A model generated the notes under the pieces. The model ran no database searches and was not told the origin of the DNA. It saw only the letters and a list, made by a program, of their open reading frames with translations. Both the position numbers and the translations under genes were made by a program. Positions 1 through 48,321 of a stretch of DNA of 48,321 nt are shown here, piece by piece. Location: the NCBI GenBank assembly GCA_021463195.1, contig JAJTXZ010000031.1, positions 1-48,321 of the forward strand, in the 5' to 3' direction. The stretch is from Anaerolineae bacterium. GTDB lineage: Bacteria > Chloroflexota > Anaerolineae > UBA4142 > SHND01. Positions within the stretch are counted from its first letter, which is position 1; every line of letters begins with the position of its first letter.

Positions 1-66
1 AGACCTTTGGGGTTTTCGACGCGGGTGCGCCAAACCAAGCAAATTGCCCAGAAACCCCAAAGGTCT
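1..66. repeat. Palindromic intergenic element, possible terminator
   Basis: Bases 1-15 and 52-66 form a perfect 15-bp inverted repeat (AGACCTTTGGGGTTT and its complement) around a 36-nt spacer. The arm resembles the GACCC...GGGTTTTCGA arms of the palindromes at 20829-20880, 34961-34990, 47019-47052 and 47251-47300, so I read it as a diverged member of the same group. It may extend left of the window, and it could also end transcription of a gene outside the window. Confidence 0.6.
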
Positions 67-140
67 TTCGACCAAGTACTCTGTTAAAGATGCACTAGCG
101 TCAATTTGGGCAGCTGGCTTTCTTTTTTTAATCGAGATAT

Positions 141-149
141 TGCTATAAT
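141..149 (+). promoter_or_regulatory. Extended -10 promoter for the FkbM gene
   Basis: TGCTATAAT is a perfect extended -10. Seven bases separate it from the ATG at 157, so transcription should start at or next to that ATG and the mRNA would be leaderless. No good -35 is visible, as is usual with an extended -10. The same nonamer lies upstream of glyA (20929-20937). Confidence 0.55.
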
Positions 150-156
150 GGAAATA

Positions 157-1068
157 ATGAAAGCCCGATTGCGCCGAGTGGTTCAAACCGTTATCACGCA
201 AACCGCGTTCAAGGGGCGCGTGCGCCTTGCGCGAACGCTCGCGCCGTTCTTGAAACCGAACGAAAATCCGACGCTTTGTCGAATGCCAAATGATTTACGC
301 ATGATGCTTGATTTGAACGACCCGATGCAAACAGATATTTATTATGGTTTGTACGAAACCGGTTTGCAGCGACTCGTGCGAGCGCTGCTTGCGCCCGGAA
401 TGATTTTTTTCGATTTGGGCGCGCACGTCGGATTTTATACCTTGGCGGCAGCGCAGCGCGTTGGCATACACGGCGCAGTGTACGCGTTCGAGCCGCTTGC
501 GACAAACTTTGCGCTGCTTGCCGCGAGCGTCGCGGCAAACCATTTTACCCAAGTGCGACTTGAGCGTGTGGCTGTCACCAACCGGGTTGGCGCTGTCACA
601 TTGCATGTGCCGCCTCGCGACGCGCACAATGCGAGCGGGTTCGCGACGGTGATGGATTTTTTCCCCGATGCGGCTTCAGAAACGGTCCCCACGATTTCTA
701 TTGACGAATATACGCAGAGTCGCGACATTCCGCGCATTGATTTGCTCAAGATGGATATTGAAGCCGCCGAAGTATTGGCGCTGCGCGGAATGCGAAAACT
801 TTTGACGCGTTCGCGAAAACCGCGCATTCTTTCCGAAGTGAATGTGACACGGTTGCAAGATTCCGGTTATGCGCCAACCATTTTATACGACATGTTGGCA
901 GAGTACAATTATACGGCGTACCGAATGGGAGCGCATGCGCTTGTCAAGACCGATAGCGCGCAAATTGCCGCGCCGTTGGAAAATATCTTGTTTCTGCCGC
1001 CAGCCGATAATTTATTTGAAATCGCGACGGATTCGATTCCACTCGAGCGCATCAAAGCGCTACGTTAA
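157..1068 (+). CDS. FkbM family SAM-dependent methyltransferase
   Basis: Predicted S-adenosylmethionine-dependent O-methyltransferase of the FkbM (Methyltransf_21) family, 303 aa from the chosen start. The SAM-binding motif I is seen as FFDLGAHVGFYT at about residues 84-95, followed by YAFEP (motif II acidic residue) and LLKMDIEAAE near residue 200, all typical of the family. Such enzymes methylate sugars or lipids, and two glycosyltransferases converge on this gene from the other strand, so a role in decorating a surface glycan is a reasonable inference. I chose ATG 157 because a TATAAT box ends 7 bases upstream. ATG 148 lies inside that box and TTG 106 upstream of it. There is no transmembrane segment. 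The acceptor is unknown. Confidence 0.85.
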   Translation: MKARLRRVVQTVITQTAFKGRVRLARTLAPFLKPNENPTLCRMPNDLRMMLDLNDPMQTDIYYGLYETGLQRLVRALLAPGMIFFDLGAHVGFYTLAAAQRVGIHGAVYAFEPLATNFALLAASVAANHFTQVRLERVAVTNRVGAVTLHVPPRDAHNASGFATVMDFFPDAASETVPTISIDEYTQSRDIPRIDLLKMDIEAAEVLALRGMRKLLTRSRKPRILSEVNVTRLQDSGYAPTILYDMLAEYNYTAYRMGAHALVKTDSAQIAAPLENILFLPPADNLFEIATDSIPLERIKALR

Positions 1069-1129
1069 CGCCAGCGCCGCGCGTTGCCGCTGAATTCGCG
1101 CCACGCGCGTAAAAAAAAGAACGCGCCAT

Positions 1130-2251
1130 TCAACTTGTTTTATTTTGCAATACGTTTTCATACACTTGAATTGTTTTGCGCGCCGCATCCTGCCAGGTGT
1201 ACATTTGCGCGCGTGCAATGCCGCGCGCGCGCAAGGTCTGCGCCAGCGTCTCATCCGTCAACACGCGCCGTATCGCGCGCGCCAACGCGGCGGGACTGTC
1301 ATCGTCCGCCCAATACGCGGCAGCGCCCAATACATCGGGCAGCGGCGGGTTCGGCGCGGCGACGACGGGCGTCCCGCATGCCATCGCTTCGACGGGCGGC
1401 ATTCCAAACCCTTCCAGTTTTGACGCGTACACAAACGCGCGCGCGCCCGCGTACAGTAATGGCAAATCCGCTTGCGGTACGTACGCCAAGCGCGTCACCG
1501 CGTTTTCTACCGCGTGCGCGCGCAGCGCTTGCGTCACCTTGTCGCGTGAAGAAAACGGATGTCCTGCCAACACAAACGTCAAGCGCGGAAAATCCGCGCG
1601 CAGTCGCGCGAACGCCGCAATCAGCGCGGAAATATTTTTGCGTTCATTCGCCGCGCCAACGTACAATAAATAATCCGCGCTCAAGTTATATTGCGCGCGC
1701 GATTTTTCGACAGCGGATAACGCGATAGGCGGATGAAATTCGCTGCCAATGCCCGGCGCGACAATATGCACGCGTTCGGGCGCAAGTTGATACGCGCGAA
1801 TGATTTCACCGCGCGCATGTTCGCTCAAGGTCACAATCGCCGCCGCCGTACGCGCCGTATGCGGAATCACCCACCGCGCATAGGCGCGCCATTTCCAATC
1901 AAAATCTTGCGGATAAGCGAGATACGTTATATCAAAAATATTCGCGATTATCGGGCAGGGCGCGCGCCGCGGACCCACATATGCGGCGACATGCAATAAA
2001 TCCGGCGCGCGCGCATTCAATGCGCGCTCTAGCCCGCGCGTCAACCACAATATATTTTGCGCGGCGGCTAGCGCGCCGCGCCGCGGCGCGTCGTGGCTAG
2101 CGCGCGCGCGCCGCAATTCTTGCAGCGTCACGCGCTGCGTTGCCGCGACCGCGTGATATAGATTGCGCGTATAAATGCGCGTGCCGGTCCACTCGCGCTG
2201 CGCAAAAGTCGTATCCCAGATTACGCGCGGCAAGGCGGGAACGTCCATCAT
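1130..2251 (-). CDS. Glycosyltransferase family 4 (GT-B fold)
   Basis: Retaining GT-B glycosyltransferase, 373 aa, transferring a sugar from a nucleotide-sugar donor. The C-terminal donor domain shows YVGAANERKN, where Rossmann-like strand and loop begin, and the E-x7-E motif in EGFGMPPVEAMACGTPVVA. The N-terminal acceptor half (WTGTRIYTRNLYHAV) is typical of GT4 enzymes such as the mannosyl/rhamnosyl transferases. The ATG at 2251 overlaps the TGA of the upstream glycosyltransferase by four bases (ATGA), so the two are translationally coupled; a longer frame to 2317 would overlap the neighbour by 70 bases and is less likely. Donor and acceptor cannot be told from sequence. It converges with the FkbM gene. 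Confidence 0.88.
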   Translation of the reverse strand: MMDVPALPRVIWDTTFAQREWTGTRIYTRNLYHAVAATQRVTLQELRRARASHDAPRRGALAAAQNILWLTRGLERALNARAPDLLHVAAYVGPRRAPCPIIANIFDITYLAYPQDFDWKWRAYARWVIPHTARTAAAIVTLSEHARGEIIRAYQLAPERVHIVAPGIGSEFHPPIALSAVEKSRAQYNLSADYLLYVGAANERKNISALIAAFARLRADFPRLTFVLAGHPFSSRDKVTQALRAHAVENAVTRLAYVPQADLPLLYAGARAFVYASKLEGFGMPPVEAMACGTPVVAAPNPPLPDVLGAAAYWADDDSPAALARAIRRVLTDETLAQTLRARGIARAQMYTWQDAARKTIQVYENVLQNKTS

Positions 2252-3405
2252 TCCGATTTTTTTTCCAGCGCGACTTTCGCATAGACCGCGCGCGTCAATT
2301 CCGCCGTGCGCGCCCATGAAAATTCGCGCGCGCGGCGTTCGCCCGCTTGGCTCAATTTCACGCGTACACGTTCATCGTCCAGAATACGGCGCACCGCGTT
2401 CGCCACCGCTTGCGGATTTTTCGCCTCCACCAACAAGCCGGCGTCGCGCGTAACTTCGGGCAGCGCCGCAACATTCGTCGCCACCACTGGCGCGCCCGCG
2501 CGCATAGCTTCTAGGATCGGCAAGCCGAATCCTTCGTACAGCGACGGAAAGATAAACACGTCGCAGCGCGCGTACAATATATCCAAATCCGCGCGGGTGG
2601 CATTGGACAAACGCAAAATACGCCGCGCCGCGCGGGTGGACATTTCCAACGCGGGCATGTCGTCGCCATGATGTTTGCCCACCAAAATGAGATTGTGTCG
2701 AAACGCGGGATTGCGGCACAACAAGCCGAATGCGCGCAAAACGGTGGGTTGGTCTTTTTGCGGTTCAGCGCCGCCGACGTGCAGCAGAAATGGCGCGCTA
2801 CCCGCGAGCGCAGCCACCTCTGGACGATTCGTTGGCGCGGCGAGCGGCGGCGGCGCTAACGGCACGACGCGAATTTTTTCGCGCGGCGCGATGTCAAAGC
2901 GCGCCAAATCTTGCGCGGCGGCATGGGATGCCGTGAGCAGCATTGCCGCGCGGCGACACGCGTCCAGTTGCCAATTATAAAAGCGGCGATGACGCGGATT
3001 TTTCAACAGCGTTTCGCTCAAACGCAATGGCATCACATCGAAAAGGGTAATCACCGTCGGCACGCCCGCGCGCAGCGGCACCGCCGGTGTGGATGGATTG
3101 TACGGCACCGCAATCAGATGCAGCGCATCCAAGCGCAATGCGCGCGCGTGCAGCGGCAGGATGAGTTGATGTGAAATGAGCGGCGTCGCGCGTCCCATTG
3201 GCGGGACCGGCAGTCGCACGAGATGCGCGTTGGGCGCGCGCGCAAATGGCGTTTCGTACGCTTCGATGCCGCGCATGGTGAATAAAAAATATTCAGCGCG
3301 CGCGTCTTGCGCCAATAATGCCGCGACCAAATTTTCCGCGTACGCGCCGATGCCGCGTGTGCGATTGCCATATGCCAGAGGCGAGAAATCTATGCCAACG
3401 CGCAT
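2248..3405 (-). CDS. Glycosyltransferase family 4 (GT-B fold)
   Basis: Second GT4-type transferase, 385 aa, first gene of the two-gene unit. It begins MRVGIDFSPLAYGNRTRGIG, the usual N-terminal strand and glycine-rich loop for the acceptor domain. LLHVGGAEPQKD marks the start of the donor domain and YEGFGLPILEAMRAGAPVVA holds the E-x7-E motif near residue 300. It shares architecture with the downstream enzyme and probably adds a different residue to the same glycan. No membrane segment is seen. A hairpin at 3439-3465 separates it from the flavoprotein gene upstream on the same strand, so it probably has its own promoter in the short gap. Confidence 0.88.
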   Translation of the reverse strand: MRVGIDFSPLAYGNRTRGIGAYAENLVAALLAQDARAEYFLFTMRGIEAYETPFARAPNAHLVRLPVPPMGRATPLISHQLILPLHARALRLDALHLIAVPYNPSTPAVPLRAGVPTVITLFDVMPLRLSETLLKNPRHRRFYNWQLDACRRAAMLLTASHAAAQDLARFDIAPREKIRVVPLAPPPLAAPTNRPEVAALAGSAPFLLHVGGAEPQKDQPTVLRAFGLLCRNPAFRHNLILVGKHHGDDMPALEMSTRAARRILRLSNATRADLDILYARCDVFIFPSLYEGFGLPILEAMRAGAPVVATNVAALPEVTRDAGLLVEAKNPQAVANAVRRILDDERVRVKLSQAGERRAREFSWARTAELTRAVYAKVALEKKSE

Positions 3406-3438
3406 TGGTAAGAGTATAAACGACGAGCGAGGAAAACG

Positions 3439-3465
3439 AAAAACGCCGCGCGCGGCGGCGTTTTT
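3439..3465 (-). terminator. Intrinsic terminator after the flavoprotein gene
   Basis: A 9-bp stem (AAACGCCGC 3441-3449, GCGGCGTTT 3455-3463) with a GCGCG loop lies just beyond the stop at 3477. On the minus strand it runs into a T-rich tract. It is nearly symmetric, so it could act in both directions. Confidence 0.7.
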
Positions 3466-3476
3466 CAGTTGTCAAT

Positions 3477-4814
3477 CTATTTTGCGACCAAATCCATCGC
3501 GGCGAGCATTTCTGGATTCGTCGCAAACTTGTATTCGGGCAGCTGGCGCGCGCGCGCCACCGCGCGCTCCGCGTCCGCGAGGCGCCGCAAAGCGGCTTTG
3601 GCGACAATGACCGCGCCGCGCTGTTGGATTTTTTCTTGAAGCTCCGCGAGCTTGATGCCGCGCGGCGCAGCGCGTGTTTCAAGATACGCGCGTATCGCGT
3701 GCGCGGCGTTGATGCCGTCTTTGCGCGCGATGCCGACCAAACCATCGCTGGCTTGGCGCGCCCAACCCGCGATAAAAATTCGATCCAATGGCTGCTCGGT
3801 CTGCGGATCAAATGCTTCGTAGGAAACGTGATTGATTGGAAAACGGGGCGCGGGACTTTTTACGAATTCGCCGCTCGCGATGGGCAAACCTAATTGTGGG
3901 TCAATCGAGTCGCCGATGGCAAAGATTACCGTGTCGCAGGGGATTTCGTGAAATGTTCCCAAACTTTTCGCTTTGATTGCGCCGTTCGCCGATACCAATT
4001 TGTTATTTTCGATTTGCAGCGCGGCGACGTGACCGCGCGCATCGCCGCAAAGTTTGAGCGGCGACGCGAGAAAGTAAAAGCGCAGCCGCGTATCGGAAAC
4101 CGGCGGCAGCGCGCGCGGCAAGCCCGCCAAAATTTGTTGACGCGCCGCGTCCGGTTCTTCGCCGACGGCGCGCATGAATGGCGCGCAGCGTTCGATTTCC
4201 GCATCCAACGCGACTAGATCTAAATTCGCGCCAACCGTCTCGAATTCTTTTTTATCAAATTTCACTTCAGCGGGGCCGCGCCGCGCAAGCGCGGTCACCG
4301 TGTCCACTTGAAGATCGCGCACGAGCCAATGCGCCATGTCCATCATCACATTGCCCACGCCGATAATGATAATATTTTTGCCAATCTCGAATTGTCCGGT
4401 ACTGAATGGCGGCAGCTGGTTATAGTAATAGACCAGGTCTTTGGCGTGATAGACGCCGCGTAACTGTTCGCCGGGCAGGTCGAGCCATTTTGTGCCTTGC
4501 GCGCCGACCGTAACCAACACCGCGTCAAATCCAAAATCAAACAACTCGCGCAATGAAAGCGCGCCGTGATTTCCAATCGTCACGTTTCCAAGATATTCAA
4601 TGTTCGGCAGCGCGAGAATTTTCTCGAATTGCGCGCGCAGCCCCTCTTTCATTTTGTGCTTGTCGGGATAAATTCCGTATTCGGCAAGTCCGCCGGGTTT
4701 GATGTCACGATTGAAAAGCGCGACGCGCGCGCCCGTCTTTGCCAACTCTTGCGCGCCGTACAAACCCGCCGGTCCCGCGCCGATAACGGCAACATGAAAA
4801 TTTTCTAAATTCAT
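3477..4814 (-). CDS. Ferredoxin-NADP+ reductase-like FAD/NAD(P) oxidoreductase
   Basis: Predicted flavoprotein of the adrenodoxin-reductase/FprA type (pyridine nucleotide-disulfide oxidoreductase superfamily), 445 aa. The N-terminal FAD-binding GxGxxG motif is VIGAGPAGLYGAQELA at residues 10-25. GGLAEYGIYPDKHKMK matches the conserved loop shared with the glutamate synthase small subunit. The second Rossmann motif, IIIGVGNVMMDMA around residue 165, should bind NADP(H). A C-terminal GWARQASDGLVGIARKDG segment contacts FAD in relatives. No Cys cluster for an Fe-S centre is seen, so the partner is likely a separate ferredoxin, not present nearby. The last 75 residues are extra helical sequence. 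The hydrolase upstream ends 24 bases before the start. Confidence 0.82.
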   Translation of the reverse strand: MNLENFHVAVIGAGPAGLYGAQELAKTGARVALFNRDIKPGGLAEYGIYPDKHKMKEGLRAQFEKILALPNIEYLGNVTIGNHGALSLRELFDFGFDAVLVTVGAQGTKWLDLPGEQLRGVYHAKDLVYYYNQLPPFSTGQFEIGKNIIIIGVGNVMMDMAHWLVRDLQVDTVTALARRGPAEVKFDKKEFETVGANLDLVALDAEIERCAPFMRAVGEEPDAARQQILAGLPRALPPVSDTRLRFYFLASPLKLCGDARGHVAALQIENNKLVSANGAIKAKSLGTFHEIPCDTVIFAIGDSIDPQLGLPIASGEFVKSPAPRFPINHVSYEAFDPQTEQPLDRIFIAGWARQASDGLVGIARKDGINAAHAIRAYLETRAAPRGIKLAELQEKIQQRGAVIVAKAALRRLADAERAVARARQLPEYKFATNPEMLAAMDLVAK

Positions 4815-4838
4815 TTTGCGCCTACCAATGAATCAAAT

Positions 4839-5600
4839 TCATTGCAAGCTACGCAACATTTCCACAGTCGCGTCTACACTTTGTTTTTGTTGTTCCGCCC
4901 GCGATAGGGTCGCGGGGTTGTCGCCGCTTTGGTTGCCATAAAATCCAAACTGCGAATGATTTCCGCCTTCAATCGGCGCAAACACCGTTTGTAGCGGGAG
5001 GTTCGGTTTCGATTCTGCGATTTTTGTAGGCGTCGCCAAGCCGTCATTTGTTCCAAAGATGAAAGTGACGCTGCCGGGATACGTACTCATATTGCCCGCG
5101 GGGTACGACGCGTAGAACACAATGCCATGAATTTTATCGCGATTGTTGTTGGCGTACATCGAAGCCGCGACGCCGCCGAGCGAATGTCCACCAACTGCCC
5201 AATGCTGAATTTCTGGAAATGTTCTCACAACATTGTCCGCCGCATTCGCGCCGAAAAACGCGAGATTCAAAGGCATCGGCGGAATGACGACAAGATACCC
5301 TTGCGCTGCGATATCGCGCGCGAGCGGCGCGTACGCGCGATAGTCTACTCTGCCGCCGGGATAAAAAATAAAACCGGTGTTCAAGGGCTTGGCGAGAGTA
5401 TCGTCTTGACTGACGGGTCGAAATACGAGCCAACCATTTTGGTCGCTGAATTGTACAAACTCGTCGGATTTCAGCGCGGTCAATGCTTCGGGCATCGGCG
5501 GCGCGGCATCGTTCGCCCAATACACAAATGCGCCCGCGCCCAACAATGCGAGCGCGAGCAGCACAATTCCAACCCCAAGCAAAAATCGTTTTCGGTTCAC
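4839..5600 (-). CDS. Membrane-anchored alpha/beta hydrolase
   Basis: Alpha/beta-hydrolase of the PF12695-like (Abhydrolase_5) group, 253 aa. A single N-terminal hydrophobic segment (about residues 6-28) is a signal anchor, placing the enzyme outside the membrane. The nucleophile elbow is GHSLGG (Ser). The acid is probably in the FIFGTNDGLATP strand-loop and the catalytic His in GGNHSQFG, giving a complete triad. The substrate is unknown; the fold covers esterases and dienelactone-hydrolase-like enzymes. I chose the GTG at 5600 because AAAGG lies nine bases upstream; a TTG at 5609 sits directly against that site. It is followed by the flavoprotein gene on the same strand. Confidence 0.78.
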   Translation of the reverse strand: MNRKRFLLGVGIVLLALALLGAGAFVYWANDAAPPMPEALTALKSDEFVQFSDQNGWLVFRPVSQDDTLAKPLNTGFIFYPGGRVDYRAYAPLARDIAAQGYLVVIPPMPLNLAFFGANAADNVVRTFPEIQHWAVGGHSLGGVAASMYANNNRDKIHGIVFYASYPAGNMSTYPGSVTFIFGTNDGLATPTKIAESKPNLPLQTVFAPIEGGNHSQFGFYGNQSGDNPATLSRAEQQKQSVDATVEMLRSLQ

Positions 5601-5636
5601 AGGGTACAACCTTTAGTCAGTTCATTGTAGGTTCTC

Positions 5637-6599
5637 TTACCGCGCGGCGTGAACGCGCGTACTCATTTCATTCAAAAATTCCACATCCTCGCGCGCCAAA
5701 TTCCAGCCGAGCGCGCCCGCGTTCTCTTGCGCTTGTTTCAAATTTTTCGCGCCGGGAATCGGGATTGCGCCGCGCTGCATCACCCAGTTGATGGCAACTT
5801 GTGGAATACTCTTGTCATATTTTTGCGCGACCTTTTTCAATTCCGCTATGAACGGCTCAATTTGCGCGAGATACGCGACGCTGAATTGTCTGCCGCGCGC
5901 GCCGGGGAGCGGGTTGGTCGGCGAATACTTGCCGGTCAGGACGCCGAATCTCATTGGGCTGTACGCAATGATGGTGACATTCAATTCGCGGCACGTTTCT
6001 ACCATGCCGTTGAATTCGGCGCCGCGCTGCAATAAATTGTATTCGATTTGATTCGACGCGAGCGGAATGTTGTGCTGCGCGAGGCGTTTGTGCGCGCGGC
6101 GCACTTGTTCCACATTGTAATTGGAAACGCCAACCGCGCGCGTTAATTTTTTTTCAACCGCTTCTGCCATCGCATCCATCATTGTCTCAATGGACATGGC
6201 GGCAAAGTTCCAATGAATTTGATACAAATCAACTTGCGACACGCCAAGCCGTTTCAAACTGCCGCGCAGCGCGCGCAACAAAGAACTTTTGGTAACGCGA
6301 TATGGCAGGCACGCGAATTTTGTTGCGATATGCACGTTATCGCGGATGCTTGCGCCGTCCCGTTGCGCGGCGATGCGCAAAAATTCGCCGATAAATTTTT
6401 CCGACTTGCCAAAGCCATAGATTTCTGCCGTATCGAAAAAATCTATGCCGGCGCGCAGCGTTTCATCAAACGCGAGTTGCAAATCGTTTTCGCCATAACC
6501 CTTGCCATAACCCCAATATAAATTATCGCCCCACGCCCACGTCCCGATGCCCAAACTTGAAACCTTGACGCCGCTTGAACCCAATTCGATTTGTTTCAT
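5637..6599 (-). CDS. Aldo/keto reductase
   Basis: NADPH-dependent oxidoreductase of the aldo/keto reductase superfamily (TIM barrel), 320 aa. The catalytic tetrad is visible: Asp and Tyr in FFDTAEIYGFG, Lys in IATKFA and His in YQIHW. The cofactor-binding end appears as IPIPGAKNLKQAQEN. The start MKQIELGSSGVKVSSLG matches the usual AKR N-terminus. A longer frame to 6635 would run into the inverted repeat at 6609-6679 and is rejected. It lies downstream of the lactate dehydrogenase gene, separated by that repeat. The physiological carbonyl substrate cannot be predicted. Confidence 0.9.
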   Translation of the reverse strand: MKQIELGSSGVKVSSLGIGTWAWGDNLYWGYGKGYGENDLQLAFDETLRAGIDFFDTAEIYGFGKSEKFIGEFLRIAAQRDGASIRDNVHIATKFACLPYRVTKSSLLRALRGSLKRLGVSQVDLYQIHWNFAAMSIETMMDAMAEAVEKKLTRAVGVSNYNVEQVRRAHKRLAQHNIPLASNQIEYNLLQRGAEFNGMVETCRELNVTIIAYSPMRFGVLTGKYSPTNPLPGARGRQFSVAYLAQIEPFIAELKKVAQKYDKSIPQVAINWVMQRGAIPIPGAKNLKQAQENAGALGWNLAREDVEFLNEMSTRVHAAR

Positions 6600-6608
6600 C
6601 CATTTTGG

Positions 6609-6679
6609 GTAGGGGCAAAGCATTGACAAAAGCAAACGCGAATCGAGACGCTTGCGCGAATGTCAATGCTTCGCCCCTA
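6609..6679. repeat. 71-bp palindromic intergenic repeat (REP-like)
   Basis: Outer arms of 20 bp (GTAGGGGCAAAGCATTGACA at 6609-6628, and its complement with one mismatch at 6660-6679) enclose inner arms around GCAAACG/CGCTTGC. The whole can fold into one long hairpin between ldh and the aldo/keto reductase. The ldh stop codon TAG lies inside the right arm. It could work as a terminator, but there is no T-tract, so I class it as a repeat. Confidence 0.7.
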
Positions 6680-7621
6680 CGATAAATTCAATCCATCAAT
6701 CGCGTTGCGAATCACGCGCGCGCTTTTTTGCAACGCGTTCAATTCGGCATCGTTCAACGGCGGCATGTACGTATCCAAAATGCCGTCACCGCCGACGAGC
6801 TGCGGTAAGGACAACGTAACATCCTTTACGCCCGCGATATTTTCGTGATGCGAACACACGGTCAGAATCGCGCGTTGGTCATTGAGAATCGCCTGCGTGA
6901 TGCGCGCCAACGCGCTGCCGATGCCGTAATACGTCGCGCCTTTGCCCTCGATGATGTGATAGGCGGCGCGGCGCACGCGCGTATCAATGTCCGCGCGAAT
7001 GGCATCGTCGAGCGCGATGCTGTGGGATTCGCAAAATTGTTCGAGCGGAAAACCGGCGACGGTTGCCACCGACCACGTCAACACTTCGGAATCGCCGTGT
7101 TCGCCGATGACGTGCGCGTGAATGTGCGACGTATCAATGCCGACGTGCCGCGCGAGCAGCAGCCGAAAACGCGCCGTGTCGAGCGTGGTGCCGGAACCAA
7201 TCACGCGCGCATCGGGGACGCCGCGCTGTTTGGCAAAGTATGCGGCGAGATGCGTCATCACATCCACGGGATTCGTCGCGACGACGAGGCGCGCGTCGGG
7301 CGCGTATTCCAAGACGCGCGGAATAATTTCACCAAAAATTTTCGCGTTGCGTTCCAACAATTGCAAACGCGTTTCGCCCGGTTTTTGATTCGCGCCTGCC
7401 GCGAGAATGACGACGCGCGCGTCCGCTAAATCGGCGTACTCGCCATCATGCACCTCGAGCGCGTTCGCAAACGGCACCGCGTGCGCGATGTCGTCCGCTT
7501 CCGCCGCCGCGCGCTGCTTGTTCGCGTCCACCAAAATAATTTCGCGTCCGACGCCGCGCATGACGAGCGCGTACGCCGCCGTCGCGCCCACAAAGCCGCT
7601 GCCAACGATTCCGATTTTCAT
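6677..7621 (-). CDS. ldh: L-lactate dehydrogenase
   Basis: NAD-dependent L-lactate dehydrogenase, 314 aa, interconverting pyruvate and lactate in the cytoplasm. It shows the NAD-binding glycine motif [10 protein letters not shown] at residues 7-16, [13 protein letters not shown], and the catalytic GEHGDSE histidine. The specificity loop reads [10 protein letters not shown]: Gln at this position marks lactate rather than malate dehydrogenase, which has Arg. [12 protein letters not shown] is also family-typical. The ATG at 7621 has GAGGGAG seven bases upstream. A frame reaching 7762 adds a low-complexity tail and is not used. It suggests fermentation or lactate use. Confidence 0.92.
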
Positions 7622-7717
7622 ATTTTGCTCCCTCACCTTCCCCTCTCCCAAAGGGACAGGGAATTTGAACGAATAATACCGAAAAAGATACGGAAAGGCG
7701 AATGGGGATGAATGTAC

Positions 7718-7750
7718 GAAAAAAAAGAGCAGAGCGCCGGCTCTGCTCTT
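7718..7750 (-). terminator. Intrinsic terminator after the toxin-antitoxin pair
   Basis: A perfect 11-bp stem (AAGAGCAGAGC 7725-7735, GCTCTGCTCTT 7740-7750) with a GCCG loop is followed on the minus strand by eight T residues. It lies 20 bases beyond the antitoxin stop and separates the module from ldh. Confidence 0.85.
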
Positions 7751-7769
7751 GTGGCATGTCACTCACTCA

Positions 7770-8048
7770 TCATCTTGAATTATGCGTCAGTGACTCTTTT
7801 AACATCCGATTCACTAACGCGTTCAACGATACATCCATCGCACGCGCTCGGTTTTCAAGTTGCGTCAACACTTGAGGTTCGAGTGTGATACGCGGATAAC
7901 GCCGCTCGCGCGTCGTGACTTGGAATTCCACTTCGCGCCATGCTTCAGGATAGTCTTCGGTATCATGCGAATCCCAGAAACCCACCAACTCTTCGAGTGA
8001 AGAAAAAGTATTGGGCAACGGGTCGCGTTGAATTTTATTTCTTGGCAT
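7770..8048 (-). CDS. CopG/BrnA-type antitoxin (ribbon-helix-helix)
   Basis: 92-aa antitoxin of the CopG family that pairs with BrnT-type toxins. The N-terminal half contains TFSSLEELVGFWDSHDTED, the usual toxin-contact region of this family. The C-terminal part (RYPRITLEPQVLTQLENRA, then MDVSLNALVNRML) is a ribbon-helix-helix DNA-binding motif, so the protein should bind its toxin and repress its own promoter. The ATG at 8048 lies inside the restored end of the toxin gene, a 14-base overlap that is typical of these pairs. A strong terminator follows. Confidence 0.85.
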   Translation of the reverse strand: MPRNKIQRDPLPNTFSSLEELVGFWDSHDTEDYPEAWREVEFQVTTRERRYPRITLEPQVLTQLENRARAMDVSLNALVNRMLKESLTHNSR

Positions 8049-8308
8049 AGCGTTTTCTTGTCTGTCATATCGCGGGCGCTCAAAACTAAAGCTGAGCGGT
8101 TGCGTTTGTAGGCGAAAAATACGACCAAATAGCGCCCTTCTTCCGTTCTGCCCAACGCGCGATAAACATCTTCTCCTTCCACATTTCCTTGTTGGGCAAA
8201 AAAGAAACGCGGCTTGTTCAACAATACTTCTTCAGCTTCATACGCATAGACATCGTGTTTGCGTTCGAGTTTGTCCTCGTCCAGAATGACAATCTTGGCG
8301 ATGTCCAC
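8035..8308 (-). CDS. BrnT-like RNase toxin, C-terminus frameshifted
   Basis: BrnT family (PF04365) toxin of about 90 aa: YEAEEVLLNKP, RALGRTEEGRYLVVFFAYK and VLSARDMT are the family landmarks, including the conserved Arg and Ser-Ala-Arg. The GTG start at 8308 has GGAGG seven bases upstream. After DMT at about 8063 the raw frame continues 66 codons to a stop at 7865 across the antitoxin gene, giving a tail unlike any BrnT. Skipping one base at 8062 gives TRKRYAKK and a TAA at 8035, the normal family ending. So the gene carries a +1 frameshift at its last codons, either a real lesion that may weaken the toxin or a sequencing error. I give the restored extent. Confidence 0.78.
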
Positions 8309-8348
8309 AGTTCCGCCTCCGTCATTATTCTAGCACAACGCGCCAATT

Positions 8349-10022
8349 TTATTGTTCCTGCTTTTCAATCTTTCCCCACGTATCCTTTAGCGTCACCGTC
8401 CGATTGAAAACCAATTTTTCGCGCGTCGAATCGCGGTCAACGACGAAATAGCCGTTGCGCTCGAATTGATAACGCGCGCCCGTTGTCGCGTTCGCGAGCG
8501 ATGGCTCGATAAAACCATTCACGATTTGAAGCGAGTTCGGATTGATATTTTCTTTCCAATCTTCCGCTTCGTCCGGTTTCGGCATCGGAAATAAATTTTC
8601 GTACAAACGTATTTCGGCGGCAAGCGCGCGCGGCGCGGCAAGCCAATGAATTGTGCCTTTGACTCTGCGGTCGGTGGGCTGCGCGTTCAACGTCGCGGGG
8701 TCGTAGGTGCAGCGCAGTTCCGTCACTTCGCCGCTTTCGTTTTTCACAACGCCGACGCATTTGATAATGTACGCCCAACGCAAACGCACCTCTGCGCCCG
8801 GCGCCAAACGAAAATATTTTTTCGACGGCTGCTCCATGAAATCGGATTGCTCGATCCACAATTCGCGCGTGAACGGAATTTTGCGCGAACCTGCGCTCGG
8901 GTCTTCGGGATTGTTGATCGCGTCGAGTTCCTCGATTTTTCCTTCGGGATAATTTTCGATGACGACTTTCAAGGGATTCAAAACGCCCATGACGCGCGGC
9001 GCGGTCTTATTCAATTCTTCGCGGATGCACGCTTCCAATAACGCGACTTCCACCAAGTTTTGATTTTTCGTCACGCCCACGCGTTCGATGAAATCACGAA
9101 TGGATTCGGGCGTGTAACCGCGTCTCCGCAAACCCGAAAGCGTCGGCATGCGCGGGTCGTCCCAGCCCGCGACAATATTTTCGTTCACCAGTTGCAAAAG
9201 TTTGCGTTTGCTCATTACGGTATGCGAGAGATTCAAACGCGAAAACTCGATTTGGCGCGGGTGATAAATTTCGAGATTGTCCAAATACCAATCGTACAAC
9301 GGACGATGGTCTTCGTATTCGAGCGAACAGAGCGAATGAGTGACACCCTCAATCGAATCGGATTGTCCGTGCGCCCAATCGTACATCGGATAAATGCACC
9401 ACGCGTCGCCCGTGCGATGATGCGTCGCGTGACGAATGCGATACATGACGGGATCGCGCATGTTGAGATTTCCCGACTGCATATCAATTTTCGCGCGCAA
9501 GACACGCGCGCCGTCAGGAAATTCGCCCGCGCGCATTCGGCGGAACAAATCCAAGCTTTCCGCGATGCTGCGATTGCGATACGGCGATTCGCGTCCGGGT
9601 TCGGTGAGCGTGCCGCGATACGCGCGGATTTCTTCCATGCTCAAATCGTCCACGTACGCTTTGTTTTGCGAAATCAGTTCTTCTGCCCACTGATACAGTT
9701 GTTCAAAATAATCGGACGCGAATTTTGCTTCGCCGTGCCACTCGAAACCGAGCCAGCGAATATCGTCTTGAATCGCGTCCACGTATTCTTGTTCTTCTTT
9801 GGTCGGATTCGTGTCGTCGAAACGCAAATTGCAATAGCCGCCAAAATCCTGCGCGATGCCAAAATCTACGCAAATCGCTTTGGCGTGACCGATATGCAAA
9901 TAGCCGTTCGGCTCCGGCGGAAAGCGCGTAACAACGCGGCCGTCGAAACGGTTTGTTTCGTTGTCGTGAATGACTGCTTCACGGATAAAGTCTTGGGGTT
10001 CGGGGTTGGTCATCTTTATCAT
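8349..10022 (-). CDS. glnS: Glutaminyl-tRNA synthetase
   Basis: Class I aminoacyl-tRNA synthetase that charges tRNA-Gln with glutamine, 557 aa, the usual bacterial length. The HIGH motif is [10 protein letters not shown] (residues 41-50) and the KMSKS motif is VMSKRK near residue 270. [22 protein letters not shown] and the C-terminal anticodon-binding beta-barrels ([10 protein letters not shown], then VVDRDST near the end) distinguish it from GluRS. ATG 10022 is in the frame given; ATG 10013, with GTGG at a better spacing, is also possible. GlnRS is patchily distributed in bacteria. Here it coincides with a tRNA-Gln(CUG) at 19390, which suggests that direct charging is used rather than transamidation. 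Confidence 0.95.
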
Positions 10023-10036
10023 TCCACAACAGTTCG

Positions 10037-10276
10037 TTATGAATTTTCGTATGCCTTCAAAAAATCATCTCTTGGAATACCTGATTGCGTCAGAATTGTT
10101 CGCAACGTTGACCCTTTAATCGTTCGATGATTCGGTAAAGTCAAAGGCATTCGCGTTCCATCCGCATTCTCACGCACCATTGCAATATGATTTCCCTCGC
10201 GCACCACTCGAAAACCAAGTTGCTCCAATGCTTTGATTACTTTGGCTTTCGGCGCGTCAACAGGAAATTTTCCCAT
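10037..10276 (-). CDS. hicA: HicA family toxin (mRNA interferase)
   Basis: 79-aa HicA/YcfA-like protein with a small double-stranded RNA-binding fold. It has the family layout: [21 protein letters not shown] with the catalytic His in GNHIAMV, then [21 protein letters not shown]. HicA proteins cleave mRNA and stop translation when free of HicB. The ATG at 10276 shares one base with the TAA of hicB (TAATG). It lies between hicB and glnS. Confidence 0.9.
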
Positions 10277-10500
10277 TAGACGGCAACTCCTGCTTCTGCG
10301 ACGAATGCTTCTAACACAGGCTCATCGGTCTCGATGACTTCGGGACCAAACGTTTCAATATGAAATTGAATCGCCGATTTCACATCTGCCATTGCTGCTT
10401 CATACGTATCACCCTCGCCAACAACTACACCTTTCAGTCCGATAGGATATGCAACATATCCGTCGGAATGTTTTTCCACAATAATTTTGATTTGGCGCAT
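10276..10500 (-). CDS. hicB: HicB family antitoxin
   Basis: 74-aa HicB-like antitoxin with the degraded RNase-H fold core: VEKHSDGYVAYPIGLKG, then GEGDTYEAAMADVKSAI. It lacks the C-terminal DNA-binding domain found in longer HicB proteins, so autoregulation may need another factor. ATG 10500 has GAGG eight bases upstream; the frame reaching 10527 would overlap the neighbour and is rejected. The order hicB then hicA is the reverse of E. coli but common elsewhere. Confidence 0.88.
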   Translation of the reverse strand: MRQIKIIVEKHSDGYVAYPIGLKGVVVGEGDTYEAAMADVKSAIQFHIETFGPEVIETDEPVLEAFVAEAGVAV

Positions 10501-10523
10501 TTTCGTTACCTCACACTTTCGCG

Positions 10524-10745
10524 TCACATTCGTAACAACGTTGATATAGCAATATCCTCGTCAATCTCTTCCCAATGCATCCCAATTCCCTTGGCAATGA
10601 AACGCCAATTCGCGCGCTGTTGTGGTGTCGCATCACGCAGACGCGGAAACCATTCTAACGGCACGGAAACTTCGCGCCCGTCGGAGAGGCGCACGAGCAT
10701 TGCGTCAATATTGAATTGAACATTCATTGCAAGAACTGTGTTCAT
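10524..10745 (-). CDS. DUF2442 domain protein
   Basis: About 73 aa, recognised as DUF2442 from LVRLSDGREVSVPLEWFPRL, then ANWRFIAKGIGMHW and DEDIAISTLL. These small proteins often sit beside toxin-antitoxin or DUF4160 genes, and a regulatory or antitoxin-like role has been suggested but not settled. Here it is 23 bases upstream of hicB on the same strand and so is probably cotranscribed with hicBA. The start may be ATG 10745 or ATG 10727; neither has a clear ribosome site. Confidence 0.75.
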   Translation of the reverse strand: MNTVLAMNVQFNIDAMLVRLSDGREVSVPLEWFPRLRDATPQQRANWRFIAKGIGMHWEEIDEDIAISTLLRM

Positions 10746-10879
10746 ACCATTTCTTTGCAAATTTCTTTTTTTGGCAAATAGAATTTGCGGCAACGAAAAC
10801 ACGAAACATCCCTACGGACGTTAAGCCATTCACCTTTTCAGTCTGCGTAGGCAGACTTGGCATAGTTGTTGCCGCGATT

Positions 10880-12343
10880 TCAATCGCCCAACATCCCCTC
10901 CAACAATCGCAATGCCCTCCCCACCCTCTCCATCACCTTCTCCTTCCCCATCACCTTCATCGTCCCCACCAACGGCGGCGTCACTGTTTTTCCCGTCACC
11001 GCGACGCGCAAAATTCCAAAAAATTGCGCGGGTTTCAAACCGAGTTTTTCCGATGCGGCGCGCAGTTCGTGTTCCAACGCATGTTCGTCGTCGAATGAAG
11101 CGAAATTGTCCAACACCTCGCCCGCGTGGCGCAACGCGTTCAGCGAGTCTGCCGCGTTCATTTTATTGCCGATTAAAAGTTTCGGGTCGTACGAAATTTC
11201 ATCTTGAAAAATAAAATCCACGAGTTGCGGAAATTCATCGAGTCGTTTCAAACGTTCTTGCACCAACGGCGCGATTTTTTTCACCGTTTCCAAATCCGCC
11301 TCAATCCCCGCGCGCGTCAAAAACGGCAGCAACCTCTCCGCCAAATCTCCAGTCTCCAATCCCCGAATATAATACCCATTCATCCAATCCAATTTCGTTC
11401 GGTCAAAGACGGCGGGCGACGAATGAATGTGGTCGAGCGTGAATGCTTGAATCAATTCATCGCGCGAAAACAATTCGCGTTCGCCGTCATACGCCCAACC
11501 GAGCAGCGCCATGAAATTCACTAACGCTTCAACCAAATATCCTTCGTCGCGGAATTGTGTGATGCTCGTCGCGCCGTGACGTTTGCTCAACTTTTTCTTG
11601 TCGGGTCCCAGAACGACGGGCATGTGTCCGAATTGCGGCGGCGTCCAACCGAACGCGTTGTACAAGAGAATGTGTTTGGGGAACGACGAAATCCATTCGT
11701 CGCCGCGCATGACGTGCGTGATTTCCATCAAATGGTCGTCCACCACAACCGCCATGTGATACGTTGGAAAGCCGTCGCTTTTCATCAACACTTGGTCGTC
11801 CACGTCCGCGTTCGGAATCGTAATGTCGCCGTGAATAAAATCGGGCAGCGTCGTCGAACCTTCCAACGGCACGGCGAGACGCACCACGCGCGGCAATCCT
11901 TTTGCCTCGCGTTCCGCGCGCTGTTCGGCGGTCAGATAACGACAGCGGCGGTCATACCGCGTCGGCTCGCCGCGCGCTTCTTGTTCTTGACGCATCTGTT
12001 TCAATTCGTCGGGCGTGCAGTAACAATAATACGCCGCGCCTTTTTCAATCAATTCGTCCGCGTATTTTTTGTAAATCGCCAAGCGTTCGGATTGATGATA
12101 CGGTCCGTACGCGCCGCCAATGTCAGGTCCCTCATCCCAATCCATGCCGAGAAAGCGCAGGGATTCCATGATAAGTTCGAGCCCATTGTCCACCTCACGC
12201 GCCTGGTCGGTGTCTTCGACGCGCAAAATAAATTTGCCGTCATTGTGCCGCGCCCATAGCCAATTAAAGAGCGCAGTGCGTAAATTGCCGATATGCGGCG
12301 CGCCGGTGGGAGAGGGCGCATAACGAACGCGAATGGTGGTCAT
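10880..12343 (-). CDS. gltX: Glutamyl-tRNA synthetase
   Basis: Class I synthetase charging tRNA-Glu, 487 aa, full length. HIGH-type motif SPTGAPHIGN at residues 11-20, KLSKRHG at 251-257. FILRVEDTDQAR and the zinc-knuckle-like CYC (107-109) and DRRC (Cys134) are family features. The C-terminal third is the helical anticodon-binding cage. With glnS in the same region, discrimination between tRNA-Glu and tRNA-Gln is probably by separate enzymes. No Shine-Dalgarno is seen before the ATG; an inverted repeat (12353-12442) lies just upstream. Confidence 0.95.
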   Translation of the reverse strand: MTTIRVRYAPSPTGAPHIGNLRTALFNWLWARHNDGKFILRVEDTDQAREVDNGLELIMESLRFLGMDWDEGPDIGGAYGPYHQSERLAIYKKYADELIEKGAAYYCYCTPDELKQMRQEQEARGEPTRYDRRCRYLTAEQRAEREAKGLPRVVRLAVPLEGSTTLPDFIHGDITIPNADVDDQVLMKSDGFPTYHMAVVVDDHLMEITHVMRGDEWISSFPKHILLYNAFGWTPPQFGHMPVVLGPDKKKLSKRHGATSITQFRDEGYLVEALVNFMALLGWAYDGERELFSRDELIQAFTLDHIHSSPAVFDRTKLDWMNGYYIRGLETGDLAERLLPFLTRAGIEADLETVKKIAPLVQERLKRLDEFPQLVDFIFQDEISYDPKLLIGNKMNAADSLNALRHAGEVLDNFASFDDEHALEHELRAASEKLGLKPAQFFGILRVAVTGKTVTPPLVGTMKVMGKEKVMERVGRALRLLEGMLGD

Positions 12344-12352
12344 TTATGATGT

Positions 12353-12442
12353 AGACTTTATCGGAAATAAGGATTGCGCGCGACAGTTTGCCGCAAAATA
12401 CAGATTCCGCCTACACGGAAACGTTTATTCCCGATAAAGTCT
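12353..12442. repeat. 90-bp element with 18-bp inverted ends
   Basis: The ends are AGACTTTATCGG(A)AATAA (12353-12370) and the inverse TTATTC-CCGATAAAGTCT (12425-12442), matching except for one base. The interior is about 54 bp and holds a small TTCCG...CGGAA hairpin. TGT flanks both ends, too short to prove a target duplication. It could be another miniature element or a regulatory structure upstream of gltX. Confidence 0.55.
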
Positions 12443-12449
12443 TGTATGC

Positions 12450-12491
12450 TTTTTGATTTATGATTTGAAATCAACAATCATAAATCAAAAA
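12450..12491 (-). terminator. AT-rich hairpin after the M23 peptidase gene
   Basis: Perfect 16-bp arms (TTTTTGATTTATGATT at 12450-12465 and the complement at 12476-12491) lie seven bases beyond the peptidase stop. The stem is AT-rich with its own A and T ends, so it could end transcription in either direction, weakly. Confidence 0.5.
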
Positions 12492-12497
12492 TTCTTC

Positions 12498-13583
12498 TCA
12501 TCCTCCAAATTCCACAAACGCCAATTTTCCATTTTCAATTGTCACGCGCCGTTCGTAAATCAAACTGCCGACGTACGCGCGCACGATATAATTTCCCGTC
12601 GGCAAATCGGGGAACGCCCAATTTTCGCCCAATACGTCGTCGGAATTGACAGGCGGAAATTCATCGCGCGAATATGTTTCTGTATCGCCAATGTACGTGC
12701 CATTCCCGTCATCCGCGTAAATCAAAATACTCGCGCTGCGAATCAAATTGCCGTTGCGGTCTTGCAAACGCCCCGCCAGCGCGCCGGTCCCCGTTTGCGG
12801 CTGCATCCATAAAATTGGATTGCGCGTCGTCGTGTAACTGTTTGCGCCGAGCCGCGTCTCGATATGCGCGTGCGGACCGATGGCGATGCCCGCTTGTCCC
12901 ACTTCGCCGATGGGTTGACCTTTTTGGACGCGCTGCCCGGGTTTCACGTACCATTTTTGAACATGACCATACGCGACATAGACGGGTTGATTTTTGAACT
13001 GCGCGTCCAATTTGAGAATAATGACGTTGCCGTAATAATCCGGTTGACGTCCGCAAACTTCATTGCCGCCCGCGCCGCACTGCGGCAATAAATCGGGCCC
13101 CGCGACAACGATTGTGCCATCCGCGACCGCCACAAGCGGCGTGCCGAGCGGATTCACAAATTCCTCGCCGTGATGCGCTTCGTATTCGCCGCGTCCCGTC
13201 GTGCCATATAAATAAAAACGGTCGGGACTGTCGCTCGCCGCGTCGGGTTGCACCGGTCGCCCAAAAAGAAAATGCGGCTCGAATTTTGGACGCGGCGTCG
13301 CAGTCGGCGCGACAGTCGCCATCGGCGTCTTGGTCGGAACGGGCGTGCGCGTATTCGTCGGGCGTCGTGTCGCGGTGGGCGGACGCGTTGCCGCTTGTTC
13401 GATTTCACCCAACAGCGTCGGCGTGCGCGTAATTAAATCGGGCAATGCCAACGCCGCCACAAAACGCTGCGGTTCTTGCGCCAACGCATAGCCAAAGATG
13501 ACCAAGACGGTAGTCACTGCCGCGACGATGCCGCCAATCAATGCGATGGGTCGGTTATTGGGAGTTCTGCCTTTGATATACAA
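12498..13583 (-). CDS. Membrane-anchored M23 family peptidase
   Basis: Predicted peptidoglycan-type zinc endopeptidase, 361 aa. An N-terminal signal anchor (about 13-35) is followed by a Pro/Thr-rich linker (about 66-98) of the kind common in Chloroflexota exported proteins. The peptidase domain has the zinc ligands of the LytM fold: HHGEEF (His 137/138, with Glu where Asp is common), AYGHV (His207) and GPHAHIE (His238 and His240). GNVIILKL and VKPGQRVQKGQPIGEVG are the standard barrel strands. A C-terminal domain (about 255-361) resembles a carboxypeptidase-regulatory-like beta sandwich. The start is a TTG at 13583 without a clear ribosome site; any later start would delete the anchor. Confidence 0.85.
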   Translation of the reverse strand: MYIKGRTPNNRPIALIGGIVAAVTTVLVIFGYALAQEPQRFVAALALPDLITRTPTLLGEIEQAATRPPTATRRPTNTRTPVPTKTPMATVAPTATPRPKFEPHFLFGRPVQPDAASDSPDRFYLYGTTGRGEYEAHHGEEFVNPLGTPLVAVADGTIVVAGPDLLPQCGAGGNEVCGRQPDYYGNVIILKLDAQFKNQPVYVAYGHVQKWYVKPGQRVQKGQPIGEVGQAGIAIGPHAHIETRLGANSYTTTRNPILWMQPQTGTGALAGRLQDRNGNLIRSASILIYADDGNGTYIGDTETYSRDEFPPVNSDDVLGENWAFPDLPTGNYIVRAYVGSLIYERRVTIENGKLAFVEFGG

Positions 13584-13633
13584 CTGAATTTACATCCGTG
13601 CGCGTGCGTTGGTGAATTGTACGCGCGCCGCGT

Positions 13634-13676
13634 GAAAAAACAAAAAACCCGTTTGCGGCTTGGCGGCGCAAACGGG
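13634..13676 (-). terminator. Strong intrinsic terminator
   Basis: A perfect 10-bp stem (CCCGTTTGCG 13648-13657, CGCAAACGGG 13667-13676) is followed on the minus strand by TTTTTTGTTTTTT. It ends the sigma-factor gene group and separates it from the M23 gene. Confidence 0.92.
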
Positions 13677-13697
13677 CAAAAGATACGACGCGTTTTT

Positions 13698-13961
13698 TCA
13701 ACGCAAGAGCGCGCGCGCGCGGATTGCCCAGGCAATCATGCTGCCTGCCGCGACAGTGAGACCCAACGCCGCCGCGCCCAACACCCAATAATTGACCGAT
13801 TGGGGCTGCCGCATTCGCAGCGCGCGCCGCGCCGCTTGTTGTTGTCCCGCCAGCTGCAAATTCGCGCGCAAATGTTTACGAAACGAATCCGAAGGATGCG
13901 CGGGCGCCAACGCGTCTCGCATAGTTAGAGCCAGTTGTTCTTCCCACAGATTGTCTTGCAT
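13698..13961 (-). CDS. Small single-pass membrane protein next to ECF sigma factor
   Basis: 87 aa. The first 55 residues are helical and charged (HPSDSFRKHLRANLQLAGQQ), and one transmembrane helix lies at about 59-80 (VLGAAALGLTVAAGSMIAWA), followed by a short basic end. I do not recognise a named family. The layout of a soluble N-terminal part plus one membrane helix, third in a unit behind an ECF sigma factor, would fit an anti-sigma factor, but the usual ZAS zinc motif is absent, so this is only inference. Confidence 0.65.
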   Translation of the reverse strand: MQDNLWEEQLALTMRDALAPAHPSDSFRKHLRANLQLAGQQQAARRALRMRQPQSVNYWVLGAAALGLTVAAGSMIAWAIRARALLR

Positions 13962-13972
13962 ATGCGCCTCGA

Positions 13973-14063
13973 TAATAGCGCAATAGTGAGATAGTTTAGC
14001 AGTGCGGTAGTTCCTATCGCGCTATGACATCATTGCGCCGCTGCGCTATATCACTATCGCGCC
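13973..14063. repeat. Degenerate GCGATAGTG-type repeat region
   Basis: The gap between two genes is built from repeats around the words GCGCAATAGTG, GTGAGATAG and ACTATCGCGC on both strands. The same words fill the gap at 43896-43983. It has no ORF. It may fold into alternative hairpins. Confidence 0.55.
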
Positions 14064-14073
14064 ATCGCATCCC

Positions 14074-14574
14074 TCACACATGCGGCGCAATCACCATGAG
14101 GAGGAGCGCGACAGTGGTCATGAGCGCGGTCCACAGCGTGAGCGAGTGTAGGCGACTTTGCAGCGCGCGCATCGCCGTCTGCTGTTCCGCTGAAGGCGGT
14201 TTGCCCTGCTGCGCTATTTTGCCGCCAAGTTTCATCATGCTTCCCGAAGTCGCGCCGATCATTCCTCCGAGCGCGCCCGCGATAATGCCGATGATACCGC
14301 CAATGAGAAAGGTTAATCCGCCCGGTGAATTCCATGCGGCGCGCCAGTGCATTCCAAACAATAGAATTCCCGCCAACAGCGTGATGACAGCCGCCGCGCT
14401 AATGTAAAGAGGATAACGGCGCGCGGTCGCCATGTAATTCATAAATTTGCCGCCGTCGGGTCCCAGTGCGTGTACCGTCGGCTCGATGAAAAGAAACATC
14501 ATCCACGCGCCGCCAACCCAGGCGACTGCGCCAAAGATATGCAAAATACGAAGAATAACTGAAAAAATATCCAT
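14074..14574 (-). CDS. Four-helix integral membrane protein (CopD-like)
   Basis: 166 aa with four hydrophobic helices (about 7-28, 52-75, 85-110 and 143-163). The start ILHIFGAVAWVGGAWMM resembles CopD/DUF2269-type proteins, where a His in helix 1 can bind haem or copper; His12 is present here. A loop of about 30 residues (KIAQQGKPPSAEQQ) lies before the last helix. The ATG at 14574 has GGGAG six bases upstream and follows the sigma-factor stop by two bases, so the genes are cotranscribed. Function is unknown; it could sense or transport for the sigma factor. Confidence 0.72.
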   Translation of the reverse strand: MDIFSVILRILHIFGAVAWVGGAWMMFLFIEPTVHALGPDGGKFMNYMATARRYPLYISAAAVITLLAGILLFGMHWRAAWNSPGGLTFLIGGIIGIIAGALGGMIGATSGSMMKLGGKIAQQGKPPSAEQQTAMRALQSRLHSLTLWTALMTTVALLLMVIAPHV

Positions 14575-14576
14575 AT

Positions 14577-15197
14577 CTACTCCCATTCAAAAATGCCGCG
14601 TTTTTCCAATTCTTCGCGGAGAGACAATAACGTGCGGTGATACAGCGATTTAATCGCGCCTTCGCTGCGTCCGAGAATGTTGCCGATTTCAAGATTCGAC
14701 AAACCATCCACAAATTTCAAAATCAATAATTGTTGGCGTTCCCACGGCAAGTTGCGAATCGCGTCCAATAAATTATTTTGAGTTTCCGAACGAATGGCTT
14801 GAGTGTGCGGCGCGCCGTCCGGCGCGGACGCCGGCGCCCACAAATCCAACGGCACTTCGGGATGCCGCGTTTTATCGCGGTGCCAGTTGGCGACCAGATT
14901 GTGCGCGATGCGATACAACCACGCGACAAAGGGCGCGCCCGTTTGATTGAATTCGGGCATGTGCGCCAGCGCGCGATAAAACACGCGCGCGGTCAAATCT
15001 TCCGCGTCGCGTGGATCGCCGGTGCGATAATAGACATACGCGTAAATACGGTCCACATAGCGCTCGTACAATTCCGAAAACGCGAGCGGGTCGCTTTTGG
15101 CGCGTTCGACCAATTGTGCTTCCACGGCTTGCTCATCCGCCAGCGACGACGCTGCGCCGTCCGGCTCGGGGCTGGATTTCGCGTCAGGCCTGCGCAT
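14577..15197 (-). CDS. ECF (sigma-70 family) RNA polymerase sigma factor
   Basis: About 206 aa with the two domains of ECF sigma factors. Region 2 is FSELYERYVDRIYAYVYYRT followed by DAEDLTARVFYRAL and WLYRIAHNLVANWHR. Region 4 is LPWERQQLLILKFVDGLSN then IGNILGRSEGAIKSLYHRTL, a helix-turn-helix that reads the -35 element. I use ATG 15197; a longer frame to 15236 exists and neither has a clear ribosome site. Two membrane proteins follow within the same unit and are candidates for signal input. The target promoter is unknown. Confidence 0.88.
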   Translation of the reverse strand: MRRPDAKSSPEPDGAASSLADEQAVEAQLVERAKSDPLAFSELYERYVDRIYAYVYYRTGDPRDAEDLTARVFYRALAHMPEFNQTGAPFVAWLYRIAHNLVANWHRDKTRHPEVPLDLWAPASAPDGAPHTQAIRSETQNNLLDAIRNLPWERQQLLILKFVDGLSNLEIGNILGRSEGAIKSLYHRTLLSLREELEKRGIFEWE

Positions 15198-15270
15198 ACA
15201 TAAACACCGCGTCGCGACGCAGGTTGCGCGAGACACGGTAAATTATATCACTGATGCTATGCATTGGTAG

Positions 15271-15289
15271 GACAAATTTGAAATTTGTC
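15271..15289 (-). other. 19-bp palindrome in the degV-sigma gap
   Basis: GACAAATTT-G-AAATTTGTC is a perfect 9-bp inverted repeat around one base. It lies in the 120-bp gap downstream of degV and upstream of the sigma-factor gene on the minus strand. It could be a weak terminator or a protein-binding site; nothing else is seen in this gap. Confidence 0.45.
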
Positions 15290-15358
15290 GCGCATTTACA
15301 CGCTATTTTATAGATTAGCCGCGTAACATGAGTTATATCAGAGAAATCGTTAAAACTT

Positions 15359-16231
15359 TTAATCGCGGTAAAACGCCAATCCCAGCGCGTCCGGTCCGGT
15401 ATGCACCGCAATCGTGGGTCCGATTTCCGCGCGCACCAATTCCGCGATATTAAAGCGCGCGCGCAGCTCGTCTTCCAGCTGCTGCGCGGCTTCGGGCGCG
15501 TGCGCGTGCAGCACCGCGACATGCAGCGCGCCTTCACCCTTGCGCGGACCATTGGTCGTCGGCGGCGTCTGCGTCAATGCCAACATGCGCGTCAAACCGG
15601 CTTTGCGGCTGCGGACGCGTTCGAGCGGCTCGATGCGCGCATGCGCGATTTCCAACAGCGGCTTGACATTAAACATCGTGCCGAGCCATGCTTGCGCTTT
15701 GCCGATGCGCCCGCCGCGTTTGAGATATTCGAGCGTGTCGAGCAAAAAAATGAGCGTGAGTCGCTCGTCCAATGCGGTCATCGCTTTGATCACATCTTGA
15801 CGCGTGCCGCCCGCCTGCGCCACGCGCGCGCCTTCGATACATTGAAATCCTTGCGCCATCGAAAGCCATTTGCCATCCACGATGGACAACGGCAATTCCG
15901 CGCCGCTGTCCTGTTCCAACTGCGCTTTGGCATTCACCGCCGAGGAATAGGTCGCGCTGAGTCCGGACGGCAAACAAATCGAAACAATTTCGTGTCCCTC
16001 CTCGAGCAAGGGTTTCCAGACGCGAATAAAATCGGCGGGCGCGGGCGCCGAAGTCGTTGGATGAACCTTTTCGTGCGCGAGCATGTGAAAAAATTGTTCG
16101 TTCGATAAATCCACTTCGTCCCCGAACGCGCGCGTGCCAAATAACACTTGCAGCGGAACAAACCCGATGTTGTATTTTTCACGCACCGAAACGCTCAAGT
16201 GCGCGTTAGAATCTGTGACCACACGGACCAT
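15359..16231 (-). CDS. DegV family fatty-acid-binding protein
   Basis: 290 aa, DegV/FakB-like. It begins MVRVVTDSNAHLS, followed by the fatty-acid pocket motif TTSAPAPADF near residue 60 and ATYSSAVNAKAQLE. EYLKRGGRIGKAQAWLG is the conserved second-domain helix. Family members bind a fatty acid and some present it to the FakA kinase; no fakA is nearby. The ATG at 16231 has GAGG five bases upstream. It follows the PrsW-like gene by 12 bases. Confidence 0.9.
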   Translation of the reverse strand: MVRVVTDSNAHLSVSVREKYNIGFVPLQVLFGTRAFGDEVDLSNEQFFHMLAHEKVHPTTSAPAPADFIRVWKPLLEEGHEIVSICLPSGLSATYSSAVNAKAQLEQDSGAELPLSIVDGKWLSMAQGFQCIEGARVAQAGGTRQDVIKAMTALDERLTLIFLLDTLEYLKRGGRIGKAQAWLGTMFNVKPLLEIAHARIEPLERVRSRKAGLTRMLALTQTPPTTNGPRKGEGALHVAVLHAHAPEAAQQLEDELRARFNIAELVRAEIGPTIAVHTGPDALGLAFYRD

Positions 16232-16243
16232 GATGACCTCGTT

Positions 16244-17494
16244 TTACGTTGAAATGGAAGCTGCGCTGCGACGCGCCCATTGAAGCAGTGAGCGCAGCCA
16301 ATAAATATACCCGATAAACAGTAACGCGAGCAGCGCCAAAGTCAAAACGCTCAAAACTGTTGACGCGCTTGCCAACGCGGTATCGGCGGTGCGCGTGGCG
16401 GAAACGCTGCCCTGTAACAACGCGACGGTATTCCAAATCGCGTGCGCCAACACGGCCGCCAACAGCAGCAAGGGCAAACGAATCGGATGTCGCGCGACCA
16501 ATGCTTCGTGCCAACCCACCGCGACAGTTGCCGTCATGACCATGTGCATCAACGATGTGCCAGCCCGTAAAATCATCGCGCTCGCCCATACGCCGGTCTG
16601 CGCGTTCGGATTATTCAACGCGCCTTGACCATTCAACAAATTCTCGCTAAACGCAAAACCTGCGCCGGCGGCTAGCCCCCACAAGACCGCGCTGCCGCGC
16701 GTAGGCAAAAACGCTTGACGCGCGCGCCCCCGCAAGAGAGGAGCGACCCCGATGGATTTGAGCAGCTCTTCTAACAATGGCACCAACAAGATAATCAACA
16801 ATAACGCTGCGCCGCCCGCAATGGACGCCGCCAAGGGTTGCTGCAATATAATTTCGACAAGCTGCTCCATATCGGTCGGCGCGCGCGTGAACGTTTGGAT
16901 AAAATTATCTAGCGCGTCCTGCCCCAAAATAACCGCAATGCCCAGCGCCGCCAACAGCATTAGAAAACCGCCAACAATCAATTCCAAAATCAGCGCTAAA
17001 CCAATCGTCACCAATCCGCCCCACGTAAATTGAGCAAGCACGGAACGCGTAGAGGTGGCATCAAGACGGCGCGCGCTGAACGATAACACTGCGAGCGGAA
17101 ATAACAGCGAAGCCAGCACATGCCAAACCGGAAACCACAAGGCGGGCAGGATGTTGATGAATAAAATCGTTTGCCCGATCGCCAGCGTCAAAAACAGCGC
17201 GCCCAGAAAAATGGATGGCGCGGGCAGTTGGAATGGCGCGCGCAAGCGATTCTTGTGGAGCGCGCGCCCAACCCAAACCAACAGCGCGCCATAAATCAGC
17301 AGAATGGACGCGACGGACAGGACCGCTGTGTTTGCCGCCAAAGTGTCCGCCTGTAACGCGAATGGAACAATTAGAAAAACGCCGCCCGCGCATAGACCTG
17401 CGGCGGCTAGAATGCTGCCGCCAATAACGCACGCGTTCGATACGCGGCGCCAAGGGGGTGCCGCGTCAGCGGGCGCGACGTTTTCGATCGTCAT
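16244..17494 (-). CDS. PrsW family intramembrane metalloprotease
   Basis: 416-aa polytopic membrane protein with about ten helices. The PrsW signature is visible: LLEELLKSIG near residue 240 (the EExxK-type motif), SLMHMVMTATVAVGWHEAL and HAIWNTVALL supply the conserved His and Asn residues. PrsW-type proteases cleave membrane substrates such as anti-sigma factors; an ECF sigma unit lies 1 kb downstream, which is suggestive only. The N-terminal 60 residues hold two extra helices. It is flanked by short gaps of 6 and 12 bases, so it is likely cotranscribed with the DUF1028 gene and degV. Confidence 0.82.
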   Translation of the reverse strand: MTIENVAPADAAPPWRRVSNACVIGGSILAAAGLCAGGVFLIVPFALQADTLAANTAVLSVASILLIYGALLVWVGRALHKNRLRAPFQLPAPSIFLGALFLTLAIGQTILFINILPALWFPVWHVLASLLFPLAVLSFSARRLDATSTRSVLAQFTWGGLVTIGLALILELIVGGFLMLLAALGIAVILGQDALDNFIQTFTRAPTDMEQLVEIILQQPLAASIAGGAALLLIILLVPLLEELLKSIGVAPLLRGRARQAFLPTRGSAVLWGLAAGAGFAFSENLLNGQGALNNPNAQTGVWASAMILRAGTSLMHMVMTATVAVGWHEALVARHPIRLPLLLLAAVLAHAIWNTVALLQGSVSATRTADTALASASTVLSVLTLALLALLFIGYIYWLRSLLQWARRSAASIST

Positions 17495-17500
17495 GTTAAA

Positions 17501-18541
17501 TCAACGCTGCCGTTTCGATTTTGCCGCGCGCGAAAACTTTTCCAACTGCGCTTGCAAATCGGCGCGCTGCGGATGGTTGGCAACCAGGTCTTGTTCGATG
17601 TAAAGCGCGCGCGCGAATTCGCCGCGTTGATACAACACTTGGGCGAGCGTATCGCGAATGTCGGGATTGCGCGGTTCGAGTTTGACGGCGCGGCGCGCGA
17701 ATTTATATGCCGCGTCCAAACCCAGCGTATTTTTTGCCAGCTGCCACGCCAATCTATTCAAGAGCTGCGCGTCGCGCGGATATTTGCGCGCGAGCCGCTC
17801 CGCGTCGGCGGCAAACGCGCGATGCAGTTTTTGCGCGCGCGCGTACTTTTTTGCGCGCAGCAGCGTATGAATGTGGTCGCCTTCGACAAAGGGATACAAT
17901 TCGCGTTCCCAAATTTCGTACAGACGGCGCAGCTCGTTCAACGGCGCGGCGTGGTCGTCTACGCGCAAATCCACATACACATCGCCGATGCCGTCAATAT
18001 CGCTTTTGGCGCGCGCGACAAGCAGCGCGGCGCTTTGTTGCCCGCGCGTGTCGCCGCCCGCGCGCTGCGCCGCGTCCAACGCGGCGAGCAAACGCCAGGC
18101 GAGTTTGCCCGACGTTTTTTGAAATGCCGCGCGCATGCGTTGGACGACGCGTTCGCCCGCGAGCGTATTGCCTTGCGCCGATACGTTTTGCTCGGCAAGG
18201 CCGCCCGCCCACTTGACGCATTCATCACCCGTGTAATTTGCCGCGCGGCCGCGCGCGTCTATAACGGCGAGTTGACGCTGCGCGCCGCGCGCGTCGCCGG
18301 CGATGAGTTGCGCGATGACTTGGCGCGGGTCGTAGCCGCGTTTCAATAACGCAAGCGCGCGGCGCCCGAACGATTTGTTGGTCCACGCTTGCGTGGCAAC
18401 CGCGCCGACGCCGGCTTGCGCGGACGGTACCATCGCGCCGACGGCGAACGCTTTGGATTGAACGGCGACGCCCCATTCTTGCGCGTGCGGGTCGTAACCG
18501 AGAATTGAATAGGTCGCGGCAAAATAGCTGTCAGGTGACAT
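17501..18541 (-). CDS. DUF1028 protein with C-terminal TPR-like helices
   Basis: 346 aa. The N-terminal 220 residues are DUF1028, an Ntn-hydrolase-like family: SYFAATYSILGYDPHAQEWG, then VPSAQAGVGAVATQAWTN and VIDARGRAANYTGDECVKWAG. DVYVDLRVDDHAAPLNELRRL closes the domain. The last 100 residues look like tetratricopeptide helices (AYKFARRAVKLEPRNPDIRD, then YQRGEFARALYIEQDLV), an extension present in some relatives. The function of the family is unsettled. The start ATG 18541 is six bases from a TATAAT box and lacks a ribosome site, so the mRNA may be leaderless. Confidence 0.85.
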   Translation of the reverse strand: MSPDSYFAATYSILGYDPHAQEWGVAVQSKAFAVGAMVPSAQAGVGAVATQAWTNKSFGRRALALLKRGYDPRQVIAQLIAGDARGAQRQLAVIDARGRAANYTGDECVKWAGGLAEQNVSAQGNTLAGERVVQRMRAAFQKTSGKLAWRLLAALDAAQRAGGDTRGQQSAALLVARAKSDIDGIGDVYVDLRVDDHAAPLNELRRLYEIWERELYPFVEGDHIHTLLRAKKYARAQKLHRAFAADAERLARKYPRDAQLLNRLAWQLAKNTLGLDAAYKFARRAVKLEPRNPDIRDTLAQVLYQRGEFARALYIEQDLVANHPQRADLQAQLEKFSRAAKSKRQR

Positions 18542-18547
18542 GGCAGG

Positions 18548-18553
18548 ATTATA
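18548..18553 (-). promoter_or_regulatory. -10 element for the DUF1028 gene
   Basis: TATAAT on the minus strand ends six bases before the ATG at 18541, a distance that predicts transcription starting at the ATG itself. No strong -35 is visible. Confidence 0.5.
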
Positions 18554-18909
18554 TATGATGAAACGCGGAAATGAAATTTGGCGGCGCGCAAACTCCAAGC
18601 GCGCGCGGAGGGCATGTTTATAGTGCGCCGCGCTGCGGGTACTGATACCCTATTGTTGCGCGCGCCGAGCCAGACTATACTTACGGCGATTTGACGAAAA
18701 TAGCGTTAGCCAAGCCGTCGCGCCGGATGCAAGCAATTTCGCGTTTTGATATACAATTCACCGCGCATTGCTCGCAAATGGGCAGACGGATTAGCGCCAT
18801 AGTATGATGAAATCGCGCAAGAGAGATTCTCGGACGCGGCGTATTTCACGCGCAAAGTTAGACGCGCTTGCGCGGTTTCATGTTGTGGCGCAACGAGGAG
18901 GCGCAAAGC
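18554..18909. other. 356-bp divergent intergenic region
   Basis: This gap lies between the divergent DUF1028 gene and the response regulator. It holds a small hairpin GGGTA-CTGA-TACCC (18637-18650), a TATACAAT-like box near 18745 and a TATGAT-like box near 18800 that may serve the response regulator, and the GAGGAGG ribosome site at 18895-18901. No ORF or structured RNA was recognised. Confidence 0.4.
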
Positions 18910-19293
18910 ATGTCACATGTCGCAGCGGCGCAGCAGACCGCGCGCATTTTGTTTGTGGATGATGATGCTAATATTTTGGCGGCAGCGGATAATCTGTTGC
19001 GCGCGTTGGGTAAACAGGTAACAATCGCGCGCACCCGCGCCGAAGCGCTAGCGGAACTTGGCGGGGGAAAGTATGACGTACTGATGACGGATTTGACAAT
19101 GCCCGAATGTTCGGGGTGGGATTTGGCGCGACAATCCAAAGCGCGATTCCCCGATAAACCGGTGGTATTGGTGACCGGATGGGGTTTGACGCTTGATGCG
19201 GATGAAACGAAAATGAGGTTGGTAAACGGGATTCTCTCCAAACCGTTCACGTTGGATGAATTGCAGCGCGCGTTAAACGACGCGGCAAAATAA
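18910..19293 (+). CDS. Single-domain response regulator (receiver)
   Basis: 127-aa stand-alone receiver domain without an output domain. The acidic pair DDD (17-19), the phosphoacceptor Asp61 in DVLMTDLTMPE, the Thr in VVLVTGWG and the Lys in LSKPF are all present, so it should be phosphorylated normally. Such proteins relay phosphate or bind targets directly. No histidine kinase lies in the window. The ATG at 18910 has GAGGAGG eight bases upstream, which decides the start over 18868. Confidence 0.88.
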   Translation: MSHVAAAQQTARILFVDDDANILAAADNLLRALGKQVTIARTRAEALAELGGGKYDVLMTDLTMPECSGWDLARQSKARFPDKPVVLVTGWGLTLDADETKMRLVNGILSKPFTLDELQRALNDAAK

Positions 19294-19348
19294 AACGACG
19301 CGCGCCGCGCGCGGGTGAATGAAAAATAAAGTAAAGCGCAAAAAATAT

Positions 19349-19377
19349 TTGCGCGAATGCGCGAGTGGCGCTAGAAT
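19349..19377 (+). promoter_or_regulatory. Promoter for tRNA-Gln
   Basis: TTGCGC (19349-19354), a 17-base spacer and TAGAAT (19372-19377) lie 12 bases before the mature tRNA, the expected position for a tRNA promoter. Confidence 0.6.
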
Positions 19378-19389
19378 TTCGCCGGTCGG

Positions 19390-19461
19390 TGGGGCATGGT
19401 GCAATCGGCAGCACGACTCACTCTGGATGAGTTGATTGAGGTTCAAATCCTTGTGCCCCAG
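19390..19461 (+). tRNA. tRNA-Gln (anticodon CUG)
   Basis: Cloverleaf read by eye: acceptor TGGGGCA (19390-19396) pairs with TGCCCCA (19454-19460), with G19461 as discriminator. The D stem is GTGC/GCAC. The anticodon stem ACTCA/TGAGT encloses the loop CTCTGGA, giving anticodon CTG, which reads CAG. The T arm is TGAGG/CCTTG with loop TTCAAAT. The U1-A72 pair is typical of tRNA-Gln and is favoured by GlnRS. CCA is not encoded. A terminator hairpin follows. Confidence 0.93.
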
Positions 19462-19469
19462 TGAATAAA

Positions 19470-19504
19470 AAATGCTTCCATGTTCGCGGGAGCATTTATT
19501 TTTT
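19470..19504 (+). terminator. Terminator after tRNA-Gln
   Basis: AAATGCTTCC pairs with GGAGCATTT (one bulge) around a 9-base loop, followed by ATTTTTTTT. It also sits at the end of the convergent methyltransferase gene and may serve both. Confidence 0.75.
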
Positions 19505-20221
19505 TCGCCACACCAAAAAATGCGACAGCCCAAAATTACGCAAGGGCGTCTGCTCGAGCGTATAGGTCAGATGGCGAAAGACTCGGGCTATCTCTGGGCG
19601 GCGCGCCGCGATTTTGTCATAGCCGGGATAAATTTGGGTGTGCGCGATGATTTCTCCGTCCAAGCCCTCGAACAATGCGCGCATATCGCGCGCGCGATAC
19701 GCGCGCACATGCGGCGCGAATTTATTCCGCAAACCGTCGGGCAAATAACCGATGAACGGAATATTGCCAAACACGTATTTTTTGCCGAAATACGCGCCGT
19801 GCGTCTCGAACGGATACAACCGATTTGGCGCAAAGACAATGACCACGCCGCCGCGCTTGGTCACGCGTCCCGCTTCGCCAATCGTCGCGCGGTCGTCGTT
19901 CACATGCTCAATCACTTCGTGCAGCAACACGCCGTCGAACGTATCGCGCGCGTACGGCAGCGCCTCTGAAACGCTCAACGCCAACGTCGTTAATTTTTTT
20001 TCGCGCGCCCCGCGTTCCAATTTTTCCGCGTCCACATCCACGCCGAACGCGCGCGCGCCGCAGCTGTCGAATTTTTCCACGTACGTTCCGATGCCGCAGC
20101 CAATGTCCAATACGCGCGCGCCTGCCAGCGGCAAATACGCGTGAATCATATTTAACCGACGATCTTGGCCAAAGCGCCAAACGTAAGAGGGATGTCCGAG
20201 CTGAATGGATTTGTCTTGCAT
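19496..20221 (-). CDS. Class I SAM-dependent methyltransferase
   Basis: 241 aa from ATG 20221. Motif I is VLDIGCGIGTYVEKF (about residue 36), the acidic residue after it is in GVDVDAEKLE, and DGVLLHEVIEHVNDD is the typical Methyltransf_11 motif IV region. It resembles the methyltransferases found in glycan or quinone pathways; YPGYDKIAARRPEIA near the end is not diagnostic. It lies just downstream of an RmlC-like epimerase on the same strand, with a hairpin between them, so a sugar or glycan substrate is possible. No ribosome site is seen. Confidence 0.85.
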   Translation of the reverse strand: MQDKSIQLGHPSYVWRFGQDRRLNMIHAYLPLAGARVLDIGCGIGTYVEKFDSCGARAFGVDVDAEKLERGAREKKLTTLALSVSEALPYARDTFDGVLLHEVIEHVNDDRATIGEAGRVTKRGGVVIVFAPNRLYPFETHGAYFGKKYVFGNIPFIGYLPDGLRNKFAPHVRAYRARDMRALFEGLDGEIIAHTQIYPGYDKIAARRPEIARVFRHLTYTLEQTPLRNFGLSHFLVWRKK

Positions 20222-20229
20222 GACGAACG

Positions 20230-20274
20230 ACGGTGGACGGACGCCAGAGCTTGATTTTGTCATCCGTCCACCGT
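20230..20274. repeat. Inverted repeat between epimerase and methyltransferase
   Basis: ACGGTGGACGGA (20230-20241) is repeated inverted at 20263-20274 around a 21-base spacer. The epimerase stop codon lies in the right arm. There is no T-tract; it may be a transcript-stabilising or attenuating hairpin or a dispersed repeat. Confidence 0.55.
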
Positions 20275-20732
20275 CATTTTATTTCGGGGCCCTTGCGCCA
20301 ATCATATCCGATTGTCGAATCGTCATGCGGAATGCGCCCTTCGTCGGCGGGATTGTACGTGTTAGAAGTGATGTAAAAGAGGTGCATCGGACCTTGCAAG
20401 ACCTTGTAGCCGTGCGCGACGCCGGGGGGAATTTTCAAAATCTGCGCGGGATAATTTTCACCCAATAAAATTTCTTGCAATTCACCGTGCGTCGGTGAAT
20501 CGGCGCGCGTGTCGTACAACGCGGCTTGGACCGCGCCCAGCGCGACGTACCACCAATCAATTTGCTGTTGATGAATGTGCCACGCTTTCGCCGCGCCTTG
20601 ATGTGTTAGCGTGTGACTCCACTGTCCGAACCCTTCGGTAAAAAACGGGTCGTTCACGCGAATCAATTCGCGAAAAAAACCGCGTTCATCGTGATGTGTG
20701 ACGAGCGCTTTCAATGCGACACCGTGAATCAT
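20274..20732 (-). CDS. dTDP-4-dehydrorhamnose 3,5-epimerase-like cupin
   Basis: 152-aa protein of the RmlC family. HDERGFFRELIRVND, then KAWHIHQQQIDWWYVALG, and LKIPPGVAHGYKVL are family hallmarks, the His of KAWHIH being the catalytic base position. YDTRADSPTHGE is also typical. At about 150 aa it is shorter than classical RmlC (about 180), fitting the compact WxcM/RmlC-like group, so the exact nucleotide-sugar substrate is uncertain. No other rml genes are present in the window. Upstream lies a MITE-like element. Confidence 0.8.
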   Translation of the reverse strand: MIHGVALKALVTHHDERGFFRELIRVNDPFFTEGFGQWSHTLTHQGAAKAWHIHQQQIDWWYVALGAVQAALYDTRADSPTHGELQEILLGENYPAQILKIPPGVAHGYKVLQGPMHLFYITSNTYNPADEGRIPHDDSTIGYDWRKGPEIK

Positions 20733-20816
20733 ATTCGCTCCATCGAACGGGATAACGTTTGAATGTTGCCGCGAGTATAAAGGTCATTGAATTTAATTCA
20801 AAATAGCGCTGCTTTT

Positions 20817-20910
20817 CTGGTGATTGCCTGGATTTCCAGACCCCACGGGTTTTCGAAAACCCGTGGGGTCTGGAAATCCACTACGTTTTTGAGATGCGAA
20901 TAATCACCAA
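20817..20910. mobile_element. 94-bp MITE-like palindromic element, copy A
   Basis: The element starts CTGGTGATTGCC and ends AATCACCAA, near-perfect terminal inverted repeats. CTGCTTTT occurs directly on both sides (20809-20816 and 20911-20918), an exact 8-bp target-site duplication. Inside, 20829-20880 is a perfect 52-bp palindrome with a TTTTCGAAAA centre. Copy B at 47220-47313 has the same length and lies in opposite orientation. There is no coding capacity, so it would need a transposase in trans. It is inserted just upstream of the glyA -10 box. Confidence 0.88.
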
Positions 20911-20928
20911 CTGCTTTTGACTTGCGTA

Positions 20929-20937
20929 TGCTATAAT
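20929..20937 (+). promoter_or_regulatory. Extended -10 promoter for glyA
   Basis: TGCTATAAT, identical to the FkbM extended -10. The -35 position falls on the junction of the MITE-like element and its target duplication, where no consensus is seen. A leader of about 50 bases carries the ribosome site GAGGAG at 20979-20984. Confidence 0.65.
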
Positions 20938-20991
20938 TCTCGCGTAAAAATTTTAGCGTGAAATTTCGCGCCGTTGCGCGAGGAGACTATT

Positions 20992-22275
20992 ATGTTACGC
21001 CAAGTAGACCCTTTGCTTCGCTTTGGCAATTTGCCGCTGGAAGAAGTTGACCCTGAAATCGCCGTGACGATTGAATCGGAAAAACGTCGCCAACGCGAGG
21101 GCTTGGAACTCATTGCGTCGGAAAATTACGTCAGCCGCGCGGTCTTGACCGCCGTCGGCAGCGTGTTGACCAACAAATACGCGGAAGGATATCCCGGCAA
21201 GCGTTATTACAACGGTTGTGAATTTGTGGACGATGCCGAAGCGTTAGCCATCGCGCGCGCGAAAAAATTGTTTGGCGCCGACCACGCGAATGTGCAGCCG
21301 CATTCCGGTTCGCAAGCTAATTTCGCCGCGTACGTCGCGCTGCTTCAGCCCGGCGATACGGTTTTGGCGATGTCGCTCGCGCAGGGCGGGCATCTCACGC
21401 ATGGCGCGTTGGTAAACATCACCGGACAGTTGTACAAATTTGTCGGCTATGGCGTGAATAAAGAAACGGAACAAATTGATTATGCTGAATTGGAAAAACT
21501 CGCGCTGGAGCATAAACCGAAATTGATTGTATCGGGCGCGACGGCGTATCCGCGCAAATTCGATTTTGAACGTATCCGCGCGATTTGCGACAAAGTCGGC
21601 GCGAAAATGATGGTGGATATGGCGCACATCGCGGGTTTGATTGCGGGCAAGGTTCATCCCGATCCTGTGCCGTATGCCGAAGTGGTGACTACGACGACGC
21701 ATAAAACTTTGCGCGGTCCGCGCGGCGGCATGATTTTGTGCAAAGAATCCGAAGCCAAAGCGATTGACAAGGCGATTTTTCCCGGCACGCAAGGCGGGCC
21801 GCTCGAACACGTCATCGCGGGCAAAGCCGTCGCGTTTCAAGAAGCGTTGCTGCCCGAATTTCAAGAATACGCGCGGCGTATCGTCGAGAACGCGCAAGCG
21901 CTCGGCGCGCGTTTGCAAGCGCGCGGTTTGCGCGTCATTAGCGGCGGCACGGACAATCATCTCTTGCTCGTGGATGTGAGCGTGCGCGGCGTCACCGGCA
22001 AAGACGCGGCGAATCGTTTGCACGACGCGGGCATCACCGCCAATAAAAATTTGATTCCGTTTGATACCGCCAAAGCGACGATTACCAGCGGCATTCGGCT
22101 CGGCACGCCCGCGCTGACCTCGCGCGGCATGGGCGTTGAAGAAATGGCGCAGGTGGGCGATTGGATTGCGGACGTGATTGAACACAGCGACGACGACGCG
22201 ACCATTCAACGCGTGCGCGCCCAAGTGCGCGAATTTTGCTTGCAGTATCCGGTGCCGGGCATTCAAGACGAATGA
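20992..22275 (+). CDS. glyA: Serine hydroxymethyltransferase
   Basis: PLP-dependent enzyme that converts serine and tetrahydrofolate to glycine and methylene-tetrahydrofolate; 427 aa, normal length. The PLP lysine is Lys238 in [44 protein letters not shown] and [17 protein letters not shown] are family signatures. ATG 20992 lies eight bases after GAGGAG; the six-codon longer frame starting with TTG is rejected. Its stop overlaps the start of the JAMM peptidase gene (ATGA), so the two are coupled. Confidence 0.96.
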
Positions 22276-22697
22276 TTCTCACGCAAGCTCAACTCGACCA
22301 GCTGTACGCCCAAATGCGCGCCGACGCGCCGCATGAAACATGCGGCATGCTTGGCGGCAAAGCCGGGCGCGCGCAAAAAATTTATCCGATCAAAAATATC
22401 GCGGAAAATCGCGTCAAGAATTATCTCATGGACGGCGCGGAACAAATTCGCGCGATGCAGGATATGGACGATAACGGCTATGATATTCTCGCGATTTACC
22501 ATTCGCACCCCGTGACGCAGCCGTATCCTTCCGCCACCGATTTACGCGACGCGTGGGATGCCGATTTGCAAGAGCCGCGTTATCCCGATACGCTGTACGT
22601 GATCATGAGTTTACGCCAACCGGACGCGCCCGAAATTCGCGCGTATCAATTACACGACCAAACGATTACAGAAATCGAATTAGAGTATCGAGACTAG
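22272..22697 (+). CDS. M67 family (JAMM/MPN+) metallopeptidase
   Basis: 141 aa, a stand-alone JAMM isopeptidase-type zinc protease. The full motif is visible: Glu22 in HETCGML, then [14 protein letters not shown] giving His77, His79, Ser and Asp90. Bacterial relatives (Mec+/CysO peptidase type) release a sulfur-carrier or ubiquitin-like protein tail. No ThiF/MoeB or ubiquitin-like gene is adjacent, so the substrate is unknown. The start overlaps the glyA stop by four bases, which decides it. A terminator follows at once. Confidence 0.9.
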
Positions 22698-22740
22698 CGC
22701 ACCGAATCTCCAGACGCTAGTCTCCAAGCTCTTTTTTTTT
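22690..22740 (+). terminator. Intrinsic terminator
   Basis: GAGACTAGCG (22690-22699) pairs perfectly with CGCTAGTCTC (22715-22724), followed by CAAGCTC and nine T residues. The peptidase stop codon lies in the left arm. The T-tract ends one base before the ATG of the next gene. Confidence 0.85.
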
Positions 22741-22741
22741 C

Positions 22742-23719
22742 ATGAACAAACGCGAACGCATTCATGCCGCCATTCGCAAACAACCGGTGGACCGTCCGCC
22801 CATCGCGTTGTGGCGGCATTTTCCGGGCGACGATTTGGACGCGGAAAAATTCGCGCGCCAAATTGTCGCATTTCAGACAAGGCACGATTTCGATTTGGTT
22901 AAAGTGACGCCTGCCGCGAGCTATGTCGCGGAAATGTACGGCGGCAGCTTGACCGACGCGGGCAACCGCGAAGGCACGCGCGCGCATACGCGCCGCGTCA
23001 TCAACGCGTGGCAAGATTGGGGCAAAATCGAACCCATCCCGCTGGACCATCCGGTGATGCAGCGCGAGCGCGACGCGATGCAGCGCGTTCGCCAAGCGCT
23101 CGGCAAAGATGTGCCAATCATGCAAACCATCTTTTCGCCATTATCGTGCGCGCGCACGCTCGCGGGCGACCGCTTTGTCCAAGATATGCGCGAACATCCC
23201 GGCGAATTTCAACGCGCGCTGCACGCGCTCGGCACGACGATGGAACGCTTTGCGTTCAACGCCACCTATGCGGGCGCGGACAGTTTATTTTTGGCGACCC
23301 AAGTGGCGAGCCGCGATGTGTTGACGCCCGAAGAATCGCGCGCCTTTGGACAGCGCTATAATCTCACGCTCATCAACGAATTGCGCGGCCATGTCGAATT
23401 CATCATGCTTCACATTCACGGCGAAAATATTTATTACGATCATCTGTTCAAATATCCCGCGCAAATCGTGAATTGGCACGACCGCAAAACGCCGCCGACC
23501 TTGAAAGAAGGCAAAGCGCTTTTTGACGGCGCAGTCGCGGGCGGCATTGACGAATGGGGCGTTTTGCAAACGACGCCCGACGCCATCGCCGCGCAGATTC
23601 AAGACGCTATTCAACAGACTGACGGCATAGGTTTGATTGTCGCCGCGGGCTGCGTGATACCAATGGATACGCCGACGGCGAATATTCGCGCGGCGCGGGA
23701 AGCGGTGGAAAGAGACTAG
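22742..23719 (+). CDS. Uroporphyrinogen decarboxylase family protein
   Basis: 325 aa with the URO-D/MtaA fold: it opens MNKRERIHAAIRKQPVDRPP and contains LVKVTPAASYVAEMYGG, IMQTIFSPLSCARTLAG and the C-terminal LIVAAGCVIPMDTP, where the glycine-cysteine stretch matches the zinc-binding region of corrinoid methyltransferase relatives. It is more like the MtaA/CmuA branch than haem-pathway HemE, so methyl-group or demethylation chemistry is as likely as decarboxylation. No corrinoid protein lies nearby. There is no ribosome site: the start directly follows a terminator T-tract. Confidence 0.82.
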   Translation: MNKRERIHAAIRKQPVDRPPIALWRHFPGDDLDAEKFARQIVAFQTRHDFDLVKVTPAASYVAEMYGGSLTDAGNREGTRAHTRRVINAWQDWGKIEPIPLDHPVMQRERDAMQRVRQALGKDVPIMQTIFSPLSCARTLAGDRFVQDMREHPGEFQRALHALGTTMERFAFNATYAGADSLFLATQVASRDVLTPEESRAFGQRYNLTLINELRGHVEFIMLHIHGENIYYDHLFKYPAQIVNWHDRKTPPTLKEGKALFDGAVAGGIDEWGVLQTTPDAIAAQIQDAIQQTDGIGLIVAAGCVIPMDTPTANIRAAREAVERD

Positions 23720-23786
23720 CGACAGCCAAAAGATTTTCGATCATTCGTCCCGCGAAAAAATTTTGATTGGCAGCCGGATTATACCA

Positions 23787-24866
23787 ATGCCTCAAGAAGA
23801 ACTTGGTTACATCGAACTCGAATGGACGTGCGAAAATTGCGGCTCGCGCAATCCCGGCACGCGCAAAAATTGCGCGACCTGCGGCGCGGCAATGAGCGCG
23901 CGCAATCAATTTGAATTGCCCGCGCAGCAAGAGCGTCTCACGGACCAAGACAAGGTGGCGCGCGCGGCGGTTGGTCCCGATATCGCGTGCCCATACTGCG
24001 GTACGCGCAATCTCGGCAACGCGACCGCCTGCAAACAATGTGGCGGCGATTTGAAAGGCGCTCGAGCGCAGAGCTCGGGCGGTGTGCTCGGCGCGTTCGA
24101 TGATGCGCCGCAAGCCGAAATTAAATGCGCGACGTGCGGCGCGTTGAATTCCGCGCGCGCGGCAAAATGCCAGAGTTGCAGCGCGCCATTGCCGCGCCTA
24201 AAAACGCAAGCTGCCGCGCCAACGTCCGCGCCTGCGCCCGCGCAAACTATTCCGCGCGCGTGGCTCATTGGCGGCGTGATTGTCGCGCTGCTGTTGTGCG
24301 CGGGCGCTATGTTTTTGCTGTTCCGTTCGTCCGATGCGCGCGCGACCGTGGACCGCGTAACTTGGCAGCGCACGATTGCGATTATGGCGCAAATGCCCGT
24401 GCGCGACGCGACCTGGCAAGACCAGTTGCCGTCGGACGCCAAAGTTTTGGGCTGCGAACTCAAAGACCGCCGTTATTCCAATTCGCCCGAGCCCAATTCC
24501 AAAAAAATCTGCGGCACGCCGTACGTCATTGACCAAGGCAATGGCATGGGCCAAGTCGCGCAAGATTGCCAATATCTGGTCCGAGACCAATACTGTTCGT
24601 TCACGCGTCTGCAATGGAGCGTCGTGGATACTGTGACCGCGCGCGGCGCCGATTTGAATCCTGTTTGGCCCGCCCTCGCGCTGCAAAACGAACAAAAAGA
24701 AGGAAACCGCGCCGAAGAATATCGCGTCGAATTTGTATCGGGCAAAGACCGCTATACGTACAATCCTTCCTCGGCGCAAGAATTCGCGCGTTTTCGCCCC
24801 GGTTCGCAATGGGGTCTCAAGGTGAATGCGTTTGGCTCGGTCATGGACGCGACCTCGGCGGAATAA
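23787..24866 (+). CDS. Membrane protein with three zinc ribbons
   Basis: 359 aa. Three CxxC...CxxC zinc ribbons occupy the N-terminal 140 residues: CENCGSRN/CATCG, CPYCGTRN/CKQCG and CATCGALN/CQSCS. An Ala/Pro linker leads to one transmembrane helix (about 156-178, LIGGVIVALLLCAGAMFLLF). The outer part of about 180 residues starts RVTWQRTIAIMAQ and includes four Cys. No catalytic motif is recognised. The first of three consecutive zinc-ribbon membrane proteins, likely one transcription unit. ATG 23787 is chosen; TTG 23763 is upstream in frame. Confidence 0.78.
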   Translation: MPQEELGYIELEWTCENCGSRNPGTRKNCATCGAAMSARNQFELPAQQERLTDQDKVARAAVGPDIACPYCGTRNLGNATACKQCGGDLKGARAQSSGGVLGAFDDAPQAEIKCATCGALNSARAAKCQSCSAPLPRLKTQAAAPTSAPAPAQTIPRAWLIGGVIVALLLCAGAMFLLFRSSDARATVDRVTWQRTIAIMAQMPVRDATWQDQLPSDAKVLGCELKDRRYSNSPEPNSKKICGTPYVIDQGNGMGQVAQDCQYLVRDQYCSFTRLQWSVVDTVTARGADLNPVWPALALQNEQKEGNRAEEYRVEFVSGKDRYTYNPSSAQEFARFRPGSQWGLKVNAFGSVMDATSAE

Positions 24867-24887
24867 GGCGCCCCGCTTTTGTCCGCG

Positions 24888-26216
24888 ATGCTCGACGAAC
24901 GACGCGCGCGTATGTCCGAAAGCCCCATCCCCTCCGATTTTATCCACGTCGAATCCAAACTTGACGGCATCACCGTGTACGCGCCCGCGTCGCGCGTCGA
25001 AAACATTCCCGACGCGCGCGATTTTAAATGTCCCAACTGCGGCGCGACCACCGCGTACAGCCCGCGCGCGGCTAGTGTCACTTGTTCCAACTGCGGCTCG
25101 GTCTATGCGATTCACGCGGATAACGTGGGGCGCGGCGCGGCGGAATTCGAGTTTACCCTCGAAACGGTCAAGCAAGCCGAAACGTACAGCGCCCCCGAAG
25201 TATTGCGCGGCTGGGGCGTCACGCGGCGCGAATTGCACTGCGAAAGTTGCGGCGCCAATACGTCGGTCGCGCCGACTGAGCTTTCGACCACTTGCCCTTT
25301 TTGCGCGTCCAATCGCGTTGCCGCGCGCACGGCGATGCCGGAGATCTTTCGTCCGCGCTTTTTGATTCCGTTTCAAATTGAACGCGACGCGTGCGCGCGT
25401 TTCTCGCGTGAATGGTTGAAACGCGGCTGGATGTACCCGTCCGATTTGGTGCGCGTCGCCTATAACGCGCAATTCACCGGTATCTATTTGTCGTTCTGGA
25501 CATTCAGCGCGCGCGTGCAAGCCGCGTGGCGCGCCGAAGTGGGGCGCGAAAAAACGGAACAATTTTTCGACATGAGCGAAATGAAATTTAAAACGCGCCA
25601 TCGCCTCGAATGGAAATGGGAGCAAGGACAGGTCGCGCTGCCATTCGACGATGAGCTGCAAACCGGCACGACCCGCATCAGCGCGAGTCTGTTAAAACGG
25701 CTCGCGCCGTATCAGCTGAACGCGCTCGTGACGTATGAACCTTCGTATCTCGCGGGGTGGCGCGCTCAGTCGTATGAAATATCGCTGAACGATGCCTGGG
25801 ATGCGGCGCGCGGGCGCATGCGCGAAATCGCGCGCGACGCGTGCGATGAACAAATTGATTCGAATCATGTGCGCAATTTTTCCATGAACGCGGCGTTCGA
25901 CGACGAAGCGTGGCGTTTGCTTTTGCTCCCCGCGTATTTGGCAACCTATAAATTTGCGGGCAAGTCCTACCAAATCGTCATCAACGGACAAACGGGCAAG
26001 GTCGCCGGTGATAAACCGGTCGCATGGACCAAAGTGTGGCTCATCGTCGGGATATTGATATTGCCCGGTATCTTGTTGGCAGCGGTTGCGTTGGTATTGG
26101 GCGCGCTGCATTTTGGAACGGGCGGTTGGTTTGTGTTGGGCGGATTTTTATTTGTCGTCGGTGCGGTGATTGCGGTGATATTGATTCAACAAGCGATGCG
26201 CGCAGGGGAAGCGTGA
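24888..26216 (+). CDS. TFIIB-type zinc-ribbon membrane protein (YdjG-like)
   Basis: 442 aa. Two zinc ribbons (CPNCGATT/CSNCGSVY at about 45-66 and CESCGANT/CPFCASNR at about 115-140) precede a soluble domain that contains RPRFLIPFQIERDACARFSR and FWTFSARVQAAWRAE. Near the C-terminus YQIVINGQTGKVAGDKP, a motif of the B. subtilis YdjG-type zinc-ribbon proteins, leads into two or three membrane helices (about 385-438). Function is unknown; relatives sit near PspA/SPFH-type membrane-stress genes, which are not seen here. The ATG at 24888 or 24912 may start it. It follows the triple-ribbon gene by 21 bases. Confidence 0.78.
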   Translation: MLDERRARMSESPIPSDFIHVESKLDGITVYAPASRVENIPDARDFKCPNCGATTAYSPRAASVTCSNCGSVYAIHADNVGRGAAEFEFTLETVKQAETYSAPEVLRGWGVTRRELHCESCGANTSVAPTELSTTCPFCASNRVAARTAMPEIFRPRFLIPFQIERDACARFSREWLKRGWMYPSDLVRVAYNAQFTGIYLSFWTFSARVQAAWRAEVGREKTEQFFDMSEMKFKTRHRLEWKWEQGQVALPFDDELQTGTTRISASLLKRLAPYQLNALVTYEPSYLAGWRAQSYEISLNDAWDAARGRMREIARDACDEQIDSNHVRNFSMNAAFDDEAWRLLLLPAYLATYKFAGKSYQIVINGQTGKVAGDKPVAWTKVWLIVGILILPGILLAAVALVLGALHFGTGGWFVLGGFLFVVGAVIAVILIQQAMRAGEA

Positions 26217-26298
26217 GGAAAGGCGGAATGGACAATGGACAATGGAAGTTGTCTAAAACTCAGTCCGCAGTCCTCAGCACGCGATACTCTCTTGAAAC

Positions 26299-27399
26299 AT
26301 GAATGCAGACACAAGCCCTCGTGAACTTGATGCGGCGTGGGGGAACGTACATCCCGTGCATTGTAAAAATTGTCGCGCGGGCTTTTTGATTCCGGCGAAC
26401 GCGGGCGCGCCGGTATGTCCGAATTGCCTTGCTGCGCGCCTCGAACCGCTGCCCGCGCTCGAAGCGGACGCGCCGCCTGAACTCGTCATTCCGTTTTCTG
26501 TTTCCGACGCGACGCTCGACGCGAATTTGGAACGCTGGCGGCGCGACATTCCTTTCCGGTCCCCGTCGCTGAATGTGAGCGCGCTGCGCGCAAATTTGAA
26601 ACGCTTTTTCATTCCGATGTATCTCGCCGATGCGAGCGCGTTCGGCACATGGCACGCGCAGATGGGTTTTGATTATTTGGTCGCAAGCAGTGAGGAACGG
26701 TTTGACGGCAGCGGCTGGGTCACACAGCGGCTCAATGAAACGCGCGTGCGCTGGGAACCGCGCGCGGGTGAATTGACGCGCAAGTACGAAAACGTTTCCG
26801 CGCCCGCGTTGGAGCAGCACGCGCGCATGATGCTTGCATTGGGCGCAAGCAATTGGCGCGAGCCGCCGTTTGATACATCGCGCAGTATTCGATTTTCGGC
26901 TGACGCGTTGAATGGCGCTATCGTGCGCGTTCCGGACATTGCGCCGAACGCGGCATGGCAATTTGCGCGCGCGCAGATCGAACGCGTCGCCGCGCGCGAA
27001 TGTGAAACGGCGTCGGGCGCGCAGCATCACGAACAATTTTCTTTGCGCGCGGCGTACGGTGAACCGCATTGGACCTTGTTATTATTGCCAATGTCTGTGA
27101 CGCACTACATTGGCGACGATGGAAAATTTATTCCGGTGCGCGTGAACGGTCAATCCGGTTTTGTCAGCGGCATCAAACGCGCGTCCATGCAGCGCGCGCG
27201 CAATTGGACGATTGTGATTGCGCTTGTCGCGTTGCTTGCATTTTTCTTGACAGCGCTGTTGGGAATTGCAGGCGCATTGAATGACGCGTTTGTAATTCCC
27301 GCGTTGCTCGTTTTGCTCGCCACCTTTTTTCTTTGTCTCGCCGCGCCCGCGCCGTTGATTGCGGCGTGGCAGTTTAATCGGCAGAACGCGGAAAAATAA
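26299..27399 (+). CDS. Divergent paralogue of the zinc-ribbon membrane protein
   Basis: 366 aa. One zinc ribbon near the N-terminus (CKNC ... CPNC, about 22-44) and the same layout as the upstream gene: a soluble domain with ELVIPFSVSDATLDANLERW and FFIPMYLADASAFGTWHAQM, then FIPVRVNGQSGFVSGIKRA in place of the neighbour's NGQTGKVAGDKP motif, and C-terminal hydrophobic helices (about 300-355). I infer duplication followed by strong divergence. The 80-base gap before it contains ATGGACAATGGACAATGG, a short simple repeat. A hairpin terminator overlaps its stop codon. Confidence 0.75.
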   Translation: MNADTSPRELDAAWGNVHPVHCKNCRAGFLIPANAGAPVCPNCLAARLEPLPALEADAPPELVIPFSVSDATLDANLERWRRDIPFRSPSLNVSALRANLKRFFIPMYLADASAFGTWHAQMGFDYLVASSEERFDGSGWVTQRLNETRVRWEPRAGELTRKYENVSAPALEQHARMMLALGASNWREPPFDTSRSIRFSADALNGAIVRVPDIAPNAAWQFARAQIERVAARECETASGAQHHEQFSLRAAYGEPHWTLLLLPMSVTHYIGDDGKFIPVRVNGQSGFVSGIKRASMQRARNWTIVIALVALLAFFLTALLGIAGALNDAFVIPALLVLLATFFLCLAAPAPLIAAWQFNRQNAEK

Positions 27400-27420
27400 A
27401 ATCGCGCGCGGTTTTATTTT
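27393..27420. terminator. Bidirectional hairpin terminator
   Basis: AAAATAAAA (27393-27401) pairs with TTTTATTTT (27412-27420) with three further pairs inside and a CGCG loop. It lies between the convergent zinc-ribbon gene and the CDF transporter and has A and T tracts on both sides. Confidence 0.8.
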
Positions 27421-27456
27421 TCGGTCCGCGCGCGTCAACGATTTCGCGTTTTATGC

Positions 27457-28401
27457 TTATGTCTCGGCGTGAACATGTTCGTTCAGTTCGCAATACAACG
27501 CGTCGGGTTCGCAGCCGATACATTCCAATTGCAGCGTCGCGTGCGCGATGCCGTATTGTTCGTGCAGCAGCGCGTTGATTTGGCGTTGCACGCGCGCCCC
27601 TTCGCTGATGGTCACATCGTCGGTCACAAGGTGCGCCGAGAGCGCACGCAAATTTTGCGTGAGCGACCAAACATGCAAATCATGCACGCCGCGCACGCCG
27701 CGTACGCTTGACATTGCCGCCACCAACGCGTTCACGTCCACATCGCGCGGCGTCGCCTCCAATAAAATATCCAACGCTTCGCGCACAATGCCGACGACCG
27801 TCCATACAATCACGACGGCAATCAAAATGCTCGCCAACGGATCGAGCCACAGCCAACCTGTCAGCCAAATGCCGATGCCCGCCGCGAACGCGCCGAGCGT
27901 CGTGAACGCGTCGCCCGCGAGATGCCAAAATGCGCTGCGTTGATTTAAATCGTCTTTGCTGCCGCGCATGAGCAAGAGCGCCGTGCCGGCGTTCACAAAA
28001 AACGCAATCAACGAAACCGCAATCATAATCTCGTCTTGCACGGGCAGTGGATTCATCAAGCGATCCACCGCTTCGTAAAACACATAGATTGCGATCAAGA
28101 TGAGCGTAAAGGCGTTAAATAAGGCGACGACGATGCCGACGCGATGATAGCCGAATGTTTTACGCGCGTTCGCCGGGCGCAGCGCCACGCGCAGCGCGTA
28201 CCAACTCAAGCCCAGCGTGATGACATCCGTGATGTTGTGCAGCCCATCGCTCAACAGCGCGAGCGAATTGGCGTAAAGGCCCGCCGCGATTTCAAAGCTT
28301 ACGAACGCGAGCGTGATGCCCAAGGCGATGAGCATGCGCTGCGCGTTGGCGCTCGTCATGTGCGCGTGAGAATGAGAATTTGTGTGTGAATGAATTGCCA
28401 T
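27457..28401 (-). CDS. Cation diffusion facilitator (Zn/Co/Cd/Mn efflux)
   Basis: 314-aa CDF transporter of the ZitB/CzcD type, exporting divalent metal ions in exchange for protons. The transport site is HxxxD twice: SDGLHNITD (His55, Asp59, with Asp52) and HLAGDAF in helix 5. The N-terminus carries a His-rich tail (HSHTNSHSHAH). Six helices are followed by a cytoplasmic domain with VHDLHVWSLTQNLRALSAHL. The ATG has GAGGG at a good distance and the USP gene ends six bases upstream, so it is the last gene of the dtxR-mntH-usp unit. That context suggests Mn or Fe efflux rather than Zn. Confidence 0.92.
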   Translation of the reverse strand: MAIHSHTNSHSHAHMTSANAQRMLIALGITLAFVSFEIAAGLYANSLALLSDGLHNITDVITLGLSWYALRVALRPANARKTFGYHRVGIVVALFNAFTLILIAIYVFYEAVDRLMNPLPVQDEIMIAVSLIAFFVNAGTALLLMRGSKDDLNQRSAFWHLAGDAFTTLGAFAAGIGIWLTGWLWLDPLASILIAVVIVWTVVGIVREALDILLEATPRDVDVNALVAAMSSVRGVRGVHDLHVWSLTQNLRALSAHLVTDDVTISEGARVQRQINALLHEQYGIAHATLQLECIGCEPDALYCELNEHVHAET

Positions 28402-28407
28402 AATCCC

Positions 28408-29319
28408 TCAACGCACCGGTTCCACGCCGGTTACGCGCAACAGCAAAATCGGAATTGTCGCGCGCTTGACTACCCGCGGCGCGATGCTGCCCGACCAAAA
28501 GGCATCCAATCCCGCGCGGCCATGCGTTGCCATCACAATCAAATCGGCGCGCGTCGTTTTCGCGCAATCTAAAATTTTTGTCGCCACGTCGCCGCGCGCG
28601 ACATACCCCGTCGCGTCGAGTTTACGCGCGCGCAGCGCGTTAATTTTTTCATCTAGATATTGCCGCGCGCCCGCTTCCGCCAAATCTAATACGGCGCGTG
28701 TGGACGAAGGCAAAATCGTGCCCGTCGCCGCGCGTTCGGGCGACAGGGCATCCACTGTCGGCACGACCACAATCAAATGTAAACTCGCGCCGCTCACGCG
28801 CGCGATTTCGCCCGCCGCGGTCAGCGCCGCTTCATATAACGCGCTGGAATCGAGCGGCGCCAAAATCCGTTCGCAGCGAAATTCGTGATGTTGCAGCGCT
28901 TCGGCGCGCACGAGCAAGACCGGGATTTCGCCGCGCTGCAAGACTTGCTGCGGAATGCTGCCCAACAAACGCCCGCGCAAACCGCTTGCGCCGTGGTCCG
29001 TCAAGAGAATCAAATCGGCATGCAATTCTAAACCGTGCGCGAAAATCGCCTGAACCACGCCGCGTTCCGCGCGGTCTACATGCCAATCGGCGGCGATGCC
29101 TTGACGCGTCAATTCAGCTGCGCGTTCTTGGAGGTAGCGTTCCGCCTGCGCCGCGTTCAGCAAATGCGCTTGGCCATGCACTGTCGTCGGCGCGGCGGGT
29201 TCGACCACATGCAGCAGCGTGACGCGCGCGTGACACGCACGCGCCAACGTTTGCGCGACGGGCAGGATGCTTTCCGCCAACTGCGAACCGTCAAGCGGAA
29301 TTAAAAAGTGTTGAAACAT
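28408..29319 (-). CDS. Tandem universal stress protein (two UspA domains)
   Basis: 303 aa with two UspA domains. Domain 1 starts FQHFLIPLDGSQLAESILP and carries LLTDHGASGLRGRLLGSIPQ; domain 2 starts RILAPLDSSALYEAA and ends LIVMATHGRAGLDAFWSGSI. The G-2x-G-9x-G(S) ATP-binding loop is visible in both. I chose ATG 29319, typical for the family and about 10 bases after GGAG; ATG 29328 overlaps the mntH stop (ATGA) and is an alternative. Its place between a metal importer and a metal exporter suggests metal-stress response. Confidence 0.88.
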   Translation of the reverse strand: MFQHFLIPLDGSQLAESILPVAQTLARACHARVTLLHVVEPAAPTTVHGQAHLLNAAQAERYLQERAAELTRQGIAADWHVDRAERGVVQAIFAHGLELHADLILLTDHGASGLRGRLLGSIPQQVLQRGEIPVLLVRAEALQHHEFRCERILAPLDSSALYEAALTAAGEIARVSGASLHLIVVVPTVDALSPERAATGTILPSSTRAVLDLAEAGARQYLDEKINALRARKLDATGYVARGDVATKILDCAKTTRADLIVMATHGRAGLDAFWSGSIAPRVVKRATIPILLLRVTGVEPVR

Positions 29320-29324
29320 TGTGT

Positions 29325-30635
29325 TCATGCTCCGAAAATGGTTTCGTACACTAAATAGATGTTCAACGCGATAATCAGCGCGGCAATGAGTGTGACGATG
29401 GCGGTGGTCGCGCGATGATTGGTCAAAACGCCCATCAAGTCGCGCCGTCGCGTAAATAAAATCAGCGGAATTACCGCAAAGGGCAGCGCGAAACTCAAAA
29501 TAACTTGGCTGATGACGAGAGTGTGCGTGGGGTCGGCGCCAATGGCGATAATGACGAGCGTCGGGAATATCGTGACGAGACGGCGGAGCCACACCGAAAT
29601 TTTGCGATGCAAGAAACCTTGCATAATGACTTGGCCCGCCATTGTTCCCACCGTCGAAGACGAAAGTCCCGAAGCCAGCAGCGAAATGGCAAAGACCGCG
29701 CTCGCCGCCGAACCCAATAACGGCACTAGGGTTTGGTACGCTTGTTCAAGCGAACCGACATCGGACATGCCGGCGCGATGAAAAGTTGAAGCCGCCATGA
29801 TGAGCATCGCCGCGTTCACAAAACCCGCGACGCCCATTGCCACGCCGACATCCACCAGTTGAAAGCGATAAAGGCGCTTGAGTTGCAGCGGCTCGCGCGT
29901 GACTACGCGCCCTTGCGTCAGCGCGGAATGCAGAAAAATAACGTGCGGCATCACTGTCGCGCCCAAAATGCCTGCCGCCAGTAACACGCTTTCGGGTCCG
30001 GCGAATTGCGGCACCAAGGTGTGATGAACAATTTGCCCCCAATCGGGATTATCCAAAAATGTTTCGATTACATAGCAAAGCGCGATGACGCCGACAAATA
30101 CTGTAATGACGGCTTCAAGATGGCGAAAACCGCGCCGCTCCAAACTCAAAATCACAAACGTCGCCACTGCCGTAATCAACGCGGCGGGAAACAATGGAAT
30201 GTGAAAGAGTAAATACATCCCCAGCGCGGCGCCGAGAAATTCCGCTAGATCGGTCGCCATCGCCATCACCTCCATCAAAACCCACATGCCCCACACCACC
30301 GGACGGGGAAATTCTTGGCGACAAATTTCGGCGAGATTCATGCCCGTCGCAATGCCCAATTTCGCCGAAAGCGATTGAATCAACATTGCCATCAAATTGC
30401 TGACCAAGATAACCCAAATTAAAAGATAACCGAATTGCGCGCCCGCGGAAATATTGGTCGCGTAATTGCCTGGGTCCATGTACGCAATCGAAGCGATGAA
30501 TGCCGGACCGATGAACGGCAGAATGCGCGCCAAACGATTTTTATTGCTCTTGCCTTGCAAGACTTGATTCGCCGCGGCGACGGTCGCCGAATCGTCCATC
30601 GTCGCCAAGACATTGGGCTTGCTTGATTTAGCCAT
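29325..30635 (-). CDS. mntH: NRAMP-type Mn2+/Fe2+ importer
   Basis: 436-aa proton-coupled divalent metal importer. Helix 1 contains the metal-binding DPGN motif at residues 54-57 (YMDPGNYAT) and helix 6 the matching ATVMPHVIF motif. AMATDLAEFLGAALG is the conserved helix-3 region. About eleven helices are seen. The ATG at 30635 has GAGG seven bases upstream and lies ten bases after the dtxR-family regulator. The three palindromes at the unit's promoter are likely where the regulator senses metal to control import. Confidence 0.94.
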   Translation of the reverse strand: MAKSSKPNVLATMDDSATVAAANQVLQGKSNKNRLARILPFIGPAFIASIAYMDPGNYATNISAGAQFGYLLIWVILVSNLMAMLIQSLSAKLGIATGMNLAEICRQEFPRPVVWGMWVLMEVMAMATDLAEFLGAALGMYLLFHIPLFPAALITAVATFVILSLERRGFRHLEAVITVFVGVIALCYVIETFLDNPDWGQIVHHTLVPQFAGPESVLLAAGILGATVMPHVIFLHSALTQGRVVTREPLQLKRLYRFQLVDVGVAMGVAGFVNAAMLIMAASTFHRAGMSDVGSLEQAYQTLVPLLGSAASAVFAISLLASGLSSSTVGTMAGQVIMQGFLHRKISVWLRRLVTIFPTLVIIAIGADPTHTLVISQVILSFALPFAVIPLILFTRRRDLMGVLTNHRATTAIVTLIAALIIALNIYLVYETIFGA

Positions 30636-30645
30636 GTTTCGTTCC

Positions 30646-31338
30646 TCAAACTTTATTTTTGTTGGCGCGGCGCGTTGGGCGCGGCGGCGTCGGCGCGACC
30701 CAAATTTCGCGCGCGAGTTTTTCATCTAGCGCGCGTTCTGTGTTCGCGACGCGCACCCGCAGCGGTCCGCCCGTCGGTTCGCGTCTTAGTACGGTCACGC
30801 GCGCATCCAGCGTCAAACCCAATCGCGTCAAGAGGCGCAGGTGCGCGGGATTGTGGTCGCTCACGCGTCGCACGGTTGCCGACTGACCCGGCGAAAGTTC
30901 AAGCAGAGACACCAAAGCGAGTCGTTCGACTCGACCGTCTTTGGTAGGAATCGGGTCGCCGTGCGGATCGCGCGTGGGGTTTCCCAGAAACGCGGCGATG
31001 CGGTCTTCGAGATCTTCGGAAATCACATGTTCGATTTTTTCCGCTTCGGCATGGACGCTCTCCCAAGGGATGGCGAGCGCGCGCGTCAGAAACAATTCGA
31101 CCAAGCGGTGATGCCGAATAACTTCAAGCGCCATCTTCTCGCCGCGCGGCGTCAACTGCACGCCGCGATACGGCGCGCGCCGCGCCAATTTCGCGCGCGC
31201 CAACTTTTTCATCATGTTGGTGGCGGAGGCGGCGGAAACGCCCAGCGAAGCCGCGAGCGCGGAAGTGGTTACGCTGGCTTGGTTTTCTTGCAGGGTATAA
31301 ATCGCTTTGAGATAATTTTGAACGGCCGGACTGGTCAT
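30646..31338 (-). CDS. DtxR/MntR-type metal-dependent repressor
   Basis: 230 aa. The N-terminal winged helix (residues 4-65, YLKAIYTLQENQASVTTSAL then AASATNMMKKLARAKL) is followed by the metal-binding dimerisation domain (ALEVIRHHRLVELFL, then AEKIEHVISEDLEDRIAAFL with His and Glu ligands). The C-terminal 80 residues form a FeoA/SH3-like domain (SPGQSATVRRVSD). It heads a four-gene unit with mntH, usp and a CDF exporter, and its own promoter is overlapped by candidate operators, so it is probably an autoregulated manganese or iron repressor. Confidence 0.92.
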   Translation of the reverse strand: MTSPAVQNYLKAIYTLQENQASVTTSALAASLGVSAASATNMMKKLARAKLARRAPYRGVQLTPRGEKMALEVIRHHRLVELFLTRALAIPWESVHAEAEKIEHVISEDLEDRIAAFLGNPTRDPHGDPIPTKDGRVERLALVSLLELSPGQSATVRRVSDHNPAHLRLLTRLGLTLDARVTVLRREPTGGPLRVRVANTERALDEKLAREIWVAPTPPRPTRRANKNKV

Positions 31339-31478
31339 GCGCTGGCTCTCTTTTTGGGTTTTATCGGATACACGACGCGCGAGTTCATTGAATTGAATTT
31401 AAGCGACAACAACGCGGCTCGCCCAGAGGCGATTCTCGAGACGGCGAACTGTTTTCGATGCCGTCGCAGGTCTCTTGG

Positions 31479-31542
31479 TTTAGTCACGGCTAAATTTTAC
31501 GTTTTAAAAATTTAGCCGTGACTAAATTTAGTTACAGCTAAA
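31479..31542. promoter_or_regulatory. Three in-phase 16-bp DtxR-type operator palindromes
   Basis: TTTAGTCACGGCTAAA (31479-31494), TTTAGCCGTGACTAAA (31511-31526) and TTTAGTTACAGCTAAA (31527-31542) share TTTAG-N6-CTAAA. The second is the exact reverse complement of the first. The spacing is 32 then 16 bp, all multiples of 16. The pattern matches the general form of DtxR/MntR sites and the third overlaps the -10 box of the regulator's promoter. Confidence 0.82.
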
Positions 31543-31569
31543 TTATATGGAATCGCGCGGTTTTGTCAA
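31542..31569 (-). promoter_or_regulatory. Promoter of the dtxR-mntH-usp-CDF unit
   Basis: On the minus strand TTGACA (31569-31564), a 16-base spacer and TATAAT (31547-31542) form a consensus sigma-70 promoter. The operators begin at its -10 and extend downstream. The leader to the first gene is about 200 bases and contains no recognised riboswitch. Confidence 0.75.
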
Positions 31570-31584
31570 GCGGCGGCGGGGGCT

Positions 31585-31613
31585 TTGCCGATTGCGCGAA
31601 ATCCAGTTACAAT
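31585..31613 (+). promoter_or_regulatory. Promoter for the osmoprotectant ABC genes
   Basis: TTGCCG (31585-31590), 17-base spacer and TACAAT (31608-31613) point towards the permease gene at 31688. It is divergent from the dtxR promoter, with the -35 regions 15 bases apart. Osmolyte control cannot be seen. Confidence 0.5.
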
Positions 31614-31687
31614 CGTGTTGAGTTGGCTCGCGGCGCGGCGCGGCCGCGACCGACTCGCGGCAAAACGACGCGCGCCATTGCGGCGGA

Positions 31688-32329
31688 GTGATTTTGATTT
31701 TATTCGAGGCGTTCCAATATGCGGCGTCGCGCGCGACGGAATGGCGCGACGCGCTGGGGCAGCATCTGCTGTTTGTCGCGGTCGCGCTGGGTATCGGCAT
31801 TATCGTGTGCGTGCCGTTGGGGTTTGTCACGGCGCGCTCGCGTCTTGCGGCGCTGGGCATACTTAACGCCGCGAATGCGCTGCGCGTGATCCCCAGTCTC
31901 GCGATTTTGTTTTTGGCGATTCCCTATTTTGGTTTATCGTTCACCTCTGCCGCGCTCGCGTTGACGCTGCTCGCGCTGCCGCCGATTCTCCTCAACACCG
32001 ATGCGGCGTTTCGCGGAATCGCTCCGACGCTCCAAGAGGCGGCGTTGGCGTTGGGCATGACATGGCGCCAAAGATTGTGGCGCGTAGAATTGCCGCTGGC
32101 GCTGCCCGTGATTTTGACCGGCGTTCGCGCCGCGACGCTTGAAGTCATCGCCAGCGCCACGCTCGCCGCGTTTATCGGCGGGGGCGGACTGGGTATTTAT
32201 GTGACGCGCGGTTTTGCGCTGTTTGACAATGCCATTTTGTTGGTTGGCGCAATCTCGGTCGCGCTTTTGGCATTGAGCGCCGAGCTGCTCTTGAGCGGTT
32301 TGGAGCGCTTGGCGCGTGTGCCGCAATGA
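31688..32329 (+). CDS. Osmoprotectant ABC transporter permease (OpuCB/ProW-like)
   Basis: 213 aa, five to six membrane helices. The conserved permease loop for ATPase contact is EAALALGMTWRQRLWRVELP, preceded by NAANALRVIPSLAILFL and followed by ATLEVIASATLAAFIGGGGLG, all typical of the glycine betaine/choline OpuC family. The GTG at 31688 is used; TTG 31694 is possible. It is the first of four genes in order permease, binding protein, ATPase, permease. Confidence 0.88.
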   Translation: MILILFEAFQYAASRATEWRDALGQHLLFVAVALGIGIIVCVPLGFVTARSRLAALGILNAANALRVIPSLAILFLAIPYFGLSFTSAALALTLLALPPILLNTDAAFRGIAPTLQEAALALGMTWRQRLWRVELPLALPVILTGVRAATLEVIASATLAAFIGGGGLGIYVTRGFALFDNAILLVGAISVALLALSAELLLSGLERLARVPQ

Positions 32330-32367
32330 ACGTGTCGCATTTCATCAAACGCTTTAAAAGGAGTGTA

Positions 32368-33270
32368 ATGAAGCACAGACGTTTTTTTCTCGCGTGCAGT
32401 TGGCTGATGGGTATGCTGGTTGGCGTAAGCGTTCTCGCGGCGTGCGGCGCGCAAACTAAAGCGGTGCGCGTCGGCTCGAAAGATTTCACCGAAGAATTTA
32501 TTGTCGGCAACATGTACGCGTTGCTGCTCGAAGCGAATGGCATTCCGGTCGAACGCGCATTGAATCTCGGCGCTACGCCGATTTTGCAACAAGCGTTGGT
32601 GAGCGACCAGCTGGATGTGTATCCCGAATACACCGGCACAGGTTTGCTCACGGTTTTGAAATTGCCATCGAACACGGACGCGGCGCAGGTGTACAACACG
32701 GTGCGCGATGAATATAAAAAACAATTCAATCTCGTGTGGCTTGCGCCCGCGCCGATGAATAATACGCAGGCGTTGGCGATGAAAAAAGATGTCGCCGCGC
32801 GTTTTGGCATCAGAACCTTTTCGGACCTGGCAGCGCACGCGAGTGAGTTGACCATGATTGGACCGCCGGAATTTGAACAGCGCGAAGACGGTCTCCCCGG
32901 CATTCAAAAAGCGTATGGCGATTTCAAACTCAAGAAATATATCGCCGTGGACCCGGGGCTGCGTTATGAAGGTTTAGTGAACGGTCAAGCCGATGTGGTG
33001 GTCGCGTTCGGCACGGATGGCCAAATCGCCGCGTATGATTTATTGACGCTGCAAGACGACAAGGGTTTGTTTCCGCCGTACCAGATCGCGCCAGTGGTTC
33101 GCCAACAAGCGCTCGATGCGCAGCCGAGAATCGCCGAAATTTTGAATCGTCTCGCGCCGCTGCTCACCGATGCGACGATGCGAAAATTGAATTACGAAGT
33201 GGACGGCAAAAAACGCGAACCCGTCGAGGTCGCGCGCGAATTTTTGCGACAGAACGGTCTCATTAAATAA
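32368..33270 (+). CDS. Osmoprotectant ABC transporter substrate-binding lipoprotein
   Basis: 300 aa, glycine betaine/carnitine/choline-type (OpuAC PF04069). A lipobox signal peptide ends VLAAC at about residue 24. RVGSKDFTEEFIVGNMYALL and LDVYPEYTGTGLL are strongly conserved in OpuCC-like proteins; the binding cleft aromatic residues include the Tyr pair in that second motif. ATG 32368 has AAAGGAG five bases upstream, which overrides the longer frame from 32326. It would deliver quaternary amines to the flanking permeases. Confidence 0.9.
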   Translation: MKHRRFFLACSWLMGMLVGVSVLAACGAQTKAVRVGSKDFTEEFIVGNMYALLLEANGIPVERALNLGATPILQQALVSDQLDVYPEYTGTGLLTVLKLPSNTDAAQVYNTVRDEYKKQFNLVWLAPAPMNNTQALAMKKDVAARFGIRTFSDLAAHASELTMIGPPEFEQREDGLPGIQKAYGDFKLKKYIAVDPGLRYEGLVNGQADVVVAFGTDGQIAAYDLLTLQDDKGLFPPYQIAPVVRQQALDAQPRIAEILNRLAPLLTDATMRKLNYEVDGKKREPVEVAREFLRQNGLIK

Positions 33271-33274
33271 CGGA

Positions 33275-34243
33275 TTGCGGTCTCTCGTGGCGCTGCTCGT
33301 ATTTCAACACGTCGCTAAAACTTTTCCGCAATCCGCTTACGCGGCGGTTCGCGATTGCACGTTCGAGGTCGCGGCGGGCCAATTTGTGACGCTGCTCGGA
33401 CCTTCGGGCTGCGGCAAAACGACGCTGCTCAAAATGGTCAACCGTCTCGTCGAGCCGAGCGCGGGCGCCATTTTTTTGAATGGCGTGAATATTCGCGCGC
33501 TGAATGTGACCGCGCTGCGCCGCCAAATTGGGTATGTTATTCAACAGATCGGGCTGTTTCCGCATTTGACCGTCGCGCAAAATATCGCGGTGGTGCCCGA
33601 ATTGCGTGGTTGGAAAAAACCGCGTATTGACGCGCGCGTGGATGAATTGCTCGAGCTAGTCAAACTCGCGCCCGCGTATTTTCGCGCGCGCTATCCCGCG
33701 CAGTTGTCGGGGGGGCAGCAGCAGCGCGTGGGCTTGGCGCGCGCGTTGGCGGCGGACCCAGACCTGTTGTTGATGGATGAACCGTTCGGCGCGATTGATG
33801 CCATCACGCGCGCGAGTCTGCAAGATGAAATGCTGCGTTTGAAAAATTCGATACACAAGACGATTTTGTTTGTCACGCACGATGTCGAAGAAGCGCTGCG
33901 GCTCGCGGATAAAATCGTTGTGCTGCGCGCGGGCGAAATTGTCCAGTACGATACGCCGTACAATATCTTGACGCAGCCCAAAAATGAATTTGTGCGCGCG
34001 CTCGTTGGCGCGAATGATATGCTGCGGCAGTTGTCGCTCGTGCGCGTCGCGACAGTCATGCAGCCGCTGCCGGAAAATTTTGCCGACGCAGGCGCGCCGA
34101 CGCTGTCCGCCGATGAAAATTTGCGCGAGGCATTGTCCAAAATTTTGGCGAGCGGCGCGACGATGTTGGTGGTGACGCGCCAAGCGGAACCGGTGGGCGT
34201 GGTGCGTTTGGAACAAATTCGCGCGTTGAGTCGGGAGCGTTGA
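33275..34243 (+). CDS. Osmoprotectant ABC transporter ATPase (OpuCA/ProV-like)
   Basis: 322 aa. Walker A GPSGCGKTT, Q-loop VIQQIGLF, signature LSGGQQQRVGLARAL, Walker B LLLMDEPFGAID and the switch His in FVTHDVEEAL are all present. The last 80 residues (SADENLREALSKILASGATM) look like a partial CBS-type region, which in OpuA-type systems can sense ionic strength. Start uncertain: TTG 33275 or GTG 33287; no ribosome site is visible for either. It follows the binding protein by four bases. Confidence 0.9.
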   Translation: MRSLVALLVFQHVAKTFPQSAYAAVRDCTFEVAAGQFVTLLGPSGCGKTTLLKMVNRLVEPSAGAIFLNGVNIRALNVTALRRQIGYVIQQIGLFPHLTVAQNIAVVPELRGWKKPRIDARVDELLELVKLAPAYFRARYPAQLSGGQQQRVGLARALAADPDLLLMDEPFGAIDAITRASLQDEMLRLKNSIHKTILFVTHDVEEALRLADKIVVLRAGEIVQYDTPYNILTQPKNEFVRALVGANDMLRQLSLVRVATVMQPLPENFADAGAPTLSADENLREALSKILASGATMLVVTRQAEPVGVVRLEQIRALSRER

Positions 34244-34262
34244 ACGCGCCGCGCGTTTAACT

Positions 34263-34901
34263 ATGGATTATTTGCTTCAGAATCCCGCGATTGTTTTTGA
34301 ATTGCTGCTGCAGCATCTGTTGCTGGTGAGCGTCGCGTTGACGCTGGCGTTGGCGCTGTCGCTGCCGCTGAGCGTTTTCATCGCGGCGAGTTCGCGTTGG
34401 ACGACGGCGGTCTTGGGCGTCTTGAGCGTCGTGTACACGATTCCGAGCATCGCGCTGATTATTTTATTGATTCCGCTAACGGGGCTGAACGCGTGGTCGG
34501 TCATTATCGCGTTGATTCTTTACGCGCAAGTGATTTTGACGCGCAATAATGTCGCGGCGCTGCGCGGCATTGACCCGGCGATTGTGGAAGCGGCGCGCGG
34601 CATGGGCATGAATCGCTGGCAAATGTGGTGGCGTGTGCAGCTGCCGTTGGCGCTGCCGGTGATGTTGGCGGGCGTGCGGTTGGCGGCGATTGTGACAATC
34701 GGGATTGCCACAATCGGAGCGAAATTTAACGGCGGCGGTTTGGGCCGCCTTTTGTTTGATGGCATCGCGCAAACGGGTCGCTATGACAAAATTTGGGCGG
34801 GCGCGATCGCGGTCGCGGCGTTGGCGCTGCTGACGAATCTTGCGTTTGTGACGCTGGAACATTATTTTGGTCCAGCGCGAAAAATTCGCGGATCGCTGTA
34901 G
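34263..34901 (+). CDS. Second osmoprotectant ABC transporter permease (OpuCD-like)
   Basis: 212 aa, paralogous to the first permease of the cluster. It has VVYTIPSIALIILLIPLTGL, NNVAALRGIDPAIVEAARGM then WWRVQLPLALPVMLAG (the ATPase-contact loop) and TIGAKFNGGGLGRLLFDGI. About five helices are seen. The two permeases would form a heterodimer, as in OpuC. The ATG at 34263 follows the ATPase stop by 19 bases. A palindromic repeat lies 40 bases downstream. Confidence 0.88.
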   Translation: MDYLLQNPAIVFELLLQHLLLVSVALTLALALSLPLSVFIAASSRWTTAVLGVLSVVYTIPSIALIILLIPLTGLNAWSVIIALILYAQVILTRNNVAALRGIDPAIVEAARGMGMNRWQMWWRVQLPLALPVMLAGVRLAAIVTIGIATIGAKFNGGGLGRLLFDGIAQTGRYDKIWAGAIAVAALALLTNLAFVTLEHYFGPARKIRGSL

Positions 34902-34940
34902 AACGCGGCGTTATTTACGCGGAAACAAATCCATATTCTA

Positions 34941-34990
34941 GTTTGGTCTAGGATAAACGACCCTTTGGGTTTCCGAAAACCCTTTGGGGC
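34941..34990. repeat. Palindrome-type repeat copy downstream of the ABC operon
   Basis: 34941-34982 matches 47001-47042 at 38 of 42 positions by eye, including GACCCTTTGGGTTTCCGA. In this copy the right arm reads CCCTTTGGGG, so the middle three positions no longer pair with the left arm and the palindrome is partly broken. Outer inverted ends like those of the other copy are not seen. Confidence 0.65.
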
Positions 34991-35052
34991 TAACATAGGT
35001 ACAATGAATTTTTTACGCGCGACGCGCGCGATTCTGTGATAAAGTGGACAGA

Positions 35053-36420
35053 ATGAGTGAATCTTCCGAACCCCGTTTTAGTTGGTGGTTGTTACTTCGT
35101 TTATGCACATTTCAAATCGGCTCGGCGATGGGCGATATTCTCGTCACTTCGATTTGGAATCGCATCATGATTGTCAATTTCGGTTTTCCCGCGCTGCCTG
35201 TTGGTTTGCTGATTGCGCTGCGTTATTTGCTTTCGCCGTTGAGTTTGTACGCGGGCTTTCGATCCGATACCACAAAATTTTTGGGCTTGCAGCGCGCATC
35301 CTATATCTGGCTGGGACGCGGCTTGATGGTCGCCTCTTTTCCGCTGTTGGGATTCAGCGTGACGCTGTTTGACGCGAATACGAACAATCCGCTGGGCTGG
35401 CTGCTCGCCTTGCTTTCGTTTATATTGTATGGCACTGGCACATTGCTTTCGGGCAGTCCGTTTTTTGCGCTCGTGCGCGATGTGATGCCACCGGCGCGGC
35501 AGGGTTTGGCTTTATCGGTCATTGAAACCGCGCTGATTTTATTGTTCCCGATTATGGCGATTGCGTTCAGCGTCATTTTGCACGAATATACTTTGACGGG
35601 TTTTTGGGAATTGATTGGCCTCACGGCAGTTGTCGGTGGATTCTTTTGGTTCTTTGCGATTGTCGGCGTTGAAAAACACGCGGCTTTTTACAAGGCGGCG
35701 GAACATACTCAAGCCAAAGCGCGCGCGCAGTTTCACGAATTTCATCATACGTTCGCGAAAATTTTTCAGGATCCGCGCGCGCGCGCGTTTATGGTTTTTC
35801 TTGCGGTGGCGACCTTTGCGGGGTGGATGCAAGACGCGATTCTTGAGCCGTTCGGCGCCGAAGTGTTGAACGCTACGCTCGCGCAAACGACGCGCTATTC
35901 CAGCACATGGCAAGGCGCGACTGCGTTAGTATTGATTCTCGCCGTTATCATCTGGCGCAAACGCAAACCGGAACAACAAACGCCTATCGCCCAAATCGGT
36001 TTAGGCATTATGGGCGCGGGAATGCTCTGGCTCGCGTTGACCGCGCTCTCGCAAATTAGCTGGATGGTGAATCCGGCGCTGTTGGTCTTTGGGATCGGGT
36101 TTGGTTTGTACACCTTTAGCGCGTTTCAACTGCTCGTCGTTATGACGTTTGACCAAGCGGCGGGCGCGTACCTCGGTTTGTGGACGGTCACGATTTTGCT
36201 TTCGCGCGGCGTAGGCATTTTTTCGGGCGGCGCGCTGCGCGACTTGTTGCATGCGGTGACGCAATCGTTTCCGTTCGCGTATGGCGCGATTTTTGGCTTG
36301 GAAGCGCTCGGCTTGTTTGTCTCTATATATCTGCTGACACGCGTCAATATTCTCGGCTTTGCGCGCGCGACAGGACGCATCCCCGCGGCGGACGCGCAGG
36401 TGATTACGGCGGAATTGTAG
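35053..36420 (+). CDS. BCD family MFS transporter (PucC/LhaA-like)
   Basis: 455-aa, twelve-helix major facilitator of the bacteriochlorophyll-delivery (BCD, PucC) family. The N-terminal signature is clear: SIWNRIMIVNFGFPALPVG, LRYLLSPLSLYAGFRSDT and LQRASYIWLG. LEPFGAEVL in helix 7 matches the conserved PFG-EV motif. In phototrophs these proteins assist assembly of light-harvesting complexes or carry pigments. No photosynthesis gene lies in this window, so the role here is open. ATG 35053 is preferred over GTG 35044. A strong terminator follows. Confidence 0.85.
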   Translation: MSESSEPRFSWWLLLRLCTFQIGSAMGDILVTSIWNRIMIVNFGFPALPVGLLIALRYLLSPLSLYAGFRSDTTKFLGLQRASYIWLGRGLMVASFPLLGFSVTLFDANTNNPLGWLLALLSFILYGTGTLLSGSPFFALVRDVMPPARQGLALSVIETALILLFPIMAIAFSVILHEYTLTGFWELIGLTAVVGGFFWFFAIVGVEKHAAFYKAAEHTQAKARAQFHEFHHTFAKIFQDPRARAFMVFLAVATFAGWMQDAILEPFGAEVLNATLAQTTRYSSTWQGATALVLILAVIIWRKRKPEQQTPIAQIGLGIMGAGMLWLALTALSQISWMVNPALLVFGIGFGLYTFSAFQLLVVMTFDQAAGAYLGLWTVTILLSRGVGIFSGGALRDLLHAVTQSFPFAYGAIFGLEALGLFVSIYLLTRVNILGFARATGRIPAADAQVITAEL

Positions 36421-36438
36421 ACTGGCGCGTCCACCTCA

Positions 36439-36470
36439 AGCAGCGCTCGGACCGAGCGCTGCTTTTTTTA
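36439..36470 (+). terminator. Intrinsic terminator of the BCD transporter gene
   Basis: AGCAGCGCTC (36439-36448) and GAGCGCTGCT (36454-36463) form a perfect 10-bp stem with loop GGACC, followed by eight T residues. Confidence 0.92.
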
Positions 36471-36514
36471 TTCCATTCGCGCGGCTCGGCGCGTCCCTGG
36501 CGCGCAAAACCGAT

Positions 36515-36542
36515 TTGACACGCGTATTGTATCGGGTATAGT
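36515..36542 (+). promoter_or_regulatory. Promoter of the Fur-family gene
   Basis: TTGACA (36515-36520), a 16-base spacer and TATAGT (36537-36542). The predicted start of transcription is next to the ATG at 36548, so the first in-frame ATG could only be used leaderless; ATG 36581 is the other candidate. Confidence 0.65.
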
Positions 36543-36580
36543 CTCTAATGCAACGAGTCGCAATAAGGAAACAAGACAAA

Positions 36581-37036
36581 ATGACGCGTCATGTTGAATT
36601 GGTCCAAGCGCTGCGACGATCCGGACATCGTTTGACGCCGCAGCGCGAAAGCGTATTGACGGTGATGGCTGAAAACGCGCAGCATCTGACTGCCGAAGAG
36701 ATTCTCGCGCGCGTGCGCGCCCGGTATCCGTATCTCAACAAGTCGGCGGTGTATCGCGCGCTCGCTTTGTTGACCGAACTCGGTCTCGTCAATCAGACGG
36801 ATTTGGGGCGCGGGCGCGTTGAATATGAATTGCATCGGCATCCGCATCATCATCATTTGATTTGTCGGCGCTGTCAACAGATGACGCAAATTGACCATGC
36901 GCTCTTGGCGACGCTCGGCGAAAAACTCGCGCGCGATTTTGGTTTCCAAGCCGACTTGGACCATTTCGCTATTTTTGGCACATGCAAAAAATGCCAGACG
37001 CGCGCGTCCAAGCATTCCAAACGACATTCGCATTGA
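36581..37036 (+). CDS. Fur family metalloregulator
   Basis: 151 aa from ATG 36581. The winged helix lies at about 1-80 (LRRSGHRLTPQRESVLTVM, then LNKSAVYRALALLTELGLV). The metal-binding hinge HRHPHHHHLICRRC carries many His residues and the first CxxC; the second CxxC is CKKC near residue 137, for the structural zinc. Fur, Zur and Nur cannot be told apart from this. The next genes are a cobalt/nickel importer and, beyond, a zinc importer, so Ni/Co or Zn sensing is as plausible as iron. An 11-codon longer start at 36548 exists. Confidence 0.9.
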   Translation: MTRHVELVQALRRSGHRLTPQRESVLTVMAENAQHLTAEEILARVRARYPYLNKSAVYRALALLTELGLVNQTDLGRGRVEYELHRHPHHHHLICRRCQQMTQIDHALLATLGEKLARDFGFQADLDHFAIFGTCKKCQTRASKHSKRHSH

Positions 37037-37119
37037 TCTTTGGCGCGCAGCTCAAACCGCGCGCTCCTTTTGCGTAAATTGATTCACAAATCGCCCAGGG
37101 CGAATCTGTTAGAGTTTGC

Positions 37120-37135
37120 GCTTTATGCGTAAAGC
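37120..37135 (+). promoter_or_regulatory. Inverted repeat in the cbiM leader
   Basis: GCTTTATGCGTAAAGC is an inverted repeat with 6-bp arms and a 4-base centre, 52 bases before the cbiM ATG. A second inverted pair, GATTC...GAATC around GCCCAGGGC, covers 37081-37105. Either could be a regulator-binding site, for example for the neighbouring Fur-family protein. I looked for a cobalamin riboswitch box and did not find one. Confidence 0.35.
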
Positions 37136-37186
37136 TTTGTCGCTGCGTTGGGCGCGACAAGGACGCGCGGGCATAGGAGGATTGAA

Positions 37187-38167
37187 ATGTTAGCTGTGAC
37201 TTTTGCGCCGCCGGTTTTGCATATTCCGGACGGTTTCTTGTCCGTGCTGGTGGCGCTCAGCTTGTGGTTGGTTACGATAGTGGTTGTTATCATCGCGCTG
37301 CGTCGCGTCAACGCGGATTTGGGCGAAAGACAGGTGCCCATGATGGGCGTCCTCGCCGCCGCGATTTTCGCGGGTCAAATGCTCAATTTTCCGGTCGCCG
37401 GCGGCACCTCCGGACATTTGCTCGGCGCGGCTTTGGCGACGATTTTAATGGGCCCCTGGGCGGCTGTCATTATCATGACCTGTGTCATTGGCATTCAAGG
37501 ATTGATTTTTCAAGATGGCGGCTTGTTGGCGATGGGCGCGAATATTTTTAATATGGGTATTGTCGGCGTCGTCATTACGCATTTTGTGTATCGCTCGATA
37601 CGCGCAGCGGCGGGCAATCGTGTGTGGAGCATTTTTGTCGGCGGTTTTTTGAGCGCGTGGTTATCGGTTGTTTTATCGGCGCTCATTACGGGCTTGGAAT
37701 TGGCGCTGTCGGGAACGTCGCCCGCAAATGTCGCCATTCCGGCGATGGGCGGAGTGCATATCCTTATCGGCCTCGGTGAAGCGTTGATTACGGTCGGCGC
37801 GTTGGCGTTTCTTTATTTTACGCGTCCCGATTTGCTCAAGATTGGCGAGGCGAAACCGGCGGGACGCGGCATTTGGCTCGCCGGTCTGGTAATGGCAATC
37901 GCCGTGGCGGTCGCCTCGCCGCTCGCGTCGAGCCATCCCGACGGTTTGGAATGGGTCGCCGAGCAACAGGGTTTTTTGATGCACGCGCAAAGCGCGCCTT
38001 ATCACATCGTGCCGGATTATCTGTTTCCCGGAATTGAAAATCAAGCGCTCGCCACTATCCTTGCCGGAATTGTCGGCGTGCTTGTAGTGTTTGCCGTCGC
38101 CTTGGGCATCGCGTACGCGCGGCGTAATAAAAACGCCGCGTCTGCCGCGTCGCAAACCCAACATTAG
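37187..38167 (+). CDS. cbiM: ECF cobalt/nickel transporter substrate component CbiM (CbiN-like C-terminus)
   Basis: 326 aa. The CbiM/NikM core spans about residues 12-225 ([46 protein letters not shown]). The last 100 residues ([20 protein letters not shown] and a final helix) resemble the PDGKN/CbiN part, fused here. ATG 37187 has a perfect AGGAGG seven bases upstream but puts His at position 12. A TTG at 37217 would give the N-terminus Met-His-Ile-Pro-Asp-Gly that metal binding in this family needs. Removal of the first residues, or use of the TTG, would solve this. It starts a cbiMQO set. Confidence 0.9.
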
Positions 38168-38207
38168 CGCGGTCGGCGCGCGTCTCGCGCGCTGACACAA
38201 TTCGTTC

Positions 38208-39011
38208 ATGCACGTTCACTTTCTTGACCCGTACCATGCGGGCGGCAGTCCGATTCATCGGCTGGACGCGCGCGTGAAATTGGCGCTGACGTTGGCGTTT
38301 ATTATAACGACTTCGCTTGTGCCGTTTGGCGCGTGGGCGGCGTACATTTTGCTATTTGCCATCGTCCTGTCGGTTGAACTGCTGACGGATTTGGGTATTG
38401 CGTATTTTTTTAAACGCGCGTTCTTGGCGCTGCCTTTTGCGCTCGCCGCGCTGCCGTTGATTTTTACGGTGCAAGGCGCGCCGCTCGCAACGTGGTCAAG
38501 CGGCGCTGGGACCTTTACTATCAGCGTCGAAGGCGTGGAGCGCGTGGTCAGCATCGCGCTCAAATCGTGGCTTTCAATGCAAATGGCTATCGCGCTCGCG
38601 GCGACCACCGCGTTTCCGCAGCTGCTCGCGGCGATGCGCGCGCTGCGGATTCCAAAATTGCTTGTGGCGATTTTTGGTTTGATGTGGCGGTATCTGTTTG
38701 TGCTAGCGGACGAAGCGCTGCGGCTGCTGCGCGCGCGCGCGGCGCGCAGCAGCGCGAGTCGCGACGCGCAATATAAAACCGGCGGCGCCATCGTTTGGCG
38801 CGCGCGTGTGACAGGCGGCATGGCGGGCAATTTGCTGCTGCGTTCGTTTGAACGCGGCGACCGTATCTATGACGCGATGGCAGCGCGCGGGTACGACGGC
38901 GAAGCGCGTGTGCTCCCCATGCCCGCGCTCCAAGCCGCGCAGTGGCTCATTCTCGGTGGCGGTTTGGCGGTGTGCGTTTTGATTCTACTCTTGGCGCTGT
39001 TGTTGGCGTAG
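38208..39011 (+). CDS. cbiQ: ECF transporter transmembrane component CbiQ
   Basis: 267 aa, T-component of an energy-coupling factor importer, with five to six helices. DPYHAGGSPIHRLDARVKL is the usual start. The coupling helices carry RALRIPKLLVAIFGLMWRYL and the Ala-Arg-Gly motif in AMAARGYDGEARV, which contacts the ATPase. It lies 40 bases after cbiM and 29 bases before cbiO. It links CbiM to the ATPase for Co2+ or Ni2+ uptake. Confidence 0.92.
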   Translation: MHVHFLDPYHAGGSPIHRLDARVKLALTLAFIITTSLVPFGAWAAYILLFAIVLSVELLTDLGIAYFFKRAFLALPFALAALPLIFTVQGAPLATWSSGAGTFTISVEGVERVVSIALKSWLSMQMAIALAATTAFPQLLAAMRALRIPKLLVAIFGLMWRYLFVLADEALRLLRARAARSSASRDAQYKTGGAIVWRARVTGGMAGNLLLRSFERGDRIYDAMAARGYDGEARVLPMPALQAAQWLILGGGLAVCVLILLLALLLA

Positions 39012-39040
39012 CGCAAAATTCGTCGCGGAAAAATTTTTTT

Positions 39041-39751
39041 GTGCATCACACAATCGAAATTCGAGAGCTCGTTTTTAAATATCCCGATGGCGCGCGGGCG
39101 CTCGATGGCGTGAACTTTTATATCGCGCCCGGCGAAAAGGTGGCGCTCGTCGGACCCAATGGCGCGGGCAAGTCTACGCTCCTCTTGCATCTCAACGGCA
39201 TTTTACGCGGCGAAGGCAGCGTGCGCGTCGCGGGCATGGAAATTACGCCAAGCAATTTGCTTAAAATTCGCGCGGCGGTGGGCTTGGTGTTCCAAGACCC
39301 CGACGATCAACTGTTCTCGCCGACGGTGTTTGATGATGTGGCGTTTGGCCCGCTGTATCAGGGCTTGCCGGAAGCGCAAGTCCGCGCGCGCGTCGCCGAA
39401 GCGTTGGCGGCGGTGCGAATGCAGGATTACGCACCGCGCGTTTCGCATCATTTGAGCGTGGGTCAAAAGAAACGCATCGCCATCGCGACCGCGCTTTCGA
39501 TGCAGCCGGAAATTCTCGTGTTGGATGAACCGACCGCGGGCCTCGACCCGCGCGCGCGGCGCGATTTGATTCATTTGCTGCGCGAGCTGCCGCAGACCAT
39601 GTTGATTGCCACGCACGATTTGCGTATGGTCGCGGAATTGCTGCCGCGCACGTTGGTGCTGGATCAGGGACGCATTGTCAAGGATGACGCGACGCGCGCG
39701 ATCCTCGACGACGAGGATTTGTTGCGCGCGCACGGTTTGGAGAAACCATAA
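39041..39751 (+). CDS. cbiO: ECF transporter ATPase CbiO
   Basis: 236 aa. Walker A GPNGAGKST, Q-loop LVFQDPDDQLFSPTVFDDV (typical of ECF ATPases), signature HLSVGQKKRIAIATAL (LSVGQ in place of LSGGQ, common in this family), Walker B ILVLDEPTAGLDP and the switch His in IATHDLRM. The start is GTG 39041, directly after a T-tract; a longer frame from 38942 overlaps cbiQ and is rejected. It energises the CbiMQ complex. Confidence 0.92.
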   Translation: MHHTIEIRELVFKYPDGARALDGVNFYIAPGEKVALVGPNGAGKSTLLLHLNGILRGEGSVRVAGMEITPSNLLKIRAAVGLVFQDPDDQLFSPTVFDDVAFGPLYQGLPEAQVRARVAEALAAVRMQDYAPRVSHHLSVGQKKRIAIATALSMQPEILVLDEPTAGLDPRARRDLIHLLRELPQTMLIATHDLRMVAELLPRTLVLDQGRIVKDDATRAILDDEDLLRAHGLEKP

Positions 39752-39757
39752 AAAACG

Positions 39758-39788
39758 AAACCGCAGAATGCCTGCGGTTTTATTTTTT
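39758..39788. terminator. Convergent terminator between cbiO and znuB
   Basis: AAACCGCAG (39758-39766) and CTGCGGTTT (39772-39780) form a 9-bp stem with loop AATGC, followed by TTTTATTTTTT on the plus strand. The minus-strand znuB stop lies at its edge, and an A-tract upstream lets it act both ways. Confidence 0.88.
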
Positions 39789-40652
39789 CGACGCTGGCGC
39801 GTTGGCGCGCGATTGGCGTCGCCATGAATGCCAGAGCAGTCCGCGCTGCGGAGCAAACAGATACGCGAGGAAAAAAAATCCGGTCGCGGTCAAGACCACC
39901 GCCGCGCCCGAGACAATATTGAAATAGTACGAAAGATACAAGCCAATCACGGACGCCAACGCGCCGAGCGTCGCGGCGACCAGCATCATCGCGGGTAAAC
40001 GGCGCGTCAATAAATACGCGGTCGCGGCGGGCGTGACCAACATTGCCGCCACTAAACCGACGCCGACTGTTTGCAGCGAGACGACGACGACAATCGCAAT
40101 CAAGATCAATAAAACATCTTTGAGCAATTCTGTCGGCAGGCGCAGCGTCGCCGCCAGCACCGGGTCAAAGGAAACGACCAAGAGTTCTTTGTACAAGAGC
40201 GCAATCGTCAGCAGCACGCCCGCGCTCAAAAGCGCGATCAAGAATAAATCCATCTCGCTCACGCCCAAGACATTGCCGAATAAAATGTGCGTGAGGTCAA
40301 GCGCGTACGTTTTGATGACGCTAATCAGCGCTACGCCGAGCGACAGCGTCGCCGCAAAGAGAATGCCGATAGCGGTGTCTTCTTTGATGGAACCGCGGCG
40401 CGTCAAAAAACCGATGCCCAGCGCGACAATGATTGCCGCCACCAACGCGCCAATTAAAATCTCGCCTTGGAGCAGATACGCAATCGCCACGCCCGGTAAA
40501 ATCGCGTGCGACATGGCGTCGCCAAGATACGCCATGCCGCGCAAGACGACATAGCAACCGACGACCGCGCACAGAATGCCGACCATGACCGACGCCAACA
40601 TTCCGCGCTGCATAAAGGCGTACGCCAACGGCTCGGTCAAAATTTCAATCAC
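39780..40652 (-). CDS. znuB: Zn/Mn ABC transporter permease (ZnuB-like)
   Basis: 290 aa, ABC-3 family permease with about eight helices. YVVLRGMAYLGDAMSHAILPG, then TRRGSIKEDTAIGILFAATL and LEELL-type helix ends are characteristic; DVLLILIAIVVVVSLQTVGV precedes LLVTPAATAYLLTRR. It is the last gene of the minus-strand unit, its ATG overlapping the ATPase stop by four bases. A Zn-type binding protein two genes upstream suggests zinc import; manganese is an alternative. Confidence 0.88.
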   Translation of the reverse strand: MIEILTEPLAYAFMQRGMLASVMVGILCAVVGCYVVLRGMAYLGDAMSHAILPGVAIAYLLQGEILIGALVAAIIVALGIGFLTRRGSIKEDTAIGILFAATLSLGVALISVIKTYALDLTHILFGNVLGVSEMDLFLIALLSAGVLLTIALLYKELLVVSFDPVLAATLRLPTELLKDVLLILIAIVVVVSLQTVGVGLVAAMLVTPAATAYLLTRRLPAMMLVAATLGALASVIGLYLSYYFNIVSGAAVVLTATGFFFLAYLFAPQRGLLWHSWRRQSRANAPASKK

Positions 40653-41449
40653 GCTTCCGACTGCTCCAACGCGTCAAATTCTTCCGACGGACAACATTCG
40701 TCCACCATCATTTTCGCTTCGCCAAACATGGCGCGCGCGCCGAATGCGCGCAACAGATTTTCGGTGGTCAACGCGATGGCTGGTTCGGCATACGCCACTA
40801 TGCGCCGATTGAGCAGCAGCACGCGATCAAAATGCGCCGCCGCCAAATTCAAATCATGCGTTGAAACAATCAGCGTGACGCGCTGCGTTTTGAGTTTATC
40901 CAAGAGCGCGAGGGTCGCTTCTTGCGTTGTGATGTCTACGCCTGTAAACGGTTCGTCCATCAATAAAATGTGCGGTTCTTGCGCCAACGCGCGCGCCAAA
41001 AATACGCGCTGCTGTTGCCCGCCTGAAAGTTCGTCAATCGAACGTTCGGCCAGCGCGGCAATGTCCATCTGTTCCAGACAACGTTTTACGATTTCATGGT
41101 CGCGTTTGCTCGGACGCCTGAGCCAGCCGAGCGCGCCGTAACGCCCCATCATCACCACGTCTTGCGCGTTCACCGGAAAACGCCAGTCCACCTGTTCGCG
41201 CTGCGGCACGTACGCGACGCATTCCTGATGCGCGCCGAATGGCACATCGTGAATCAAAATTTCGCCCGTTTGCGTTGGCAGCAAACCAACCAACGCTTTG
41301 AATAAAGTAGACTTGCCCGCGCCATTGGGCCCGACGACGGCGACACGCAATCCTTCGGTTACGGCAAAGGTCACGTCCGCCAAGGCGGGCGGCGCGCGCC
41401 GATTATATCTTACCGTAAGGTGGTTGACTTGCAGATGGGCGGGTGTCAT
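40649..41449 (-). CDS. znuC: Zn/Mn ABC transporter ATPase (ZnuC-like)
   Basis: 266 aa. Walker A GPNGAGKST, Q-loop AYVPQREQVDWRFPVNAQDV (the WRFPV stretch is typical of metal ABC-3 systems), signature LSGGQQQRVFLARAL, Walker B ILLMDEPFTGVD and switch His in VSTHDLNLA. It lies 65 bases after znuA, with no clear ribosome site, and overlaps the permease start. A pathway partner for znuA and znuB. Confidence 0.92.
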   Translation of the reverse strand: MTPAHLQVNHLTVRYNRRAPPALADVTFAVTEGLRVAVVGPNGAGKSTLFKALVGLLPTQTGEILIHDVPFGAHQECVAYVPQREQVDWRFPVNAQDVVMMGRYGALGWLRRPSKRDHEIVKRCLEQMDIAALAERSIDELSGGQQQRVFLARALAQEPHILLMDEPFTGVDITTQEATLALLDKLKTQRVTLIVSTHDLNLAAAHFDRVLLLNRRIVAYAEPAIALTTENLLRAFGARAMFGEAKMMVDECCPSEEFDALEQSEA

Positions 41450-41514
41450 GAACAGAGCTGATATTCGCCGAGCGGCTGATTTTGGATAGATTTCTATTTG
41501 CGATTCGCGCTGCG

Positions 41515-42441
41515 TTATGCGTCATGCAACGCTTGAACAATCAAGCGCGTGTCGTATTCGAGCATTTGCAGATACGTTGGCGCGGGCCCCTGCGCGTCAC
41601 TGAGCGAATGCGTATAGAGTCCGGTCACAAGTTTGACGCCGGTGTCGCGCGCGATTTGTTCCGCCAGTTTAGGATTCGCGCCCTGTTCAAGAAAAATCGC
41701 TTTAACTTGGGTCGCGCGAATTTGGTCAATCAAGGCGGCGGTTTGCCGCGCGCTGGTCGCATCGGCGGCGCTGAAACTTGGCGTGAGCATGCCGACGATT
41801 TCAAAACCATAACGGTCGGCGTAATAACCGAGCGTATCGTGGTCGGTCACCAATTTGCGTTTTTCCGGCGGCAGCGCGCTGACGATTTGTTGGATTTTTT
41901 CATCGAGCGCGCGCAATTTTGAAATATACGCGCTGGCGTTCGCTTGATACGTTGCCGCGCCCTCCGGGTCGGCTTGGGTCAAGCCGTCGCGGATATTTTC
42001 GACGTATTTTACTGCGCGCGTCGGGTCGAGCCAAAAGTGCGGATCAATCGAATTGTTTGCGTCGCGCGGTTCGCCGAATTTTAGCGCGCGGCTGGTCAAG
42101 CCATGGCTCGCTTCGATGATGGTCGCGTGACTGCCGGCGTTGCGCAATAGTTTGGCGAGAAATTCTTCCAAGCCCGCGCCATTCACAATCAGCACAGCGC
42201 TGTCGGCGATTTTTTTTACGTCTTGCGGCGTCGGTTCGAATGTGTGCGGATCGCTACCCAACGCCAACAGCGTCTCGACGCGCACGCGCTTGCCCGCGAC
42301 ATTCTGCGCGATATCCGCAAGAAAGCTTTCGACGGCGACGACGCGTAAACTCGATGTTGGGGGCGTGACGGATAGAGTGGGCGCGCAAGCGGCGGCAAAG
42401 ACGAGCAAGCCAAGCGCTGCCCATAACAGTTTATATCGCAT
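41515..42441 (-). CDS. znuA: Zinc-type ABC substrate-binding lipoprotein (ZnuA/TroA-like)
   Basis: 308 aa, cluster A-I metal-binding protein. The lipobox Cys is near residue 19 (FAAAC). The predicted metal ligands are His66 in SDPHTFEP, His135 in DPHFWLD, His201 in TDHDTLGYY and Asp282 in SLSDAQGPAP. Three His plus Asp is the zinc (TroA/ZnuA) pattern; manganese proteins usually have Glu at the third place. The long His-rich loop of E. coli ZnuA is missing. The start overlaps the end of the amylase gene by 11 bases, so it is likely read from the same transcript or from a promoter inside that gene. Confidence 0.9.
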   Translation of the reverse strand: MRYKLLWAALGLLVFAAACAPTLSVTPPTSSLRVVAVESFLADIAQNVAGKRVRVETLLALGSDPHTFEPTPQDVKKIADSAVLIVNGAGLEEFLAKLLRNAGSHATIIEASHGLTSRALKFGEPRDANNSIDPHFWLDPTRAVKYVENIRDGLTQADPEGAATYQANASAYISKLRALDEKIQQIVSALPPEKRKLVTDHDTLGYYADRYGFEIVGMLTPSFSAADATSARQTAALIDQIRATQVKAIFLEQGANPKLAEQIARDTGVKLVTGLYTHSLSDAQGPAPTYLQMLEYDTRLIVQALHDA

Positions 42442-43888
42442 TGCTCCAAACCGCGCCTGTCCGCGCGGGGACATGAATGGAAATGTGTCCGCGCGTAACG
42501 AGCTGGCTGTCTCCGTGCCATTCATTGACGACGCGCGCGCCTTCGGGCAGAATGGCGCCGATATTTAAATCCAACCCGAGCGGCGCGTTATCGGCGTTGA
42601 GCGCGACCAGGATGGTTTCGTCCTGCCATTGACGCGCGAAAATGTACGCCGCGCCGCGCGCGTACAGGCGCGTGTATTGACCGGGACGGCGCAGCGCGCG
42701 ATATTTTTTGCGCAGCGCGATGAATTTTTGCGCGGTCTCGAATAAATCGGAATCCCATTTGTCTTGCGCCCATTCCATCCCGCGTCGGCAATCGGGATCG
42801 CGCCCGCCAGTCATGCCGATTTCGTCGCCGTAATAAATCGTCGGCGCGCCGGGGTAGGTGAACATGGCGAGCCACGCGAGTTTTAGCGCGTTCGTGTCGC
42901 CTTGCGCAATCGAAAGAAAGCGCGCCGTGTCGTGGCTGTCGAGCAGATTCATTTGCGCGTAGGTGATGGCGGCAGGATACCAAGATTGGGTTTGTTCGAG
43001 CATGTCGGCGAACGCGGCGGCGTCGGCATTGACAATTTGACCATAGCTGTCGCTCACTAAATCGTTGGCGGCGTGTTTTTTGCCGACGCAAAAAGAGAGC
43101 GCGGCGCGCGTGAATTGATAATTCATCACCGCGTCGAATTGGTCGCCTTGCAGCCAGCGATCGGCGCGATGCCAAATTTCGCCGACGATGTACGCGTCGG
43201 GATTTTTGGCTTTGACGCGCGCGCGAAATTCTTGCCAAAATGAATCGTCGTCAATTTCTTCCGGCACATCAAGCCGCCAGCCGTCAATGCCCTGCGCGAT
43301 CCAATATTCGCCGACGCGCATCAGATATTCGCGCACTTGGGGATTGTAGGTATTGAGTTTCGGCAGCGCTTTGAGATTCCACCACGCGGCATAACCCTGT
43401 TGCCCATCGTCGTACGCGTGCAATGGAAATTTGGTAAAGGTGAACCAATCGAGATACGGCGAGTCTTTGCCGTTTTCGAGCGCGTGATTGAAATAATAAA
43501 AACCGCGCGAGGCGTGATTGAATACGCCATCCAAGACGACGCGAATGCCGCGCGCGTGCGCCGTCGCTAACAAAGTTTTGAACGCGTCATCGCCGCCGAG
43601 AATCGGGTCCACATGAAAATAATCGTGCGTGTGATAGCGATGATTCGCGGCGGATTGAAAGATGGGACAAAAATAAATCGCGTTGACGCCGAGCGCGTCA
43701 AGATGGTCGAGCTGTTCGACGACGCCGAGTAAATCGCCGCCTTTGAAACCGTGCGCTGTCGGCGGCGAACTCCAGGTTTCGAGATGATGCGGTTTTTGCG
43801 CTTGCAGCGCGGCGCTTGTGGCAAAGCGGTCGGGAAAGATTTGATAAAAGATGGCGTCTTGAACCCAAGCGGGCGTGGTGACAGACAT
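42431..43888 (-). CDS. GH13 alpha-amylase family enzyme (neopullulanase/cyclomaltodextrinase-like)
   Basis: 485-aa TIM-barrel glycoside hydrolase without signal peptide, so acting on imported maltodextrins. The four family regions are seen: DGVFNHASRGF, GWRLDVPEEI (nucleophile Asp207), VGEIWH (acid/base Glu237) and LLDSHDTARF (Asp320). The opening DAIFYQIFPDRF and HRYHTHDYFHVDP are typical of the GH13_20 neopullulanase-like group, although its N-terminal carbohydrate-binding domain is missing. ATG 43888 is used. A maltose-type binding protein starts at 47647, which suits a maltodextrin pathway. Confidence 0.9.
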   Translation of the reverse strand: MSVTTPAWVQDAIFYQIFPDRFATSAALQAQKPHHLETWSSPPTAHGFKGGDLLGVVEQLDHLDALGVNAIYFCPIFQSAANHRYHTHDYFHVDPILGGDDAFKTLLATAHARGIRVVLDGVFNHASRGFYYFNHALENGKDSPYLDWFTFTKFPLHAYDDGQQGYAAWWNLKALPKLNTYNPQVREYLMRVGEYWIAQGIDGWRLDVPEEIDDDSFWQEFRARVKAKNPDAYIVGEIWHRADRWLQGDQFDAVMNYQFTRAALSFCVGKKHAANDLVSDSYGQIVNADAAAFADMLEQTQSWYPAAITYAQMNLLDSHDTARFLSIAQGDTNALKLAWLAMFTYPGAPTIYYGDEIGMTGGRDPDCRRGMEWAQDKWDSDLFETAQKFIALRKKYRALRRPGQYTRLYARGAAYIFARQWQDETILVALNADNAPLGLDLNIGAILPEGARVVNEWHGDSQLVTRGHISIHVPARTGAVWSNAI

Positions 43889-43895
43889 TGTAATG

Positions 43896-43983
43896 AAGTG
43901 AGATAGCGCGATAGTGACATAGTGCGATAGTTGAGCGGCGAACACTCATGAGCGCACTATCGCACGAATGCGCTATTGCGCTA
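43896..43983. repeat. GCGATAGTG-type repeat gap with hairpin
   Basis: The gap between the VOC and amylase genes consists of GATAGTG/CACTATC words on both strands. GTGCGATAGT (43922-43931) pairs perfectly with ACTATCGCAC (43956-43965). It shares the words GCGCGATAGTGA and GTGAGATAG with the gap at 13973-14063. The VOC stop codon lies in it. Confidence 0.6.
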
Positions 43984-44341
43984 GCGGTTCAATAAATTCG
44001 ATTCGGTTGCCGAACGGGTCGCGCGCGTAAAAACGGTTGTAGCCGATGAACAAATCATCGTCTTGGGTCGCGTAACCTGCCGCGTTCAATTTTTCGCGCA
44101 GCGCGTTGAGATTGATGGCGGCGAACGCGGGATGCGCTTTTTGGGGCGCGACAAAATCTTGCTCTATGCCGATATGCAGTTGCTGCCCATTCCCCAATTC
44201 AAACCACACCCCACCGCGTTTTTTCAATTCGGGCGGCTTGGCTATTTCGCGCAGCCCCAATAATTCGCCGTAAAATTTTCGCGCGGCATCCTCGCAAGCG
44301 CGCGGCGCGGCGATTTGGACGTGGTGAATGTTGGCAAGCAT
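43973..44341 (-). CDS. VOC family protein (glyoxalase-like fold)
   Basis: 122 aa, vicinal-oxygen-chelate fold with two beta-alpha-beta-beta-beta modules. HHVQIAAPRACEDAARKFY starts the first and FIGYNRFYARDPFGNRIEFI ends the second, with metal-ligand candidates His7, His57 in LHIGIE and Glu116. One glyoxalase-type domain of this length normally dimerises. It may be a lyase, dioxygenase or binding protein; the substrate is unknown. The NACHT-HEAT gene ends six bases upstream. Confidence 0.85.
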   Translation of the reverse strand: MLANIHHVQIAAPRACEDAARKFYGELLGLREIAKPPELKKRGGVWFELGNGQQLHIGIEQDFVAPQKAHPAFAAINLNALREKLNAAGYATQDDDLFIGYNRFYARDPFGNRIEFIEPLAQ

Positions 44342-44347
44342 TTGCGA

Positions 44348-46108
44348 TTACTGTCCCTGCATATTTTTCAACACTTGCGCCGCCGCGGCGCGCGCAGGTT
44401 CGCGTTTGTCTGTGGCGACGATGGATTCGAGCGGTTTGATAGCAAAGGGGCTGCGAATTTTTTCGAGCGCGCGAACGGCTTCGGTTTGCAGTTCGCCTTC
44501 GTTGACTTGCATATCCACGAGCAGCGCGGGCGCCGCCTTGTCTGTGCCAAATTCGCCTAGCGCGCGCGCCGCCGCGATTTTTAATTGAGTGTCATTCGAG
44601 GAAGCGCGCGGGTCGCCGCGCAGTGCCACCAAAAGCGGTTCGATGACGCGTTCGCTGCGCGACTGTCCGAGCGATGCAATCACCTGCATTCGCACTTCTG
44701 CGCTTGGGTCGCGCAGCTGCGGCAAGAGATATTCGAGCGCGCGGTCGGTGTGGAGTTGGCCGAGAATCTGGGCGGCGCGCAAACGGATTTCGGCGTTCTT
44801 GTCGCGCAATTTCGCGGCAAAGAAATCGCTCGCCTGATTGTTACGCAATTCGCCTAGCGCGTGAATGGCGCGCGTGTCGTGGTCGTCCCAAGCGCGCGCG
44901 ACCAATGCTTTGACAGTTTGTTCGAGCAGCGCGGGCGGCGGTTCGAGCGCGGCGGCGAGCGCGGCGGCGCCAAGATATAAATCGTTTTGTTCCGACGCGA
45001 TGGTCGCGATCTGTTCTGCGCCGCCCAGTCCCGCGTAAAACAGGATGACATCGCGCCACGCGGGATTGGCGAATTCTTGTCGCAAGAGCTCGGATTCGGG
45101 ATTGAGCCGCAGCGCGCGCGCGGCAAGAAAAGCTTGGAGCAGCGCGTGTTTGAACGCGACGCTGCCGTCCGCGCGTTGGACGAGAAAAGCAGAGCCGCGC
45201 GCCAAATGCTCTGCTTGCGCCGCTTGTCCGCGTTTGGTCGCGAGCGCGATGCCTTCGACGGCGCGCGCGGCGAGAGCGGGGTCGCGCTCGCGCGCTAGTT
45301 TTGCGTTGACGTACGCGTCGAACAGAGCGGCGCGGCGCGCGGGCAGCGCCGCGATGATGTTGCGCTGTGGCACATCAAAGGGTGTGGCGGCGCTGCTGCC
45401 GGCGACGGGCAGAGCGATTTTGTTTGCGGTTTCCTTTTGCGGCGCGCGCGCGGCGGGGTCATAGACCTGCATCAATAAAAATAGATTCAATGGATTGGTG
45501 GCGAGTTCGCGCGTGCCAGCGTTGGATTGCGCCGAGACGAAAAAATCTTGCGCGGCGCGATTGAGTTTCGAACCGTGCGCGCTGTGCGTCGGCAGCGGAA
45601 TCCACGCTTCGGCAAAGGAAATGATTTCGCGTTCGTTAAAGGGCAAGAGCTCGAGGACGACGAAATCGGCGGGCGCGAATTGGGCGTCGGGCGCGGCGAC
45701 AGCGAATTTGGCGGCGGGATATTTTTGCATGAGCGCGGCGAGCTGCGCGCTGTGCGCGGCGTTGGTCGCGTCGTCGAACAGAATCCAGCCGTCATTGCGC
45801 AAAGAGTCGGACGCGTTTTGCGGCGCGTCGGCGAATGATTGAAGCGTGGCGCCATGTCCCGCGCGCGCGGCAATGAATTGGAGCGCGGAGGATTTGCCGC
45901 CACCGGACGCGCCGATGAGCCAGAGGCGCGAATGCGCGTGCGCGGCGTTATCGAGATGAGTGATTTCGCCGGTAGCGATGACGCGGACGCGCGGGATGAT
46001 ATAGAGCGCGGCGGAATCATAGCCGCTTTTGAGCGCGGGGAGCATGTTCAAGGCGACGATGGGCGCATTGGGGCGCGAGCCATTTTTTTTGCGCGGAAAT
46101 AGATTCAA
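44348..46108 (-). CDS. NACHT-like STAND NTPase with C-terminal HEAT repeats
   Basis: 586 aa from a TTG at 46108. Walker A is GASGGGKS (66-73), Walker B WILFDDAT (about 108-115), followed by LELLPFNEREIISFAEAWI and NPLNLFLLMQVY, which are the NACHT landmarks after the P-loop. The C-terminal part (about 400-586) holds five or six HEAT/PBS-type repeats such as EIRLRAAQILGQL and EVRMQVIASLGQS. There is no N-terminal effector domain beyond 60 residues, so this is a sensor/switch NTPase without a visible output. The start is TTG with AGGA ten bases upstream and a good promoter at 46174-46202; no ATG fits. Confidence 0.8.
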   Translation of the reverse strand: MNLFPRKKNGSRPNAPIVALNMLPALKSGYDSAALYIIPRVRVIATGEITHLDNAAHAHSRLWLIGASGGGKSSALQFIAARAGHGATLQSFADAPQNASDSLRNDGWILFDDATNAAHSAQLAALMQKYPAAKFAVAAPDAQFAPADFVVLELLPFNEREIISFAEAWIPLPTHSAHGSKLNRAAQDFFVSAQSNAGTRELATNPLNLFLLMQVYDPAARAPQKETANKIALPVAGSSAATPFDVPQRNIIAALPARRAALFDAYVNAKLARERDPALAARAVEGIALATKRGQAAQAEHLARGSAFLVQRADGSVAFKHALLQAFLAARALRLNPESELLRQEFANPAWRDVILFYAGLGGAEQIATIASEQNDLYLGAAALAAALEPPPALLEQTVKALVARAWDDHDTRAIHALGELRNNQASDFFAAKLRDKNAEIRLRAAQILGQLHTDRALEYLLPQLRDPSAEVRMQVIASLGQSRSERVIEPLLVALRGDPRASSNDTQLKIAAARALGEFGTDKAAPALLVDMQVNEGELQTEAVRALEKIRSPFAIKPLESIVATDKREPARAAAAQVLKNMQGQ

Positions 46109-46173
46109 GACAATTTTTCCTGAGTGAAAATACGATTTTTGCGCGCGTGTGATATGAAATGAGCGCGAAATTG

Positions 46174-46202
46174 ATTGTACACGAGGATAGAGGTTTGCCC
46201 AA
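46174..46202 (-). promoter_or_regulatory. Promoter of the NACHT-HEAT unit
   Basis: On the minus strand TTGGGC (46202-46197), a 17-base spacer and TACAAT (46179-46174) precede the TTG start at 46108 by about 65 bases. It could drive the NACHT, VOC, amylase and znuACB run. Confidence 0.5.
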
Positions 46203-46459
46203 AAAGCCCTGCGCGCTAAATTTTGATAATGATGCGAGTCTGTGGTCAAGTATTTTTGAAAACTCGGACGCCAAGCTGCCTAGCCAGAGTGTGCGTCAAA
46301 GTTTTGGGTGACACGGCGAGCGATTAGAAATCGCGCCAACACGAACGCAAAGTGCGCCGCCGCACACTGAATTCCCAACCTGCGGAGGCGGGTTTCGCGT
46401 TTTTATAGGGGTGAATTGATTCGTCCAAAAATATGACGCACCCGCCTAGCCAAATTGTT
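46203..46459. other. Intergenic stretch between NACHT-HEAT gene and ssb
   Basis: These 257 bases lie between divergent promoters. They contain a possible hairpin AACCTGC...GCGGGTT near 46377-46396 followed by a short T run, but no ORF, repeat or RNA that I recognise. Confidence 0.35.
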
Positions 46460-46489
46460 TTGACGCGCGCGTGTGTCGCGTGTTATAAT
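46460..46489 (+). promoter_or_regulatory. Promoter of ssb
   Basis: TTGACG (46460-46465), an 18-base spacer and TATAAT (46484-46489) with the extending TG at 46481-46482. It predicts a leader of about 52 bases to the ssb ATG, which carries AGGAGG. Confidence 0.8.
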
Positions 46490-46548
46490 CGAGACAGTTC
46501 TTTATACCCAATCGAGCTGCGGCGACAAAGCGCCGCGAGGAGGCATGC

Positions 46549-46989
46549 ATGTATCAGAGACTGGTTCTCGTTGGGAACTTGGGGCGCGACCCCGAGATGC
46601 GCTATACCCCCAACGGCACTGCCGTGACCACGTTTCCTGTCGCCACAAGTCGGCGTTGGACGGATGCGTCTGGCACGTTAAAAGAAGAAACCGCGTGGTT
46701 CCGTGTTTCGGTGTTTGGCAAGCAAGCTGAAACGTGCAATCAATATCTTGCCAAGGGGCGCAAAGTATTGGTTGAAGGTGAATTGGCGGTGGATGAAAAA
46801 ACCGGGGGGCCGCGCGTGTATACGCGCAAGGATGGCACAGCTGGAGCTTCATTTGAAGTGCGCGGCTCTACCGTTCGTTTTCTCACTTCGAAAAGCGAAG
46901 CGGAGAGCGGCGGCTCTGGCGGCGCAAGCGGCGTGACTCCAATTTCGTCGGACGCGAATCCGATGGGGGAAGAGGATTTGCCGTTCTAG
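46549..46989 (+). CDS. ssb: Single-stranded DNA-binding protein
   Basis: 146 aa. The OB-fold is at residues 1-112 (YQRLVLVGNLGRDPEMRYTPNG, split by the usual beta hairpins, then ETAWFRVSVFGKQAETCNQY and KGRKVLVEGEL). A short Gly/Ser linker leads to the acidic tip EEDLPF, the docking peptide for replication and repair proteins. AGGAGG lies six bases upstream of the ATG. It stands alone and not in the usual rpsF-ssb-rpsR cluster, so it may be a second ssb copy; that cannot be decided here. Confidence 0.95.
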   Translation: MYQRLVLVGNLGRDPEMRYTPNGTAVTTFPVATSRRWTDASGTLKEETAWFRVSVFGKQAETCNQYLAKGRKVLVEGELAVDEKTGGPRVYTRKDGTAGASFEVRGSTVRFLTSKSEAESGGSGGASGVTPISSDANPMGEEDLPF

Positions 46990-46995
46990 CGCGAA

Positions 46996-47074
46996 TTCCG
47001 GTTTGATCTAGTCTAAAAGACCCTTTGGGTTTCCGAAAACCCAAAGGGTCTGTCCTCTAAATCAAATCGGAAAC
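46996..47074. repeat. 79-bp palindromic repeat downstream of ssb
   Basis: The ends are inverted: TTCCGGTTTGATCTAG (46996-47011) against CTAAATCAAATCGGAA (47057-47072), with two differences. Inside, AGACCCTTTGGGTTT (47019-47033) pairs with AAACCC-AAAGGGTCT up to 47052. 42 bases match 34941-34982 at 38 positions. It lies seven bases after the ssb stop and may also end its transcript. No flanking duplication was found. Confidence 0.7.
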
Positions 47075-47219
47075 TGGTCTAGCATCGCTGCGCGGTCTAG
47101 CGCTCGAACAACATGAAATCGCATAGTCCGCATTCTCAAATACGGCGTTATCAAGTGGAGTTCATTTGCGAACGCCTTTTTACGCAGGCGACCTCGCAAT
47201 TTCACCAAGTTACAGTACT

Positions 47220-47313
47220 CTGGTGATTACCCACATCTCGAAAACGCAGCGGATTTCCAGACCCTAAGGGTTTTCGAAAACCCTTAGGGTCTGGAAATCC
47301 GGGCAATCACCAG
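47220..47313. mobile_element. 94-bp MITE-like palindromic element, copy B
   Basis: It starts CTGGTGATT and ends AATCACCAG, perfect 9-bp terminal inverted repeats. ACAGTACT flanks both ends exactly (47212-47219 and 47314-47321). The core 47250-47301 is a perfect 52-bp palindrome. Aligned in reverse to copy A (20817-20910) it differs at 12 of 94 positions with no gap. Six of those differences form three compensating base pairs in the palindrome. Confidence 0.88.
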
Positions 47314-47321
47314 ACAGTACT

Positions 47322-47646
47322 AGAGCGATTGCGACAAGATATCCGCGACGCGCCAATGCGGATATCTCGAATAATGGATTGTGTTAAAATATGGCATCGG
47401 CGCTTTGACGCAAGGATTGCGGTTTCATCCAGCGCGACGCTTTTGGGCGCGTGATAGATACGCTTGTTTCCTGTCCTCTCTGTACGTGGCAACGTGGCAG
47501 GCACAGGCGTTTTTTTTAATGGATTGTGAACCGTAAGGAGGTGAACGTTCTAGAAATATTCGTGTAACCATTTTCGGCGGTTTGCATCCATATAGCAAAG
47601 CGCGTTTCGTAAATAAAAATTTAGATTCTTCTGGAGGAGAAGAACG
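47322..47646 (+). other. Long leader of the sugar-binding protein gene
   Basis: A possible -10 TGTTAAAAT (47382-47390) would give a leader of about 250 bases. It contains CCTGTCC...GGCACAGG followed by CG and eight T residues (47470-47518), which looks like an attenuator. Next comes a five-codon frame ATG 47519 to TAA 47536, and then AAGGAGGTGA (47534-47543), a perfect ribosome site with no good start codon behind it. The gene's own GGAGGAG is at 47632-47638. No known riboswitch is recognised. Confidence 0.45.
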
Positions 47647-48321
47647 ATGCAATTCAAGAAACTTTTTGCGCCGGGCATTTTACTGATTGCTCTGGCGCTT
47701 GTTATCGCGGCGTGCGCGACTCCGACTGCGGCGCCCGCGCAACCCACAGCCGCCCCGGCGCAACCCACAACCGCCCCGGCGCAACCCACAACCGCTCCGG
47801 CGCAGCCGACCACAGCTCCGTCAGCCGGCGGCGAGAAAATCACCGGCGAAATTACGCTTTGGCATGCTTATGGCACAGGCAGCGCTGAAGAAAAAGCGTT
47901 GGGCCAGGTGCTTGAAAAGATTCAAGCCGACAATCCCGATGCTAAAATCAATGTGCTGCAAATCCCATTCGATCAAGTTTTCAACAAATTTGAAACGGAA
48001 GCAGCCGCCGGCGGCGGGCCTGACATGTTCACTGTGCCGAATGATAATCTCGGCAATCAAGTGCGCGCGGGTTTGCTCGCCCCGTTGGATGATTTTCTCA
48101 CGGGCAAACTTGGCGCCTATACGCCGCTTTCGATTGAAGGCGTGACGGTGGATGGCAAAATTTATGCCGTGCCAGCTATTGTCAAAGCGGTGGCGTTGTA
48201 CTATAACAAAAGCACGATTCCGAATCCGCCCAAGACGACGGACGAATTGATGGCGTTGGTCAAGAGCGGCAAGAAAATTGTGCTGAATCAGAGCGCGTAT
48301 CACAACTTTGGTTTCAGCGGC
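47647..48321 (+). CDS. Sugar ABC transporter substrate-binding lipoprotein (partial, cut by window end)
   Basis: 225 residues to the window edge with no stop, so the C-terminal half is missing. It begins with a lipoprotein signal peptide ending VIAAC, then a linker of four AQPT-type heptads, then a family-1 extracellular binding domain of the MalE type: ITLWHAYGTGSAEEKALGQV, then IPFDQVFNKFETEAAAGGGP, DMFTVPNDNLG and IYAVPAIVKAVALYYNK. It would bind a maltose-like sugar outside the cell. The GGAGGAG ribosome site fits the ATG at 47647. Its permeases and ATPase probably follow beyond the window. Confidence 0.88.
   Translation, partial: MQFKKLFAPGILLIALALVIAACATPTAAPAQPTAAPAQPTTAPAQPTTAPAQPTTAPSAGGEKITGEITLWHAYGTGSAEEKALGQVLEKIQADNPDAKINVLQIPFDQVFNKFETEAAAGGGPDMFTVPNDNLGNQVRAGLLAPLDDFLTGKLGAYTPLSIEGVTVDGKIYAVPAIVKAVALYYNKSTIPNPPKTTDELMALVKSGKKIVLNQSAYHNFGFSG
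47737..47820 (+). repeat. Four 21-bp in-frame tandem repeats (lipoprotein linker)
   Basis: Units at 47737-47757, 47758-47778, 47779-47799 and 47800-47820 encode AQPT(A/T)AP. They keep the reading frame and form the flexible spacer between lipid anchor and binding domain. Copy number could vary by slippage. Confidence 0.85.

Follow-up and report, generated by a model that had tools for sequence, protein, structure and literature searches.

MITEs of an Anaerolineae genome recurrently lie at a fixed, short distance upstream of outward-facing sigma-70 promoters. Computational analysis of the window (the whole stretch of DNA analysed, 48,321 nucleotides) and of related genomes identified the MITE family, its target-site duplications, the empty sites in congeners, the fixed promoter distance and the ends that the MITEs have in common with a transposase-encoding element. 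These MITEs very probably owe their mobility to an IS4-related transposase that acts in trans and whose target is the DNA immediately before the -35 box. A preliminary description of the window had correctly recognised one element, copy A, but had missed the promoter targeting across the family.

Copy A is located upstream of glyA (Table 1) in a genome of 4.72 Mb (143 contigs, 98% complete). Its ends, CTGGTGATT and AATCACCAA, agree at 8/9 bases, the mismatch being the outermost pair (C versus A). The internal palindrome is 100% identical to its own reverse complement over 52 bp, with a predicted folding energy as RNA of -56.8 kcal/mol (z = -11.4). The analysis thus confirmed the 94-bp MITE-like element with an exact 8-bp target duplication and the perfect 52-bp palindrome of the preliminary description. 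It also bore out the claim of a complete non-autonomous transposable element, on the basis of copy number, empty sites and autonomous elements sharing the ends. The description had named a lack of other genomic copies, or an element at the orthologous locus with no empty site anywhere, as outcomes that would speak against it; ~60 copies were found in the genome, and the region upstream of the glyA ortholog was empty in 5/5 congeners. An insertion sequence with the same ends, which it had proposed to look for, was found elsewhere in the class (for example L160, see below).

Table 1. Features of the window, with further positions of the CTAG-bounded repeats
Feature	Position	Strand	Details
Divergent dTDP-4-dehydrorhamnose 3,5-epimerase-like gene	20274..20732	-	Pfam PF00908, E 2.3e-22
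Promoter-like TTGAAT-16-TATACT	20774..20801	-	consensus scan; outward, toward the divergent epimerase gene
Left target-site duplication CTGCTTTT	20809..20816	+	8 bp, read from sequence
MITE copy A	20817..20910	+	94 bp; sequence and copy scan
Terminal inverted repeats, copy A	20817-20825 (CTGGTGATT); 20902-20910 (AATCACCAA)		
Perfect internal palindrome, copy A	20829..20880	+	52 bp; hairpin possible on both strands
Right target-site duplication CTGCTTTT	20911..20918	+	exact repeat of left copy
Extended -10 (TGC TATAAT), presumed glyA promoter	20929..20937	+	conserved in five element-free congeners
glyA, serine hydroxymethyltransferase	20992..22275	+	ATG at 20992; Pfam SHMT, E 1.5e-162
CTAG-bounded repeats	46986-47082; ~34959-34991		also L127 2734, L033 3947
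MITE copy B	47220..47313	-	family match; the window's other copy
Copy B target duplication ACAGTACT	47212-47219 and 47314-47321		perfect

The first scan of the genome returned 42 distinct MITE copies, and after further loci had been read there were 65 matches of at least 60 bits, some of them partial, fragmentary or without ends; these counts exclude a chance origin of copy A. Both ends could be placed for 52 copies, of which 38 (73%) were flanked by an exact target duplication of at least 7 bp, versus 1.2% when left and right flanks were paired across different copies as a control. The duplications were mostly 7-9 bp long with a mode of 8 bp, which fits the IS4 range of 7-13 bp (about one helix turn). 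The elements are short, contain no transposase ORF, carry terminal inverted repeats, are bounded by target duplications and occur in many copies, all of which are features of MITEs. The inverted repeats and 8-9 bp duplications do not fit the REP/RAYT class, in which Y1-mobilised hairpins lack target duplications. One locus (L128, 2085-2275) contained a tandem pair of copies with a duplicated GAAAAAA between them and a canonical promoter past the outer copy, and is a case of one promoter hit repeatedly by insertion.

We scanned the flanks of the copies for outward sigma-70 promoters, called as consensus matches with a -35 box of at least 5/6 to TTGACA, a -10 box of at least 4/6, a spacer of 16-18 and a -35 start 9-13 nt from the element end; an insertion preference drawn from them reflects surviving copies. 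Such promoters were present at the true offset beside 22/51 copies, with a modal -35 start of 11 nt; the count dropped to 0-2 (~0.5) at any one of 35 shifted offsets, and random positions gave a rate of 0.3% per side (binomial P ~2e-35). Because the offset range and thresholds were set after these copies had been viewed, P values from this genome err on the optimistic side. The same test found none at the 16 ends of an unrelated IS of this genome (0/16). TTGAC at offset 10-12 occurred in 17/56 right flanks and 9/58 left flanks and was rare elsewhere within the first 60 nt. The right end faced the promoter more commonly than the left (19/56 versus 10/58, P 0.053), and both orientations occurred. 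An ORF of at least 80 aa starting 36-350 nt downstream was found for 28/28 canonical flanks versus 65/82 other flanks; by inspection these genes included mnmA-, sodA-, gltA- and iscS-like genes, with MnmA, superoxide dismutase, citrate synthase and cysteine desulfurase as the likely products. About half of the copies, including copies A and B, had no recognisable promoter at the canonical offset.

A matching -10 box was found at 20/29 TTGAC sites of canonical offset versus 8% of all TTGAC in the same loci (P = 1e-16), indicating that promoters, and not the mere pentamer, are targeted. Right flanks without a -35 box still had a -10 box at 31-36 nt in 8/35 cases, with 0-2 at control offsets. TTGAC(A) could alternatively belong merely to a target consensus of the transposase, with transcription and RNA polymerase uninvolved; TTGAC is the strongest component of the target pattern, and IS4-type elements with target consensus sequences are known (PMC2266710). 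This reading is rather unlikely, however, given the properly spaced -10 boxes at most canonical sites and their enrichment at the right place even beside a poor -35 box.

Elements elsewhere in the class that had the ends CTGGTGATTACCCA differed in their interiors and displayed the same promoter spike. With the same settings, flanks from other genomes, some few of which had been viewed ahead of the test, yielded promoters in 21/90 at the true offset and 0-3 at others, and these matches stem from ~19 genomes by our own count. TTGAC was found in these flanks at offsets 10 (7) and 11 (14) and hardly elsewhere. The end pattern TGGTGATTACCCANATC was detected in 28/396 class genomes, the reversed control giving 0, and most of the matches were MITEs whose interiors are unrelated to that of copy A. 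Many MITE families with common 17-18 bp ends and unrelated interiors were read (L162-L181, L138, L139, L148 and L157), one of them made of CACCGCAGAG repeats, and their interiors seem to be freely exchanged. Two pattern matches (L146 and L147) resembled coding sequence and were rejected as elements, and two ends lying 3.25 kb apart in L162 were read as two separate MITEs, not as one element.

Empty sites in congeners were informative about the order of events. Upstream of mnmA, congener G002 has the uninterrupted sequence GCGAAAATCTTTTGACAGAATCGGCAGTGTGCGTACACT, with the promoter kept as TTGACAGAATCGGCAGTGTGCGTACACT, and the genome studied here has an element immediately before that promoter; the promoter therefore predates the element. 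The sodA promoter (TTGACGCT...TATAAT) was recognisable in G001, G003 and G004, where the element is absent; for G005 the sequence read included its -10 part alone, and G002 had no recognisable version of it.

Copy A itself is an atypical family member, having no -35 consensus beside it and a TATAAT (20932-20937) that begins 21 nt from its right end. The preliminary description had held that the right end and the duplication supply the glyA -35 region. They do occupy that position, but the hexamer found there on the assumption of a 17-bp spacer to TATAAT is AACTGC, which has 0/6 matches to TTGACA. Within the intergenic region the scan found no consensus promoter directed at glyA, the sole match being the leftward TTGAAT-16-TATACT, whose -35 box begins 15 nt from the left end of copy A. 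Judging from conservation, the glyA core promoter is presumably the extended -10 TATGCTATAAT, which is kept in congeners without the element (TATGMTATAAT in the five congeners, except that one of them keeps just its core). That the insertion altered glyA expression through a replaced -35 region, as had been suggested, appears doubtful: copy A displaced upstream sequence found in congeners and by position its end and duplication sit at -35, but no -35 consensus was made or visibly destroyed and the extended -10 is undamaged.

We examined whether the hairpin could account for the position of the elements. In 45 distinct copies, 37 hairpin cells had changes on both sides that keep pairing, 30 had one-side changes, 45 were broken and 1058 were unchanged. 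The paired changes may reflect selection or template-switch correction. If the hairpin insulated or regulated the downstream promoter and selection held it in position, its strength, this co-change of both arms and the location of copies upstream of housekeeping-type genes would be explained. Against this, no terminator-like T run was found at the hairpin, elements with unrelated interiors are placed identically, template switching also yields compensating palindrome changes and the promoters concerned are equally present in congeners that lack the element, so that such retention is improbable. Least probable of all is indiscriminate insertion into A+T-rich or intergenic DNA with persistence of just those copies that spare promoters and genes, for although known copies are survivors and the first 8 flanking bases are A+T-rich even without a promoter (0.70 versus 0.45 in the loci), this predicts a wide spread, whereas the count fell from 22 to 0-2 on shifts of at least 5 nt, up to 175 nt, and the 10-11 nt spike was seen again in other genomes.

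Relatives of the hairpin were also encountered outside the MITEs. The core palindrome AGACCCNAAGGGTTTTCGAAAACCCTTNGGGTCT occurs without MITE ends in many class genomes (G010, G018, G026, G043, G002 and G008; loci read, L072-L096 and L109-L115), and its arms there show compensating changes. Core palindrome matches in congeners and other orders were rejected as MITE copies, no MITE ends being seen. A second palindromic repeat family is bounded by CTAG (CTAGnncGAATTCC ... AGACCCTTTGGGTTTYCGRAAACCCAAAGGGTCT ... CTAG; Table 1) and has a core palindrome similar to that of the MITE; the copy at L124 is apparently nested in MITE-like sequence. Rfam returned only weak microRNA matches, which were rejected as an artefact of the perfect hairpin.

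Autonomous elements with MITE-matching ends were found in G106 (Chloroflexi MAG DBS2-1.bin85; L160 and L186) and in others of the class. The intact L160 element is ~1.45 kb long, contains a single 439-aa ORF, has the same ends as the MITEs and lies at the same distance from a promoter. Relatives of its transposase were detected in 17/396 genomes at E 1e-20, several of them with MITE-type ends and TTGAC 10-13 nt away, and none in the viral contigs searched. This genome's assembly contained no transposase of the L160 type, and as it is fragmented into 143 contigs an unassembled copy is possible.

The 439-aa transposase had no Pfam match, and sub-threshold matches to IS4, IS701, IS1634 and IS1380; the best scores of the Chloroflexota transposases against IS4 models were 13.7-45.7 bits, below the curated cut-offs of 152-160. 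An invariant catalytic triad, D105-D197-E326, gives the spacing D(91)D(128)E in the alignment and fits the IS4 pattern D(60-110)D(100-150)E, and a profile including a Thermus cousin matched Tn5 transposase (E 2.4e-9). The Y(2)R(3)E(6)K signature is replaced in the Chloroflexota transposase by W319-R322-E326-Q333. Models of IS256, ISLre2, ISKra4 and Transposase_mut did not match it at E <= 5, and single-sequence structure prediction reached a pLDDT of 41. On sequence grounds, the transposase is IS4-related yet without one defining IS4 feature, YREK (PMC2266710). The Thermus cousin, a plasmid IS of 1.31 kb (L216 and L217) with ends CAGGACTTTACCCACATCTCC resembling MITE ends and an 8-bp duplication, has the full YREK motif at ~28-32% identity; its copies examined had no promoter at 10-11 nt.

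Two other candidates for the autonomous partner in this genome were rejected. An IS with ends AGCGCATTTGAATATT interrupts the assembly at 16 contig ends (L057, L063, L065, L066 and L097-L108) and is an independent IS, since it lies mostly outside MITEs and has a CTNAG target; two of its copies lie at an identical point within the MITE palindrome, and the target recalls the IS10 hot spot. The only DDE_Tnp_1 match was one weak fragment (C80) of another IS4 group.

We infer that the transposase itself is the cause of the specificity. An IS4/Tn5-type DDE transposase would recognise the ends CTGGTGATTACCCAYATC, mobilise the MITEs in trans and duplicate 8-9 bp, favouring an A+T-rich stretch directly upstream of an existing sigma-70 -35 box. 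Insertion would then leave 9-13 nt, most often 10-11, between the element end and TTGACA, with the promoter pointing outward. The specificity could arise by contact with the RNA polymerase holoenzyme, through sigma region 4 or alpha-CTD, or by direct reading of promoter DNA by the transposase; the duplicated 8 bp would lie at about -46 to -38, in the alpha-CTD binding zone. A likely benefit is that coding sequence would be avoided and the core promoter usually left intact, and hence that the cost to the host would be low.

Promoter-directed transposition is known in bacteria from Mutator-type elements, whose insertion specificity was termed unique (PMC3942029). In that study, insertions of TnGBS/ISLre2 and of some ISKra4 elements lay 15-17 bp before the -35 box of sigma-A promoters; contact with the polymerase initiation complex was proposed for them, and end asymmetry was tied to insertion orientation (PMC3942029). 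The Chloroflexota elements resemble TnGBS/ISLre2 (p-MULT 3) and ISKra4 (p-MULT 4) in keeping a constant distance from the -35 box on its upstream side, in their 8-9 bp duplications and in the near-symmetric ends that accompany both insertion orientations. However, their transposase is IS4/Tn5-like and not Mutator/IS256-like, and their distance is mostly 10-11, range 9-13, instead of 15-17 bp, which places them outside that group despite working alike. The yeast retrotransposon Ty3, cited there as an analogy, also targets promoters, but it is a retroelement whose integrase contacts RNA polymerase III initiation factors, whereas polymerase contact here is only inferred.

Within the IS4 family (IS50/Tn5, IS10, IS4Sa and ISPepr1; PMC2266710), likenesses include the D(91)D(128)E spacing, 8-9 bp duplication, 5'-CT ends, ~1.45 kb length, single ORF and the full YREK of the Thermus cousin; differences are W-R-E-Q in place of YREK and family-model scores far under the cut-offs. 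Promoter targeting is not mentioned in the IS4 review (PMC2266710; the word occurs 0 times), and we found no report of an IS4-type element with promoter targeting among the openly accessible papers searched. Correia, MITEAba12 and BrickBuilt elements are likewise short, gene-less, intergenic and adjoining genes, but their reported promoters lie inside the element (PMC10969869), whereas here the promoter is outside, pre-existing and marks the site.

Taken together, it is quite possible, if somewhat short of probable, that an IS4/Tn5-type lineage evolved RNA-polymerase-docking targeting of the upstream edge of sigma-70 promoters independently of the Mutator-type elements and spread MITE swarms, with interiors unrelated to one another, class-wide to that one promoter position. 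A second lineage, of IS4/Tn5 type and at another fixed distance, would suggest that use of a low-damage target arose by convergence, and two unrelated transposase lineages would permit comparison of how each finds promoters. Tn5 transposase is structurally among the best-understood, so the targeting is open to dissection. The MITE copies may also serve as promoter markers in genomes without mapped transcription starts.

Follow-up and report, generated by a model that had tools for sequence, protein, structure and literature searches.

Between the divergent starts of a dTDP-4-dehydrorhamnose 3,5-epimerase-like gene (PF00908; 20274..20732, minus strand) and glyA (serine hydroxymethyltransferase, PF00464; 20992..22275, plus strand), the window, that is, the whole stretch of 48,321 nucleotides analyzed here, contains a perfect palindrome of 52 bp (copy 1; 20829..20880). 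Its two arms (20829-20854 and 20855-20880) are 26 nt each, are 100% complementary and meet without a spacer. A second perfect 52-bp palindrome (copy 2; 47250..47301) has arms of the same length (47250-47275 and 47276-47301), again 100% complementary and without a spacer. Folded as single-stranded DNA, the two 52-mers gave z = -11.2 and -10.5, and chance alone would not be expected to produce a perfect 26-bp palindrome in 48 kb. The inner 34-bp core of copy 1 (AGACCCCACGGGTTTTCGAAAACCCGTGGGGTCT; 20838..20871) carries CCACG as its variable five-base segment, N5, and that of copy 2 (47259-47292) carries CTAAG; neither palindrome, nor the core of copy 1, is assigned to a strand. The initial annotation had described stems of 26 bp per arm with zero mismatches in both copies and three compensated pairs between them, and both descriptions are confirmed: CAC/GTG against TAA/TTA accounts for two of the pairs, and an outer T-A against C-G for the third. 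It had also placed a third copy at 47019-47052. The complementary TTT/AAA reported there in the variable N3 is present, but the core lies at 47018-47051 and its centre is the asymmetric TTTCCGAAAA and not TTTTCGA. A fourth core (GACCCTTTGGGTTTCCGAAAACCCTTTGGGGCT; 34958..34991, plus strand) has lost pairing in N3 and folds poorly; it is a decayed core, probably derived from a copy of MITE-B, described below.

The 94-bp carrier

The two palindromes of the window are mutually inverted, and the sequence that they share extends beyond the palindrome itself to 94 bp. Both are centres of what is, by its anatomy, a non-autonomous MITE-like element, here called MITE-A, because it has terminal repeats, 8-bp target duplications, a constant length and no coding capacity. 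Copy 1 (20817..20910, plus strand), delimited by its repeat ends and target duplications, has the ends CTGGTGATTGCC...AATCACCAA and lies between two 8-bp copies of CTGCTTTT (20809..20816 and 20911..20918, plus strand). Copy 2 (47220..47313, minus strand, inverted relative to copy 1) lies between two copies of ACAGTACT (47212..47219 and 47314..47321, plus strand). The Anaerolineae (Chloroflexota) genome from which the window comes, referred to as the home genome, yielded 76 core-bearing copies, 59 of them with a MITE-A flank; as copies were gathered by pattern search, the number of recognizable MITE-A copies is at least 59. Fifty-five could be delimited, with the terminal repeat CTGGTGATTRCCC at one end and GGGTAATCACCAG at the other. 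Of these, 49 are exactly 94 bp long, 15 have exact 8-bp target duplications and 7 more have duplications with one mismatch, whereas 2000 random pairings gave 0 exact and 8 one-mismatch duplications. Several copies are located at contig ends and the record is fragmented (143 contigs), as might be expected if repeat collapse or chimeric joining during metagenome assembly had created the palindromes; on the other hand, the target duplications are intact, the flanks are unique and the same architecture is found in many independent genomes, which makes such an artefact very improbable.

MITE-A resembles MITEs in its shortness, terminal inverted repeats, target duplications, many copies and lack of a gene. 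It differs in that a parent transposase was not found, and in that one conserved palindromic centre occurs within unrelated MITE ends. The search for a transposase bearing MITE-A terminal repeats found none; at two distant pairs of terminal repeats (L072 and L073, in genomes G014 and G004), a limited search revealed no evident transposase between the ends. A sigma-70-like promoter tends to lie a short way downstream of a MITE-A copy, both across the home genome and in other genera (L153-L171, L075-L077), and a -35-like hexamer usually begins 9-13 bp outside one end. A promoter-like score was obtained for 42 of 110 MITE-A flanks as compared with 8 in shuffles, and 35 of the 55 delimited copies have a promoter-like site on at least one side, suggesting that MITE-A insertion is directed by promoters.

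Pairing and decay in the home genome

Decay was examined in copies gathered by the right flank alone, 59 of which carry both flank and core. The 51 exact cores of the home genome are biased toward paired stems, since the search pattern demanded the rest of the stem, and they were excluded from conclusions on decay. Among the 59 flank-chosen copies, the stem is fully paired over 25 bp in 19 and the 34-bp core in 35, while 40 have at least one unpaired stem position, amounting to 106 unpaired cells. Variants paired on both sides occupy 45 cells. The initial position of N3, at which the two main subfamilies differ (C or T), contributes 22 of these; the other 23 cells, of 13 kinds, compare with 1.4 expected from the one-sided rates, a ratio that is indicative, since it takes no account of relatedness between copies. 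The initial annotation had held that the palindrome is kept perfect, either by selection of the structure or by repair between the arms, and had proposed a covariation test on collected copies, with unpaired changes at random stem positions counting against this view. The outcome is divided: perfect stems are a minority and unpaired changes are common, so that not every inserted copy retains a perfect palindrome, but the paired changes are far above chance. The paired excess is real, and it is compatible with selection and with repair alike. Pairing matters, though it is not kept in every copy, and the mismatched copies show that whatever matches the arms acts weakly on resident copies. The number of unpaired positions does not rise with flank divergence (rho 0.09), within a range limited by the choice of copies by flank.

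The main N3 variants are CAA (26 copies) and TAA (18 copies). Intermediates exist: several copies are CAA/TAA mixtures, and a half-changed counterpart of TAC/GTA, namely TAC/TTA, is present in L041. CAC/GTG, the form of copy 1, is unique among the collected copies. Because CAA and TAA predominate, what separates the two window copies is in part subfamily ancestry; their difference is best explained by origin from different paired variants (CAA-like and TAA-like) followed by later changes. Divergence is 2.6% in the inner core as compared with 10% in the outer arms, and falls to 0.7% in the centre TTTTCGAAAA; the low divergence of the inner core suggests direct sequence recognition as well as pairing. 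These palindromes form a natural data set on how palindromes stay perfect, with dozens of different centres set in an unchanging frame and with decayed copies as well as half-changed intermediates. Such a set could tell selection for structure apart from repair by template switching, a question that arises generally for RNA stems and for palindromes in bacteria.

The wider palindrome family and its carriers

The inner 34 bp of MITE-A is one form of a general palindrome, AGACC-N5-GGTTT-x-AAACC-N5'-GGTCT, composed of two inverted AGACC-N5-GGTTT units, each of which could fold into a small hairpin whose loop contains N5. The home genome has 123 copies of the general GGTTT form, which gave few matches outside this genome in a phylum-wide sample. 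The GGTTTT form occurs in 21 of 120 other Anaerolineae genomes and the opposite arrangement of the units in 5 of the 120. The class-wide patterns held the AGACC/GGTTT frames fixed, so that frame variation was invisible to them. In other phyla, 9 copies are present in one Cloacimonetes genome (0 of 30 relatives) and 6 copies in one Flexibacter genome. Reversed-pattern controls returned zero matches in every search. No match to the palindrome was found in viral contigs, which were searched for phage carriage. The strings were absent from the open-access texts searched as exact strings, and by this search the palindromes have no earlier description.

The middle 5 bp of the palindrome varies freely, yet is nearly always complementary between the arms. 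Across genomes, N5 and N5' are complementary in some 121 of 135 copies, which include roughly 32 distinct N5 (raw count 125/141, before the duplicate of one genome entered twice, as G066 and G137, was removed), whereas shuffling within genomes left 59 of 141 complementary on average and never more than 73; these covariation counts are inflated by shared ancestry. In nearly every N5 the first base is a pyrimidine and the last a purine, and therefore each arm is itself a small near-palindrome. The reverse complement of an N5 in the same frame is also present for 28 of 38 distinct N5, as compared with 7-11 expected. The recurrence of the frames across genomes and the 0.7% divergence of the centre would fit a DNA-binding site at which a dimeric protein recognizes AGACC/GGTCT together with GGTTT/AAACC, or else attaches to a cruciform. 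However, a spacer that matters by length only needs no complementarity between the arms, and the complementarity of N5 makes this explanation improbable.

Three carriers whose ends are unrelated have the core at their centre in the home genome: MITE-A, the CTAG-bounded MITE-B and an element with ends near TATAGACCTTCAG. The MITE-B copy in the window (46990..47078, plus strand; CTAG at 46986-46989 and 47079-47082), within which the third core lies, is situated just after ssb (PF00436; 46549..46989, plus strand). The asymmetric centre of MITE-B is found in both orientations, CCGA and TCGG (this copy and L080, L215, L217), reflecting either an inversion of the centre or two separate single changes of TCGA. 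In other genera of Anaerolineae, MITE-A terminal repeats enclose different palindromic centres. The family also suggests that one palindromic centre may be reused by unrelated small transposons. In other genomes the core stands alone, often near a stop codon and in some cases within a long reading frame that remains open across it. A bolder view, which we consider doubtful, is that the AGACC-N5-GGTTT double palindrome is independently mobile across phyla, its centre being a freely drifting self-complementary tag matched by arm-to-arm copying, and that it has been captured by at least three unrelated MITEs and is able to enter genes in frame.

In G137, general palindromes are often separated from a stop codon by no more than about 30 bp, and this position, like that of the MITE-B copy directly after ssb, would suit a functional RNA hairpin (terminator, attenuator or mRNA stabilizer) with pairing selected in transcripts. 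Against this, copy 1 is situated between divergent genes in a region with no terminator-like site, and the sole promoter-like site facing the minus-strand gene (20801-20774) begins beyond the palindrome; MITE-A copies tend to lie upstream of -35 boxes; and the palindrome has no Rfam match, the search of the window returning tRNA-Gln only. An RNA role is unlikely for copy 1, and as an account of the family as a whole we give it little credence. Assignment to intrinsic terminators was rejected, as copy 1 lacks the combination of a GC-rich hairpin and a T run. Some tail-to-tail forms of the palindrome end in TTTT, and around position 2041 of L053 the core seems to provide the TAA stop codon of the neighbouring frame, with a T run after it.

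Matching of the arms and known repeat systems

At inverted repeats, template switching both homogenizes the arms and inverts the spacer (PMC8604942, PMC8794818). The repeats described in these studies share with the present palindromes arm identity, compensated multi-base changes and spacer inversion; the present ones differ in belonging to a dispersed family whose sequence frames are fixed. In two copies, L180 and L183, the MITE-A palindrome is interrupted at its centre by one and the same 19-bp insert, in opposite orientations relative to the flanks. The arm identity of N5 and this inverted insert argue for exchange between arms, although the insert could have been inverted by recombination between copies instead. 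If template switching or gene conversion between arms were keeping the inserted palindromes perfect in place, without selection, the paired changes beyond chance, the inverted insert and the presence of 28 of 38 distinct N5 also as reverse complements would be in keeping with such a process, which is documented (PMC8604942, PMC8794818). Nevertheless, unrepaired mismatches persist in 40 of the 59 flank-chosen copies, and none of 16 mismatched copies is an intermediate in which a single arm has its N5 inverted, so that repair in place as the only process appears unlikely.

We favour, with moderate confidence, a REP-like double hairpin that was captured by MITEs, in which matched arms would result from hairpin-dependent spread together with template-switch copying between arms, and decay would follow insertion. 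The propagating form would be a folded single strand, and copies with matched arms would spread better. Template switching between the arms during replication may generate both paired changes and inversions of the centre. After insertion, most copies would no longer be maintained and would accumulate unpaired changes. The many unpaired changes carried by inserted copies are the reason for preferring maintenance during propagation, or at the birth of a copy. The function, mobility and transcription attributed to these elements are predictions from sequence.

REP/REPIN sequences with RAYT genes (PMC3733652) likewise consist of short hairpin units with variable loops, occur as inverted pairs, often just after genes, and reach high copy numbers, and the present palindromes are also short, dispersed and mostly extragenic. 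They differ in that the GTAG or CGTC tag is absent here and the 15-bp units begin with AGACC and end with GGTTT. A link to RAYT was rejected: the unit is lacking at 29 of 30 RAYT-type (Y1_Tnp) loci, and the sole unit is about 1.1 kb from the gene. Membership in REP/REPIN was also rejected, as two defining features, the tag at the stem base and a RAYT gene flanked by the repeat, are lacking.

Some palindromes are in frame within long reading frames (L052, L064, L068), in likeness to the Rickettsia palindromic elements (RPE) described in PMC3733652. The present palindromes differ in their size of 33-40 bp and their occurrence in Anaerolineae and a few other phyla, and the likeness drawn here is one of anatomy. 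Reading frames run through several palindrome copies, as judged from the frames themselves, and the cores at L064 (942-975), L068 (2830-2863) and L052 (324-357) are read in frame as DPKGFRKPLGS. Of the alignments to PDB entries at the insertion boundaries in genes, the one for L068 matched adenylate cyclase type 10 at the level of a loop only, and the others were uninformative. The frame around the core in L064 is a Y1_Tnp-type transposase. Around 1561-1595 of L099, a related palindrome, CAAACGTGACAGGTCT-CCA-AGACCTGTCACGTTTG, is situated in a 483-residue open reading frame adjoining a RAYT-type gene.
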